Part shown: one piece after another, positions 1-64,000 of the stretch
How positions within the stretch are numbered: the first letter of the stretch is position 1
Layout: each line of letters begins with the position of its first letter
Source: Prochlorococcus marinus str. MIT 9302
Lineage (GTDB): Bacteria > Cyanobacteriota > Cyanobacteriia > PCC-6307 > Cyanobiaceae
DNA length: 64,000 nucleotides
Assembly: GCF_000759975.1 (NCBI RefSeq)
Contig: NZ_JNAM01000011.1
Span: forward strand, 310,001 to 374,000
Direction of reading: 5' to 3'
Translations under genes and position numbers: made by a program
Notes under the pieces: model-generated
Databases searched by the model: none
What the model saw: the letters and a program-made list of their open reading frames with translations, nothing else
What the model was told of the DNA's origin: nothing

Positions 1-77
1 CCAACTAATCCAGCAATTATTCCAGTATTAAGATAGACCTTTACTGTTGCTAATTCCTTACCTTCTTTTTTAGCCAT
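1..77 (-). CDS. N-terminal fragment of an unidentified protein, cut by window edge
   Basis: Reading leftwards from the ATG at 77, the first 25 codons give MAKKEGKELATVKVYLNTGI followed by IAGLV, and the frame stays open to the window edge. A short lysine-rich head is followed from about residue 15 by a hydrophobic stretch, so a small membrane protein is plausible. Too little is visible to name a family. Confidence 0.5.
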   Translation of the reverse strand, partial: MAKKEGKELATVKVYLNTGIIAGLV

Positions 78-594
78 AATAATTTTATTTAAACAAGCAC
101 ATCCAAGCTACCAATGAGGGTATCATTCAAGCAAGACTAAAAATTATATTTACGATATATCTTATGAAGTTCATATTACTATTTATATTTTTTCCACTTT
201 TATTTTCCCTTGTATCTTTAGTTTTTATTACTTACAAGGAATCGTAATTTTTTACTCAAACTTTACTCAAACTTTTATAGAGTAAAAAATTAACCGATAT
301 TGAGTTCGGTTCGAAGTAAGAAAACCCTGAAACTATTAATCTCTTTTGATGAATAGTCTTCAAATAAAAAAGACACAAAGCACAAAAACCACATTAAGTA
401 GCAAGCTAAGTGTCTTGGAAGTAATATGCATTAATTAAAAAGGTTTTTGTACTCGTGTGTAGGAGTGCGGGGTTAACCTTGAAACCGCTAGGCTCAAGTC
501 CTTACGAAAAGGACAAGTCCTTAGACCACTTATACCGATAAAATATATTCATGACAAGTTTAGGTAACTTGATTCACTAACTAAAAACTAAAGA
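78..594. other. Gene-free island stretch with hairpins and an 11-bp tandem repeat
   Basis: No convincing ORF is visible here. At 251-272 the 11-mer TTTACTCAAAC is tandemly duplicated. Two hairpins lie close together. At 467-488 GCGG pairs with CCGC. At 498-514 GTCCTT pairs with AAGGAC around a five-base loop. On the minus strand the second hairpin follows AGTGGTCTAAGG, which resembles a tRNA D-arm, but no complete tRNA can be folded. A decayed tRNA or a small RNA are both possible. Confidence 0.3.
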
Positions 595-673
595 CTAATC
601 TAGATTTTCATCTTCAGATTCATTTTGTAGAGAATTTATATCATCTAATTTAATTTCAACCATTTATTGGAAT

Positions 674-1018
674 ATGAAACGCTTACTACTCCCACTATTA
701 GCTGCTCTTGCTTTACCAGCATGTACAACCGAAGTCGTATATGAAACTCGGGAGCTTGCTTGGAATGAATGCAGAAGTTGGATGAAGGAAGGAGGTGAGT
801 TTTATATCCGAGAAGAAAGTGGCTACGATATGGTTACTAGGTGGTTGCCTAGAAGATTCTGCTTATACGACGATGACAAGATGGAAATGGTCGGTCAAGA
901 ACTAATTCAAATAAAAGAAGGAGACAAGTTCTTATCTGAGAATTTTCCTGGTATAGGGAAAGGTATCGCTACTCCTGTTACTCAAAAAACTTATAAATAT
1001 CAAAAACCTATTCCTTGA
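674..1018 (+). CDS. Small secreted lipoprotein-like hypothetical protein
   Basis: The 114-residue product starts with a textbook export signal: MKR, a leucine/alanine-rich core, then LPAC at residues 14-17, which fits a lipobox with lipidation on Cys17. The mature part is charged and contains two further cysteines (about residues 33 and 63). No known domain is recognised. The start codons match, over 17 bases, a signal-peptide start repeated at 1024 and 2578, which suggests that such starts have been copied between genes in this island. A periplasmic or membrane-anchored location is inferred; the function is unknown. Confidence 0.7.
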   Translation: MKRLLLPLLAALALPACTTEVVYETRELAWNECRSWMKEGGEFYIREESGYDMVTRWLPRRFCLYDDDKMEMVGQELIQIKEGDKFLSENFPGIGKGIATPVTQKTYKYQKPIP

Positions 1019-1023
1019 TAAAC

Positions 1024-1052
1024 ATGAAACGCTTACTACTTGCACCGCTATA
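1024..1052 (+). repeat. Orphan signal-peptide start, copy 1
   Basis: Five bases after the stop of the preceding secreted-protein gene lies an ATG start encoding MKRLLLAPL followed at once by TAA. The same 29 bases recur exactly at 2578-2606, again directly behind a secreted-protein gene. The peptide resembles the beginning of a signal peptide. It is either a gene remnant or a recombination scar. Confidence 0.7.
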
Positions 1053-1100
1053 AATTCCAAAAGAATATTATAAATTTCTCTTGGGTTTTACATAAGAAAA

Positions 1101-1258
1101 CAGCCACTGAGCTACCCCCATACCACCCATAACTTTCCTAAATAGAAACTTTGATGGATAATAAATTTATACCCAAAAAGTTTGGATAACGCATCCTCCA
1201 AGCCTTAAAAATCGCCGAGATCCCTTGGTATGAATGAAGAAAATTTTTGACTAATGAA
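1101..1258 (+). repeat. EVE-gene leader repeat, copy A1 (decayed)
   Basis: This segment matches the region upstream of the EVE-domain gene at 10050 and its first codons. Shared blocks include CCCCATACCACCCAT, ACTTTCCTAAATAG, ATGGATAATAAATTTATA, AAAAAGTTTGG, and an ATG followed by GAAGAAAATTTTTG. In this copy the codon for the conserved Trp of the EVE start (WLMK) has become TGA, and homology ends at about codon 9. It is a truncated, inactivated 5' end of the EVE gene. The short ORF at 1154-1189 (MDNKFIPKKFG) is intact. Confidence 0.8.
1154..1189 (+). CDS. Leader mini-ORF MDNKFIPKKFG in repeat A1
   Basis: An 11-codon ORF sits in the repeated EVE leader. It encodes exactly the same peptide as the copy at 9974-10009 although two third-codon positions differ (CCC/CCA and GGA/GGG). 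The upstream bases are AGAAACTTTG, a weaker ribosome site than in the other copies. Whether it is translated cannot be told from sequence; synonymous-only differences are suggestive but rest on just two sites. Confidence 0.35.
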   Translation: MDNKFIPKKFG

Positions 1259-1367
1259 CCATGTACCAGCTTGATATAACTAGGTTTTTCAAAATTTCTT
1301 AAATTCTATTCTAGCAAAACTAATAAATATTAATACATTCATTTAGGTAAGGATTTAGGATAATTTG

Positions 1368-1416
1368 TGATTGACATTCGATATAAAATTGGAGGGATAA
1401 AACCCTCTTTTTTAAT
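1368..1416 (+). repeat. Hairpin-ATG leader repeat, copy B1
   Basis: The block GATTGACATTCGATATAA, then GAGGG-ATAAAA-CCCTC-TTTTTT at 1392-1413, then AATGGA is repeated at 2097-2147. The hairpin plus T-run looks like an intrinsic terminator, yet it ends directly at the start codon of the oxygenase gene. A third partial copy (GATTGACAGTCGAT) lies at about 2614. Confidence 0.65.
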
Positions 1417-2047
1417 GGAACTAATTGGGAGATACAAGAACTCAGGATTCGAGGCTGTAGCTGATGGTGTTATTTCTTTCTTTGATCGCCGTAAAGACTT
1501 ACATACTAATGGTATCGCTTTTGGTCAAAACATCTCTTTGAATTCTGATCCTTACAAAGTTTCAACTGATATTAGTCTTGTTTCTATAGACCGTTCAGAT
1601 CCAGAAGCCTTTGCAATCTCTGAAGTTATAATTAGAGGAGTAAATGCTGGACTAAAAAAATATCTAGAAGATCGGCCACTTTTGAAGGAATGTTGCCCAG
1701 AACAATCTTTATTTGTTAACCCAATATTTAATTTACAATGTTATGCTCCTGGAGAAGGATTTAAGAAATGGCATTGCGATTGGACTATTAGTAATGAATC
1801 TACAGAACCTGTTCATAGAGTATTAGCTTGGATTCTTTATTGTAATGATGTTACTTCTGGCGGAACTGAATTTTATTGGCAGAATCATCATGAAAAAGCT
1901 GAAAGAGGAAAACTTATTATCTTTCCCGCAGGAATTTCTCATATTCACCGGGGGAGAGTCAATCATACTGATTTTAAAACTATTGCAACCGGTTGGATAA
2001 ATGCAGGTAATCTTGAAACCTATATTTCGCGATTAGCGAACTCCTAA
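1415..2047 (+). CDS. 2OG-Fe(II) oxygenase, prolyl-hydroxylase-like
   Basis: The 210-residue product carries the double-stranded beta-helix signature of 2-oxoglutarate/Fe(II) dioxygenases. There is an HxD pair in KWHCDW (about residues 120-122), a downstream histidine in SHIHRG (about 176-178), and a basic residue in the final FKTIATGW strand for 2-oxoglutarate. The ATG at 1415 is preferred over an in-frame GTG at 1367, because the upstream codons lie in a repeat that contains a terminator-like hairpin ending two bases before this ATG. The substrate is unknown. Such enzymes are common in picocyanobacterial islands and cyanophages (family knowledge), so transfer is likely. Confidence 0.8.
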   Translation: MELIGRYKNSGFEAVADGVISFFDRRKDLHTNGIAFGQNISLNSDPYKVSTDISLVSIDRSDPEAFAISEVIIRGVNAGLKKYLEDRPLLKECCPEQSLFVNPIFNLQCYAPGEGFKKWHCDWTISNESTEPVHRVLAWILYCNDVTSGGTEFYWQNHHEKAERGKLIIFPAGISHIHRGRVNHTDFKTIATGWINAGNLETYISRLANS

Positions 2048-2096
2048 ACTTTAAAGATTTATTTATAATTTCCGCTCTGAATTTATACTTTCATAT

Positions 2097-2147
2097 TGAT
2101 TGACAGTCGATATAACATAGAGGGATAAAACCCTCTTTTTTAATGGA
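2097..2147 (+). repeat. Hairpin-ATG leader repeat, copy B2
   Basis: This is the second copy of the block at 1368, with the same GAGGG/CCCTC hairpin and T-run (2120-2141) ending at an ATG (2143). Here the ATG opens a 19-codon ORF instead of the oxygenase. The duplication suggests that the leader, not the gene behind it, is the unit being copied. Confidence 0.65.
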
Positions 2148-2202
2148 TAAAAGTTTTATTGCTGAAAAGATTATGACCCTTATTATTTCTTTGATTGGGT
2201 AA
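2143..2202 (+). CDS. Leader mini-ORF abutting the secreted-protein gene
   Basis: A 19-codon ORF begins MDKSFIAEKIM. It ends with TAA directly touching the ATG of the gene at 2203 (TAAATG), an arrangement that permits translational coupling. Its MDxxFI start resembles the mini-ORFs inside the EVE-leader repeats. Coding status is uncertain. Confidence 0.3.
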   Translation: MDKSFIAEKIMTLIISLIG

Positions 2203-2577
2203 ATGAAAAGCTTAGTATTCATCCCTTTGTTATTGAGTTTTATTCCATCAGCTGATGCAGGCATCTACATTTATCCTTTCTTTAATGAAGGTATAGAAGT
2301 ACGCTGTGCAGATAATGAACCAAAACATTTAATTTCATTTAAAGCTGGAAGAGTTATGAAATTTGAAGATGATGGAGAAGAAAAATATAAATTTCCAGCA
2401 ACTTATCTTTATCCAGAAAAACCTAACAATAAGTATTCATATTTTCCTAGTACAGCAGGTACAAAATGTAGTTATAGAAAATTAAGTAAAAAAGAAAAAA
2501 AGTTCTTTATAAAAACAGCATTTGAAACTTGTATCGTTTCAGAAAAAATAAGAGAAAACTGCTATGGGTGGAATTAA
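2203..2577 (+). CDS. Small secreted hypothetical protein
   Basis: The product has 124 residues. Residues 1-19 (MKSLVFIPLLLSFIPSADA) form a clear Sec signal peptide with cleavage after ADA. The mature part is rich in tyrosine and lysine with four cysteines (about residues 35, 88, 110 and 119), so disulfides in the periplasm are plausible. No family is recognised. The gene follows a mini-ORF with no gap and is followed immediately by an orphan copy of a different signal-peptide start. Confidence 0.7.
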   Translation: MKSLVFIPLLLSFIPSADAGIYIYPFFNEGIEVRCADNEPKHLISFKAGRVMKFEDDGEEKYKFPATYLYPEKPNNKYSYFPSTAGTKCSYRKLSKKEKKFFIKTAFETCIVSEKIRENCYGWN

Positions 2578-2606
2578 ATGAAACGCTTACTACTTGCACC
2601 GCTATA
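2578..2606 (+). repeat. Orphan signal-peptide start, copy 2
   Basis: The 29 bases are identical to 1024-1052 and begin directly after the TAA at 2575-2577. The frame encodes MKRLLLAPL and then runs through unrelated sequence for ten more codons (including a GATTGACAGTCGAT repeat) to a stop. It looks like a scar left after a secreted-protein gene was lost or exchanged. Confidence 0.7.
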
Positions 2607-2781
2607 TTTAATACGATTGACAGTCGATCTAAACTAATTAGATAAATTCTGCTTAAATAATAGTTTCCATTGTCTAAAGATTGAATATTATTAGAAACAT
2701 ATTGGGGTTGGATGCGGATTCTTTTGATATATCATTGAATTGAATTGCAGACCCCTCAGATTTTTTAATTGAAAATTCAAG

Positions 2782-3120
2782 ATGGTTAACTCTGATAGTT
2801 GGCAAGAAGTAGAAATTGGAGATCAAGAAATAAGACCAGTATCTTATAGTGCCTTTTCAAAAATTCTCAAATCTTATATTTCAGATGACTTTTTTGGAAC
2901 TTTTGAACAAACGACAGATATTACTCTCGCAAGAATTGCAGACCTAGCTGATCCAGATGGCTGGTATACAGGTGACCCAGATCCAGAACATTGGATTTAT
3001 GTGATGAGACTTTATAAGGCTACTTCTAATAAGGAGAATTTGAAAAAAAGGGTTTTATTTTTTCCAAAAAATTCTATTCGAACCTCATTCGAACCTCATT
3101 CGAACTTTCTAGTGATTTAA
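2782..3120 (+). CDS. Hypothetical protein, 112 residues
   Basis: An ATG-started frame of 112 codons with acidic, aromatic-rich composition and no signal peptide or membrane segment. No known domain is recognised. The last 15 codons run through three tandem copies of an 11-mer beginning ATTCGAAC (3076-3108), so the C-terminus may have been altered by that duplication. No strong ribosome site precedes the start. It is probably a real island gene or a recently altered one. Confidence 0.5.
   Translation: MVNSDSWQEVEIGDQEIRPVSYSAFSKILKSYISDDFFGTFEQTTDITLARIADLADPDGWYTGDPDPEHWIYVMRLYKATSNKENLKKRVLFFPKNSIRTSFEPHSNFLVI
3076..3108 (+). repeat. 11-bp tandem repeat, three units
   Basis: ATTCGAACCTC occurs twice, followed by ATTCGAACTTT, with no spacer. 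It lies inside the 3' end of the hypothetical gene. The same unit length, with other sequences, is seen at 251-272, 6890-6911 and 7012-7033. Confidence 0.9.
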
Positions 3121-3210
3121 AGTCACCCTAATATCGCTATTAGTCATTACTAGATAAATATCTAACTTCAAATTCAATTAAGGATGGATTAAAAGAGAAC
3201 TATCCTAAAT

Positions 3211-3822
3211 CTATATATCACTAATCAACTCAGCTCCTTTTGCGCGGATAATTTGTTCTGAAGGAAAAATTCTATTAGAACAAGAACATTTACCTTTTTC
3301 TGAATTATTAATCCAATTAATTATTCCAGTTCTTAGAGGAGAAGGACACATTTGACTATTCTTAAGAGAATTCATTTCATCACAATTAAGCGAATCTCCA
3401 TGTTCGATAAAAAGAATCTCTTTTAATCTAAGTGAACATATTTCATTCCATTGATCAAAGCAATTCAAATGACTAATAAGGTCGTTACATGCATCTTTAG
3501 TTGAATTATATTTTTTCCTCTTAACTTCTTTTTCGAAAATAGCTTTAATAAAATCATTAAAGTTAGCTGCTTCTTGAGGGGTAAAATCTGAAAACGTTTT
3601 CTTTTGTTTTATAGCTAAACCCATATTCTCTTCAATAAATTTCAATCTATTTTCATGATTCCTTAATCTTATTTCTACATCATCTGAAGCATCGTTATTT
3701 AGATGTTTTTTGAAAAAATCATTTACATACTCAACTAAAGATTTACCTTCCTTTCTTGCACTAGTTTTTATTTCTTTTAAAAGATTTGGATCAATATTAA
3801 TATTGAGTTGAGTCCTTTTCAT
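3211..3822 (-). CDS. Ribbon-helix-helix domain protein, possible regulator
   Basis: Residues 1-40 from the ATG at 3822 fit a ribbon-helix-helix DNA-binding domain: MKRTQLNINID forms the beta strand and NLLKEIKTSARKEGKSLVEY the helices. The remaining 160 residues have no recognised domain. They include a charged, possibly coiled segment (50-75) and a cysteine-rich C-terminal part with CSC. An in-frame ATG ten codons upstream (3852) is possible, but the RHH strand begins at the chosen start. Target genes are unknown. The neighbouring porin is on the same strand, 130 bases downstream in transcription order, and the island repeats are candidate operators. Confidence 0.65.
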   Translation of the reverse strand: MKRTQLNINIDPNLLKEIKTSARKEGKSLVEYVNDFFKKHLNNDASDDVEIRLRNHENRLKFIEENMGLAIKQKKTFSDFTPQEAANFNDFIKAIFEKEVKRKKYNSTKDACNDLISHLNCFDQWNEICSLRLKEILFIEHGDSLNCDEMNSLKNSQMCPSPLRTGIINWINNSEKGKCSCSNRIFPSEQIIRAKGAELISDI

Positions 3823-3952
3823 CGAAAAATCAACTAAAAAATAACTAATCAATCATATAATAACCAAATTATCCATTATTAAAGACTGTCAAAATATAAT
3901 CATTTTTACACTTACAAACTTGTCAAAATATTCAGAATATTTTCTTCTTGTT

Positions 3953-5110
3953 TTAAAATTTAAAGCTAGTTTTCACTATCGCTCCTGTTACATCATCAGC
4001 TCCATCCTGCTGCACTGCAAAGATTGAAGGGGTTATTGAAATATTGTCATTGATTTGCATCTTATAAAAAGTCTCCCATGCTAAGGGATCATCATAGCCA
4101 TCATCATCCCTATGAGTTTCCGCTGTTCCAATAGCAAATCCTAGGTTATTTCCTTCTTTAATTACATCGTTCCAAAGAATACCAACTGTCCATGTATTAC
4201 CATCCTCAACAGAATTTGCAGCTGTATCTGGATCATCATGATTATCTGGATTCTTCCATCCAAAGCCAGCACTTATTGAAGAAGGTAAGAAGACATCTGA
4301 CTGATTCAAGAAATTGTAAGTGCCATTTATTCCATAAGATGAATAATCATTGGCATCAGGACTATTATCTGTATTTCCACCATCAGAATGTGTATAAGCA
4401 AAAGCGAGAGTATACGAATCATCTACCAATGCAAGCTGTGTAGTAATGTTGTCTCTTCCTTCTTTAGTTAAAATTCCTTCATTAGAATCAGCATCTTCTG
4501 AAACGAGAACAGTACTTGCTATGAATTTATCTTTGGAATAAGTAACTCCTACTCCTGCTCCCATTCTTTTTGAATAGGTGTCATTAGCTCCAGCTTGATT
4601 TAAAACAAATAAAATTCCATCTTCACCAGGATAAGCTGTTGGCTTAACACCAAGTAAATCATCTTGACGAAGTTTAGGACCCATAGTAACTCTGACACTA
4701 TCACTTACAGGAAACTTATAAAACAGCTTATGAACTTCAAGATTATCATTACTATTAAATGCTGTATCCAGCCTAGAAGCTCCCATCATTCCAAAGGGAT
4801 CCATCATATTAAAATTACCAGCACGAATAGCAGTCATCAACATGTCTTCTCCTGTAAAGCTAGTCATGCCCATTAACTTTAAGTCGTAGTTAAAAAGTAC
4901 AGCATCTGTTCTAGTGGAACCATCAACGCCTCCTAAAACAAACGTACTCTTTCCCATAAACATCGTTGATGGGAACGAATCAGTCATATTCATATGAGAA
5001 TCATTATGCATATGATGATCATGATGATTCATTCCTCCTGCATGAATAGCAATAGGCATAATTGTTCCAGCCAAAGCAGGTGCAAATAATTTCTGAGGAG
5101 AAAGCTTCAT
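3953..5110 (-). CDS. Outer-membrane porin with His/Met-rich N-terminus
   Basis: The 385-residue product begins with a signal peptide (cleavage near AIHA, residue 24). A metal-ligand-rich stretch GGMNHHDHHMHNDSHMNM follows, then about 330 residues of alternating, Asp/Asn/Gly-rich sequence ending in SFKF, a C-terminal aromatic typical of outer-membrane beta-barrels. It resembles the SLH-less porin-like proteins of marine picocyanobacteria. The His/Met head could bind copper or another soft metal (inference). It is transcribed divergently from two DUF3721 genes that also carry His/Met/Cys ligands, which suggests a shared metal-related role. Confidence 0.75.
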   Translation of the reverse strand: MKLSPQKLFAPALAGTIMPIAIHAGGMNHHDHHMHNDSHMNMTDSFPSTMFMGKSTFVLGGVDGSTRTDAVLFNYDLKLMGMTSFTGEDMLMTAIRAGNFNMMDPFGMMGASRLDTAFNSNDNLEVHKLFYKFPVSDSVRVTMGPKLRQDDLLGVKPTAYPGEDGILFVLNQAGANDTYSKRMGAGVGVTYSKDKFIASTVLVSEDADSNEGILTKEGRDNITTQLALVDDSYTLAFAYTHSDGGNTDNSPDANDYSSYGINGTYNFLNQSDVFLPSSISAGFGWKNPDNHDDPDTAANSVEDGNTWTVGILWNDVIKEGNNLGFAIGTAETHRDDDGYDDPLAWETFYKMQINDNISITPSIFAVQQDGADDVTGAIVKTSFKF

Positions 5111-5184
5111 TAAAAATAATTTCTAGGGGATCTAGATTAACTAGTAATTACATATTAATATTGGTATAAATTCTTACAATTCCT
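5111..5184. promoter_or_regulatory. Divergent promoter region, porin versus DUF3721 operon
   Basis: Only 74 bases separate the porin start (minus strand) from the TTG start of the DUF3721 lipoprotein (plus strand), so both promoters must overlap here. The segment is AT-rich. I cannot point to a definite operator. Confidence 0.4.
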
Positions 5185-5439
5185 TTGAAAGAAACATTCA
5201 TTCTTTCTCCAATTTTCTTAATAACCATACTATTTAGTCTTGGCTGCACTTCAAAAGTTGAAGAAACAAAAACCCCTGCACTTTTTGATTCCAAAAGAGA
5301 AGCTGAAAAAGCTGCTAAAAGTTTTAATTGCACTGGAGCGCATATGATGGGCAATAAGTGGATGCCTTGCGCAACTCATGAAGCTCATGAAAATTCTCAT
5401 GACAAGAACAAAAAGGATCACAATCACCACCATCATTAA
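5185..5439 (+). CDS. DUF3721 lipoprotein with histidine tail
   Basis: The 84-residue product starts with a TTG codon. Residues 1-21 form an export signal ending LFSLGC, a possible lipobox. Residues about 33-65 match DUF3721: FDSKREAEKAAKSFNCTGAH, then MGNKWMPCATH, with the invariant Cys, His, Met and Cys. The C-terminus is His-rich and ends in four histidines. Together these suggest a periplasmic metal-binding lipoprotein (inference). It is followed after seven bases by a second DUF3721 gene and is divergent from the His/Met-rich porin. Confidence 0.75.
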   Translation: MKETFILSPIFLITILFSLGCTSKVEETKTPALFDSKREAEKAAKSFNCTGAHMMGNKWMPCATHEAHENSHDKNKKDHNHHHH

Positions 5440-5446
5440 TTCTTAA

Positions 5447-5890
5447 ATGAAGGATTCAGAAAATACTAATCAGAATAAAACTGATGGTCCCGCACATTGC
5501 GGTAGTAAGCCAAAGAAAATTGCAATTGGAATAGCTCCGCTTGGATACATATCAATTGGAATAGTCCCCATGGGTATTGTCACTATAGGAATTGTGCCAA
5601 TGGGAGTAGTCTCTTTTGGCGTAGTTGCAATGGGAGTAATAAATGCCTCCATAGTTGGAATGGGTGTTTTCTCTGCTGGAATTACAACGATGGGATTAAA
5701 AGTTTGGACTCCTATAGGACCTAACATTGAACAAAGCACTAAACAAAATAATTCTTCAGATTCAATGAATATTTATGCATATCCCACAAAAGCTAAAGCT
5801 ATTGAAGAAGCGAAAAAACTTGGATGCAAAGGAATTCATAAAATGGGTGATTTATGGATGCCATGCGCAACACATGGTTTAAATAAATAA
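5447..5890 (+). CDS. Decapeptide-repeat protein with C-terminal DUF3721
   Basis: The 147-residue product has three parts. A hydrophilic head contains one Cys. Residues about 25-84 contain six consecutive ten-residue repeats of the type GI-x-PMG-[IV]-x-x-[IF]. Residues about 107-143 match DUF3721 (YPTKAKAIEEAKKLGCKGIH, then MGDLWMPCATH). The glycine-spaced hydrophobic repeats could form a beta-solenoid or a membrane-inserted bundle; no ordinary signal peptide is seen. It is operonic with the preceding DUF3721 lipoprotein and ends at a strong terminator. The fusion of repeat and DUF3721 suggests the DUF acts as a ligand-binding module. Confidence 0.75.
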   Translation: MKDSENTNQNKTDGPAHCGSKPKKIAIGIAPLGYISIGIVPMGIVTIGIVPMGVVSFGVVAMGVINASIVGMGVFSAGITTMGLKVWTPIGPNIEQSTKQNNSSDSMNIYAYPTKAKAIEEAKKLGCKGIHKMGDLWMPCATHGLNK

Positions 5891-5917
5891 AAAAGAGGCT
5901 TTAAAACCTCTTTTTTA
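5889..5917 (+). terminator. Intrinsic terminator after the DUF3721 operon
   Basis: AAAAAAGAGG and CCTCTTTTTT pair perfectly around the loop CTTTAAAA. The T-run follows on the plus strand and the A-run precedes it, so it can work in both directions. On the minus strand the small gene at 5945 ends just before it. Confidence 0.85.
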
Positions 5918-5944
5918 GATCTGCAATTTTAAGGGAATATTATT

Positions 5945-6109
5945 TTAGGAATCTTTTAATTCCATTTCCTTTTGTGCTTGCGTGATCCTTTCTTCAAAGA
6001 CTGACCTTCGATATGGAGTAATTCCTCCATTTTTAATTGCCAAAAGTTGGGCTTGATTAAGTCTTTTTACTTTGTTAATTTTTTCTCTAATTTTTAAGAG
6101 GTTATTCAT
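5945..6109 (-). CDS. Small hypothetical protein, 54 residues
   Basis: ATG at 6109, TAA at 5945. The product begins MNNLLKIREKINKVKRLNQA and ends KEMELKDS. It is strongly charged and almost entirely helical in prediction by eye, with a central GGITPYRRSVFEERI segment. The codon use and amino-acid composition look coding. Upstream bases lack a clear Shine-Dalgarno. It ends at the shared bidirectional terminator with the DUF3721 operon. The function is unknown; a small nucleic-acid-binding or regulatory protein is only one possibility. Confidence 0.6.
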   Translation of the reverse strand: MNNLLKIREKINKVKRLNQAQLLAIKNGGITPYRRSVFEERITQAQKEMELKDS

Positions 6110-6446
6110 GATTTTATGCAGTTAATGAGAATCCCGTTCCCTATTCTCATTTCATGCGTCCAGATATTTATTGGATGAACGTAAATGAACAATAACATTC
6201 AACAATTAGTCTCGCGAGAGTAATTCTTACTAAATTTAACCGTCTCTTTAAAAGCTCTTTCCCTTATTTAAAGAATAAGCGCTTAACTTAAAAAATTAGC
6301 ACTCAGCATAACCACTGCTTTGCATCAGGATTTTGGAGAGTGCAATCTGATAGTCTCAAAAAAACATTTAATTTGTGAATTTTGTTAATTTTTATTCAGC
6401 TTTATCTTGATTTTCTATTTTTTAATAGCAATTCCACATAATCCCG
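6110..6446. other. Gene-free stretch
   Basis: No ORF is supported. A GCACTC (6299-6304) and GAGTGC (6338-6343) inverted pair separated by 33 bases is present. It resembles half-sites of the CIRCE heat-shock operator but has the wrong spacing. Nothing else is recognised. Confidence 0.4.
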
Positions 6447-6613
6447 ATGGTGAGGATAAGGGCTAACTGTTTATATTTAAAAAAATTAAATAGGTTTTTA
6501 TTTTCAACTGAGGATTATAAGCAGTTGAAAGAGAGGGAAGACCTTAAACCTACAGAAATTTGGAACGGATTCTGTATGGTTAATATACACTTATGCCCTA
6601 TTACTTCTGCTAA

Positions 6614-6703
6614 ATGTATCATTATGAACATATTATTTCTTTTCAAATATCAATCTTTTCTTTTACATTCTTGGGAATAGTAGCAGGGTCAGCATCCCAA
6701 TAA
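6614..6703 (+). pseudogene. Possible frameshifted small membrane protein
   Basis: The ATG at 6614 opens a 29-codon hydrophobic ORF ending FTFLGIVAGSASQ. In the next frame, at 6682-6777, sequence continues with a second hydrophobic segment (IPIIKIPIGVVITVGLPVAM) and a stop. A single-base shift would join both into one two-helix protein of about 55 residues. Alternatively the 29-residue peptide stands alone, or neither is real. It lies just upstream of repeat copy A2. Confidence 0.25.
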
Positions 6704-6852
6704 TCAAAATCCCTATTGGCGTTGTTATTACTGTTGGGTTGCCTGTCGCAATGATTAAGTTCGGCAGAAAGAGCTGAATTAGGAAATAGATGTCTGAAGC
6801 AGCCAATGAGCTGACCCCATACCACCCATCACTTTCCTAAATAGGAGCTTTA

Positions 6853-6939
6853 ATGGATAATGATTTTATAAAGGCAAATCTTATATTACATTCACGATTC
6901 ATTCACGATTTGCAATATTCTCCTAATCCCTTGATATGA
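6853..6939 (+). CDS. Leader mini-ORF in repeat A2, overlapping the EVE-like start
   Basis: A 28-codon ORF starts MDNDFIKANL, nine bases behind AGGAG. Its TGA overlaps the ATG of the EVE fragment as ATGA, a classical coupling arrangement. It is longer than the sister mini-ORFs partly because the 11-bp duplication at 6890-6911 lies inside it. Translation is unproven. Confidence 0.3.
   Translation: MDNDFIKANLILHSRFIHDLQYSPNPLI
6890..6911 (+). repeat. 11-bp tandem repeat, two units
   Basis: ATTCACGATTC is followed immediately by ATTCACGATTT, inside EVE-leader copy A2. The corresponding positions of copies A1 and A3 lack it, so the duplication arose after the copies separated or was lost from them. 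Confidence 0.9.
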
Positions 6940-7011
6940 CTGAAATAAACTACTGGCTAATGAAAAGTGAGCCAGTCTGATTTCAGAGTGGATCTCAAGG
7001 ATTTGTGATTT

Positions 7012-7065
7012 TTTACCCAAACTTTACCCAAACTTTTAAACTTTTAAACTTTTAAACTTTTAAAC
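7012..7065 (+). repeat. 11-bp tandem repeat followed by four TTTTAAAC units
   Basis: TTTACCCAAAC occurs twice (7012-7033). It is followed without a gap by four perfect copies of the octamer TTTTAAAC (7034-7065). A near-identical 11-mer pair lies at 251-272, with similar bases just before it. The reverse complement, GTTTGGGTAA, also appears once in the EVE leader at 10000-10009. Confidence 0.9.
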
Positions 7066-7146
7066 TTTTAAAAATTATCCGAATCCCTTAATCATTTTTT
7101 CTGATTGATATCCTGATTTCACGAATTTAGTATTATCAGTCAATAT

Positions 7147-7308
7147 TTAAATGATTTTTGAAAGAGTTTTTGGTTTTTTTGAAGTAGTTTTCTTAAGATA
7201 TTCAGGGATATAACTATATGAAACTAATTTCTCATCAGCATTATGAAAGTAGTTTTGAAATTCATTAAAGTACTTCTGGGGTAGAGTAAGGGGTTTTTTA
7301 ATCTTCAT
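7147..7308 (-). CDS. Small hypothetical protein with PQKYF motif, 53 residues
   Basis: ATG at 7308 is preceded by AGGAGG six bases upstream, a far stronger ribosome site than most genes here have. The product begins MKIKKPLTLPQKYFNEFQNY and ends in a lysine-rich tail. It is soluble, with no cysteines. Its start resembles that of the 46-residue protein at 8562-8702 (both read basic residue, P, hydrophobic, KYF), suggesting a small family. It is the last of three consecutive minus-strand genes with the same kind of ribosome site. The function is unknown. Confidence 0.65.
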   Translation of the reverse strand: MKIKKPLTLPQKYFNEFQNYFHNADEKLVSYSYIPEYLKKTTSKKPKTLSKII

Positions 7309-7321
7309 TTTTTCCTCCTAA

Positions 7322-7507
7322 TTAGTAATGAAAATAAGGAATTTCTTCTAATTTTTTTGGAATAAAAGAACAGATGCCAAATTGCATACATTCCATTTGA
7401 TCATCAGTCAAAGCTCTCGAGTTTGAATTCCGACCTGAGAATGTATCTAGAAAAAAATGTATTGTATTTTGAATCTTATGTTTATAAGGATTTCCGCAAG
7501 ACATCAT
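7322..7507 (-). CDS. Small cysteine-containing hypothetical protein, 61 residues
   Basis: Two adjacent ATG codons (7507 and 7504) follow AGGAGGTTA; the second has the better spacing. The product starts MMSCGNPYKHK and has three to four cysteines, including CMQFGIC near residue 40. No membrane segment or signal peptide is present. It lies 13 bases upstream of the 53-residue gene at 7308 and about 36 bases downstream of the one ending at 7544, so the three are probably co-transcribed. No family is recognised. Confidence 0.65.
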   Translation of the reverse strand: MMSCGNPYKHKIQNTIHFFLDTFSGRNSNSRALTDDQMECMQFGICSFIPKKLEEIPYFHY

Positions 7508-7543
7508 TAACCTCCTTTGTTTTTTGAAAATTTTTAAACCCTA

Positions 7544-7705
7544 TTATTCAGCAATGCAATAGGGGTCGCTTTGTGATTTGCTGCAAAAAATTGTTTTGCG
7601 TAGATAGGCTTTTTCATATTTTCTATAAATACTTTGAGTCATGAAAACTCCAAAATAAATAAGTAAGACAGTCAATATGAGTAGCTCTAATCCTAAGTTG
7701 GTCAT
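7544..7705 (-). CDS. Small single-pass membrane protein, 53 residues
   Basis: ATG at 7705 follows AAAGGAGGTTAATCAA, a strong Shine-Dalgarno. Residues 4-23 (LGLELLILTVLLIYFGVF) form one membrane helix. A basic stretch follows (YRKYEKAYLRK), then a short tail with two cysteines (IFCSKSQSDPYCIAE). The positive-inside rule puts the tail in the cytoplasm. It is the first gene of a three-gene minus-strand set of tiny proteins. The function is unknown; photosystem or stress-type small membrane proteins are possibilities, but no signature is seen. Confidence 0.65.
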   Translation of the reverse strand: MTNLGLELLILTVLLIYFGVFMTQSIYRKYEKAYLRKTIFCSKSQSDPYCIAE

Positions 7706-7928
7706 TTGATTAACCTCCTTTGATTTGAGTATTATTTAGTACGTTTGATATCTAAAAAGCAAGCGTATGAATACCTAAAAAAATATCAGGCAATTACTTT
7801 AATTAACTTCGAAACTAAAAATAAGAATTTATTTTAAATACTAAGTTTCAAATAAATCAGCATATCTACGCATATACAAAAAAATTTATCCGTACTAGCT
7901 TCCTATTAGTCAAACGGAGGGATTAGAA
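7706..7928. other. AT-rich intergenic region
   Basis: This stretch separates the minus-strand small-gene set from the plus-strand minigene at 7929, so it should hold divergent promoters. It is very AT-rich; no definite operator or RNA gene is seen. Confidence 0.4.
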
Positions 7929-8045
7929 ATGATCGATAGTCCACCAGAGAAGTTCATTAGATTGGTTTAAGCAGCCGACAACATTAACAACAAGGATCAA
8001 TGATTTAGGTGCGTTGTTAATTTATTCCGACACATAACTAAGTGA
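7929..8045 (+). pseudogene. SD-led minigene with in-frame stops
   Basis: The ATG at 7929 follows ACGGAGGG with good spacing and encodes MIDSPPEKFIRLV before TAA. The same frame continues with AADNINNKDQ, TGA, FRCVVNLFRHITK and TGA, and this sequence looks protein-like. Either a small gene has been broken by two nonsense mutations, or a 13-residue peptide heads a short non-coding transcript. A strong terminator follows directly. Confidence 0.3.
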
Positions 8046-8087
8046 AAGAGATTGTTTTCTAAAGGCAGGATTCAATCTCTTTTTTTA
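8045..8087 (+). terminator. Strong intrinsic terminator
   Basis: AAAGAGATTG pairs with CAATCTCTTT (10 bp) around an 18-base loop, followed by seven T residues. It closes the transcript of the minigene at 7929; no longer gene precedes it on this strand, so a short RNA is produced here. Confidence 0.8.
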
Positions 8088-8178
8088 TTGGGTTTACATC
8101 AAAACAAACTTCTCATATTTATTTCTATTTTGCCAATATTAAAAAGCATCCATTACAACCTAAGCAAAGCGGTGGTCT

Positions 8179-8289
8179 ATGGGTGCAAATAATTTCAAAG
8201 TAATTAAGATTCATCTACAACAAGAACAATATAGATATCAAGTGCCAAATTTAAAAACCTTTAGATTAGGTACTTTACCTAAAATTTGA
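8179..8289 (+). CDS. Possible 36-residue protein
   Basis: ATG at 8179 gives MGANNFKVIKIHLQQEQYRY followed by QVPNLKTFRLGTLPKI and TGA. Composition looks coding, with an amphipathic beta-strand-like pattern, but the upstream GGTGG is a weak ribosome site and the length is short. It lies 49 bases before the cysteine-rich gene at 8339. Confidence 0.35.
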   Translation: MGANNFKVIKIHLQQEQYRYQVPNLKTFRLGTLPKI

Positions 8290-8338
8290 CTTTATTAGGA
8301 AAAAGTTGCTAGATGTTCTGCAGATTGGAGAATTAATT

Positions 8339-8506
8339 ATGAAAAAAGACATTTTATCAAACATCAAAAATTCAGATGCTTTGGAAAGTTTCTTCGATTG
8401 CATTACTTCATGCAGTATCAATAGTGAGGGGGTAGACTGTACTACCGCTTGTTATGCTAAACACTTGGAACCAGCTAATGTCGATTATCCTTTAAACTTT
8501 TTATAA
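8339..8506 (+). CDS. Small twin-CX3C protein, 55 residues
   Basis: The ATG at 8339, eight bases behind GGAG, is preferred over an ATG 11 codons upstream. The product MKKDILSNIKNSDALESFFD continues with two CX3C motifs, CITSC and CTTAC, separated by eight residues, then a hydrophilic tail ending NFL. Twin CX3C pairs typically form a helical hairpin pinned by two disulfides or a metal site. Whether it is exported is unclear, since no signal peptide is present. No family is recognised. Confidence 0.6.
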   Translation: MKKDILSNIKNSDALESFFDCITSCSINSEGVDCTTACYAKHLEPANVDYPLNFL

Positions 8507-8561
8507 GCAGATTAAGCAAAGTTAAGATTGAATATATTTATATATCTACAGTTTCCAGCAA

Positions 8562-8702
8562 TTAAATTTCGCAGCCGCAATATGAAGGGTTCTCTTCACA
8601 CCTAAGTTTCCAATAAATTACTTTGATATTTGCTCCGTTATCTATATCGTTAATAGTCCTAAAGTATTTAGGAATGATTGTATAAGGAACTCTTTTATTC
8701 AT
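8562..8702 (-). CDS. Small hypothetical protein with PKYF motif, 46 residues
   Basis: ATG at 8702 follows AGGAGGAAATC, a strong ribosome site. The product begins MNKRVPYTIIPKYFRTINDI and ends with a cysteine cluster (CEENPSYCGCEI). The first 14 residues resemble those of the protein at 7147-7308, although the tails differ. It is convergent with the twin-CX3C gene. The function is unknown; the CxC tail could bind a metal or form a disulfide. Confidence 0.6.
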   Translation of the reverse strand: MNKRVPYTIIPKYFRTINDIDNGANIKVIYWKLRCEENPSYCGCEI

Positions 8703-8850
8703 GATTTCCTCCTACTTGCTACACCTATGTTCTAACTACCAACGCATATCATTTATGAGTATCAGTATGTACGGTTTAAGGAAAAATAAAGTACGGGTAA
8801 AGGACCAAATTTTGAGACTTTTATTTAAATGCAAGTCCTAGGATTAATTC

Positions 8851-8896
8851 ATGGTTGTCATGAGGCAGTTGCAGGGATACAACTGAAGCCAACCAT
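8851..8896. ncRNA. Nested-hairpin structured RNA candidate
   Basis: ATGGTTG (8851-8857) pairs perfectly with CAACCAT (8890-8896). Inside it CAGTTG (8866-8871) pairs perfectly with CAACTG (8880-8885) around an eight-base loop, CAGGGATA. The two stems are separated by an asymmetric internal loop (8 versus 4 bases). The strand is ambiguous because the stems are palindromic. No known riboswitch or small RNA is recognised. Confidence 0.4.
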
Positions 8897-9016
8897 AAAT
8901 TATTAGAGATCAATTCAAGATATAAAACAAACTCATATAACTAAAGAGATAGTGATGTATTTAAAAACCACGAACATCTATTAGTAACACTTCTAATACC
9001 AATTAATAAACAAAAT

Positions 9017-9040
9017 AAAGGGGCATGTGTTTGCCCCTTT
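9017..9040 (+). terminator. Terminator-like hairpin
   Basis: AAAGGGGC pairs with GCCCCTTT (8 bp) around ATGTGTTT. Only three T residues follow on the plus strand, so it may be a weak terminator or a stabilising 3' hairpin of a small RNA starting upstream near 8840. Confidence 0.55.
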
Positions 9041-9222
9041 CGAGTCTTATGCACTCATTATCTAAAAAGTCGGTGAGTGCTTTTGACTCCTGAATTATTT
9101 CTACTCCTGTTGAATTGGAAAAGATAGTCGTGACAACCACAAAGCACTTCTACTCGGGTAAAAATACTCTATTAATTTCAGGTCAATTAGAGGAAAATAT
9201 AGGTATAGATCTAGGAGGTCTT

Positions 9223-9405
9223 ATGAAGCTATTCAATCAATTTAATATTCTTCCAAAATATCTAACGGCATTTAACTATGCAGGTTTAAATTTGAATGAA
9301 ACCCCAAAAGAACTTGAGCAATGCCCTGTAGAGTTTCAAACCTACTGGGACAAAGAATGTAAAGACAATCCAACTAATCAAAATTGTTTAATCTATTGTG
9401 ACTGA
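9223..9405 (+). CDS. Small cysteine-containing hypothetical protein, 60 residues
   Basis: The ATG at 9223 is preceded by TAGGAGGTCTT and is chosen over an in-frame TTG at 9115, which has no ribosome site. From the ATG the product starts MKLFNQFNILPKYLTAFNYA and ends with four cysteines in its last 25 residues, including CLIYCD at the terminus. The extra 36 codons upstream also look protein-like, so the longer form cannot be excluded. The LPKYL segment recalls the PKYF motif of two other small island proteins. Confidence 0.55.
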   Translation: MKLFNQFNILPKYLTAFNYAGLNLNETPKELEQCPVEFQTYWDKECKDNPTNQNCLIYCD

Positions 9406-9931
9406 GTTTAAATTATTCATCCTTGGTCAATAAAAGTGTTATGCCACCATTCCATTAATCCTCTTTTTCTCTTAATTCAGGAAAGCAATTAGCTACTTTT
9501 AATGACACTCCTCTAAAAGCATTGGACGCCAAGAAATAGCTATTTAATTCTTACCTTAAAGAACCTATAAAATTTAATAAAAACGTTTGATCGTATTAGA
9601 AGGAACTTTTACTGGAACCAAAGATTCACCGTAGTGTGATTCGGCTGATCTCATCAGCAGCCAGTAAAAGAAATTAACTAAAGCAGTCTCCACGAAGATT
9701 TAGTAACTGACCTAAATAACCTCAATCGAAGTGTATTAGCAATATACAAAACTCTTATGTCAACCTTTTAAAACATTTGTATCAGGACGAACTATTTAAA
9801 AACCCTAGAATTTGTTCTAAAAACTGTTCTACATTAAACAAATTTCATGCGATAAACCTATTTTTCAGTATCAATGGCGGGGTTTATACAGAAATTTATG
9901 AGGTGGAATATATACGTACATGCAAGGATAA
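9406..9931. other. Gene-free stretch before the island boundary
   Basis: No ORF longer than a few codons is supported. It holds the structured-RNA candidate at 9606-9670 and ends at EVE-leader copy A3. Nothing else is recognised. Confidence 0.4.
9606..9670. ncRNA. Structured RNA candidate closed by a perfect 10-bp stem
   Basis: CTTTTACTGG (9606-9615) and CCAGTAAAAG (9661-9670) pair perfectly over ten bases. Inside, GCTGAT (9644-9649) pairs with ATCAGC (9653-9658) across a three-base loop. The remaining 28 bases contain a weak CAC-CGTA-GTG hairpin. The layout is that of a two- or three-way junction RNA. No known family is recognised and no coding sequence overlaps it. Confidence 0.45.
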
Positions 9932-10087
9932 TTGACCCCATACCACACATCACTTTCCTAAATAGGAACTTTGATGGATAATAAATTTATACCAAAAAAG
10001 TTTGGGTAACTCCTCATGGAAGCCCAAAAAATCACCCAAATCCCTTGATATGACTGAAGAAAATTTTTGGCTAATGAAAAGCGAACC
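9932..10087 (+). repeat. EVE-gene leader repeat, copy A3 (attached to the intact gene)
   Basis: This is the parental-looking copy: the leader leads into the complete EVE-domain gene. It shares with A2 the 20-base run AATCCCTTGATATGACTGAA and with A1 the whole MDNKFIPKKFG mini-ORF. It marks the change from island to core gene order. Confidence 0.8.
9974..10009 (+). CDS. Leader mini-ORF MDNKFIPKKFG upstream of the EVE gene
   Basis: An 11-codon ORF follows AGGAACTTTG at a normal ribosome-site distance and ends 40 bases before the EVE start. The peptide is identical to that of copy A1 with two synonymous differences. It could be a regulatory leader peptide; translation is not proven. Confidence 0.35.
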   Translation: MDNKFIPKKFG

Positions 10088-10508
10088 TAACGCTTACAGT
10101 ATAGAAACTTTAAAAAATGATGAGGTTACTTTATGGGACGGGATAAGAAATTATCAAGCTCGAAATTTCATGAGAAAAATGAATAAAGGAGATAAGGTTT
10201 TTTTCTATCATTCAAACTGTAAACCCCCAGGTATTGTTGGACTTATGGAAGTAATAGATCTAAATATTATTGATCCTACCCAATTTGATAAAGATTCAAA
10301 ATATTTTGATCCAAAATCAAAACCTGAGAATCCGAGATGGGATTGTGTAAAAGTAAAATACTTATCTAAGTCAGATAAGATTTTAAGTTTACCTGAATTA
10401 AAGAATTTATTTAGTGAGGATGAGTTATTAGTTGTAAAGAAAGGAAATAGGTTATCTATAATACCAGTCCAAAATGATACAGCAAAAATATTGCTGGAAA
10501 AAATATAA
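10050..10508 (+). CDS. EVE-domain protein
   Basis: The 152-residue product is a single EVE (PUA-like) domain. It opens with NFWLMKSEP, the family hallmark, followed by WDGIRNYQARNFMR, GDKVFFYHSN, PGIVGLMEV and WDCVKVKY. EVE domains bind modified bases in DNA or RNA (family knowledge); the ligand here is unknown. The ATG at 10050 is chosen over an in-frame TTG at 10002, because homology starts there and the truncated copies begin at the same codon. The leader and first codons are duplicated twice in the island to the left, and the gene sits at the island-core junction. It is convergent with the DUF2811 gene. Confidence 0.85.
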   Translation: MTEENFWLMKSEPNAYSIETLKNDEVTLWDGIRNYQARNFMRKMNKGDKVFFYHSNCKPPGIVGLMEVIDLNIIDPTQFDKDSKYFDPKSKPENPRWDCVKVKYLSKSDKILSLPELKNLFSEDELLVVKKGNRLSIIPVQNDTAKILLEKI

Positions 10509-10514
10509 AAATTT

Positions 10515-10766
10515 TTAGTCCTTAAAATTCATTGAAAACATATTTCCAATATATAGTCTCGTTAAATCCCTATTTTGAAATCCTTTTTGCATCAAAAATC
10601 CTGCGATAGCAGCTTGTAGTATCCTGTATTGATCCCAATTGGGATGTTCCTCAACAAATTCTTTCATAGCATTTTGAAGATTTTCCTGAAGTTCACATTT
10701 GAAACTAATTACTTCATCTTTCTGATTTAAAACTATTGAATTTTCGTCGTAATTTAACTCTTGCAT
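10515..10766 (-). CDS. DUF2811 family protein
   Basis: The 83-residue product matches the cyanobacteria-specific DUF2811 family: SFKCELQENLQNAMKEFVEE, then HPNWDQYRILQAAIAGFLMQ, with the conserved HPNWDQ. The length is normal. It has no membrane segment and is probably an all-alpha cytoplasmic protein of unknown function. It ends seven bases from the convergent EVE gene. Confidence 0.8.
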   Translation of the reverse strand: MQELNYDENSIVLNQKDEVISFKCELQENLQNAMKEFVEEHPNWDQYRILQAAIAGFLMQKGFQNRDLTRLYIGNMFSMNFKD

Positions 10767-11074
10767 ATTGAAAAAAATTTGTTGAAAATCTACAAGTTCC
10801 AGTTTTCTTCAAAATTACTCAATCGTCAACAAGTATTATTAAAAGACAATCTCAAGTATTAGAATAATGAGAATCCAGTCATAAAGCGGATGGTCATGAA
10901 AATTAATTTTATAAAATTAAATCTTACTGAAATATAAAGAATTATATAAAATCAGAAGTTTTCCACATACTTTAGATAACCAGATATTTTTTAAAAAATT
11001 ACTGTGGAAAAGTTGTGAATTTTTTTTTTTTGCACGGGGAAATATATTTAAAAATTTCCAATTTAATTTATCTT
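10767..11074. other. AT-rich intergenic region with two DnaA-box-like sites
   Basis: TTTTCCACA at 10959-10967 and its inverse TGTGGAAAA at 11003-11011 both match the cyanobacterial DnaA box consensus exactly. They are followed by a run of about 12 T residues (11020-11031). No ORF is present. The usual picocyanobacterial origin is next to dnaN (established knowledge), which is not here, so this may be a secondary DnaA-binding site. Confidence 0.45.
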
Positions 11075-11446
11075 TTAATCCATTGATTCCCACATCTTTT
11101 TTATTTCATATAATAAATTTTGTGCTATTGGTATTGGCCAATACATTTCGAAAGATCTAGTTTGGTCCTGGCTTTCAAAAACAAACCTTAAACTCCATTC
11201 ATTTTTTTTTCCTTCTAACTCAATATGCCAAGGCAGTTGTTCTAACTCTAAAGTAATATATTCCTCATCCATTAATTCATTCTTGATACCTAATAGTTGT
11301 TCATTAATTCTTAAAAGTAAAAGATAAAGTGAATAAAATTCACTTTTCTGTAACTCAATTGACCAATTGTCCACACCAATCAAAAAGCAGAATTTGCCTT
11401 TTTTCAAATCTCTATGTAATCTCCATCTTTTTTGATCTTTTACCAA
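11075..11446 (-). CDS. DUF1818 family protein
   Basis: The 123-residue product fits DUF1818, a cyanobacterial and plastid-lineage family. It has WRLHRDLKKGKFCFLIGVDN near the start, an ITLELEQLPWHIELEGKK centre, and WSLRFVFESQDQTRSFEMYW near the end. No catalytic motif is evident and the role is unknown. It begins two bases after the rpoZ stop in transcription order, so both form one operon. Confidence 0.8.
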   Translation of the reverse strand: MVKDQKRWRLHRDLKKGKFCFLIGVDNWSIELQKSEFYSLYLLLLRINEQLLGIKNELMDEEYITLELEQLPWHIELEGKKNEWSLRFVFESQDQTRSFEMYWPIPIAQNLLYEIKKMWESMD

Positions 11447-11448
11447 AG

Positions 11449-11685
11449 TTAACCAGGAAGTAAATCTGGTTGATCTTGTTCATCGCTTAGTTCAATAATT
11501 GACCTTTGTACAGGTTTAATAGTTGATTCTTCTAACAGTCCATCAAAATCATCAAAACGTCTTTGTTTAGCTCTAAAAGCAATTCTCACTGTAGTTAAGT
11601 ATCTATTAGTTGATTTTCTAATCAAGCTCTCACCTCTTTTTGCAAGATCATTAGAGTCAATTCCCGCATTATTTGATATGTTCAT
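11449..11685 (-). CDS. rpoZ: RNA polymerase omega subunit
   Basis: The 78-residue product matches cyanobacterial RpoZ: an N-terminal [20 protein letters not shown] followed by [20 protein letters not shown] and a C-terminal [13 protein letters not shown]. Omega helps fold and assemble the beta' subunit, which is split in cyanobacteria (rpoC1 and rpoC2 are at the other end of this window). It is first in an operon with the DUF1818 gene and divergent from an Hsp70-like gene. Confidence 0.85.
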
Positions 11686-11781
11686 TAAAAATTTTTTTTG
11701 TACTATATTATGTATCTTACAGTTTATTAGATCGATTCAAAACATAAATTACAAAAAAACTTAAATGATTCAGAATTTCAT

Positions 11782-13350
11782 ATGAAAGAAAATTTATCAG
11801 GAACTCTTGCTATTGATCTAGGAAATACCAACACTGTATTAGCTTTTCAAGATCAAAAAGATATAAATACTATTTTAGTTGAAATACCGAATATTACATC
11901 ATCTCCTGGAGTTATCCCTTCCGCAGTTTGGTACGAGGAGCCTTCAAAGATATTAAAAATTGGCGTAAGTGCTTTAAAGATGAGGGATAGATCTAATTCA
12001 GATATGTATTTTCATTCAAATTTCAAAAGATTAATTGGAAATCCTATTGAAAAAATTAATCAAAAAAATATTTTAAACCCTAAGGAATGTGGCGAAAAAT
12101 TTTTTAAATTTTTGTGGGCAAACATTCCTAAACAATATGAAATCAAGAGACTTGTTTTAACTGCTCCTATTGATACATACAAGGGTTATAGAGAATGGTT
12201 AGTTACCCTTTGTGGAAAAGTATATGTAGATGAAATAGCGCTAGTTGATGAACCTACCGCCGCAAGTTTAGGAATTAATGTACCATTTGGCTCAAAAATT
12301 ATGACATTAGATATTGGAGGAAGCACAATAGATATGAATATAGTAAAGATAGAAGGAGGAGAAGGTAAATCTGGGCCAATAGCTGAATTATTGAAATTCA
12401 GAGGAAATGATGTAAGCTCAATTTCAAAACAAAAAATAAGGTGTGCTGAAATAATCAGTAAAAGTGGCTCAAAAATTGGAGGTAAAGATATTGATCAATG
12501 GATCGTTGATTTCTTTTTACCTGATAATAAATATGCAATTAATCTTTTAAAGGCAGAAGAAATTAAATGTAAACTCAGCTCATCTGCAATTAAATATGAA
12601 GATAAATATCCAACAAAGTTTTCAACTGAAGAATATCAAGAAAAAGAATTTTTCCTGAGTAGAAAAATATTTGAGAAAATTATTATTGAGAATAATTTCA
12701 TTAATCATCTTAACTCCTTACTTAAAGATTTATTAAATGAAGCAAGAGGAAAATATTGCACAGTAGATGATTTAAGTGCAATCATTTTGGTTGGAGGGGG
12801 GACTCAAATACCATTAATTAAAGAATGGATAACAAAAAAGATTCCGGAAATTCAAATAAAGTCCCCTCCTCCAATTGAATCAATAGCGTTAGGAGCTTTA
12901 GCAATGACTCCAGGCGTAAAAATTAAAGACATTTTAAACAAAGGTTTATCCATAAGGTTATTAAATAAAAGGGAGAAAACACACTTCTGGCATCCTATTT
13001 TTTGCAAAGGTCAAACATGGCCAACTGACAACCCATTTAAATTAATCCTTCAAGCCAGTAAAATTAATCAAAAAATATTTGAAATAGTTATTGGAGAAAC
13101 AAAAAAAGAAAGAGAATATGATGTGATTTTTGATAATGGATTACCAAAATTAGCAGAGGTTCAAAGTGAAGAAGAAATTATTAAGTGGGACAAAAAACCA
13201 CTACAAATCTTACTAAAAGATAATTGTAATATTGGGGAAGACAACTTAATACTTTTCTTTAAAATATCTAAAAAAGCAGATTTAATAGTTAATTGTTTTG
13301 ATATGAAAGATGAATTTTTAGGAGAATATAATTTAGGGAATATCTACTAA
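11782..13350 (+). CDS. Hsp70/DnaK-like ATPase
   Basis: The 522-residue product has the actin-like ATPase fold of Hsp70: phosphate-1 motif LAIDLGNTNTVLAF (about 9-22), VDEPTAASLG (about 155-164), phosphate-2 motif TLDIGGSTIDMNIV (about 174-187) and adenosine motif ILVGGGTQIP (about 335-344). The C-terminal part (from about 390) is shorter than in DnaK and lacks a lid-like helical end, so it is a divergent Hsp70 paralog and not dnaK itself. A chaperone-type role in the cytoplasm is inferred. It is divergent from rpoZ and convergent with pyrR. Confidence 0.8.
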   Translation: MKENLSGTLAIDLGNTNTVLAFQDQKDINTILVEIPNITSSPGVIPSAVWYEEPSKILKIGVSALKMRDRSNSDMYFHSNFKRLIGNPIEKINQKNILNPKECGEKFFKFLWANIPKQYEIKRLVLTAPIDTYKGYREWLVTLCGKVYVDEIALVDEPTAASLGINVPFGSKIMTLDIGGSTIDMNIVKIEGGEGKSGPIAELLKFRGNDVSSISKQKIRCAEIISKSGSKIGGKDIDQWIVDFFLPDNKYAINLLKAEEIKCKLSSSAIKYEDKYPTKFSTEEYQEKEFFLSRKIFEKIIIENNFINHLNSLLKDLLNEARGKYCTVDDLSAIILVGGGTQIPLIKEWITKKIPEIQIKSPPPIESIALGALAMTPGVKIKDILNKGLSIRLLNKREKTHFWHPIFCKGQTWPTDNPFKLILQASKINQKIFEIVIGETKKEREYDVIFDNGLPKLAEVQSEEEIIKWDKKPLQILLKDNCNIGEDNLILFFKISKKADLIVNCFDMKDEFLGEYNLGNIY

Positions 13351-13357
13351 ATCATAA

Positions 13358-13894
13358 CTACTCAAGAAAAACTCCTTCTTCATTATCAACATTATTTAAA
13401 CGTAAACTAATACTTTCATTTTTACTGGTTGGAACTCTTTTACCGCAAAAATCTGGCTGAATAGGTAATTCTCTATGGCCTCTATCTACCATTACTAACA
13501 ACATAACTCTTTGAGGTCTCCCCCATGAATAAAGAGCATCAATTGCAGCTCTAATTGTTCTACCTGTATAAATCACGTCATCTATTAAAAGAATTTCTTG
13601 TTTCTCAATAGGAGTTGGAATATCAGTTACCTTTATTAAACGAGTTCCAACTCTATTTTGATCATCTCTATAAAAAGTTGGATCGATTGTTCCTTTTCTT
13701 ATTTTTACACCTGTCTTAGAGAAGAATTCTTTTTCTAGAACCTCTGCCATATCAATTCCTCTTGTAGGAATACCAATCAAAAGGAGGTTATCCAGGTTTT
13801 TCACTTTTTCAATAATTTCGGAAGTTAAACGTGCAAATGTTTTCCTAAGCTCAACTTCATTAAGTATTACGATCCTTTTTGTTTTATTGGACAT
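13358..13894 (-). CDS. pyrR: PyrR, pyrimidine operon regulator / uracil phosphoribosyltransferase
   Basis: The 178-residue product is a type I phosphoribosyltransferase. The PRPP-binding motif ILLIDDVIYTGRTIRAA occupies residues 101-117, preceded by LLIGIPTRGIDMA. PyrR converts uracil and PRPP to UMP; in some bacteria it also binds pyr leader RNA, but no pyr genes or leader are next to it here. The length is typical. It converges on the Hsp70-like gene. Confidence 0.88.
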   Translation of the reverse strand: MSNKTKRIVILNEVELRKTFARLTSEIIEKVKNLDNLLLIGIPTRGIDMAEVLEKEFFSKTGVKIRKGTIDPTFYRDDQNRVGTRLIKVTDIPTPIEKQEILLIDDVIYTGRTIRAAIDALYSWGRPQRVMLLVMVDRGHRELPIQPDFCGKRVPTSKNESISLRLNNVDNEEGVFLE

Positions 13895-14032
13895 GATTTA
13901 TCAATAAATAAAATTCGTTCAATATTTTCATAAATTAGCAAAAGCTAACTATTTTAAATATAAATTGTTAAAGAGTAACGTTTGAAGCTAGATTTAAGAT
14001 TGGATCACTTAAAAAATGAAATTGATATAAAT

Positions 14033-15655
14033 ATGTCAAAGATTAGCAGCAAAAGTATAAATAAATTAAGTGTTCCTCAGAGCCCTGTAGTTCTTGCAAT
14101 ACTAGATGGTTGGGGATATCGAGAAGATAAATCAGACAATGCCATAAAAAGTGCTAGAACACCAATCATGGATTCATTGTGGCATGCTTACCCTCACACT
14201 CTTATAAGCGCTAGTGGCTCTGATGTAGGTCTCCCAGATGGTCAAATGGGTAACTCCGAGGTAGGACACCTTACTATTGGTTCGGGAAGAATAATTCAAC
14301 AAGAACTTGTAAGGATTTCAAATGTTGTTAAAAATAATCAGTTGTGCATAATAGATGAGTTAAATGAGATGGCTGATTCATTAAAGAAAAACAACTCTAC
14401 TTTGCATATTACGGGATTATGTTCTGATGGAGGCGTACATAGTCATATTGATCATCTATTAGGATTAATAAAGTGGGCATCTGATAATGGCATCAAAAAA
14501 GTAGCAATACATATTATTACTGATGGAAGAGATACTCCTTCAAAAAGTGCATCTAAATATTTAAATCAAATAGAGTCATGCATAAAAAAATTCAATACAG
14601 GTGAAATAGCCTCTATATGCGGAAGATACTGGATAATGGATAGAAATCTTTTATGGGAAAGAACAGAAAAAGCATTTGCTAATTTAACTGATCCAGATAT
14701 TAAAGTAACAAATATTTCTCCTCTGGATTACGTAAAACAAAGTTACGAAAATAATATAACTGATGAATTTATAGAGCCTATAAGAATGTCTGAAAACTAT
14801 CTTAAAGATGGAGATAGTTTAATTTGCTTTAACTTCCGTCCAGATAGAGCAAGACAAATCATCAAATCACTTTCAGAGAAGGAATTCTCAGAATTCAAAA
14901 GAAAAGTCGTTCCAAACTTAGATTTAGTTACTTTTACTCAATATGACCAAAATTTCTCGGTAAAAGTAGCGTTTCCTCCTGAGTCTCTTAATAATTTTAT
15001 AGGGCAAATAGTGTCAGAAAATGGACTCAAGCAATACAGAACAGCAGAAACAGAAAAATATCCTCACGTAACATATTTTTTCAATGGAGGAGTAGAAATC
15101 CCGTTACCAGGCGAAGAGAGATATTTGATTCCATCTCCAAGAGTTGCAACTTATGATATGGAACCAGAAATGTCTGCAGAAGAACTAACTATAAGTTGCT
15201 CTAGAGCCATAAAAAGTGGGGACTATGCTTTTATAGTAATCAATTTTGCTAATCCTGATATGGTGGGTCACACAGGTAACATGAATGCAACAATAAAAGC
15301 TATAGAAACAGTCGATAAATGTATAGGTCAGATAGTTAATGCTACTGGAGAAATGGGTGGAAGCATTGTCATCACAGCTGATCATGGGAATGCAGAGGTA
15401 ATGAAAGGTCCAGCTGGAGAACCATGGACGGCTCACACTATAAACAAAGTTCCCTTAATTTTTATTGAGGGTGAAAAAAGAAAAATCCCTAATATGGGAA
15501 ATGAGATTTATTTAAGAGACAATGCAGGCTTAGCAGATATTGCACCAACATTATTACAATTATTAAATCTCCCAATTCCAAAAGAAATGACAGGAAAATC
15601 CCTAATTAAAGAAATTGAATTAAAAGGTTATAATAAGGTCGTACAACACGTTTAA
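14033..15655 (+). CDS. gpmI: Cofactor-independent phosphoglycerate mutase
   Basis: The 540-residue enzyme interconverts 3- and 2-phosphoglycerate using two Mn ions. DGWG (25-28) and the catalytic serine in GNSEVGH (Ser75) are present, as are C-terminal metal ligands in [12 protein letters not shown] and ITADHGNAE. The ATG at 14033 is preferred over an in-frame TTG 17 codons upstream, since the usual N-terminus is a short hydrophilic stretch before [11 protein letters not shown]. secG follows 23 bases later and is probably co-transcribed. Confidence 0.92.
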
Positions 15656-15678
15656 AGTTAATACAAGCTTTTCAAGTA

Positions 15679-15906
15679 ATGATTCAAGTTTTAAGTTGGA
15701 TATGGGTTTTTTCTGGAGTTCTTCTAATCTTTCTTGTTTTACTTCATAGTCCTAAAGGTGATGGAATGGGAGGAATAGCTGCCAGTGGAAGCTCTATGTT
15801 CAATAGCGCCAGTAGTGCAGAAGCCTCTCTTAACAAAATAACTTGGACTTTTTTAGTTATATTTTTGTCACTGGCAATTATTCTTAGTGCTGGCTGGATT
15901 GCATAA
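15679..15906 (+). CDS. secG: Preprotein translocase subunit SecG
   Basis: The 75-residue product has two membrane helices (about 4-22 and 53-72) joined by a glycine/serine-rich loop (KGDGMGGIAASGSSMFNSAS), the standard SecG architecture. It is an accessory subunit of SecYEG in the plasma or thylakoid membrane. It lies directly behind gpmI and ends before a bidirectional terminator shared with groEL. Confidence 0.88.
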   Translation: MIQVLSWIWVFSGVLLIFLVLLHSPKGDGMGGIAASGSSMFNSASSAEASLNKITWTFLVIFLSLAIILSAGWIA

Positions 15907-15915
15907 AAATCGAAC

Positions 15916-15951
15916 AAAAAAAAGAGGGATCATACAAAATGATCCCTCTTT
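15916..15951. terminator. Bidirectional terminator between secG and groEL
   Basis: AAAGAGGGATCAT (15921-15933) pairs perfectly with ATGATCCCTCTTT (15939-15951) around ACAAA. An A-run on the left provides a U-tract for groEL transcripts on the minus strand. The plus strand has only TTT after the stem, so it is weaker for secG. Confidence 0.9.
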
Positions 15952-15979
15952 GAAATGTTATTTATTAACTATTATTTAG

Positions 15980-17644
<1,665 letters not shown>

Positions 17645-17668
17645 TTAATAATTTTTGAAACAGATATC

Positions 17669-17980
17669 TTAGCCGACTACAGCTAAAATATCTTTTTCTG
17701 AGAGCAAGACATATTCATCTCCTCCCAATTTAATGTCTGTTCCAGCATATTTGCTGTATAAGACTTTATCGCCAATACTCACTTCTGGAGTTTGTCGAGA
17801 ACCGTCGTCATTAAGTTTCCCAGGACCTACCTGAGCAACTTCTCCTACCTGTGGTTTTTCTTTAGCTGTATCAGGCAAAAGAATGCCCCCAGCAGTTTTT
17901 TCCTCAGATGCGGAAACTTTAATAAATATTCTATCTCCCAGTGGTTTTACTGTAGAGACTGTAAGTGAAACAGCTGCCAT
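17669..17980 (-). CDS. groES: 10 kDa chaperonin GroES
   Basis: The 103-residue co-chaperonin shows [12 protein letters not shown], the mobile loop around [20 protein letters not shown], and the roof/base motif [20 protein letters not shown]. It caps GroEL. It is first in the operon, 51 bases before groEL, and divergent from atpD. Confidence 0.95.
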
Positions 17981-19662
<1,682 letters not shown>

Positions 19663-19702
19663 ATATCCAAAAATATTTTTAACCTTCAATAATTTTAAAT
19701 TA

Positions 19703-20107
19703 ATGTCAATTTCTCTTAAGGTTTTAGCTCCTAACAAAAATGTTTATCAAGGCGAAGCTGAAGAAGTGATTCTTCCTAGCACTACTGGGCAACTAGGTGT
19801 GCTTCCGGGACACATTTCTTTAGTTACAGCTATAGATATTGGCGTTTTAAGGCTAAGAATGAATTCTCAGTGGAAATCAATAGCTTTAATGGGAGGCTTC
19901 GCTGAAATTGAATCAGACGAAGTCATAGTTTTAGTAAACAATGCGGAAATTGGATCCGAGATTGATGTTCAAAATGCTGAACAAGAACTTAAAGAAGCAA
20001 AATTAGCAATAAGTAAATTCTCTGAAAATGAAAAAAATCCAGAGAAAATTAAAGCTCTTCAAGAGATTTCAAAAGCTGAGGCAAGGATTCAAGCTGCAAA
20101 AAACTAA
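19703..20107 (+). CDS. atpC: ATP synthase F1 subunit epsilon
   Basis: The 134-residue subunit has the N-terminal beta-sandwich ([20 protein letters not shown], then [16 protein letters not shown]) and a C-terminal helical hairpin with AEQELKEAK. It lies 40 bases after atpD in the same operon. Epsilon couples gamma rotation and restrains ATP hydrolysis. Confidence 0.95.
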
Positions 20108-20110
20108 TAA

Positions 20111-20587
20111 TTATGCGGTTCCACAAAAAGTTACTTCAGGAAACTTTAGTTTGGCTTCTTCTAATTTTTTAGTTTTACCCTCTTCTTGCCAATAATTTAT
20201 TACTTCTGTCGCTTTATTCAATATTTCCACTCTCTCATTATCTGTAATCCAACTTTTATTCTCTAGTTCGCTTTTTAATTTCTCCCAAGCGTCATCTCTT
20301 GGCCAAAAATAATAAGCAGTTAAAGGGCTTGGCCCTCCCCCTACTATTTGATCAACAGCTAAAGCAACATTATCAGGCAACCACAACACTTTAATTATGA
20401 ATCTTCCTTCATCAGGTTTGGGGGTATAACCAGTAGGTACTCCATCTTCATCAATTGTAGCCGCAGCCATTACAGCTGTAGCACCCAACATTCCTGAATT
20501 CGGAGAGGGATTTTTAGAATTTGAAGAGTCACTGTTTTTTGCGTTTTTTTCTGCTGAATTTTGATTTAATTTATCTGATGAGGACAT
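20111..20587 (-). CDS. Ribosomal protein PSRP-3 (Ycf65-like)
   Basis: The 158-residue product has a low-complexity Ser/Asn-rich head (1-32) and a conserved domain from about residue 60: [20 protein letters not shown], then [20 protein letters not shown] and [13 protein letters not shown]. This is the signature of PSRP-3/Ycf65, a small-subunit ribosomal protein of cyanobacteria and plastids. The long head is a variable extension. It converges on atpC with a gap of only three bases. Confidence 0.85.
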
Positions 20588-20693
20588 TCACTTATTTATG
20601 TTCAATAATTAATTTATCAGTTTATGGTCACATTTTGATTGATTTATTCAAAACTTCTTGATTTTAGTTATTGATAATTTTTAAACAGGATTT

Positions 20694-20852
20694 TTATCTA
20701 TCATGAGAAACTTGATAAAAATCATAAATTGTAGCTTCCAGTGAGTCCCAAAGATCTTTAGGGATATCGTTTTCTTCTGCAAACATTCCAAGCTGGCTGG
20801 CCAAACCTCTTGCTTGAGAGAGTTTCGCATCATATGAATCTGACTTATTCAT
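20694..20852 (-). CDS. Small hypothetical protein, 52 residues
   Basis: ATG at 20852, TAA at 20694. The product begins MNKSDSYDAKLSQARGLASQ and continues with LGMFAEENDIPKDLWDSLEA. It is acidic, soluble and apparently helical, with no cysteine. It lies between PSRP-3 and pepP on the same strand. The composition looks clearly coding, and such short acidic proteins are conserved in picocyanobacteria. The function is unknown. Confidence 0.65.
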   Translation of the reverse strand: MNKSDSYDAKLSQARGLASQLGMFAEENDIPKDLWDSLEATIYDFYQVSHDR

Positions 20853-20906
20853 TTTTGAATTTTAAACTTAATAAAAAATAAATCTATTAACTAGATAAGT
20901 CAAATT

Positions 20907-22232
20907 TTAAAATTCTAAATCAGAAATTTCTTTAAGTGCAGCAATACTTAAAACTTCAGGATTTGTATCTTTGACAAGGATATCATCTTCAATTCTTATC
21001 CCAATACCTTTCCATATCTCATCAATGATGGGTTGTCCTTCAGGGACTGGGATCCTGTCACTTATATAAATTCCAGGTTCTACTGTAAGAATCATTCCAT
21101 TCTGTAATGGAACTTCATAGTCTCCCATTCTGTATGCTCCAACATCATGAACATCTAAACCGAGCCAATGACCAGTTCTATGCATGTAAAGATGTTTATA
21201 TGATTGATTCTCAATTATTTCCTCAGTACTGCCCGACAATAATCCGATTTCTTTTAATCCTTCTATTAAAATTCTTAAAGCTACATTATGCACAGTACTC
21301 GAATTTGATCCACTTACAGCACTTTTAATTGCAGTTTTCTGGGCACTCAATACAATTTCGTAAATAACTTTTTGTTCTTTAGAAAATTTTCCGCTTATGG
21401 GAATAGTCCTTGTTATGTCTCCATTGTAATAATCAACTAATGAACATCCAGCATCCACCAACAATAAATCCCCCTTATTCAAAGGTGCGTTATTTGATGT
21501 GTAATGCAAAATACATGCATTATCTCCTGAAGCAACAATAGAATTATAAGCAGGGCCTCTCGCCCCTTTTTCCAAAAAGAATCCCTCTAAAAGCCCCTGA
21601 ATTTGTCTTTCATTTTTCTTAAATGAGATAGATTCTCTAACTAGTTCATGAGCTTCTGCTGAAATTTGTACAGCCTCTTTCATTCTCTTAATTTCAAAAT
21701 CACTTTTAATTAATCTCATCTCATTTAAATAAATTTCTGGGGATTTTATAGAATTTGCACCAATCCCCAATCTTGATCGATTTTCAAGTTGTTGTGAAAA
21801 TATCTCTAGTACTATTTTCTCAATTAATGGATGCTTACCAATTGAAAAAACAAGTTCATCAGAACCATTTATATAACTTGGAAGTAAATCTCTAAGTTCA
21901 TTTATTGAGTGAGCCTTATCAGCATTAAATTCTTTTTCAGCTCCTTCTAAACCCCACCTAAAGCCATGCCAAACCTCGCTAATAACATCTTTAGGAGCTA
22001 CAAACAAAATAAATCTCTCTCCTTCTGGTTTATGCGATAAGAAAAGAGCAATCGCATCCGGCTCATCAAAACCAGTTAAATACCAAAAATCACTATCTTG
22101 TCTAAAAGGATATTCACAATCAGCATGATGCTTTACAAGATGAGCTCCAGGGATGATAGCTGCTTTACCATCTAATTTATTTAAGAAAATTTTTCTTCTT
22201 TCTTCAAAAACTTTATTATCAGGTTTAAACAT
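20907..22232 (-). CDS. pepP: Xaa-Pro aminopeptidase P
   Basis: The 441-residue product is a pita-bread-fold metallopeptidase of the M24B group. It has an N-terminal AMP_N domain (RRKIFLNKL, FRQDSDFWYLTGFDEPDA) and a C-terminal catalytic domain with the metal-binding residues in LLVDAGCSL / YNGDITRTIP, HRTGHWLGLDVHD, TVEPGIYI and IRIEDDIL. It removes N-terminal residues before proline in the cytoplasm. It is divergent from the CNNM-type gene with a short shared promoter region. Confidence 0.9.
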   Translation of the reverse strand: MFKPDNKVFEERRKIFLNKLDGKAAIIPGAHLVKHHADCEYPFRQDSDFWYLTGFDEPDAIALFLSHKPEGERFILFVAPKDVISEVWHGFRWGLEGAEKEFNADKAHSINELRDLLPSYINGSDELVFSIGKHPLIEKIVLEIFSQQLENRSRLGIGANSIKSPEIYLNEMRLIKSDFEIKRMKEAVQISAEAHELVRESISFKKNERQIQGLLEGFFLEKGARGPAYNSIVASGDNACILHYTSNNAPLNKGDLLLVDAGCSLVDYYNGDITRTIPISGKFSKEQKVIYEIVLSAQKTAIKSAVSGSNSSTVHNVALRILIEGLKEIGLLSGSTEEIIENQSYKHLYMHRTGHWLGLDVHDVGAYRMGDYEVPLQNGMILTVEPGIYISDRIPVPEGQPIIDEIWKGIGIRIEDDILVKDTNPEVLSIAALKEISDLEF

Positions 22233-22306
22233 AAATTGTGTATTGGCGTGTTTTAAAAAAAAATGGAAGAATGAATTAAAACAGATTTAGTACCTAATCT
22301 ATTTTA

Positions 22307-23290
22307 ATGGAACCAAGTGTTTACGGTTTAATTCTACTTATTATTATCATCTTAATTGGGTCAGCATGTTGTTCGGGAGTAGAAGCGGCTTTTTTAGCTG
22401 TAAATTCAATTAGAATTCTAGAAATAGCCTCAAGACAAAAGCCAAAAAGTTCCGCGAATCAACTCCTTAAACTTAGGAAACATCTTGGAAGAACATTAAC
22501 TGTAATTACTATTACTAATAATGGATTTAATATAATAGGAAGTCTAATTTTGGGTGTATACGGAGCATTGGTAATTAATAGCAGTTATGGCTTAACACTG
22601 TTTTCAATTGTTTTTTATATGTTAGTCGTCTTAGTTGGAGAAGTACTACCAAAAGCTCTTGGTACAAGATTTTCAGTCCAAATAGCATTATTATCCGTTC
22701 CAATTCTGAGAATATTAAATACTTTAATGAAGCCATTCTTAATATTAATAGAGCAAATATTTCCAGTTATTACGGCAGAAAATGAAATTTCAACTGATGA
22801 AGCAGAAATTAGACAAATGGCGAAAATCGGGAGTCAAAAAGGTTTAATAGAAGCTGATGAGGCAGCAATGATATTTAAGGTTTTTCAATTAAATGATTTA
22901 AAAGCTAAAGATTTAATGATCCCCAGGGTATCAGCACCCTGTCTTGATGGGTCTTCAAATCTTGATCAAATTTCAAAACTAATAATGTCAGATAACTCCC
23001 CTTGGTGGGTTATTTTGGGAGATAAAGTTGACAAAATACAAGGAGTAGTTAAGCGTGAGATCATGTTAGAAGAATTAATTAATGGGGGAAATAAAAAATC
23101 ATTATCAGAAATTTGCGAACCTGTGGACTACATTCCCGAAATGATTAAGGCAGATCAATTATTAACAAGATTTGACAAGAACCATAAAGGAGTGAAAGTA
23201 GTAGTAGATGAATTTGGAGGATTCGTGGGAATTATCGGAGCGGAAGCTGTTTTATCTGTATTAGCTGGTTGGTGGAAAAATAAATTATGA
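22307..23290 (+). CDS. CNNM/CorC-type transport protein (DUF21 plus CBS domains)
   Basis: The 327-residue protein has a DUF21/CNNM membrane domain (helices at about 5-25, 68-90, 94-118 and 125-145; motif GSACCSGVEAAFLAVNS) followed by a CBS pair from about 200 (LKAKDLMIPRVSAPCL, WWVILGDKVDKIQGVV, VVVDEFGGFVGII). It lacks the C-terminal CorC_HlyC domain of longer homologues. The family is linked to magnesium or cobalt efflux. Its stop overlaps the start of the GTPase gene by four bases. Confidence 0.82.
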   Translation: MEPSVYGLILLIIIILIGSACCSGVEAAFLAVNSIRILEIASRQKPKSSANQLLKLRKHLGRTLTVITITNNGFNIIGSLILGVYGALVINSSYGLTLFSIVFYMLVVLVGEVLPKALGTRFSVQIALLSVPILRILNTLMKPFLILIEQIFPVITAENEISTDEAEIRQMAKIGSQKGLIEADEAAMIFKVFQLNDLKAKDLMIPRVSAPCLDGSSNLDQISKLIMSDNSPWWVILGDKVDKIQGVVKREIMLEELINGGNKKSLSEICEPVDYIPEMIKADQLLTRFDKNHKGVKVVVDEFGGFVGIIGAEAVLSVLAGWWKNKL

Positions 23291-24528
23291 AACAATTGAA
23301 AATTAATAAAAATTATTTTCTTTTAAAAAATTGGTGGGAGAATATTGATCTTACCAACTATGAAAAAAGTTTTTTTAATAGAGAAATAATTTCTTTTAAT
23401 CAACAACTTTTTAGGCTCAAAGAAAAAAAAATAAGAATTAGCGCATATGGTAAATCAGGCGTAGGTAAATCCTCTGTGTTAAATTCTTTATTAAAAAAAG
23501 AAATATTCAAAACAAATATTATCAATGGGGCTACAAGAGAAATACACTCGGAAGAGTGGACCCTTGAAGATCAAACTATCAATAGTATAGAGTTGATAGA
23601 TTCGCCAGGATTTGATTTCTGTAATATTAAATTCCCAGATAAGATTTACTCTTGTATAAATCATTCAGATCTTATTTTATTTATAGTTTCGGGAGATATT
23701 AATAGAAATGAATTAAGCGAAATCAGCTCCTTGATTAAAGATGGGAAAAAAATTATTGTAATTTTAAATAAAATCGATCTTTTTAAAAAAAATGAACTAA
23801 AAGAAGTAATAGAAAATATAAAATCTAAGCTTCCAAAAGATTTAAGTATTCCAATTATTATTAATCATGAAAAAAATCTTAAAAATTACATCTCAAAAAT
23901 AATAAATCAACATGGAGACATATTATTAATATTAAATTCTCTTCAATTAGCTGACAAATTGTTTCTTCAGATAAAAGAGCAAAGATTAAAAAGAAGGCAG
24001 AAATTAGCCCAGTCAACTATAGGTAAATTTTCTACCATAAAAGCATCAACAGTAGCTCTTAATCCTTTTATTTTGTTTGATGTTGCTGGTAGTTTTGCAT
24101 TAGATACTGCATTAATTAGCGAATTAAGTAAGATTTACGACTTAAATTTAAAGGGTGAATCAACAAGGAAAATATTCAAAAATATATCTATTAATAATTT
24201 ATTTTTGGGAGTTACTCAAGTTGGTATTAATACATCTTTCAATCTTATTAAGAAAGTAATTTTATTAACTGCACCTTTCACTAACGGACTATCATTACTA
24301 CCTTATGGACCTATAGCAGTTATTCAAGCAGCAATCGCAGTGCATTCTACAAAAATTCTCGGGAAATTAGCAGCTAAAGAGCTATTTATAAGAAGCAAAG
24401 TTTCGTTTAAAGAACCTTTTATAATGATTCAAAATATTACTTTTAATGAACCAGAGATTTTTAACCACATAAATATTTATTTATCAAATAGAAATTCAAA
24501 TAATAATTTTGTTAGTTTTCTGCCTTAA
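23287..24528 (+). CDS. Era/Der-like GTPase with C-terminal membrane-associated domain
   Basis: The 413-residue product has a G domain with P-loop YGKSGVGKSSV (54-64), G3 DSPGFD (about 109-114) and G4 NKID (about 160-163). The C-terminal 200 residues resemble DUF697 proteins: RQKLAQSTIGKFSTIKASTV and two hydrophobic segments (about 258-270 and 325-350). It may act at a membrane. The translational overlap with the CNNM gene and the 8-base gap to nadD place it in a four-gene operon ending with nadE. Confidence 0.75.
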   Translation: MKQLKINKNYFLLKNWWENIDLTNYEKSFFNREIISFNQQLFRLKEKKIRISAYGKSGVGKSSVLNSLLKKEIFKTNIINGATREIHSEEWTLEDQTINSIELIDSPGFDFCNIKFPDKIYSCINHSDLILFIVSGDINRNELSEISSLIKDGKKIIVILNKIDLFKKNELKEVIENIKSKLPKDLSIPIIINHEKNLKNYISKIINQHGDILLILNSLQLADKLFLQIKEQRLKRRQKLAQSTIGKFSTIKASTVALNPFILFDVAGSFALDTALISELSKIYDLNLKGESTRKIFKNISINNLFLGVTQVGINTSFNLIKKVILLTAPFTNGLSLLPYGPIAVIQAAIAVHSTKILGKLAAKELFIRSKVSFKEPFIMIQNITFNEPEIFNHINIYLSNRNSNNNFVSFLP

Positions 24529-24536
24529 AACTTGAA

Positions 24537-25115
24537 ATGGGTAAAAGCATTGCATTATTTGGTACTAGTGCAGATCCACCGACCATTGGTCATAAAAAAA
24601 TACTTGAAGAATTATCTAGAATTTATACTTTTACCATTAGTTATGTAAGCAACAACCCCAACAAAAAGCACAAAGAAGATATCACCATTCGTAGCCATTT
24701 ATTAAAAACTCTTATTGAAGATTTAGACAATCCTAAAATTTTATTTAATCAAAGAGTTAGTAGCCAATGGGCGGTGGAGTCAATCAAAAAATGTAAAGAA
24801 ATTTATGACTTTAATAATTTAGATTTTGTTATTGGTAGTGATTTAATTAAAGATATTTTATACTGGAAAAATTTTGATAAAATTATTAAGGAGGTTAGTT
24901 TTTTGATAATTTTAAGAGAAGGATATCCTGTTGAATCTAATACTCTTAAAATGTTAGAAACTTATAAAGTGAAATTTAAGATTTCAACCATACAAATTCC
25001 AGACATTTCAAGTTCTAAGTTCAGATTAAATTTTAATTACTCTACTTTACCAAAGTCATTAATAGATATTGTTAAGAAGAATAATTTATATGAATCCACT
25101 AAATTAGTTGAATGA
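24537..25115 (+). CDS. nadD: Nicotinate-nucleotide adenylyltransferase
   Basis: The 192-residue enzyme has the nucleotidylyltransferase motif FGTSADPPTIGHKKI (8-22, with TIGH as the HxGH-like site) and the C-terminal ISSSKFR motif. It forms nicotinate adenine dinucleotide from NaMN and ATP. It overlaps the start of nadE by four bases, so consecutive steps of NAD synthesis are translationally coupled. Confidence 0.88.
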   Translation: MGKSIALFGTSADPPTIGHKKILEELSRIYTFTISYVSNNPNKKHKEDITIRSHLLKTLIEDLDNPKILFNQRVSSQWAVESIKKCKEIYDFNNLDFVIGSDLIKDILYWKNFDKIIKEVSFLIILREGYPVESNTLKMLETYKVKFKISTIQIPDISSSKFRLNFNYSTLPKSLIDIVKKNNLYESTKLVE

Positions 25116-26809
25116 AGTTTTTACTCGCTCAAATTAATCCAGTAGTTGGAGATTTAGAGGGCAATGCAAAAAAAATACTTTTTATTGCTTCGAAAGCTAG
25201 CTCAATTTCTGCTGATTTTGTTCTTACGCCAGAATTATCCTTATGGGGATATCCAGCAAATGACTTACTTCTAAAAAAAAATTTAATCAAAAATCAATAT
25301 CAAATACTTGACCAATTAGCCTTAAATATATATAAAAAATATGGAAACTTAAGTATCACCGTTGGGATAGCTGAGATAATAAATGATTCTTTTTTCCCAA
25401 ATCTTTATAATGCTATTGCATTGCTTGAGGGCGGTAAATGGAAAATAATTGCACGTAAAATGATTCTTCCAACTTATGAGGTATTTGATGAAAAAAGATA
25501 CTTTAGATCAGAGGAAACAGTTTCTATATTGATAAAAAAAATTAAAGATAAAACTTGGAGACTTGGCTTTACTATATGCGAAGATTTGTGGGTCAATAAA
25601 GATATAGAAGGTAGAGGAATTCATAAAAAGAATCCTATTTTTGATTTAAAGAAAAAAAAAGTTGATATTTTAGTAAATTTATCGGCATCACCATATACCT
25701 TCAAAAAATTAGAGCTAAGATCCAAAGTTTCCAGTTTTGCTGCTCAATATCTTCAAGTCCCCCTAATTTATGTAAACCAAATTGGAGCAAATGATAATTT
25801 AATTTTTGATGGAAATAGTTTTATTCTTGACAAGAATGGATCTAAAATTAAGCAATTAAAACCTTTTTCAGAAGACCTCTCCAGTTGGGAAATTGAGCAG
25901 ACAGAACCTGAAAAAAATAAAATTGAAAACTCTGCAATGTCATCAATTTTTGATGCATTAGTGCTTGGAGTTAAGGATTATGCAAAAAAATGCGGATTTA
26001 AGACAGCTTTAATTGGATTGAGTGGTGGCATTGATTCAGCACTAGTTTCAGCAATTGCGACAGCTGCTCTTGGAAGTGATAATATTTATTGCGTTTCAAT
26101 GCCCTCTAAATGGAGCTCATCTCATTCAAAGAGTGATGCGAAAGAGTTAGCGAGACGATTAAAGATAAATTTCAACAGCATACCAATTGAAAACTTGATG
26201 ACCTCTTTTGAAGAATCTTTTATAGAAACCATAGATTTCGAGATGGCTGAAATAACAAATCAAAATATTCAATCAAGGATCAGAGGAACGCTTCTGATGG
26301 CTTTAGCAAATCAAGAAAAGCATTTATTACTTTCAACAGGTAATAAATCGGAACTAGCTGTAGGATATTGCACACTTTATGGTGATATGAATGGAGGATT
26401 ATCTGTAATTGGGGATTTATATAAAAGTAATGTTTTTAAATTATGCAATTGGCTTGATAGTAAAGATTCAATTAATCATAGAAAATCTTATATGTTAGAT
26501 AGTAATGTAAATATAATTGGTGAAAATATACGTACGAAAGCTCCAAGCGCCGAATTGGGTCCTGATCAATTAGATACTGATTCTCTCCCACCTTATTCCA
26601 TTTTAGATAGTATTCTTAAAGGAATTATTGAAGAGAAAAAAGATTTAAAACAACTTGAAGAAGATGGTTATAAAAAAGAATTAATTTTAAAAATAATCTT
26701 ATTAATAAAAAAAGCTGAATTCAAAAGAAAGCAAGCTCCTCCAATCCTAAAACTAAGTAGTCAATCATTAGGAAGTGACTGGAGAGTTCCAATAGCAATA
26801 TCTTACTAA
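25112..26809 (+). CDS. nadE: Glutamine-dependent NAD+ synthetase
   Basis: The 565-residue enzyme is a fusion. An N-terminal nitrilase-type glutaminase has Glu41 (TPELSLWGYP), Lys116 (RKMILPTYEV) and Cys156 (FTICEDLW) as the catalytic triad. The C-terminal synthetase has the ATP pyrophosphatase loop LSGGIDSALV at about 304-313 and STGNKSELAVGY. It amidates NaAD to NAD, directly after the NadD step. Confidence 0.93.
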   Translation: MKFLLAQINPVVGDLEGNAKKILFIASKASSISADFVLTPELSLWGYPANDLLLKKNLIKNQYQILDQLALNIYKKYGNLSITVGIAEIINDSFFPNLYNAIALLEGGKWKIIARKMILPTYEVFDEKRYFRSEETVSILIKKIKDKTWRLGFTICEDLWVNKDIEGRGIHKKNPIFDLKKKKVDILVNLSASPYTFKKLELRSKVSSFAAQYLQVPLIYVNQIGANDNLIFDGNSFILDKNGSKIKQLKPFSEDLSSWEIEQTEPEKNKIENSAMSSIFDALVLGVKDYAKKCGFKTALIGLSGGIDSALVSAIATAALGSDNIYCVSMPSKWSSSHSKSDAKELARRLKINFNSIPIENLMTSFEESFIETIDFEMAEITNQNIQSRIRGTLLMALANQEKHLLLSTGNKSELAVGYCTLYGDMNGGLSVIGDLYKSNVFKLCNWLDSKDSINHRKSYMLDSNVNIIGENIRTKAPSAELGPDQLDTDSLPPYSILDSILKGIIEEKKDLKQLEEDGYKKELILKIILLIKKAEFKRKQAPPILKLSSQSLGSDWRVPIAISY

Positions 26810-26814
26810 TCGCT

Positions 26815-27864
26815 TTAAGTACATTTTTGGATTTTTTTTAAAGGCCGTTTAATTGCATTAAGATTGATACCTTTTTTTATAGAAAGAATTATGCCTGCAG
26901 CTTCTAAATAATTATTCACTTCAAAAAGATTAGGATAATCATAAAACTCATTAGTAACTTTTAATGTATTTTGATTTTTTACAGAGATAATACATAAACC
27001 TTTTTCAATACCTGCGAGTACTGCTTCTCCACCTAGCGCCCCATTAGGAACGACAATAGATTCAATTTGATTAGGATATAATGAGATAAGTTCATTTTGA
27101 TTAGGCAATTCAACAATGTCAGGAGCATTGCTTAAACCAATCAATACCGATGGTAAAAAGGTATATCCAATTTCTTCTGCAGCAGCGCGAGGATCTAATT
27201 TTTCATTCAACTCAATTGGATTTAACGCTGGTGCATGAGCACAGGGGACTTTTAAGAACTTGCTGATCAGATGACTTAAAACCGCTTCGACTCCAGAAAT
27301 AGGGTCAACCCCTTTTCCCTCTCGATAAATATTTGTTTCTGGAGAATCTGAATCGTCTGGAAATTTTGCCACAATTGCTATTGCCGTTACTCCTTGTTCT
27401 ATTAAACATTTACCAGCATCAATTAAAGTATCAGGATTTTCAATTATGCCACCACTCATTTTTGACGAATCAGAATCAATAACTATATTTAATGGTTTTT
27501 TTGTAGCCACATACGAATGAACGTTAATTCCTAAAGTAGAAACACACGCATCAGCAACTTGTAAATGTCTTACTAATATTTCACTTTCAATGCCTGAATC
27601 AAAAATTATCCCAATTTTCTGTTCCTTTACCCTTTTTAGAGCAATTTCTCCTTTAACAAGTCGATCTAAACTATAACCCTCAACATAAAAAATATTTTGA
27701 TCTTTTTCAGAAAGAGTCCCACCATTCATAACATTTGGATGAGTAATTAAACATCCACTTGCCGATGCTAATAATTTAGCGGTAGGAAGTGCATCACCAG
27801 CAAAACCTCCTATCTCGCAACCTATACCAGTTGGAACAATGAATACTGTTGGTGAAATTTCCAT
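26815..27864 (-). CDS. DUF3326 family protein
   Basis: The 349-residue product matches DUF3326, found in cyanobacteria and plants: FIVPTGIGCEIGGFAGDALP at the start, LITHPNVMNGGTL, and ISGVEAVLSHLISK with KVPCAHAPAL in the middle. It has no membrane segment. Two conserved cysteines are visible (GIGCEIGG and KVPCAHAP). The biochemical role is unknown. It is last in a minus-strand run behind the ferredoxin gene. Confidence 0.82.
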   Translation of the reverse strand: MEISPTVFIVPTGIGCEIGGFAGDALPTAKLLASASGCLITHPNVMNGGTLSEKDQNIFYVEGYSLDRLVKGEIALKRVKEQKIGIIFDSGIESEILVRHLQVADACVSTLGINVHSYVATKKPLNIVIDSDSSKMSGGIIENPDTLIDAGKCLIEQGVTAIAIVAKFPDDSDSPETNIYREGKGVDPISGVEAVLSHLISKFLKVPCAHAPALNPIELNEKLDPRAAAEEIGYTFLPSVLIGLSNAPDIVELPNQNELISLYPNQIESIVVPNGALGGEAVLAGIEKGLCIISVKNQNTLKVTNEFYDYPNLFEVNNYLEAAGIILSIKKGINLNAIKRPLKKIQKCT

Positions 27865-27894
27865 TATTAAAAATATTTCAATTTATATTCTTCT

Positions 27895-28086
27895 TTAATT
27901 AACAAGGACAGCTTTAATTTTAAGTTTTTTCGTGCCATAAGAGTCAATAGAATTTTGAATTTCAACAATTGACCATCTAATTACATCACCTTTTTTTTCT
28001 AAATTAGTAATAATAAATTTCCTCAAATTTTTTAATTTTATTGCAACTGGCCAATCCAAATAAAAATCAACTGAACTTAATTTCAT
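27895..28086 (-). CDS. Small conserved hypothetical protein, 63 residues
   Basis: The product begins MKLSSVDFYLDWPVAIKLKN and ends KLKIKAVLVN. An alternating hydrophobic/charged pattern suggests a small beta-rich protein. The start overlaps the ferredoxin stop by four bases (ATGA-type), so the two are translationally coupled. No family name can be given. The tight coupling suggests a partner or maturation role for the ferredoxin, which is inference. Confidence 0.75.
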   Translation of the reverse strand: MKLSSVDFYLDWPVAIKLKNLRKFIITNLEKKGDVIRWSIVEIQNSIDSYGTKKLKIKAVLVN

Positions 28087-28409
28087 TTTTGATACTTACC
28101 AAATTGATCATTATATAAATCATCTTCAACTTGTTCACCAATAACAACATGCAAATCTGACTTTGGATATGCCACACACAAAAGAGCAAAGCCCTTTTCT
28201 CTTAAATCATCATTTAATCCCATAGCATCTTCTTGTTCAACAGATCCCTCCAATATCCTTGATGCGCAACTCGTACAAACACCTGAACAACAACTGCTTG
28301 GTAAATCTATTCCATTTATTTTTGCCGCTGAAATAACATCTTGATCTTCAGAACATAAAAAACTAAAAGTCTTTTGCTCAAATCTAACTTTGATATTATG
28401 TTCAGGCAT
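28083..28409 (-). CDS. 2Fe-2S plant-type ferredoxin
   Basis: The 108-residue product has the plant-type cluster motif CCSGVCTSC (about 40-48, C-x4-C-x2-C pattern) and the fourth ligand about 30 residues later in FALLCVAYP. The C-terminus is acidic (EQVEDDLYND). It is an electron carrier probably distinct from the main photosynthetic ferredoxin PetF, given the divergent sequence and the operon with DUF3326. Confidence 0.85.
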   Translation of the reverse strand: MPEHNIKVRFEQKTFSFLCSEDQDVISAAKINGIDLPSSCCSGVCTSCASRILEGSVEQEDAMGLNDDLREKGFALLCVAYPKSDLHVVIGEQVEDDLYNDQFGKYQK

Positions 28410-28425
28410 ATTCTTAATCTTCTGG

Positions 28426-29376
28426 CTAAACTGCTGAACCTCCTACAACTTCTAATATTTCTTGCGTAATAGCTGCTTGTCTGGCTTTGTTATAAGTAAG
28501 ATTCAACGTACTTGCTAATTCTTTAGCATTATCACTCGCATTATTCATAGCAGTCATCCTGCATGCAAGTTCTGAGGCTGCTGACTCTTGAAGAGCTCTG
28601 AGTACCTGATTCTGTAAATATAGTGGTAATAGCGAATCTAATAATTGATCAGGACTTTGTTCAAAGACAATATCTGAAGGTAACTTCTCTGAATCACTTT
28701 TTTCAATATTTGATTTTTCAACGAATAACTTACTATCTTTAGTTGTTAACCTAAAAATTTCATCATTTTCATCCGCAATACCTTGAGGGTCTAGTGGCAA
28801 CAATGTTTGAACTACTGGTGCACAGCTTACAAGAGTAATGAATTTAGTATAAATAATCTCTACCCTATCAGCATTTTCAGATAAAAATTCAGCTAAGACT
28901 TCACTAGTTATCCCTTCAGAGTCTTTGGCAGTTGGCACCTGTTCTAGCTCTTTAAATGTGGTTTTAATTTTGTATCTATCTTTCCTGTTTTGGAAGTAAC
29001 CTATTGCCTTTTTACCAACTAAGATCAAATTTGGTTCATAACCTTGTTTAATCAACTCTGCATACCTAATTTCTACCTTCTTGATTATGTTGGTATTATA
29101 TCCTCCACATAATCCTCTATCAGCAGTTATGCATACCAAAGAAATTGTTTTAACATCTCTTTTTGATAAAAGAGGAGAATCTACAGCCTCAAACTGAACT
29201 CTAGATTGAATATTTTCTAGAACTCGAGCAAGTTTATCTGCGAAAGGTCTACTCTTAAGAACTTGATCTTGTGCCCTCCTAACTTTTGCAGCTGCAACTA
29301 ACCTCATTGCTTCTGTTATTTTTCGTGTGTTTTTAACAGAAACAATGCGATCTCTAATTTCTTTAAGATTTGCCAT
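28426..29376 (-). CDS. atpG: ATP synthase F1 subunit gamma
   Basis: The 316-residue rotor shaft has the N-terminal helix NLKEIRDRIVSVKNTRKITE and the C-terminal helix TLTYNKARQAAITQEILEVV. A cyanobacterial insertion lies at about 200-235 (a charged, Ser/Lys-rich stretch absent from most bacterial gammas); the plastid redox cysteines are absent. It is last gene of the eight-gene operon, 19 bases after atpA. Confidence 0.95.
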   Translation of the reverse strand: MANLKEIRDRIVSVKNTRKITEAMRLVAAAKVRRAQDQVLKSRPFADKLARVLENIQSRVQFEAVDSPLLSKRDVKTISLVCITADRGLCGGYNTNIIKKVEIRYAELIKQGYEPNLILVGKKAIGYFQNRKDRYKIKTTFKELEQVPTAKDSEGITSEVLAEFLSENADRVEIIYTKFITLVSCAPVVQTLLPLDPQGIADENDEIFRLTTKDSKLFVEKSNIEKSDSEKLPSDIVFEQSPDQLLDSLLPLYLQNQVLRALQESAASELACRMTAMNNASDNAKELASTLNLTYNKARQAAITQEILEVVGGSAV

Positions 29377-29395
29377 GATAATTACTTAAATAAAT

Positions 29396-30925
<1,530 letters not shown>

Positions 30926-30943
30926 TTAAGGTTAATTTAAAAG

Positions 30944-31486
30944 TTACTTGGATAGTGACAAACCAAGTTTTCTAATTTGTGAAGCAAGAGAAGCATCAAT
31001 TACTTTAGATCCTACACTTGCGACGAAACCACCAATAAGCGATGGGTCGATTTTAGTTACAAGTTCTAATTTTTCAGTTCCAGCGATATTGACGATCTTT
31101 TGGGTAATTAAACCTTTCTGTTCATCAGTAAGCTCGACTGCAGAAGTAACAGTTGCTAAAGCAATATTACTATTTTCTCGGTAAATCTCTAAAAATCTAT
31201 TAAGAATAGATGTAAGAATTCCAATTCTTTGCCTATCAACCAATATTTTTAAGAAATTTAGCAATGAAGAGTTAACCTTATTTGAAAAGATTTCAATAAT
31301 GATTTTCTTCTTAGCTTCTGTTTCTAAAATTGGCGAGGATAGTGCCTTCTCCAATTCAGGGGAATCATTTAACAATTCGAGAAGTTGTTTAACCTCTGAA
31401 ACCATCTCTTCAGTTTGCAAATTTTCATTTACAACTTGAAGTAATGCCTCGGCATATGGTGTAGTAACTGAATTTAAAAGTGGCAT
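30944..31486 (-). CDS. atpH: ATP synthase F1 subunit delta
   Basis: The 180-residue subunit fits the OSCP/delta family: PYAEALLQVV near the N-terminus, FLKILVDRQRI in the middle and the C-terminal DPSLIGGFVASVGSKVIDAS. It joins the peripheral stalk to the top of F1. Its start abuts the atpF stop, sharing one base. (It is called atpD in cyanobacterial nomenclature.). Confidence 0.93.
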   Translation of the reverse strand: MPLLNSVTTPYAEALLQVVNENLQTEEMVSEVKQLLELLNDSPELEKALSSPILETEAKKKIIIEIFSNKVNSSLLNFLKILVDRQRIGILTSILNRFLEIYRENSNIALATVTSAVELTDEQKGLITQKIVNIAGTEKLELVTKIDPSLIGGFVASVGSKVIDASLASQIRKLGLSLSK

Positions 31487-31998
31487 TAGTTCACCTCAAT
31501 ATTGTTAATTGATTGAGTTACCAAATTTTCTTGTGTTGTTGAATCAAGTCGATTTGGGAGAGAATCTAAAGCTTTCTTAATTGCTAGTTCAACAGCCTCT
31601 TTTCGAAGTTGAGAAATTGCTCTAGATGCTTCAGAACTTTCATCAGAGATTGCGCTTTGTTTAATTCGTGCCATCTCTTCAATTGCTTTTTTCTCACTTT
31701 CCATTCTGATTGATTCGGATCTTTTGAGTGAATCTGCTTTAATTTGACTAGCTTTCTCTTCTGCTGAAGATAAGTCTTTTTTTGCCTTCTCTAAAGCATT
31801 AGTCGCATTCACCAGTCGATCTTCGGCATCTTTCAATTCAAGAAGAATTCCTTCTCTTCTTTTTTGAAGCATTTTCCCTAAAAAACTAGGCAAAAATTTA
31901 TACAGTCCAAAGACCACTACAGCCCAATTAAGGATATTAGTTTCGAATAAATTCAAATTCAATCCAAAACCTTCTGTGGCTAAAAGAGTTAAATTCAT
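31486..31998 (-). CDS. atpF: ATP synthase F0 subunit b
   Basis: The 170-residue product has one membrane helix (about 20-40, [20 protein letters not shown]) and then a long charged coiled coil (about 45-150). It is one of two non-identical peripheral-stalk subunits in cyanobacteria. The start overlaps the b' gene stop by four bases. Confidence 0.93.
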
Positions 31999-32456
31999 TT
32001 TTTTAGAATCAATCTATTAACAATAAGTTCGCTTAAATCATCAGCTTGTTTAGAAAGTTGATCACGAGCAGCAGATGTCTGACTTTCAATTTCTAGCCTT
32101 ACTTTTTCTTTTGAAGCATTTGCTTCATTGTTAGCAAGTTCTAGTGCTTCTTTATAAAGCTTGTCAGACTCATTCTCGGCTTCGCTCACAATTCTTTGGG
32201 CTTCAGAACGAGCACTTTGAAGCTGATTTAATAAATCAGCTTCTAATTTTTTAACCTCTGAAAGTTTATTTTTGGCCTCAATAATATTGTTACTTACAAA
32301 CTTTTCTCTTTTTTCAACAACATTGCCAACTGGCTTAAAAAAAAGAGAATTTAATATGTAAGTAAGAGCAACTACTTGGATCGCCATTAGAGGCAAAGTG
32401 GCATTTATATCAAATAATCCACCTTCTGTAGTACCAAAAAAATTAAAGGCCAACAT
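31995..32456 (-). CDS. atpF': ATP synthase F0 subunit b'
   Basis: The 153-residue second stalk subunit is typical of photosynthetic bacteria. It has an N-terminal hydrophobic segment (about 18-43, [20 protein letters not shown]) and a coiled coil rich in Glu, Lys and Ala. It lies between atpE and atpF. In cyanobacterial nomenclature it is atpG. Confidence 0.93.
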
Positions 32457-32525
32457 ATGATTCAGTTGAAGTTAAAAAATTAAATTTAAATATTGCTATT
32501 TAAGGAATAGAAGCAATATTAACTT

Positions 32526-32789
<264 letters not shown>

Positions 32790-32850
32790 TTAATACTTGT
32801 GATAAATCTTTTTTGTCATACACGCTTGGACATCCTTTGATTTAAGAATG

Positions 32851-32869
32851 GGTCTGATATTTTCAGACC
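32851..32869 (-). promoter_or_regulatory. Hairpin in the atpB-atpE intercistronic region
   Basis: GGTCTGA and TCAGACC pair perfectly over seven bases around a five-base loop, within the 165-base gap between atpB and atpE. There is no T-run on the minus strand, so it is unlikely to be a terminator. It could stabilise the 5' end of processed atpE mRNA or act as an attenuator; this is inferred from position. Confidence 0.5.
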
Positions 32870-32936
32870 TACGCGATTAGATATTTTGCCAGATTACAGA
32901 CCCTTTGTAAAAGTATCTGAATATATTAGAAGAAAG

Positions 32937-33662
32937 CTAATGATGTTCTTCAACAGCTTCTCCAATGTAGTAGGCGGCTAGAGTTGCAAAAATTAATGCC
33001 TGAATTGCACTAGTAAACAATCCTAGAAACATAACTGGTATTGGTAGAATTAGAGGTACCAAAAAGACTAAAACACCAACAACAAGTTCATCAGCCAAAA
33101 TATTTCCAAATAGCCTGAAAGATAGTGATAAAGGTTTAGTAAAGTCCTCTAGAATTTTAAAAGGTAGCATTATCGGAGTTGGATGAACATAGTATTCAAA
33201 GTATCTCCAACCCTTATTACTTAAACCAGCATAGAAATAAGATAGTGAAACCAATAGTGCCAAGGCTATTGTTGTATTAATATCTGCAGTAGGTGCTCCC
33301 AACTCTCCACTTGGTAACTTAATCAATCTCCAAGGAATTAAAGCACCTCCCCAGTTGCTTACAAATACAAATAAAAATAAAGTACCTATAAATGGCATCC
33401 AATCTCTATAAACTTTTTCACCTATTTGAGTCCTAGCAAGATCTCTTATATAATCCCAAAGAAACTCAAGCAAGTTTTGAAGTCCTTTAGGATCATTTTC
33501 CATTTTTTTAGTTCCTAAAGAAATAAAAACTAATAACGCTCCTAATAAAATCCAAGATGTCAAAAATACCTGCCCATGAAGTCTGATATTTCCAATTTGC
33601 CAATAAAGATGTTGACCAACTTCTAGTGCTGCAAAATTTGTTAGCAAGGAATTAAAGAACAT
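32937..33662 (-). CDS. atpB: ATP synthase F0 subunit a
   Basis: The 241-residue membrane subunit has five or six helices and the essential arginine in [19 protein letters not shown] (Arg183). It forms the proton half-channels against the c ring. It is second in the operon after atpI. The cyanobacterial name is atpI (subunit a). Confidence 0.95.
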
Positions 33663-33709
33663 TTGATTTGAATAAAAGATTGGTAAATTTTTGAGAAAAC
33701 AAAATTTAC

Positions 33710-34186
33710 TTAGGAACGTGAAAAATAAAAAATGAGTGAGGGTTTATAAATGAAAAACCCTATCATTGCAGGAAAAATATCCAGTGATCCTAGCTTGCTC
33801 GCAAAAATAAAGAGGCAAACTGGAACTAATAGTTGCAATTTTGATACACCTGATGATTCATTACCCAGTTTTCCTACACTTTTAGCAAGCAAACGTAAGT
33901 AAAAAATACCAGCAATTGAACCTATAAAAATACTAAAACCAAAAGTAAATCCGAGAAAAATTCCAGTTATTGATGCAACTAAAATAGAAACAATAAAAGT
34001 AATTCCAAAAATTGTTAATTGTAATTTTGTATATTCATCATTTTTAGAAAGCAAATTGTGTAATTGACTGGCAATGCCTGATTTACTCTCATTGATGATG
34101 GGATTTTCGAGGGATTGTGAAATTTGAACATTCTCACTAGAAGGATGTTCAACTTTTTTTCTATTTGAGTCCACTGATGTGAACAT
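33710..34186 (-). CDS. atp1: ATP synthase accessory protein AtpI (Atp1)
   Basis: The 158-residue first gene of the ATP synthase operon has a polar, Ser/Asn-rich N-terminus (1-55) and four hydrophobic segments (about 58-78, 80-98, 115-135 and 137-155). It fits the small Atp1/AtpI (UncI) assembly-factor family that precedes subunit a, thought to help c-ring assembly or cation supply. The sequence is poorly conserved, so the call rests mainly on position and topology. Confidence 0.8.
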
Positions 34187-34452
34187 ATTTCAGAAACCCC
34201 GTTTAAATGGTTTAAAGTAAGTATATAAACTCACGGAATCTATCATGGAGAGGTGCCTTTTAGCTAGTTTTTTTTTATAAAAAATTAATTCTTAAGATTT
34301 GTGATGAATCTATTAACCATATTTTTGTTTTAATTTTGTGAATTAAAAATATATAGGTTGATCTTTAAAATTAATTTACGCTTTAAAAAGTTGATAATAG
34401 ACTTGGCAAAATCTCAATTTAACGTCTCAATAGTAAATATACAGCTAAACAA
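34187..34452. promoter_or_regulatory. Divergent promoter region ATP synthase operon / ftsW
   Basis: About 266 AT-rich bases between atp1 (minus) and ftsW (plus) must hold the main ATP synthase promoter. No operator is recognised. The minus-strand leader contains short T/A runs but no clear hairpin. Confidence 0.4.
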
Positions 34453-35688
34453 TTGGAGATAAGTCAAGAAAAAATTAAATACAAAAGAATTAATAAAAGG
34501 AACAAAAACATTAGTTCTAATTACAAAAAAAATCCAAACAATTTAAAAGAATCTATTTTTCCTTTGCCCTGGACAATATGGCCTTATGAGGCGAAAATCC
34601 TCATAATCCTTATTGGAATTTGGTCAATACTAGGAATATGTATTCTAGGATCGTCAAGTTGGTGGGTGGCTAGTAGAGAAATGGGTAATTGGGCTTATTT
34701 CTTAAAAAAACAAATTATTTGGACAATTCCAGGCATTGGTCTGTTTTATTTCGTTCTTAATACGAACATTAGAAATCTTTTAAGGTTTTCAAGAATTATT
34801 TTTTATATTTTATTTTTTTTGATTTTTCTAACCAATATTGCTGGAATTACAGTGAATGGCTCTTCAAGATGGCTAATGGTAGGTAATTTACGTCTGCAAC
34901 CATCTGAATTAATAAAACCTTTTCTAATTCTTGAAGCTTCTAACCTTTTTGCTCATTGGAATCTGATAAAGAATGATAAAAAATTAATTTCAATATTCTC
35001 GTTTGGTTTATTAATTTTATTAATACTTAAGCAGCCAAATTTAAGTACTGCATCATTAACTGGAATTCTTCTCTGGGTAATGGGCTTATGTGGAGGCGTA
35101 AAACTTAGCTCTCTTTGCTCATTTGCCTCATTAGGTCTCATTACTGGATGTATTAGTATTCTTAGTAATGAATATCAAAAACTTAGAGTTACTTCATTTA
35201 TTAATCCTTGGAAGGATCAACAGGAAAGTGGATTTCAATTGGTTCAGAGTTTATTAGCTATAGGTTCAGGTGGTCTATTTGGCCAAGGTTTTGGGCTGTC
35301 TATACAAAAATTACAGTACCTACCATTTATGTACACAGATTTTATTTTTGCCATTTTTGCAGAAGAATTTGGTTTGTTGGGGTGTACTTTATTCTTAGGA
35401 TTTTTAGCAGTATTTTCTTACATAAGCCTAAGAATTAGTCTTAAGTGCAGGAACAACTATACAAAATTAGTTGCTATCGGATGTGGTGTATTGTTGACAG
35501 GTCAATCAATAATGCATATTGCTGTAGCAACAGGTTCAATGCCCACTACAGGCTTACCACTACCTTTCATTAGTTATGGTGGGAATTCATTAATAGCTTC
35601 TTTTTTTATCGCAGGGATGTTAGTGAGATGTTCATTAGAATCAACAGGATTCATTGGTATGATTAGTACACGAAAGTCTCTTAATTAG
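34453..35688 (+). CDS. ftsW: Cell-division glycosyltransferase FtsW
   Basis: The 411-residue SEDS-family membrane protein polymerises septal peptidoglycan. Conserved segments are ITVNGSSRWLMVGNLRLQPS, ELIKPFLIL, QSLLAIGSGGLFGQGFG, and TGLPLPFISYGGNSL near the C-terminus. About ten membrane helices follow a 50-residue, Lys/Asn-rich cytoplasmic head. The start is a TTG, because no ATG occurs before the first helix. It is followed 82 bases later by ccdA. Confidence 0.88.
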   Translation: MEISQEKIKYKRINKRNKNISSNYKKNPNNLKESIFPLPWTIWPYEAKILIILIGIWSILGICILGSSSWWVASREMGNWAYFLKKQIIWTIPGIGLFYFVLNTNIRNLLRFSRIIFYILFFLIFLTNIAGITVNGSSRWLMVGNLRLQPSELIKPFLILEASNLFAHWNLIKNDKKLISIFSFGLLILLILKQPNLSTASLTGILLWVMGLCGGVKLSSLCSFASLGLITGCISILSNEYQKLRVTSFINPWKDQQESGFQLVQSLLAIGSGGLFGQGFGLSIQKLQYLPFMYTDFIFAIFAEEFGLLGCTLFLGFLAVFSYISLRISLKCRNNYTKLVAIGCGVLLTGQSIMHIAVATGSMPTTGLPLPFISYGGNSLIASFFIAGMLVRCSLESTGFIGMISTRKSLN

Positions 35689-35770
35689 TTAGAATTTAAA
35701 GGATTTAAGTCAAGTTATCGAATCATTTAATTTAGTTATTTCAGAATTATCTCAAAAGGGTAATCTGCTT

Positions 35771-36427
35771 ATGCAGAATGGTCTAAATAGTCCTGGTCCA
35801 TTTACTATATTTTTGGTTTTCAGCGCAGGACTTTTAACAAGTCTTGGGCCATGCTCATTATCATTACTTCCAGTAACAATTGCTTATATAGGAGGAACAG
35901 AGAAAAATAAATTTAAACTTATTAGTTTTTCAGGAGGAGTAGTTTTTTCGCTTGTTGCACTGGGGGCTGCGAGTGGATTCTTAGGTAAAATATATGGGCA
36001 AATTCCATCTTATTACACTTCATTTGTTGCCCTAATAGCAATAATAATGGGTTTAAATTTATTAGGAATTCTAAAGTTTCAGTTTCCGAATGGACCTGAT
36101 CTAAAAATAATAGAGGATAAGATACCATCCCTCATAGCACCTTTTACAATAGGAACTACTTTTGGACTAGCCTCTTCACCTTGCATCACTCCAGTTTTAG
36201 CAACTCTTCTAGCTTGGGTATCGCAAGCTAAAAACCCTATAATCTCAATTATTCTTTTGTTTTTCTTTGGAATAGGCCAAGTCACTCCATTAATTATTGC
36301 GGGAGCTACGGCAGAAAACCTAAAAAAGTTTTTAGAGCTTAGAAAATTTAGTCAAATAATTCCCACCTTAAGTGGGATATTTTTAGTGGCACTAGGATTA
36401 TTAAATTTATTTTCACATTGGATTTAA
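35771..36427 (+). CDS. ccdA: Cytochrome c biogenesis protein CcdA
   Basis: The 218-residue protein has six membrane helices and the paired redox cysteines of the CcdA/DsbD family, one in LGPCSLSLLPV near residue 28 and one in ASSPCITPVLA near residue 137. It moves electrons across the thylakoid or plasma membrane to keep apocytochrome c cysteines reduced. Its stop is immediately followed by the ccs1 start (TAAATG), consistent with System II biogenesis. Confidence 0.9.
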   Translation: MQNGLNSPGPFTIFLVFSAGLLTSLGPCSLSLLPVTIAYIGGTEKNKFKLISFSGGVVFSLVALGAASGFLGKIYGQIPSYYTSFVALIAIIMGLNLLGILKFQFPNGPDLKIIEDKIPSLIAPFTIGTTFGLASSPCITPVLATLLAWVSQAKNPIISIILLFFFGIGQVTPLIIAGATAENLKKFLELRKFSQIIPTLSGIFLVALGLLNLFSHWI

Positions 36428-37714
36428 ATGATTATTTTTAAGAATCTAATTTTAAAAATATCAAGTTTAAGATTCGCCATATCACTGATAATATTCATAG
36501 CTATTGCCAGTGGCATAGGTACTTTTATACCTCAGGGTAGTAATAATAAATTCTATATTGATAATTTCGATAGTGCTCCCATTTTTGGATTTTTAGATGG
36601 AGAAAAAGTCTTAAAACTTCAATTGGATCATATATATACAAGCTTTTGGTTTTTATTTACATTAATTCTTCTTTGCATTTCCTTAGCAGCTTGTAGTTTC
36701 AGGAGGCAAATACCTTCATTAAAAGCTTCATTAAAATGGGTTGAATACAAGAGCGAAAAAAAATTTAGCAAACTTCAATTAACTTCAAGTCACCCAATCA
36801 ATCAGGATAGAGACCTTATATCAATAGTTGATTTACTACTGAAAAAAAGAGGATGGAAAACATACAAATTTGAAAGTCATATTTCTGCGAGAAGGGGTTT
36901 AATTGGAAAAATCGGTCCTTTAGTTGTACATATCGGATTAATAGTTTTACTTATAGGTTCAGCATATGGAAGTTTTACAAGTCAATCAAAAGAACAATAT
37001 TTACTGCCTGGAGAAAGTTTGGATCTTGTCAATGAGAGTACAAACTCAAAAGCCAATGTAAAATTAGTCGATTTTTCTATAGAACGAGAAAGTGATGGTA
37101 TCCCAAAACAGTTTATTTCCAATTTAAATTTTTCTTCTGAAGATCCAAATTTAAATGAAGTAAAAACCACCAAAGTTAATCACCCAATCCGGTTTAAAGG
37201 ATTGACTATTTATCAAGCTGATTGGGCAATATCAAACGTTGTTCTAGAAATAGATAATATCCTTTATCAATTACAATTAAAGGAGATTCCCGAAATCGGC
37301 AATCAAGTTTGGGGAGTTTTAGTTGAATTAGGATCAGAAATTAAAAAAAATTACCTCTTAACAATAGATAACGAAAATGGTCCACTAAAAATTTCGAATA
37401 TAGAAAATTTTTCCGGGAACAATCTCTATATCAATGACGATCCCTTAGAAGTTAACTCTTCAAAAGTATCTCTGAAAAAAATAATCCCCAGCAGTGGATT
37501 AATAATTAAAAATGATCCATCTATACCATTTATCTACTTTTCTTTTATTTTAATAATTTTTGGAACAATAATAAGTCTTATACCAACTAACCAATTATGG
37601 ATTCTTGTAAATAAAGAATCACAAAAGTTATCTATTGGAGGTCTTAGCAATAAAAATCTAGTTGGTTTTAAAAAAGAATTTCTTAAGTTATCAGAAGAAA
37701 TAAAAAATTATTAA
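36428..37714 (+). CDS. ccs1: Cytochrome c biogenesis protein Ccs1 (CcsB/ResB)
   Basis: The 428-residue ResB-type protein has three N-terminal membrane helices (about 13-33, 68-88 and 160-180), a large lumenal domain (about 185-360), and a final helix (about 363-385, [20 protein letters not shown]). LGPLVVHIG-like sequence ([14 protein letters not shown]) holds the conserved histidine. With CcsA it attaches heme to cytochromes f and c6. The 3' end overlaps queF on the other strand by four bases. Confidence 0.88.
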
Positions 37715-38121
37715 TTTTTTTTCTTTCCACTAAAAATATCTAACTGCATAGATACATTCCCTCTGGGGTTAAATGCAGCATTTAAATGTATCCAGTGAGG
37801 TGAGCCTTCATTCACTAAATCATCCATAATTCGATTAATAACTTCCTCATGCGATATTTTTATATCTCTATAGTTGTTAATATATAGCTTTAAAGACTTC
37901 AACTCATAGACTCTCAAATTGGGTTGATAAATAATATTTAGCTTTGCAAAATCTGGATATCCAGAAAATGGACACTTACATGTAAATTCGGGTAACTGGA
38001 TAGAAACTTCATAAATTCTTTTTTTGTTTGGATTCTCGAAACAAATTATTTTTGATTCTTCAATAATTCTTTCACCATATAAAGGTCTTTGAGTTGAATC
38101 ATCTAATTTAGCTGTACTCAT
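37711..38121 (-). CDS. queF: NADPH-dependent 7-cyano-7-deazaguanine reductase
   Basis: The 136-residue enzyme is of the short, single-domain type. The catalytic Cys50 and Asp57 lie in [12 protein letters not shown], and Glu plus His follow in [16 protein letters not shown]. It reduces preQ0 to preQ1 for queuosine in tRNA. It is convergent with ccs1, overlapping by four bases. Confidence 0.9.
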
Positions 38122-38288
38122 TTTTAGTAGAACTTATTTACTCAACCTATATAAAAAGATCAAAATCCGCAAAAATCTCAACAAGTTTAAGTATTACAAT
38201 TAAATAAGCCAAAAGCTGTTAAATCTTATTTTTGTATCGACTGTAACATTCATAATGTCGGTTAAAAGGGTTATATGTGTTTAGTTCA

Positions 38289-38546
38289 ATGAAAAATTAC
38301 ATGGACATTTGTTTGATAACTATCGATAAAAACTTAAATAAATCCCTTCAACCAAAAAGTGCAATTGGAATGTTATGGCTTCAAACACACTTTGAGAATG
38401 ATCAGTGGGAAGCGTTGTCAAATAGTACAGTAATAATTTCTGAAGAAAATTCCCAATTATTAATTGAAGACGCCACGAATGCAGGCCTTAATATTAAATG
38501 TTTTTCTGATATTTCAATGTTGGATGTTTTCCCAAAAAACAATTAA
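38289..38546 (+). CDS. Small conserved hypothetical protein upstream of glnB
   Basis: An 85-residue product from ATG 38289 (MKNYMDICLITIDKNLNKSL); an in-frame GTG lies four codons upstream and another ATG four codons downstream. It is soluble and acidic with a WLQTHFENDQWEAL centre. It precedes glnB by 24 bases on the same strand, so both are likely co-transcribed and nitrogen-regulated. No family is recognised. Confidence 0.7.
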   Translation: MKNYMDICLITIDKNLNKSLQPKSAIGMLWLQTHFENDQWEALSNSTVIISEENSQLLIEDATNAGLNIKCFSDISMLDVFPKNN

Positions 38547-38909
<363 letters not shown>

Positions 38910-38910
38910 T

Positions 38911-39723
38911 TCAAAGAGTTTCTTTTACTAAATTTTGTATATATTCACTATTAATCTTTGGATTTGATTCATCTCTTAAACACATCCAAGCTAGATATTC
39001 ATGATTTCCAGCAGGACCTACTAGCGGAGAAGCTATCAAGTTCTTTATATGCCATTGGAAATTATTAGCCGCATAAATAACAGACTCAATAGCCTCAGTA
39101 TGGAATTTAGGATTGCGAACAACACCACCTTTACTGACTTTATCTTTACCCACCTCAAATTGGGGTTTAATTAAAAATATTCCCTCAATACCATCACCTT
39201 CTAATAAATTACCAATAGATTTAAAAACTAACTTTAATGAAATAAAAGACAAATCAGCAACCACAAAATTTGGTAATTCATTACTTCTAGATAAAAGATC
39301 ATTAGGTTTTAAATTTCGAATATTAGTTCGCTCAAAAAGTATGACTTTTGGGTTATTTCTAATCTTCCATGCAGTCTGTCCATAACCAACATCTATCCCA
39401 AAAACTAACTTTGCTCCTTGTTGCAATAAGCAATCAGTAAATCCCCCAGTAGAGATTCCTGCGTCAATACATATTTTATCTTTTACTTTAATTTCAAGTT
39501 TTTTAAATGCCTCCAATAATTTTTCGCCACCCCTTGATACAAACATAGGTTCGGAATCAATAAAAAATTCAGATCCGATGAATACTTGTTGTCCAGGTTT
39601 ATCCAAAACTTTTCCATTAATATCTCTAACTTTGCCCGCAAGAATTAAACCTTGAGCTTTTTGCCGAGTTTCACATAAACCTTTATTTAGAAGATAAAGG
39701 TCTAATCTACTTTTTTTAATCAT
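38911..39723 (-). CDS. tlyA: TlyA-type rRNA 2'-O-methyltransferase
   Basis: The 270-residue protein has an N-terminal S4 RNA-binding domain (SRLDLYLLNKGLCETRQKAQ, residues 4-60) and an FtsJ-type methyltransferase domain with SAM motif CIDAGISTGGFTDCLLQQGA (about 85-104) and VADLSFISLKLV. TlyA methylates cytidines in 16S and/or 23S rRNA. Its 3' end is one base from the convergent glnB stop. Confidence 0.87.
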   Translation of the reverse strand: MIKKSRLDLYLLNKGLCETRQKAQGLILAGKVRDINGKVLDKPGQQVFIGSEFFIDSEPMFVSRGGEKLLEAFKKLEIKVKDKICIDAGISTGGFTDCLLQQGAKLVFGIDVGYGQTAWKIRNNPKVILFERTNIRNLKPNDLLSRSNELPNFVVADLSFISLKLVFKSIGNLLEGDGIEGIFLIKPQFEVGKDKVSKGGVVRNPKFHTEAIESVIYAANNFQWHIKNLIASPLVGPAGNHEYLAWMCLRDESNPKINSEYIQNLVKETL

Positions 39724-40006
39724 CTATTAATCAGTAAAAAAAGAATAAATAATGAACTTCTACAAGCTTGAGATCCAAATTCTTTAATACCCTCCAATTT
39801 TAAATTAGAACTAAAAAATTACCCATTATTAATGATAAGGAATAAATGCAAACATTTTTATATTTAAGCTTTCTTTAATAGCTAGAAAAATGTTACATAA
39901 GAAAATAATAATCAGGCAAATATGTTCAATGGCAAGTACATCTTTAAGGTATAAGGCAATAATTCGATTTTGGTTATAAAGTTTAAAATGATAATTAATA
40001 AAAGTT
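39724..40006. other. Divergent intergenic region tlyA / purB
   Basis: About 283 AT-rich bases carry promoters for both neighbours. No RNA gene, operator or repeat is recognised. Confidence 0.4.
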
Positions 40007-41302
40007 GTGATCGAGCGTTACACATTACCCGAAATGGGGAAAATCTGGACTGAAAGCGCAAAATTCCAGAGTTGGCTTAAGGTTGAAATAGCTGCATGTG
40101 AAGCAAATTTTTCCCTAGGGAAAATTCCTGAGAATGCTATGAAAGAGATACGTTCAAATGCAAAGTTTGATGAATCTAGAATTACAGAAATTGAGAAAGA
40201 AGTTAAACATGATGTCATAGCATTTCTTACAAGCGTTAATGAGTTTGTAGGAGATTCTGGAAGATACATACATGTTGGTATGACCAGTAGTGATGTACTT
40301 GATACTGGCTTATCTCTTCAGTTAAAAGATTCTTGCGAATTATTATTAAAAGAAATTGAGAATCTAGAAAATGAAGTCAGATTATTAGCAAGGAATCATA
40401 AAAATACATTAATGATTGGTAGATCTCATGCAATTCATGGGGAGCCAATTTCCTTCGGTTTTAAACTTGCTGGATGGCTAGCAGAAATAGTAAGGAACAA
40501 AAAAAGATTGTTAACACTTAAAGAATCTGTTGCAATTGGTCAAATAAGTGGTGCAATGGGAACTTACGCTAATACAAATCCCAAAGTAGAACAAATAACT
40601 TGTGATTTACTCGGCTTAAAACCAGATACAGCAAGTACGCAGGTCATATCAAGAGATAGACATGCAGAATATGTGCAAACTATTGCACTAGTTGGCGCTT
40701 CTCTAGATAGATTCGCAACTGAAATAAGAAATTTACAGAGAACTGATGTTTTAGAAGTTGAGGAGGGCTTTACAAAAGGGCAAAAAGGAAGTTCTGCCAT
40801 GCCTCATAAAAGAAATCCTATTCGAAGTGAAAGAGTAAGCGGATTATCAAGAATTTTGAGGAGTTATGTCTTAACAGCACTGGAAAATGTTCCACTTTGG
40901 CACGAAAGAGATATAAGCCATAGTTCAAATGAACGTGTCATGTTACCTGACGTATCAATCTGTTTGCATTTTATGCTCAGGGAAATGAAAGATATAGTTA
41001 GCAATTTGGAAGTTTATCCAGAAAATATGCTCAAGAATTTAAATATATATGGTGGTGTAATCTTTAGTCAGAAAGTTTTACTTTTGCTTGTAGATAAGGG
41101 CTTATCTAGAGAAAAAGCTTATAGCTTAGTACAAAAAAATGCGCATCAGGCCTGGAATACTCAGAATGGGAATTTCAAACAAAATATAGAAAGAGATAAT
41201 GAAATAATGGATTTAATTGATCAAAGTGACTTAGAAGAATGTTTTAATCCCTCAATTCATCTCAATAATTTAAGTGTAATATGGGAGAAGTTAGGTATAT
41301 AG
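40007..41302 (+). CDS. purB: Adenylosuccinate lyase
   Basis: The 431-residue enzyme has a GTG start giving MIERYTLPEMGKIW, the usual N-terminus. The superfamily signature GSSAMPHKRNP is at 261-271, and catalytic histidines lie in HVGMTSSDVLDT and GRSHAIHGEP. It removes fumarate from SAICAR and adenylosuccinate in purine synthesis. It is followed 48 bases later by fumC of the same superfamily. Confidence 0.94.
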   Translation: MIERYTLPEMGKIWTESAKFQSWLKVEIAACEANFSLGKIPENAMKEIRSNAKFDESRITEIEKEVKHDVIAFLTSVNEFVGDSGRYIHVGMTSSDVLDTGLSLQLKDSCELLLKEIENLENEVRLLARNHKNTLMIGRSHAIHGEPISFGFKLAGWLAEIVRNKKRLLTLKESVAIGQISGAMGTYANTNPKVEQITCDLLGLKPDTASTQVISRDRHAEYVQTIALVGASLDRFATEIRNLQRTDVLEVEEGFTKGQKGSSAMPHKRNPIRSERVSGLSRILRSYVLTALENVPLWHERDISHSSNERVMLPDVSICLHFMLREMKDIVSNLEVYPENMLKNLNIYGGVIFSQKVLLLLVDKGLSREKAYSLVQKNAHQAWNTQNGNFKQNIERDNEIMDLIDQSDLEECFNPSIHLNNLSVIWEKLGI

Positions 41303-41350
41303 GATTACTGAAAACCTTATCTAAGCTAAACCAGTGTTTTCAGAGGAATA

Positions 41351-42736
41351 ATGACAAAAGACTTTAGGATTGAAAAAGATAGTATGGGAACAATAGAGGT
41401 TCCTATAGAAGCTTTGTGGGGTGCTCAAACACAAAGATCGATAATAAATTTTTCTATTGGAGAAGAATTAATTCCAATTGAGTTAATTTATTCACTAACC
41501 ATCATAAAAAAAGCTGCTTCAATTGCGAATTTCAATTTAGGGTTAATAGATAAGAGAAAAAAAGATTTAATTGTAGAGGCATGTACAGAAATACTTGATG
41601 GGCTTCATGACTCACAGTTTCCCTTAAAGGTTTGGCAAACAGGTAGTGGCACTCAAACAAATATGAATGTTAATGAGGTAATTTCAAATATTGCAGCTTT
41701 AAAAACTAATTCAGAGCTTGGTAGTCATCAACCAATTCATCCGAATGATGATGTAAATAAATCTCAGTCAACTAATGACACTTTTCCTGCTGCTATTCAA
41801 ATATCTGTTGTTAATGAAATAATCAAAAATTTAGTTCCAACGATCAGAGAACTTACTAAGATCCTTGATAAAAAAAGTGAAGAATGGAAAGACCTTATAA
41901 AGATAGGAAGAACCCATTTTCAAGATGCAGTTCCCCTTACTTTTGGGCAAGAAATATCAGGATGGTCAGAGCAACTTAAAGATGCTGAGAATGCAATTAT
42001 TATGAGTCTGAATGAATTGTATTTCTTACCTTTGGGAGGAACTGCAGTTGGTACAGGGATTAATTGTCCACAAGGATTTTGTGAAGAGTCTATAAAATCA
42101 ATTTCCGATGATACTAATCTAATGTTCTATAAATCAAAAAATAATTTTTCTATCATGGCCTCGCATGATCGTCTAGCTCAAGTAATGTGTCAGATAAAAA
42201 TATTAGCAGGTGCATTATTTAAAATTTCAAATGATATAAAAATTCTATCTTCTGGTCCAAGATCAGGAATATATGAACTAATTATTCCTCAAAATGAACC
42301 TGGAAGTTCTATTATGCCGGGTAAAGTGAATCCAACTCAATGCGAAGCCTTATCAATGGTTTGCACTCAGATAATGGGTCTTGAATATGCAGTTTCAATG
42401 GCAAATTCTAGCGGCACTTTACAGATGAATGAATACAAGCCTCTTATTGGATTTAATATTCTCACAAGTTTAAAATTACTTAAAAATGTAATAGAAAACT
42501 TCAGAATAAAATTAGTTGATGGGATGGAACCTAATCAAAAGAAAATGAAGTTAAATTTAGAAAATTCACTAATGTTGGTTACAGCCATAGTGCCAAAAGT
42601 TGGTTATGAAAAAGCAGCTGAAATTGCAAACCTTGCCTTCAAAGAATCATTAAATTTAAAAGAAGCAACACTTAAATTAGGTTATTTAAACGAAGATGAA
42701 TTTAATGAAGCAATGAATATCAATTCAATGATTTGA
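41351..42736 (+). CDS. fumC: Fumarate hydratase class II
   Basis: The 461-residue enzyme hydrates fumarate to malate. Superfamily signature GSSIMPGKVNP is at 317-327, with substrate-binding GSGTQTNMNVNEV and GRTHFQDAVPLTFGQE upstream. It lies just behind purB, whose by-product is fumarate, so the pair may be co-expressed. It converges on the helicase gene. Confidence 0.94.
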   Translation: MTKDFRIEKDSMGTIEVPIEALWGAQTQRSIINFSIGEELIPIELIYSLTIIKKAASIANFNLGLIDKRKKDLIVEACTEILDGLHDSQFPLKVWQTGSGTQTNMNVNEVISNIAALKTNSELGSHQPIHPNDDVNKSQSTNDTFPAAIQISVVNEIIKNLVPTIRELTKILDKKSEEWKDLIKIGRTHFQDAVPLTFGQEISGWSEQLKDAENAIIMSLNELYFLPLGGTAVGTGINCPQGFCEESIKSISDDTNLMFYKSKNNFSIMASHDRLAQVMCQIKILAGALFKISNDIKILSSGPRSGIYELIIPQNEPGSSIMPGKVNPTQCEALSMVCTQIMGLEYAVSMANSSGTLQMNEYKPLIGFNILTSLKLLKNVIENFRIKLVDGMEPNQKKMKLNLENSLMLVTAIVPKVGYEKAAEIANLAFKESLNLKEATLKLGYLNEDEFNEAMNINSMI

Positions 42737-42745
42737 TTAAAAAAT

Positions 42746-45472
42746 TCAAGAATTATTGTCAATTCTTTTTGTTGCAGGATTAATATCTTCAGAAACTTTT
42801 ATAAGATCATTAGCTTCAGAAACAGGAAAACGATTAATAGCTTTTAATGCTAGCTTTGCTTTGCTTTTTAATTTATTACTAACACCAATACAGTATTGCA
42901 CTTGAGAAAGGACATCAATTGATCTTCTAATAATCCTCACTACATCACCTTCATCTAATGAAGTATTAAAAACCAAATCTTTCCATTTTTTTCCTCTTGC
43001 CCATTCAGAAACAATTCCAGTCAACTCTGTTTCTAAATAGATAGGAATTTCAATATGAAACTTATTTTGTTGAAAAGAGACTAATTTTCTTAAACCATCT
43101 AATTCATTAAAAACATCTATTAACTTTAAAGAAGGCTTGAAATTACACCAAAGATTAGGCCTCCTTACATCAACACATATAGCTTGAATAATTGCAGCTA
43201 ATTCAGGAGGATCTAAATCGTCTAAATAACCACTAACTAAAACAAGACCAATCCATAATTCATTTTCACTTCTTATTGCACCAACTGTTTGTCCAACTTC
43301 TGTCAATTCCAAATCATTTAAACAACCAAAATGATTCAAAATTTTAATCAAATCGGTAAAAGTTCTCCAGTTATGATTTTCTTTATCCGCAAGAAGTTTT
43401 TTTCTAATATTTATTTCTTGCTCAACATCAATAATTCTTTTTCTATATTTCTTTAATTTCTTGGAGTCTCCAAATCTATGTGCGGGATGATCATTAACTT
43501 TTTCTTCTAAATTATTAATTTGTTGATGTTGTTCCAAAACTTCCGTTGTCAAATCATATTGTGGAGTTTGTAAATCATTTTTTTTAGAAACTTCTAAAAT
43601 TCGATCCGCATAACACTGCGACATATCATCTCCCCTAAATACCTCTCCAGAAAAATACATCTTTGGTACTTCAAGTCCTAAGACATCAATTGCATCCAAA
43701 TCATTAAAAATACTTACTATATATGAGGGTTTTATCAGAATAAATAAATTATCAATTGTCAAACACAATAAACTCTTAATTTTTTGGGATTCATATATTT
43801 TCTTACAAATTAATCCTGGAACAATTTTTCTTTTAATTTGAGGAGCTTTGATTGAAATTAAACTTCCATCTTTAATATATGGGAGCGCATTAGTTATCTC
43901 TTCTGATAATTTTTCTACTGCTTGTTTTTCTAAAATTTTCAAGAGTCTTCTCTCTTCTTTAAGACGATTTTTTAACTTTTCGTATGCATCAAAATCTTTC
44001 CATGAAACGTTAGATGTAATTTTTTTTAATTCAATTAAATCCTTATCTAAAGTTTCAAGAATTATATTCTCACCTGATGATTCACCTAAATATAAAAAAC
44101 TACCAAAACTTCTTTTAATTAATTCTTTAGACTTATCTAAAGTATAACTTTGTAAAAGATTAAGTACCATTCCATAGCTAGGAGTGAATTGACTTTCTAA
44201 AGAATTTGGTTTACTAATAGCCAGTGCACTTGCTTCTTTGGCACCTTCGAATCTTGTTTGTAATGTAACAACATATCCTTGGGTATCTTTTCCTCTTCTT
44301 CCAGCTCTTCCTGACATTTGCAAAAATTCACTGCTAAATAATAATCTATGACCATCTTCTGTCCTTTTTGATAAAGAAGAAATAACAGTTGTTCTTGCGG
44401 GCATATTTATTCCTGCAGCAAGAGTTTCAGTAGCAAAAACAACTTTTATTAAACCTTGCTGAAATAATTCTTCAACCAATTCTTTCCATGCAGGCAATAA
44501 TCCAGCATGATGAGATGCAATACCGCGTTTTAATGCCTCGCATTGAGATTTATCTTTAATTGCTTCCTGATTATTTTTAAGATAAACATCTAATTTTTGG
44601 GATATCATACTTGCTTCTAAATAACTTACTAAAGTTAAATCTTTTATATTCTCAATAGCCTTGTCACATCCTCTTCTACTAAAAATAAAATAAATAGCTG
44701 GCAACATATTTCGTTCAGCTAGTTTCGAGATCACAAAGCCAATTGAGGGAGACTTTGGTTGCATTATCCTGCCCACTTTTCCTCTTGTTTTCTGCCCTTT
44801 AGGAGCTCTCCAAATCTTACAGTTTGGATGAATCCCATTACCTTTATTATTTAAAAGTGGATGGAGGCCTTTAACACTACAAAAAATAAAATCAAGTGGC
44901 ACTGGTCTCTTATCACTATTAATTAGTACGGTGGGGCCATGAACTTTTTCTATCCAATTTTGTAGTTGATCTGCATTGGCTATTGTTGCTGATAAAGCTA
45001 TTATTTGAGTTCTAGTAGGGCAATGGATTATAGTTTCTTCCCAAACTGTGCCTCTTTGGGGGTCATTCATATAATGACATTCATCAAGAATCACAGATTC
45101 TAAATTTTCTAAGGGATCATCAAATTCATCAAGTTCGCTATAAAGCATGTTCCTAAAAATCTCAGTCGTCATGACTAAGATTGGTGCTTCTCTATTTATA
45201 CTTATATCTCCAGTTAAAAGACCAACTTTATTCTCACCATATTGATTAGCAAAATCTCTAAACTTTTGGTTTGATAGGGCTTTTAAAGGTGTTGTATAAA
45301 AAACTCTGCTGTCATGAGATAAGCCTCTATATATAGCAAATTCACCTATCAATGTTTTACCCGAACCTGTTGGTGCAGTTAAAACAACAGAATTTCCGCT
45401 ATTAATAGCTTGTATTGCTTCTAATTGGAAATCATCTAGCGGAAAGGGGAAATATTCCTCTAAATTAAGCAA
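42746..45472 (-). CDS. Ski2/Mtr4-like RNA helicase with DSHCT domain
   Basis: The 908-residue superfamily 2 helicase has P-loop APTGSGKT (33-40), the DECH box in ILDECHYMND, SATIAN, and QMSGRAGRRG (motif VI). After about 560 the sequence becomes Ski2/Mtr4-specific, ending with a DSHCT-type helical domain (DLDPPELAAIIQAI, GDVVRIIRRSIDVLSQ). Such cyanobacterial and plastid proteins (ISE2-like) act in RNA processing (family knowledge). Confidence 0.88.
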   Translation of the reverse strand: MLNLEEYFPFPLDDFQLEAIQAINSGNSVVLTAPTGSGKTLIGEFAIYRGLSHDSRVFYTTPLKALSNQKFRDFANQYGENKVGLLTGDISINREAPILVMTTEIFRNMLYSELDEFDDPLENLESVILDECHYMNDPQRGTVWEETIIHCPTRTQIIALSATIANADQLQNWIEKVHGPTVLINSDKRPVPLDFIFCSVKGLHPLLNNKGNGIHPNCKIWRAPKGQKTRGKVGRIMQPKSPSIGFVISKLAERNMLPAIYFIFSRRGCDKAIENIKDLTLVSYLEASMISQKLDVYLKNNQEAIKDKSQCEALKRGIASHHAGLLPAWKELVEELFQQGLIKVVFATETLAAGINMPARTTVISSLSKRTEDGHRLLFSSEFLQMSGRAGRRGKDTQGYVVTLQTRFEGAKEASALAISKPNSLESQFTPSYGMVLNLLQSYTLDKSKELIKRSFGSFLYLGESSGENIILETLDKDLIELKKITSNVSWKDFDAYEKLKNRLKEERRLLKILEKQAVEKLSEEITNALPYIKDGSLISIKAPQIKRKIVPGLICKKIYESQKIKSLLCLTIDNLFILIKPSYIVSIFNDLDAIDVLGLEVPKMYFSGEVFRGDDMSQCYADRILEVSKKNDLQTPQYDLTTEVLEQHQQINNLEEKVNDHPAHRFGDSKKLKKYRKRIIDVEQEINIRKKLLADKENHNWRTFTDLIKILNHFGCLNDLELTEVGQTVGAIRSENELWIGLVLVSGYLDDLDPPELAAIIQAICVDVRRPNLWCNFKPSLKLIDVFNELDGLRKLVSFQQNKFHIEIPIYLETELTGIVSEWARGKKWKDLVFNTSLDEGDVVRIIRRSIDVLSQVQYCIGVSNKLKSKAKLALKAINRFPVSEANDLIKVSEDINPATKRIDNNS

Positions 45473-45611
45473 TAATTGTGATTGAAGAGAGGATGAGTTA
45501 ACTTCTTAATATATGATCTATATAGATATTAATAAACAAAAAATACCTTGCAAACTTTAATAGTAAATCTAAATCTTTTTAATTAAATTCACTATATTTT
45601 ATTTTGCCAAA

Positions 45612-46751
45612 ATGAAAAAAGTAAAAATTCCAAAAAATAGAATCCGTAAATTAAAAACATTTTCTTTAGGTAAAAAATCATTCGAACTTCTAAGTTCGAA
45701 TTCGCAAAATAAAAAACTTATAGACCTATGCAGTAATGATTATTTTGGATTAAGTAGGGACAAGGATTTAATAAAAGCTGCTTACGAAATAAGCTTGTTA
45801 GAAGGTATTGGTTCTGGAAGCTCTAGGTTTATTACTGGTTCAAGACCAATACATAAATTATTAGAAACAGAACTTGCCAAGTGGCTTGATCAAGAGAAAG
45901 TATTACTTTTCCCAAGCGGATTTCAAGCAAATATAGCCGCTATCCAGACTTTAGCAAACAGAAATAGTATCGTAATAGCAGATAAATTGATCCATAACTC
46001 TTTATTGGTTGGAGTCAAAGCTGCTCAAGCAAAACTGATTCGATTTTCACACAATAATTTGAAAGATTTAGAAGATAAAATTATTAAATCTAATCCTACA
46101 AAAAATTCTATTTTAGTTGTTGTTGAATCTCTTTATAGTATGGAGGGATCAATTGCTCCGCTCAGAGAAATAACAGAAATTTGCAAAAAAAATAGTGTTC
46201 AATTATTAGTTGACGAAGCTCATGCAATTGGGATCTTGGGCCCTGAAGGCAGGGGTTTAAGTTTTCATTGTCGTTCAGACATAACTATGATTACTGGAAC
46301 TTTTGGCAAAGCATTTGGAAGCGGTGGAGCTTTCATAGCTTCCAATTCAGAAATTGGAGAATATCTTATCCAAACAAGTAGTGCATTTAGGTATACAACC
46401 GCACTTGCGCCATCTTTAGCTGCTGGGGCGCTAGAAGGTTTAAAAAAAATTTTAGAAAATAAAGAATGGGGTAATAGTTTGTTATCTTCTGCGAATGTAT
46501 GGAAAGATGAAATTATTAAAAATTTTAGTTTTCCAGTTCAGGGAGATTCTCACATTTTATCAATTATTGTTGGCCAAGAAGAGAAGGCAATTTATCTACA
46601 AAAATATCTCGAAGAAAATGGATTTTTAGCAATTGCGATAAGACCTCCAACTGTTCCAGTAGGCCAATCTAGAATCAGAATAACAATACGAAGAAACTTA
46701 GATTTTAATCTGCTCAAGAATTTCATTGCAGTATTAAAAGAGTTTAAATGA
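45612..46751 (+). CDS. bioF: 8-amino-7-oxononanoate synthase
   Basis: The 379-residue PLP enzyme has the Schiff-base lysine Lys233 in TGTFGKAFGSGG and the cofactor aspartate in LLVDEAHAIGILG. It condenses pimeloyl-ACP with alanine, the first step of biotin ring assembly. It overlaps bioK by four bases and heads a five-gene biotin operon (bioF-bioK-bioC-bioD-bioA). Confidence 0.93.
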   Translation: MKKVKIPKNRIRKLKTFSLGKKSFELLSSNSQNKKLIDLCSNDYFGLSRDKDLIKAAYEISLLEGIGSGSSRFITGSRPIHKLLETELAKWLDQEKVLLFPSGFQANIAAIQTLANRNSIVIADKLIHNSLLVGVKAAQAKLIRFSHNNLKDLEDKIIKSNPTKNSILVVVESLYSMEGSIAPLREITEICKKNSVQLLVDEAHAIGILGPEGRGLSFHCRSDITMITGTFGKAFGSGGAFIASNSEIGEYLIQTSSAFRYTTALAPSLAAGALEGLKKILENKEWGNSLLSSANVWKDEIIKNFSFPVQGDSHILSIIVGQEEKAIYLQKYLEENGFLAIAIRPPTVPVGQSRIRITIRRNLDFNLLKNFIAVLKEFK

Positions 46752-47452
46752 AACAAATTATTACTCAACATGGGTGGGGACTAAATAAATATTTCTGGGA
46801 TGATTATAAAGTTGATTTTTTAAATAATAATTGGCATTGGCAAGATAATGAAAGGGGCTATTTTTCGAAAAATAATTATCAAGCAAAATGGATTAAAAGC
46901 GAATCTAAAAAAGAAATCAGAATGACTTTATGCCATTCATTTGGTTTTCATTTAATGCAAAAAAACATTTTAAAAGAAGCAACCCATATTGTTCTTATAA
47001 ATTCTTTTAATAATTTTCTTCCTTTAAGTAATAAGAGAAACTTTATTTTGAGGTCTCTCAAAAGAATGGAAACAAAAATCATAAAAGATGAACCTAAGGA
47101 TATGTTGAAAGAATTTATACATAGATCATTTATGCCAAATCATATGAATAATAGTTTTAAAAATATCTTTTATAAAAGTCTAGAGAGTTTAAATAAAACT
47201 CTTCTTTTAAGTGATTTAAAACAACTTTACATCAATAGAGATTTTCCAGTATCTTTAAGAAAAGATTGCAAAATTATTTTTATAAAATCAGAAAATGATT
47301 TGATTCTTGACAACGAATCAAATAATAACTTTTTAGATTCCTTAAATAAAAAACTTGATAGGAAGCCAATTTTAATTAAATTAGCTCAACAAGGTCATTG
47401 CTTGAAAAATTTAAATTTATACGAGATCTTACTTAATACACTTAATGATTGA
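46748..47452 (+). CDS. bioK: BioK-like pimeloyl-ACP methyl ester esterase
   Basis: The 234-residue product is a small, divergent alpha/beta hydrolase. The nucleophile is Ser64 in LCHSFGFHL, an acidic residue lies in KSENDLIL and the histidine in QQGHCLKN. The N-terminal QHGWGLNKYFW resembles the GWG oxyanion start of BioH/BioG esterases. Position between bioF and bioC points to the step that removes the methyl ester BioC adds. Cyanobacteria use the BioK type for this (family knowledge). The sequence is weakly conserved. Confidence 0.75.
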   Translation: MKQIITQHGWGLNKYFWDDYKVDFLNNNWHWQDNERGYFSKNNYQAKWIKSESKKEIRMTLCHSFGFHLMQKNILKEATHIVLINSFNNFLPLSNKRNFILRSLKRMETKIIKDEPKDMLKEFIHRSFMPNHMNNSFKNIFYKSLESLNKTLLLSDLKQLYINRDFPVSLRKDCKIIFIKSENDLILDNESNNNFLDSLNKKLDRKPILIKLAQQGHCLKNLNLYEILLNTLND

Positions 47453-48215
47453 AATGGATAGTAAAAAGTGGAATGAGAAAATAAAAAATAATTTCAATGA
47501 TGCTGCATCTCGGTATTTAGTGCATTCAAATATTCAGAAATTTTTTGCAAAAAAGATTGTTCAATTTATCAAAGAAATAAATCCCAAAAAAAAAGGTGAA
47601 TGGATAGATCTAGGATCAGGACCAGGACTATTAGCAGATGAAATAGAAAAAAATTTTTCTTCCCAAAAAGTATCCAGAATTGATTTCAGCAAGAAAATGC
47701 TTCTTGAGAATAAATTATCTAGAAAAAAATTTTTATTGGATTTGAATAATGATTTACCTCCTGAAATAAATAACTGTTCTCTATTAACATCTAACTTTTG
47801 CATACATTGGTTAAATAACCCAGAAAAGATAATAAAAAATTGGTTTAGCAAATTAACACCTGGAGGTTTTTTAATCATTTCATATCCAACAAAAGATTGT
47901 TTTCCTGAATGGAAAGATACTTGTAAAAAAATTGATATTGAATATAGTGGTCTTAATTTCCTTTGCTCTAAAGAATTATTAAAAGATTTCAAATCAACTG
48001 AAATACATTATTCAGAACATTTTAATTATCTTGAAAATTTTGAAGATGTATATAAACTTTTTAGAAGCATTAAAAATGTAGGAGCACAATCAACAAATTG
48101 TAAACGCAAAACAGTGAAAGAGTTAAAAGAAATTCAAAAGTTTTGGCCAAAGAATTACAATAATACAGTGAACCTTTCATGGCAAATTGAGATTCAAATC
48201 ATAAAGAAATTATGA
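47445..48215 (+). CDS. bioC: Malonyl-ACP O-methyltransferase
   Basis: The 256-residue SAM methyltransferase has motif I WIDLGSGPGLLADEI (53-67), then FCIHWLNNPEKI and LTPGGFLIISYPT. It caps malonyl-ACP with a methyl group so that fatty acid synthesis can build pimelate. The start overlaps bioK by eight bases; an in-frame ATG three codons later, just after the bioK stop, is equally plausible. Confidence 0.88.
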   Translation: MIEMDSKKWNEKIKNNFNDAASRYLVHSNIQKFFAKKIVQFIKEINPKKKGEWIDLGSGPGLLADEIEKNFSSQKVSRIDFSKKMLLENKLSRKKFLLDLNNDLPPEINNCSLLTSNFCIHWLNNPEKIIKNWFSKLTPGGFLIISYPTKDCFPEWKDTCKKIDIEYSGLNFLCSKELLKDFKSTEIHYSEHFNYLENFEDVYKLFRSIKNVGAQSTNCKRKTVKELKEIQKFWPKNYNNTVNLSWQIEIQIIKKL

Positions 48216-48877
48216 GTAGTATAGATAGCATTTTCAAATTTATAATTTGTGGAACAGATACTGATATTGGGAAAACTTTAATAAGCTCTTTTTTCGTTAA
48301 AGGATTAAATTCCTTTTATTGGAAGCCTATTCAAAGTGGTATTGAATCGCAAACTGATAGTCAAACTGTTGAAAAACTTGCACAAGTAAGTAAAGAGAAA
48401 ATAATCAAAGAAGCTTATGTCTTTACAAAACCTCTTTCTCCTCATTGGGCTGCTGAAATAGATCAAAAAACTATTAACTTTGACAAGTTGAGATTGCCAA
48501 AAGTGCAAGGCTCACTAATTGTAGAAACTGCAGGTGGATTAATGGTTCCAATAACACGCAATTTTTTGCAAATAGATCAAATAAAACAATGGAATCTTCC
48601 AGTAGTACTTGTATGTAAGAGCTCACTTGGCACTCTTAACCATACCCTGCTTAGTATTGAGGCCTTAAAAAGAAGAAATATGAAGATTTTAGGTTTAGTA
48701 GTCAATGGCGAAAAACATCTAGATAATCCAAAAACTCTAGTTGATTTTAGTGGTATTCCGTTAATTGCTGAATTTCCTTACATCAAAAAAATGGACTCAA
48801 ATAATTTAGATATACTATGGAAAGAACTAGACATCAAGAATACGTTGATCTCACTATTAAACTCAAAAATAAGTTAA
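48212..48877 (+). CDS. bioD: Dethiobiotin synthetase
   Basis: The 221-residue ATPase carries the P-loop variant GTDTDIGKT (14-22), KPIQSG after it, and VETAGGLMVPITRN. It closes the ureido ring of dethiobiotin using CO2 and ATP. It overlaps bioC by four bases and abuts bioA (TAAATG), so translation is probably coupled along the operon. Confidence 0.92.
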   Translation: MSSIDSIFKFIICGTDTDIGKTLISSFFVKGLNSFYWKPIQSGIESQTDSQTVEKLAQVSKEKIIKEAYVFTKPLSPHWAAEIDQKTINFDKLRLPKVQGSLIVETAGGLMVPITRNFLQIDQIKQWNLPVVLVCKSSLGTLNHTLLSIEALKRRNMKILGLVVNGEKHLDNPKTLVDFSGIPLIAEFPYIKKMDSNNLDILWKELDIKNTLISLLNSKIS

Positions 48878-50179
48878 ATGAAATCTTTGGATTCAAAAAC
48901 TCCAAATCAAGATTGGCACCCAAATATTTGGCCACCTTTTACACAGATCAATAACAGCAAACCGCAAATAGAAGTAACTCATGGTAAAGATGCCCTCCTA
49001 TTTACTAAAGATCCTGAAAAAGAGCTAATAGATGCAATTAGTAGTTGGTGGGTAACTCTTCATGGTCATAGTAACGAATATATTGCGGATGCCATTTTCG
49101 ATCAATCAAAAAAACTTGAGCAAGTTATATTTGCTGATTTCTTACATCCACAGGCAAAAAAATTAGCGGAAAGACTTAGTGAATTAACAAAACTAGAAAG
49201 ATTATTCTTTTCTGACAACGGTTCTACTGCAGTGGAAGTCGCTTTAAAAATTGCCTTCCAATCATGGCAAAATAGAGGAGATACAAGAACTCAAATAGTA
49301 GCTTTTGATGGCGCCTATCATGGTGATACATTTGGAGCAATGGCTTTAGGTGAAAGAAATATTTTTAATGAGAATTTCGATAATCTAATGTTCCCAGTTA
49401 AGAGAGTCCCATGGCCTTCAACTTGGATTAATGATGAAAAAGTAGAAAAAAAAGAAAATGAGGCGATCCAAAAATTAGAAACTCTACTTAAAACTCCTAC
49501 AGTAGCAGTTATCCTTGAGCCACTTGTTCAAGGGGCAGGAGGAATGAATATGGTTAGGACACAGTTTATTAAAAAAGTTTCTGAAACCATAAAAAATAAT
49601 AATTCTTTGTTAATCGCTGATGAAGTATTAACTGGTTTTGGAAGATGTGGAAGCCTTTTTGCATTTCAAAAAGCAAAAATCGTTCCTGATTTAATAAGTA
49701 TTTCAAAAGGCTTAACTGGTGGATTTTTACCGATGGGAATTACTTTATGCAAAGAAGAAATTTTTCAATCCTTTATTGATGATTCCCCAAAAAAAACTTT
49801 TTGGCATGGACATAGTTTTACTGCTAATCCTTTAGGTTGTGCTGCGGCAAACGCTAGCCTTGATTTATTAGAAAAAGATCCTCAAAAATACCTTTCACTT
49901 GAAGAAAAACATTTATCTCATTTAATTAAATTTAGAACATTACCCAATATCAAAAAAATTAGAGTCTCTGGCACTATCGCAGCATTCGATTTAGATATAG
50001 GGAACAAAAAGGGCTACTTTAATAATATTGGGAAAGAAATAAAGAGTCGTGGGATGGAACATGGTTTATTCATTAGGCCACTCGGGAATGTTATTTACCT
50101 CTTGCCGCCTCTTTGTATAACCGATGATCAATTAGAAAAAAGTTATTGGATAATAAGGCAAATCTTAGACAATCTTTAG
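48878..50179 (+). CDS. bioA: Adenosylmethionine-8-amino-7-oxononanoate aminotransferase
   Basis: The 433-residue class III aminotransferase has Lys277 in SISKGLTGGFLPMG as PLP ligand, GSTAVEVALKIAFQ as phosphate site and LIADEVLTGFGRCG. It transfers the amino group of SAM to KAPA to form DAPA. It is last gene of the biotin operon and converges on the DUF3143 gene. Confidence 0.93.
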   Translation: MKSLDSKTPNQDWHPNIWPPFTQINNSKPQIEVTHGKDALLFTKDPEKELIDAISSWWVTLHGHSNEYIADAIFDQSKKLEQVIFADFLHPQAKKLAERLSELTKLERLFFSDNGSTAVEVALKIAFQSWQNRGDTRTQIVAFDGAYHGDTFGAMALGERNIFNENFDNLMFPVKRVPWPSTWINDEKVEKKENEAIQKLETLLKTPTVAVILEPLVQGAGGMNMVRTQFIKKVSETIKNNNSLLIADEVLTGFGRCGSLFAFQKAKIVPDLISISKGLTGGFLPMGITLCKEEIFQSFIDDSPKKTFWHGHSFTANPLGCAAANASLDLLEKDPQKYLSLEEKHLSHLIKFRTLPNIKKIRVSGTIAAFDLDIGNKKGYFNNIGKEIKSRGMEHGLFIRPLGNVIYLLPPLCITDDQLEKSYWIIRQILDNL

Positions 50180-50187
50180 ATTCAAAT

Positions 50188-50445
50188 TTAAGGTCCCTGC
50201 AGTATTGCATTCTCGACATCTTCTCTATTAATACAATATGAAAATAGCCTTCTAGTTTCTTCTTCCTCACTTTTCCAGATAACACTTAAATCTTCTTGTT
50301 CAAAGATAATCGTTGCATTCCAATTAGAAAGTAAAAGATACCATTTAGATGGATCATTAATATCCTTAACAGCACCTAAATCAGTTAGCCACAATTCCAA
50401 TGATTTAAGTGAATGTTGATTGATAGGTTTTTTAGAGAGATTCAC
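50188..50445 (-). CDS. DUF3143 family protein
   Basis: The 85-residue product matches cyanobacterial DUF3143: SLKSLELWLTDLGAVKDIND, then PSKWYLLLSNWNATIIFEQE, with C-terminal LFSYCINREDVENAILQGP. It is soluble. It follows the J-domain gene by 16 bases, so the two are probably one operon. The function is unknown. Confidence 0.82.
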   Translation of the reverse strand: MNLSKKPINQHSLKSLELWLTDLGAVKDINDPSKWYLLLSNWNATIIFEQEDLSVIWKSEEEETRRLFSYCINREDVENAILQGP

Positions 50446-50461
50446 AGACTTTTTTAAATAA

Positions 50462-50902
50462 TCATTTTATTAACCAGATGGGCAATGTATCTAATTCTTT
50501 GCCAGTAAATGATGCAATAAAAATTGAACAAATCAAACTAATAGAAATAATAATAACTAAAAGAAATAATGAAAACAATTCCCCATTTGAAAAAGGTCTT
50601 CTATTACCTAATAAATTTTGATTATTAGAATCGATTATTAAATTATTTAAAACGTAAGTATTATTTTTATTTCTAGATTTTTCCTTTAGTTTGTCATCGT
50701 ATATTTTCCTCAAATTACTATTATTTAAATTTTCATAAGCTTCTAAAACTTCTTGGAATTTACTTTTCGCATCGTCTATCTCTAGAGAAGTTGTATCAGG
50801 ATGCAACTCAATGGAAAGTTTACAAAATGCCTTTCTTAATTCATAATTTGAAGCATTTTCATTTACACCTAAAATTTTGTAATAAGAAATTTCCCCTTTC
50901 AA
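50462..50902 (-). CDS. Membrane-anchored J-domain protein
   Basis: The 146-residue product has an N-terminal J domain (5-68): YKILGVNENASNYELRKAFC with the catalytic tripeptide in ELHPDTTS (a normal HPD) that stimulates Hsp70. A linker rich in Asn and Lys follows, then one membrane helix at about 112-133 (FSLFLLVIIISISLICSIFI). There are no DnaJ zinc fingers, so it is a specialised J-protein that could recruit a DnaK homologue to a membrane. Confidence 0.85.
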   Translation of the reverse strand: MKGEISYYKILGVNENASNYELRKAFCKLSIELHPDTTSLEIDDAKSKFQEVLEAYENLNNSNLRKIYDDKLKEKSRNKNNTYVLNNLIIDSNNQNLLGNRRPFSNGELFSLFLLVIIISISLICSIFIASFTGKELDTLPIWLIK

Positions 50903-50993
50903 AATAATCTTTTTATTAATATTGTAATTCTAATAAATTTTTACTAAATAGAATGTATTTAATGAATAGTAAAAAATTTATATTTATAACTAA

Positions 50994-51707
50994 ATGAAAA
51001 AACAAAACATTCCGAAGGAAATTTTTGCCTTAATAACTGAAGAAGAAATAATTATGTTTCAAGAATTACAAATTAAAATTAAAGAATTAAATAATAAAAC
51101 TAATCTAACGAGATTAATTAATGGGGATGATTATTGGGTATCTCAAGTTTTTGACAGCATTTGGCCATTTAAAAGTTTCCCGAATATTAATTTTGATAAT
51201 CAAAAATTTTTAGATATTGGATCTGGCTGTGGCTTCCCTGGTTTAGCTTATGCAATAACTCATCCTTCTTCAGAAATATACCTGATTGATTCTTCCAAAA
51301 AGAAAACAGATGCATTAAAAATCCTAATTAAAGAGATCAATTTTCAAAACAATATCCATGTCATTAATGATCGCATTGAAAACTTAGCCCATCAATCTTC
51401 AATGAGAAATAGCTTTAATATAGCTACTACTAGAGCGGTGAGTAATCCATCAACAGTTTCAGAATATATACTACCAATGCTAAAAAAAGAAGGATTAGGA
51501 GTTTTATATTGTGGGAAATGGAATGATGAAGAAAGTAAAAATCTGGATAAAACTTTAGAAATTTTAGAAGGAAAATTTAAATATCAAAAGAAGATTTTAT
51601 TACCAAGAAGTAAAGGTACCCGAAATATTATTCTTATTCAACCAAACAATTTTTGCCCAAAAGTTTTCCCAAGAAAAGTTGGCAAACCTGAGAAAAACCC
51701 ATTATGA
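50994..51707 (+). CDS. rsmG: 16S rRNA 7-methylguanosine methyltransferase RsmG
   Basis: The 237-residue methyltransferase has SAM motif FLDIGSGCGFPGLAYA (about 72-87) and IYLIDSSKKKTDALK, then TTRAVSNPSTVSEY typical of RsmG/GidB. It methylates G527 (E. coli numbering) in the 16S rRNA decoding region. It is divergent from the J-domain gene and three bases from the convergent aldo/keto reductase. Confidence 0.9.
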   Translation: MKKQNIPKEIFALITEEEIIMFQELQIKIKELNNKTNLTRLINGDDYWVSQVFDSIWPFKSFPNINFDNQKFLDIGSGCGFPGLAYAITHPSSEIYLIDSSKKKTDALKILIKEINFQNNIHVINDRIENLAHQSSMRNSFNIATTRAVSNPSTVSEYILPMLKKEGLGVLYCGKWNDEESKNLDKTLEILEGKFKYQKKILLPRSKGTRNIILIQPNNFCPKVFPRKVGKPEKNPL

Positions 51708-51709
51708 AA

Positions 51710-52903
51710 TTATTTGTTTGATAATCTTTTAGCAACATTATCTCCAAACTTTTCTTTTAAAGTTCTCAATTTATGTATAACTTTTTTTGGATTTATATGG
51801 CCCTCTAAAACTTTCATTAATTGTCCTTCAGAAACATCCACATCAAGTAAATTAGCATTAGATCCAGGGAACCAGTGACTTCCATTACCAAGTAATTGAT
51901 ATCTAGCTTTTGCAAATCCTTCCATATCCAACCAATCAATTAAATTTGAAAGCCAGAGCAGAATAGGAATATTAATATTTCCTGGCGTATATTCCCAACT
52001 TGGTAAATTTCTATTCCAATTTTGATACCACTCTAAACCTAAAGTATTAATTGATTCCTGCTTTAATCTTTTTATTATCTTTGGAAGATACTGCTCAGCT
52101 TCTGATAATAAAGAAACAGCTTTTAAATGCAAATCAAAATCTGTCGCTTTTGCAATTCCCACACTAAGAGTATGGACGTTTTTGTTTCTTAAGCAAAAAA
52201 GATCATTAAAAACTATAGGATGAAGTGGACTACAAAGCTCCAACATTTTTGTTGAGGGAGTATGAAGATGTCCCCCTTTATCAGTGGGACTTATTATAAA
52301 AACCCCAAGGTCATACTTATTGGCTAAGTTAATAACCTTGGTATTTTCTTGATTGATGAAATACCAGTGCAAATTTACATAATCAAAAAAGTTTGTTGAT
52401 ATGGCCTTCTCAATGAGGGAAGATTTTCCATGGGTCGAAAATCCAATAGATCCAATTAAATTTTCTTTTTGCAAATTCCTCAAAATGTCAATACAACCTC
52501 CATCTCTAACAGCCTGATGTAAATGTTCAGATGTATTAATGCCATGAATTGCTAGCAAATCAATTTTTTTAACATTCAATTTTTCAATACTTGTCATAAC
52601 ATCTCTCTCAAAGATTTTTGGATCACTATTAGGAGGAATCTTTGTTTGAATAATGTTTGGGATTTTTTTAGTATTTTTAAAACCCACTCCTAATTGCACT
52701 TCAGAAGTTCCATAGTACTTAGCAGTTTCTATATGAGTTAAGCCATATTTATTTGCGAGATTTAATATATTTTCTACTTTTTTTTGTTCTTGATATGAAA
52801 TCTCAGAAATATCTAATTGATCCCAACTTTTTTGAAATCTCATACCACCCAAAGACAAAATAGGAATCTTTAAATTGGTTCGGCCAAATCTACGATATTG
52901 CAT
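51710..52903 (-). CDS. Aldo/keto reductase family oxidoreductase
   Basis: The 397-residue protein has an aldo/keto reductase barrel: QYRRFGRTNLKIPILSLGGM at the start, HIETAKYYGTSEVQLG with the catalytic Asp replaced by Glu-Thr-Ala (D of the usual D-T-A is E), and KIDLLAIHGI. The C-terminal 100 residues are an extra domain without ferredoxin-type cysteines. The replacement at the catalytic Asp position is notable. It lies nine bases after a ferredoxin gene in the same operon. Confidence 0.8.
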   Translation of the reverse strand: MQYRRFGRTNLKIPILSLGGMRFQKSWDQLDISEISYQEQKKVENILNLANKYGLTHIETAKYYGTSEVQLGVGFKNTKKIPNIIQTKIPPNSDPKIFERDVMTSIEKLNVKKIDLLAIHGINTSEHLHQAVRDGGCIDILRNLQKENLIGSIGFSTHGKSSLIEKAISTNFFDYVNLHWYFINQENTKVINLANKYDLGVFIISPTDKGGHLHTPSTKMLELCSPLHPIVFNDLFCLRNKNVHTLSVGIAKATDFDLHLKAVSLLSEAEQYLPKIIKRLKQESINTLGLEWYQNWNRNLPSWEYTPGNINIPILLWLSNLIDWLDMEGFAKARYQLLGNGSHWFPGSNANLLDVDVSEGQLMKVLEGHINPKKVIHKLRTLKEKFGDNVAKRLSNK

Positions 52904-52912
52904 ATTTTGAAA

Positions 52913-53272
52913 TTAATGCTTATTCATTCTTGGCGGTTTTCCAAATGTTTGGAACATATCCCTATCGAGACTATTTTCTAAATCATCCAATTCTTCAAAC
53001 TTGACCCATTGAATACAATCAACAGGACAGGTATCTATAGCTTCTTGTATAAGATCAACACTATCTCCATCTTGTCTCATAGCTCTACTTCTGCCATGAA
53101 ATTCATCAACTATGAAAGTGTTTGAAGCTACGTGTACACAGTATTTACAACCAATACATTTAGACTCATCAACCCATACAGCTTTCTCAGCTAATTGACC
53201 ACCTAATACAGGCTCCAAGCCAGTAAATTCATTATTAACTTCAACATTATCGAATGGATCGGCAGAATCCAT
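52913..53272 (-). CDS. 4Fe-4S ferredoxin
   Basis: The 119-residue product has one bacterial-type cluster site, CIGCKYC (about 40-46) plus CPVDC (about 82-86), the pattern of the single-cluster ferredoxins common in cyanobacteria. The N-terminal 35 residues are acidic. It sits between an aldo/keto reductase and ycf35, suggesting electron supply to one of the operon partners (inference). Confidence 0.88.
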   Translation of the reverse strand: MDSADPFDNVEVNNEFTGLEPVLGGQLAEKAVWVDESKCIGCKYCVHVASNTFIVDEFHGRSRAMRQDGDSVDLIQEAIDTCPVDCIQWVKFEELDDLENSLDRDMFQTFGKPPRMNKH

Positions 53273-53281
53273 ATTGAAATA

Positions 53282-53674
53282 TTAGTTATCCCACTTGGTT
53301 AAAACCAATTCAATAGATCCATCATTTTTGTTTTTTTCCTCCACAATTTGATAACCATCTTCTTTTGTTTTGGAAATAATTGTTTGATAAGCATACATTT
53401 GAGTAACTTTAGAAATAAATCTCTCTACTGGGAGCTCAAATTTCCATAAATCAAGATCAGTAACTAACTCATATGCATTTGAATTATTGTCCCATTTAAA
53501 TCCGACTTTGGTTTCGCCAGGTAAATTCATACTTATATCTACAGCTGTAAACTTACCTCTGTAGCCTTTAACAAAATTTTCTTCTTGATTGATAATATAA
53601 CCTAGGTTATTTAAGGCCTTAATTAATGGCTCAGATTCTCTGAGCTGAGTTTTAATCTTACTAAAATGTGACAT
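53282..53674 (-). CDS. ycf35: Ycf35 / DUF1257 protein
   Basis: The 130-residue product matches Ycf35: MSHFSKIKTQLRESEPLIKA, the FKWDNNSNAYELVTDLDLWK centre and FISKVTQMYAYQTIISKTKE. It is conserved across cyanobacteria and red-lineage plastids. Function is unresolved. The start overlaps the DUF2997 stop by 14 bases, so the two are tightly coupled. Confidence 0.88.
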   Translation of the reverse strand: MSHFSKIKTQLRESEPLIKALNNLGYIINQEENFVKGYRGKFTAVDISMNLPGETKVGFKWDNNSNAYELVTDLDLWKFELPVERFISKVTQMYAYQTIISKTKEDGYQIVEEKNKNDGSIELVLTKWDN

Positions 53675-53876
53675 TAGATTCGTTATTTAATTGTTTTAAG
53701 TTTTCATTTTGGTTAGAGATGAAAGCATCAGATGTTTTATTCTTAACTGTTACTTTACCAAGAGCATCTTCGAGATTTTTTGTAGCTTCATTGCATGAAT
53801 TTCCAGTAAATCCCTCGACAGTCTCTTCAACTCTTCCGTCTTGATGAATTTTGAATCTCAATGTTTTTTGAGGCAT
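53661..53876 (-). CDS. DUF2997 family protein
   Basis: A 71-residue product from the ATG at 53876 (MPQKTLRFKIHQDGRVEETV), chosen over an in-frame TTG three codons upstream. The DUF2997 core is VEGFTGNSCNEATKNLEDALG with its conserved cysteine. DUF2997 and Ycf35 are usually neighbours in cyanobacteria, and here they overlap. The role is unknown; it is first gene of the four-gene minus-strand set. Confidence 0.85.
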   Translation of the reverse strand: MPQKTLRFKIHQDGRVEETVEGFTGNSCNEATKNLEDALGKVTVKNKTSDAFISNQNENLKQLNNESNVTF

Positions 53877-54025
53877 TAAATTCAAGTACTGAGTACTTTT
53901 AATTTATATACGATAACGAAATTTTTTTGTTTCTGTTGACACAAGTTAATTAATTTTAATTTTTATATTGAATATCTGATAATTTAATTTTTATGATGAC
54001 GTTCTAGTTTAAAAAATTAAGATAT

Positions 54026-54793
54026 TTAATTATAAAAACCTTGCATGCCCATTGAATCCAGTGCAGTTTTTGCTTCTTCCATAACGGATGGTTCTTTATC
54101 GAAAAGCGCTATCTTGGTACATTCATCAACGAAACTTTCTTGAAATATATTGTTTAATTTTTCATACAACCTACACAATGACCAAATGCAATTACTTCTT
54201 ACACCTGATTCATTATCTATCTTCAAACTTATTAAAAGCTGTTCTGCTGCTAATTGAGCGTTTTCCATAGAAACGTTGCCAATTTCAGCCAAAGAACTAG
54301 ATGACCATAACCTTACTGCAGCTACATCATTCTTCAAAGCATTTATTAATGGCTCCAAAACAATTTGGTTATCATAATTAGCTAAGCTCCATGCAGTCGC
54401 TCTTCTCACATAAGCATTATCATCAGTTTTCAAAAGACTGACAAGTTTCTGGACTGCGCTAGGACATGGATTACGACCTAAAGCATATACTGCACTCATT
54501 CTCTCAACAGGACAAGGTTGATCTAGTAAGGGTAACAAGAGTGGGAAACATCTTTGATCTCTATATTCACAAAATATTCTTAAGCCCTGTATTCTTTCTT
54601 CTCTGTCACCTTCTAGCATTTTTAAAGCTTCATTGCACTCTTGGGTTACATTTAAACTTTTTGAAAAAGAATCTTCATCAATTTGCTCAAGAGGATCTAT
54701 TTCAATCTCTAAAGCCAATTCTCTGGCCAATATATCTGGATCAACTGCGATTTCAGCTAAGCTCTCTTTATTAGGATCCTTGTTTTTAGTCAT
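54026..54793 (-). CDS. HEAT-repeat protein (PBS-lyase-like)
   Basis: The 255-residue product has a polar N-terminus (1-60) followed by five or so HEAT-like helical repeats: MSAVYALGRNPCPSAVQKLV, YVRRATAWSLANYDNQIVLE, VRLWSSSSLAEIGNVS and SNCIWSLCRLYEKL. Such repeats occur in phycobilin lyases (CpcE type), but high-light Prochlorococcus has almost no phycobilisome, so a scaffold role is as likely. Confidence 0.82.
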   Translation of the reverse strand: MTKNKDPNKESLAEIAVDPDILARELALEIEIDPLEQIDEDSFSKSLNVTQECNEALKMLEGDREERIQGLRIFCEYRDQRCFPLLLPLLDQPCPVERMSAVYALGRNPCPSAVQKLVSLLKTDDNAYVRRATAWSLANYDNQIVLEPLINALKNDVAAVRLWSSSSLAEIGNVSMENAQLAAEQLLISLKIDNESGVRSNCIWSLCRLYEKLNNIFQESFVDECTKIALFDKEPSVMEEAKTALDSMGMQGFYN

Positions 54794-54811
54794 TTTTAAA
54801 CACTAAAAATA

Positions 54812-54937
54812 TTAATTCATGGGGGCAGGTGACATCATATCTCCTGGCAACCAAATTCTTGCATTAACTGCAAAAAAGGCAATCCCAAAAAGTGCGATGA
54901 TAGCGAAAGGTAAAATTTTTGTCTTAATGAAGCCCAA
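54812..54937 (-). CDS. Small single-pass membrane protein, 41 residues
   Basis: A TTG start at 54937 gives MGFIKTKILPFAIIALFGIA, continuing FFAVNARIWLPGDMMSPAPMN. One membrane helix (about 8-26) is followed by a short soluble tail. An in-frame stop two codons before the TTG fixes the start; no ATG is available. The size and topology resemble small photosystem or Ndh subunits, but no signature of a named one is seen. Confidence 0.6.
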   Translation of the reverse strand: MGFIKTKILPFAIIALFGIAFFAVNARIWLPGDMMSPAPMN

Positions 54938-55006
54938 CTTTTAAATATGAATTAAGTCAATAATAACCTGTTTAAGAGACTTTTAAAAAATTATTTTTAG
55001 ATAATA

Positions 55007-56065
<1,059 letters not shown>

Positions 56066-56082
56066 TTAGTTCAAAACCAATG

Positions 56083-56238
<156 letters not shown>

Positions 56239-56289
56239 TTACAAATTAAAGAATTAATTATAAGGAATAAAAATGATAATAGAAAATAT

Positions 56290-60417
<4,128 letters not shown>

Positions 60418-60424
60418 TTAAAGA

Positions 60425-64000
<3,576 letters not shown>

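Follow-up and report, generated by a model that had tools for sequence, protein, structure and literature searches.

The 5' end of an EVE-domain gene in the window (the whole stretch of DNA analysed, 64,000 nucleotides) has probably been the target of serial site-specific integration at an 11-bp core, TGGCTAATGAA; judged from sequence comparison, we put the probability of this reading at roughly 0.85, a figure that leaves divided the question of whether the inserted cassettes move themselves or are decayed elements. Directly supported are the mobility of core-to-core units, their shuffling, breakpoints at the core, the in-frame swapping of the N-terminus of the gene and the matching of repeat types within units.

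In the mechanism that we propose, the start of the EVE gene would act as attB, the site at which a site-specific recombination system integrates DNA. The attP of a circular cassette would have three parts: an outer arm bearing 11-bp tandem repeats, the core, and a leader side that holds separate tandem repeats, a promoter-like block and six to eight codons. Crossover in the core would place the cassette between the old leader and the gene; the old leader would become a dead remnant, and the gene would take on the leader and N-terminus of the cassette. Repeated insertion would give the order old core flank, remnant, cassette, remnant, cassette, EVE. The circular intermediates are predicted, as is the enzyme, presumably a tyrosine recombinase acting in trans. 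Since each insertion would supply a new leader and first codons, the gene would survive while a bank of shuffled foreign genes grows.

Leader copies in the window and its genome

The EVE-domain gene (10050..10508, plus strand) encodes 152 aa (Pfam EVE, 1.1e-52). Its functional leader, A3 (9932..10078, plus strand, with the repeat extending to 10087), consists of a conserved block, ACTTTCCTAAATAG..GATGGATAAT, followed by the first six codons and the core (10068-10078, plus strand); within the gene, the integration site corresponds to codons 7-10 (Trp-Leu-Met-Lys). The block, which is kept in many remnants, is a putative promoter, and the stretch 9880-10120 gave no sigma-70 consensus promoter.

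Two displaced copies precede it on the plus strand. Copy A1 (1116..1258) is a displaced EVE 5' end, 87% identical to the intact leader over 143 nt, and in its core, TGACTAATGAA (1248-1258), the TGG of the gene is changed to TGA at 1248-1250; past this core, the sequence is unrelated to the EVE gene. In copy A2, sequence repeats over 6797/6812-6973, the stretch from leader to core end being 6812..6964; it contains a D-type 11-bp tandem repeat (6890-6911) and the core TGGCTAATGAA (6954-6964), and reads MTEINYWLMKSEPV and then a stop codon. Beyond the core of A2 lies a cassette end, AAGTGAGCCAGTCTGA..., which is gene-like for only ~10 bases and recurs in locus L072 and, as a variant, in L056. The sequence-only reading had noted both the Trp-to-stop change in A1 and the early stop in A2, and both are borne out. 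It had also taken the copies to share the leader and first codons of the gene: they do resemble the gene start, but the likeness common to all of them ends at TGGCTAATGAA.

When the window's own genome was searched with the rightmost leader, the left copy was found with an E-value of 7.7e-46 (87% over 143 nt) and the middle copy with 4.5e-20 (73%), together with two further copies left of the window. A profile search located seven copies (C11:299586, 305330, 306358, 309800, 311118, 316817 and 319938) over ~20 kb, all on the strand of the EVE gene; the three plus-strand copies described earlier are confirmed, but the total for the genome is seven, not three. The Infernal-based count for the same genome is eight, as against the seven located by the profile search; Infernal copy numbers are lower bounds, because the stricter filter scores few candidates per genome. 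The copy at C11:309800 has lost its core, and the cores of the array are exact in 2/6 cases and carry one mismatch in 4/6. The exact 11-mer has no occurrence in 155 kb of this genome read outside the array, which reaches ~10.4 kb left of the window, up to a LOG-family gene that follows PhoH.

Units and cargo

Unit 1 (1259..6964, plus strand) measures 5.7 kb from core to core. Its left end, or outer arm (1259..1330, plus strand), begins CCATGTACCAGCTTGATATAACTAGG... and has one TTCTAGCA motif; the same end is seen at cassette starts of other strains. The cargo comprises a 2OG-Fe(II) oxygenase (1367-2047), two ORFs (2203-2577 and 2782-3120), an ORF with a sub-threshold DUF6364 match (3211-3852, minus strand), an OprB-like porin (3953-5110, minus strand) and DUF3721 ORFs (5185-5439 and 5447-5890). 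Inside the unit, an orphan E-type arm with ATTCGAAC repeats and no core (3076..3107, plus strand) may be the trace of an older junction. The intervals between leader copies had been read as cargo modules, and cargo does lie between the copies, but module 1259-6964, if no other, probably arose by fusion of older units, since it holds this orphan arm.

Unit 2 (6965..10078, plus strand; 3.1 kb) shares its cassette family with the last unit of L056. Its left end (6965..7080, plus strand) begins AAGTGAGCCAGTCTGATTTCAG... and continues with two A-type repeats, ACCCAAACTTT (from 7015), and then a AAACTTTT run; three small minus-strand ORFs (within 7147-7705), the Yfr11 RNA (7908-8086) and ORFs at 8306-8506 and 9115-9405 follow. 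Further left in the window, an orphan A-type arm, TTTACTCAAACTTTACTCAAACTTT (235..277, plus strand), has no core to its left and may be the end of a unit that has lost its leader.

Arrays in related genomes

In relatives, 163/163 leader copies lie on the EVE strand (81 loci, the set of named relative loci being the best 80 of 545). Fourteen near-complete genomes hold 85 copies, of which 84 lie in clusters, one to a genome, and weaker arrays occur in ten complete genomes from seven other genera, where the exact core is present in 23/30 fetched copies and a core with one mismatch in 5/30. The counts from the locus set and from whole genomes are not independent, as the two sets seem to overlap in many genomes. 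Arrays have up to 13-15 sites, and the median length of the units between copies is 2.6 kb.

The sequence-only reading had proposed serial insertion with the intact start regenerated on the core-genome side, a proposal now supported by an empty site, shuffled cargo and junctions at the 11-bp core. The empty site, which it had predicted, is L064, where LOG adjoins EVE with a single leader; the cargo between copies, which it had expected to vary, differs and is shuffled across strains. Counting against the proposal, in its own terms, would be spacing and cargo identical everywhere, or copies scattered over unrelated loci. Neither spacing nor cargo is uniform across genomes; copies off the cluster amount to 1/85 in the 14 genomes and 2/81, both weak, in the ten. 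The off-cluster copy in G071 lies within 12 kb of an integrase-like frame, and a weak one in G357 within 26 kb of such a frame (itself a weak match). In L073, leader copies are also found left of the core LOG gene, and simple terminal accretion does not explain them.

Replacement of the leader and N-terminus

Taking the last copy in a locus as the intact gene, 84/84 are in frame, with 20 different N-terminal segments. Where the EVE bodies are at least 93% identical, the leaders are <70% identical in 1000 of 1184 locus pairs (82/84 intact loci were long enough for this comparison, and the pairs are not independent), and the switch falls at the core. Leader similarity has a median of 0.78 in the 66 pairs that share their last cassette versus 0.50 in 2668 others; over all pairs, it is uncorrelated with the similarity of the upstream 1 kb (rho 0.03), which counts against the reading.

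Junctions at the core

Identity between shared units ends at the 11-bp core. Conservation across 79 non-coding remnants is 92-100% at the core positions and 35-80% at most flanking positions, the exceptions being -12, -11, -6, -3 and +15, +18, +21 (3/163 copies with more than three core mismatches were dropped, and a further one was left out for its closeness to an end). In unit pairs with unlike neighbours, identity is mostly 0.9-1.0 inside and mostly 0.2-0.5 outside, and on either flank the core marks the switch (35 pairs on the left, 39 on the right). This breakpoint analysis used copies with at most three mismatches, and of 166 similar unit pairs, 44 on the left and 40 on the right passed the filters; choosing pairs that are alike inside and unlike outside presets the contrast, not its position. 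In the last three bases of the symmetric 7-bp overlap, many cassette ends differ from the gene; such an overlap mismatch is unusual for most tyrosine recombinases.

Cassettes that are 95-99.9% identical have different neighbours and reversed orders. Cassettes Y (96.8-98.4% identical within the family) and Z (95.1-99.9%; 13 copies, 8 of them 2.62 kb long) occur in both orders. Integrase-less cassettes thus turn up in varied surroundings, which suggests that they move without carrying an integrase.

The core is flanked by 11-bp tandem repeats, which are putative recombinase arm sites. With seven repeat types distinguished post hoc, after inspection of the cassette ends, the types are alike at both ends in 21/45 typed units (8.6 expected, p=1e-4) and, after deduplication, in 14/34 (5.7 expected, p=3e-4); 62/107 units have at least one end without an assignable type. 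Across junctions, the types do not match (4/33, 5.2 expected). For five types (A-E; D only once), there are units with the same type at both ends. The repeat patterns are absent from the integrase loci searched, except L168, which itself bears a leader copy.

Search for the recombinase

In 24 genomes (14 + 10), no PF00589 match was found on the contig of the main cluster closer to it than 100 kb, and the array contig of the window's genome gave none at all; the earlier remark that no integrase is visible holds at the locus in all 24, and no integrase-bearing parent element was found at the site in these fully listed genomes. Searches with phmmer, using 35 centre ORFs from L089-L123 (one query, from L093, is a large non-integrase ORF) against stop-to-stop ORFs of at least 60 aa, gave no match in 80 loci, L088 or the first 12 kb of the window; elsewhere, the method did recover relatives of two genes beside an integrase. 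The long shared core would fit a tyrosine better than a serine recombinase.

A tyrosine recombinase of ~390 aa is present in 372/400 genomes and 50/59 genera, the array model being found in at least 174/400 among the matches listed, and no other PF00589 protein was detected in G044, G067, G073, G316, G336, G344 and G370, all of which bear arrays. It is a tentative candidate for the acting enzyme; integrases of passing elements, or another enzyme, may act instead. Pfam detects no arm-binding domain in the ~390-aa protein, it has no sequence relative in the PDB, and its structure model (mean pLDDT 42) is unusable. A family-wide, host-run cassette bank, in which this recombinase would capture and reshuffle integrase-less cassettes at the EVE start, seems to us doubtful; if true, the locus would be a counterpart of the integron, built on a protein-coding gene and using several arm-site codes.

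The co-distribution of the ~390-aa recombinase with the arrays is not discriminating: the protein also occurs in genera without a detected array, so co-occurrence gives it no specific support. Viral carriers of the cassettes were sought and rejected. The conserved-block pattern has no match in viral contigs, and the two core patterns match 7 and 39, of which only L166 is related by its flanks; L166 passes after ~1090 host-like bp into P-SSM2-like phage DNA and may be a chimera. For 771 bp of its host-like part, there is no match among phage records, and the leader gave short, weak matches only against 50,697 phage records, none of them in cyanophages.

Separately, serine recombinases are encoded in the window's genome at C4:24331 and C10:297653, away from the locus.

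Alternative explanations

The units could be decayed autonomous elements, tycheposon- or ICE-like, that have lost their own integrases, in which case plain CIME accretion would suffice and nothing would be mobilized in trans. We regard this as possible but not probable. The five repeat types at both unit ends look as if several integrases had shared one core, the orphan arms in the window show decay, and the leader copy in G071 lies in an integrase-bearing region; set against these are the recurrence of integrase-less cassettes in different contexts, as with the 13 copies of Z, and the lack in 81 loci of any homologue of the integrases of the same genomes. This explanation is a variant of serial site-specific integration and is compatible with its site-specific part.

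Homologous recombination between leader repeats, moving array segments among strains with the leaders as mere homology, is strongly disfavoured. The leaders are long enough, and neighbouring units are sometimes shared in one order, as between L066 and L075, but the breakpoints fall at the 11-bp core despite ~100 bp of related leader to its left, remnants turn into cassette end directly past the core, and the order of Y and Z is reversed. It is highly improbable that the repeats spread as copies of a regulatory module that drives the cargo genes, with mobility incidental: the conservation of ACTTTCCTAAATAG..GATGGATAAT in remnants would suit it, but the junctions lie at the core, away from the promoter-like block, and the longest ORF is on the opposite strand in 28/73 units (plus strand in 45/73). 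An integron-like system, with an integron integrase capturing cassettes at single-strand folded sites, would account for one insertion locus, sites in one orientation and shuffled cassettes, but is scarcely credible given the lack of a PF00589 protein near the locus in 24 genomes, the double arm with tandem repeats around TGGCTAATGAA, which is unlike integron sites, and the same 45 to 28 division of longest ORFs.

Relation to known systems

Few photosynthetic organisms are as abundant as Prochlorococcus, and gene gain and reshuffling in its islands are usually ascribed to tRNA sites and element-borne integrases. The EVE locus would offer a second route of gene acquisition, a protein-coding landing pad with boundaries at nucleotide level. 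Its small cassettes can be traced from strain to strain, a trans-acting recombinase is a testable prediction, and the core together with the tandem-repeat type could mark the order of gene acquisition in single cells. A literature search, with incomplete coverage of print, found no apparent description of this array.

As in integrons, exchangeable cassettes lie between sites of the same orientation at one chromosomal locus; unlike integrons, the array has no adjacent integrase (24 genomes), a site anatomy that differs on inspection and multi-gene cassettes in both orientations. Tycheposons (Hackl et al. 2023) are reportedly cargo-carrying islands of Prochlorococcus with a tyrosine recombinase, located at tRNA sites. 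They share with the array the cargo and the organisms; unlike theirs, the target of the array is protein-coding, and neither a recombinase nor a tRNA was found at the locus. tRNAs are absent from the window and from nine loci, which comprise the array stretches of G000, G071, G083 and G047, the G000 left flank and the G071 off-cluster region; ARAGORN does find tRNAs in L093. The additive flexible islands of Methylophilaceae, which lie at tRNAs, have 20-nt tRNA-Lys repeats in varying number (PMC10872708), which recall the att-fragment repeats of the array.

Closer in target are the dusA-associated islands, which also use the 5' end of a protein-coding gene and replace its promoter and N-terminus with those of the element, and for which an own integrase is 'the only universal common feature' (PMC4482086). 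Unlike the dusA islands so described, the array has no integrase found at its locus (24 genomes). SXT, which integrates in prfC, is also of the 5'-end-targeting type.

Closer in architecture are CIMEs and ICE-IME tandems, in which att-flanked elements that have neither integration nor transfer genes pile up one after another: each newcomer inserts at the att site on the gene side and restores the gene end (PMC5704250, with the ICESt1 family among its references). The array units are similarly att-flanked with one specificity, switch at TGGCTAATGAA and are without integration genes (24 genomes), and no conjugation genes were noted among the 25 of 143 cargo families listed. The tandems described there derive from ICEs or IMEs, and the one with a stated site occupies a tRNA 3' end (PMC5704250); unlike these, the array has up to 13-15 sites, recurrent small cassettes and a gene 5' end as its target. 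By analogy, the array may best be read as CIME accretion combined with dusA-type replacement of the 5' end.

Leader copies and their conserved core

Three copies of the EVE leader lie on one strand of the window, at 1116–1258, 6812–6973 and 9932–10087, and the sole complete EVE gene is attached to the rightmost, as the sequence-only reading had proposed; its product is a 152-residue protein assigned to the Pfam EVE family. Used as the query against its own genome, the rightmost copy gives five matches, within 20 kb of a single contig, and a profile obtained by iteration raises the number of copies to seven. To the left of the array start lie genes for PhoH, a LOG-family protein and an outer-membrane-like ORF, names assigned from translations (PhoH also being recovered in Pfam and PHROGs scans of cargo and flank representatives).

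In 79 aligned remnants, which no longer code, the eleven bases TGGCTAATGAA (the core, corresponding to EVE codons 7–10) are 92–100% conserved, and most bases on either side drop to 35–80%. The exceptions are positions −12, −11, −6 and −3 on the left (90–96%) and +15, +18 and +21 on the right (81–89%); the last two of these form an imperfect inverted repeat, ACTGG..CCAGT, with the core in its middle. To the left of the core, many copies carry a block, ACTTTCCTAAATAG-N-GATGGATAAT, followed by a tandem pair of 11-bp repeats, whose kind varies among copies, and then by six to eight codons; to the right, many remnants have tandem repeats of the same kinds after about 45 bp. A search for these repeat patterns in 87 kb of the same genome outside the array found none.

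The mobile unit

Cutting the arrays from core to core gave 107 units, with a median length of 2621 bp (range 94–6521). Where units of like content have unlike neighbours, per-base identity is mostly 0.9–1.0 inside and mostly 0.2–0.5 outside, and the core is where it switches, both at the left end, ahead of base 0 (35 pairs), and at the right end, past base 10 (39 pairs), with the singly conserved flank bases (−12, −11, −6, −3, +15, +18 and +21) standing out on the outside. Three cassette families, X (15 members), Z (13) and Y (6), are internally 89.4–98.9%, 95.1–99.9% and 96.8–98.4% identical, respectively; the order is Z-Y-EVE in one locus (L048) and Y-Z-EVE in three others (L066, L075 and genome G071). 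Unit 2 of the window (6965–10078) is related to the last unit of another locus, L056. The same repeat type occurs at both ends in 21 of the 45 typed units, against 8.6 expected, and agreement across junctions is 4 of 33, against 5.2 expected, 62 of the 107 units having at least one untypable end. Because repeat types agree within units and not across junctions, a unit's ends form a matched pair, as the two arms of one attP would.

Consequences for the EVE gene

The reading frame through the core is kept in all 84 intact genes, and the segment preceding Trp-Leu-Met-Lys takes 20 forms among them, including MTEINY (25 genes), MVQQEPSY (4 genes) and eleven forms seen once each. The EVE body is at least 93% identical in 1184 locus pairs, and in 1000 of these the leaders are <70% identical, the similarity profile switching at the core; thus, the gene body and the N-terminus with its leader vary independently. 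Across all pairs, leader similarity does not track that of the upstream 1 kb (rho 0.03), but its median is 0.78 in the 66 pairs with a common last cassette, versus 0.50 in pairs without one.

Distribution among relatives

Searching with the EVE protein gave 80 loci (the best 80 of 545), nearly all from Prochlorococcus. In these and the window's own genome, the profile found 163 leader copies, all oriented like EVE, of which 82 are remnants; 41 of the 81 loci contain at least one remnant, and the other 40 lack one within the ≤10 kb of upstream sequence. The serial insertion suggested earlier from the sequence implied empty sites, and one is present: locus L064 consists of the LOG-family gene, ∼120 nt, a single leader and EVE, the leader being without the conserved block. 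In a further locus, L073 (1771–6754), leader copies are also present on the far left side, beyond the core genes that adjoin the LOG-family gene, which is directly followed by EVE; simple accretion does not account for this arrangement.

The profile matches 234 of the 266 genomes of the genus, and 82 of the 87 that are at least 90% complete. Of the 85 matches listed for 14 near-complete genomes, 84 form a single same-strand cluster of <37 kb in each genome, the one off-cluster match being in G071; two of the 14 genomes have one copy only. Ten complete genomes from seven other genera yielded 81 weaker matches, likewise clustered, in spans of up to 60 kb, save for two weak off-cluster matches (G357) and one on the opposite strand (G336). 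Among 30 copies fetched from other genera, the core is exact in 23, with one mismatch in five and two in two. Seven of the fetched loci contain an EVE gene (59–69% identity), and in six of them the fetched copy itself begins that gene.

Cargo and associated features

Predicted cargo in the window comprises a 2OG-Fe(II) oxygenase, an OprB-like porin, DUF3721 proteins and unknowns. Elsewhere, the predicted products bounded by two leader copies are PhoX (L007), a metallophosphoesterase (L048), a radical SAM protein (L013), an AIR-synthase-related protein (L050) and a cupin (L017, a family member); in the same regions, but not flanked by two copies in the sequence examined, are a predicted dienelactone hydrolase, acyltransferase-SGNH, TPR proteins, a Schlafen-group helicase and an EcoEI-R-like subunit. 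The cyanobacterial small RNA Yfr11 (7908–8086, plus strand) lies inside unit 2; therefore, this small RNA can be cassette cargo. In unit 1 (1259–6964), a Glutamine-II riboswitch (6125–6184, minus strand) is upstream of a 54-residue ORF (5945–6109, minus strand); the ORF may be a cargo gene that brings along a nitrogen-responsive switch.

Two other repeated sequences were observed. TTGACAGTCGAT.. recurs at 1369, 2098 and 2615 of the window and at about 329 and 1036 of the viral contig L166, in several places followed by a hairpin-like GAGGG..CCCTC, and adjoins cargo genes, perhaps as a second type of island repeat. A gene start, ATGAAACGCTTACTACT..., occurs three times (674, 1024 and 2578), cut short after 29 nt in two cases, a pattern suggestive of shuffled gene starts. 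In L166 itself (1–6609; IMGVR_UViG_3300006334_000917), a host-like cassette piece with EVE N-terminal codons, the core, a C-type arm and a cupin gene directly precedes uvsX of a P-SSM2-like cyanophage, representing either phage capture or an assembly chimera.

Candidate recombinases

The 14 near-complete and 10 complete genomes contain 29 and 21 matches, respectively, to the tyrosine recombinase family PF00589, and none of them shares a contig with the main cluster at a distance of ≤100 kb. In G071, 12 kb separate the off-cluster leader copy, which has an E-type arm, from an integrase gene (region L168; copy at 18520–18668, integrase at 5549–6484, both on the minus strand); cassettes may ride in other elements. 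In G357, one weak off-cluster copy is 26 kb from a weak PF00589 match.

A tyrosine recombinase of ∼390 residues occurs once in nearly every genome and is the only PF00589 match in eight (G044, G053, G067, G073, G316, G336, G344 and G370), all of which have arrays except G053, with one copy. With 372 of 400 family genomes encoding it, versus 174 with a detected array, it can be regarded only as a candidate. Pfam recognizes only its catalytic domain; by eye, we take its N-terminal part to resemble the arm-binding domain of phage integrases. Elsewhere in the window's genome (L126; C10:297653), a 621-residue open frame encodes a serine recombinase with weak similarity to CcrB, about 5 kb from a 404-residue frame with a weak tyrosine-recombinase match; this is perhaps another mobile region.

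Comparison with known systems

dusA islands similarly replace the 5' end of their target and supply a new N-terminus, but they carry their own integrase (PMC4482086), whereas the EVE cassettes are integrase-less. CIME accretion is the build-up of att-flanked elements without integrases (PMC5704250). Another study describes tRNA-fragment repeats adjoining additive islands in Methylophilaceae, and states that Prochlorococcus tycheposons use seven tRNA genes (PMC10872708). The nearest same-genus case in the literature compared is the putative tRNA-Met site of P-SS2, with several partial copies (PMC2784084). The EVE array combines such traits: the absence of an integrase, a protein-coding 5' end as the target, long arrays and the use of one locus across genera.
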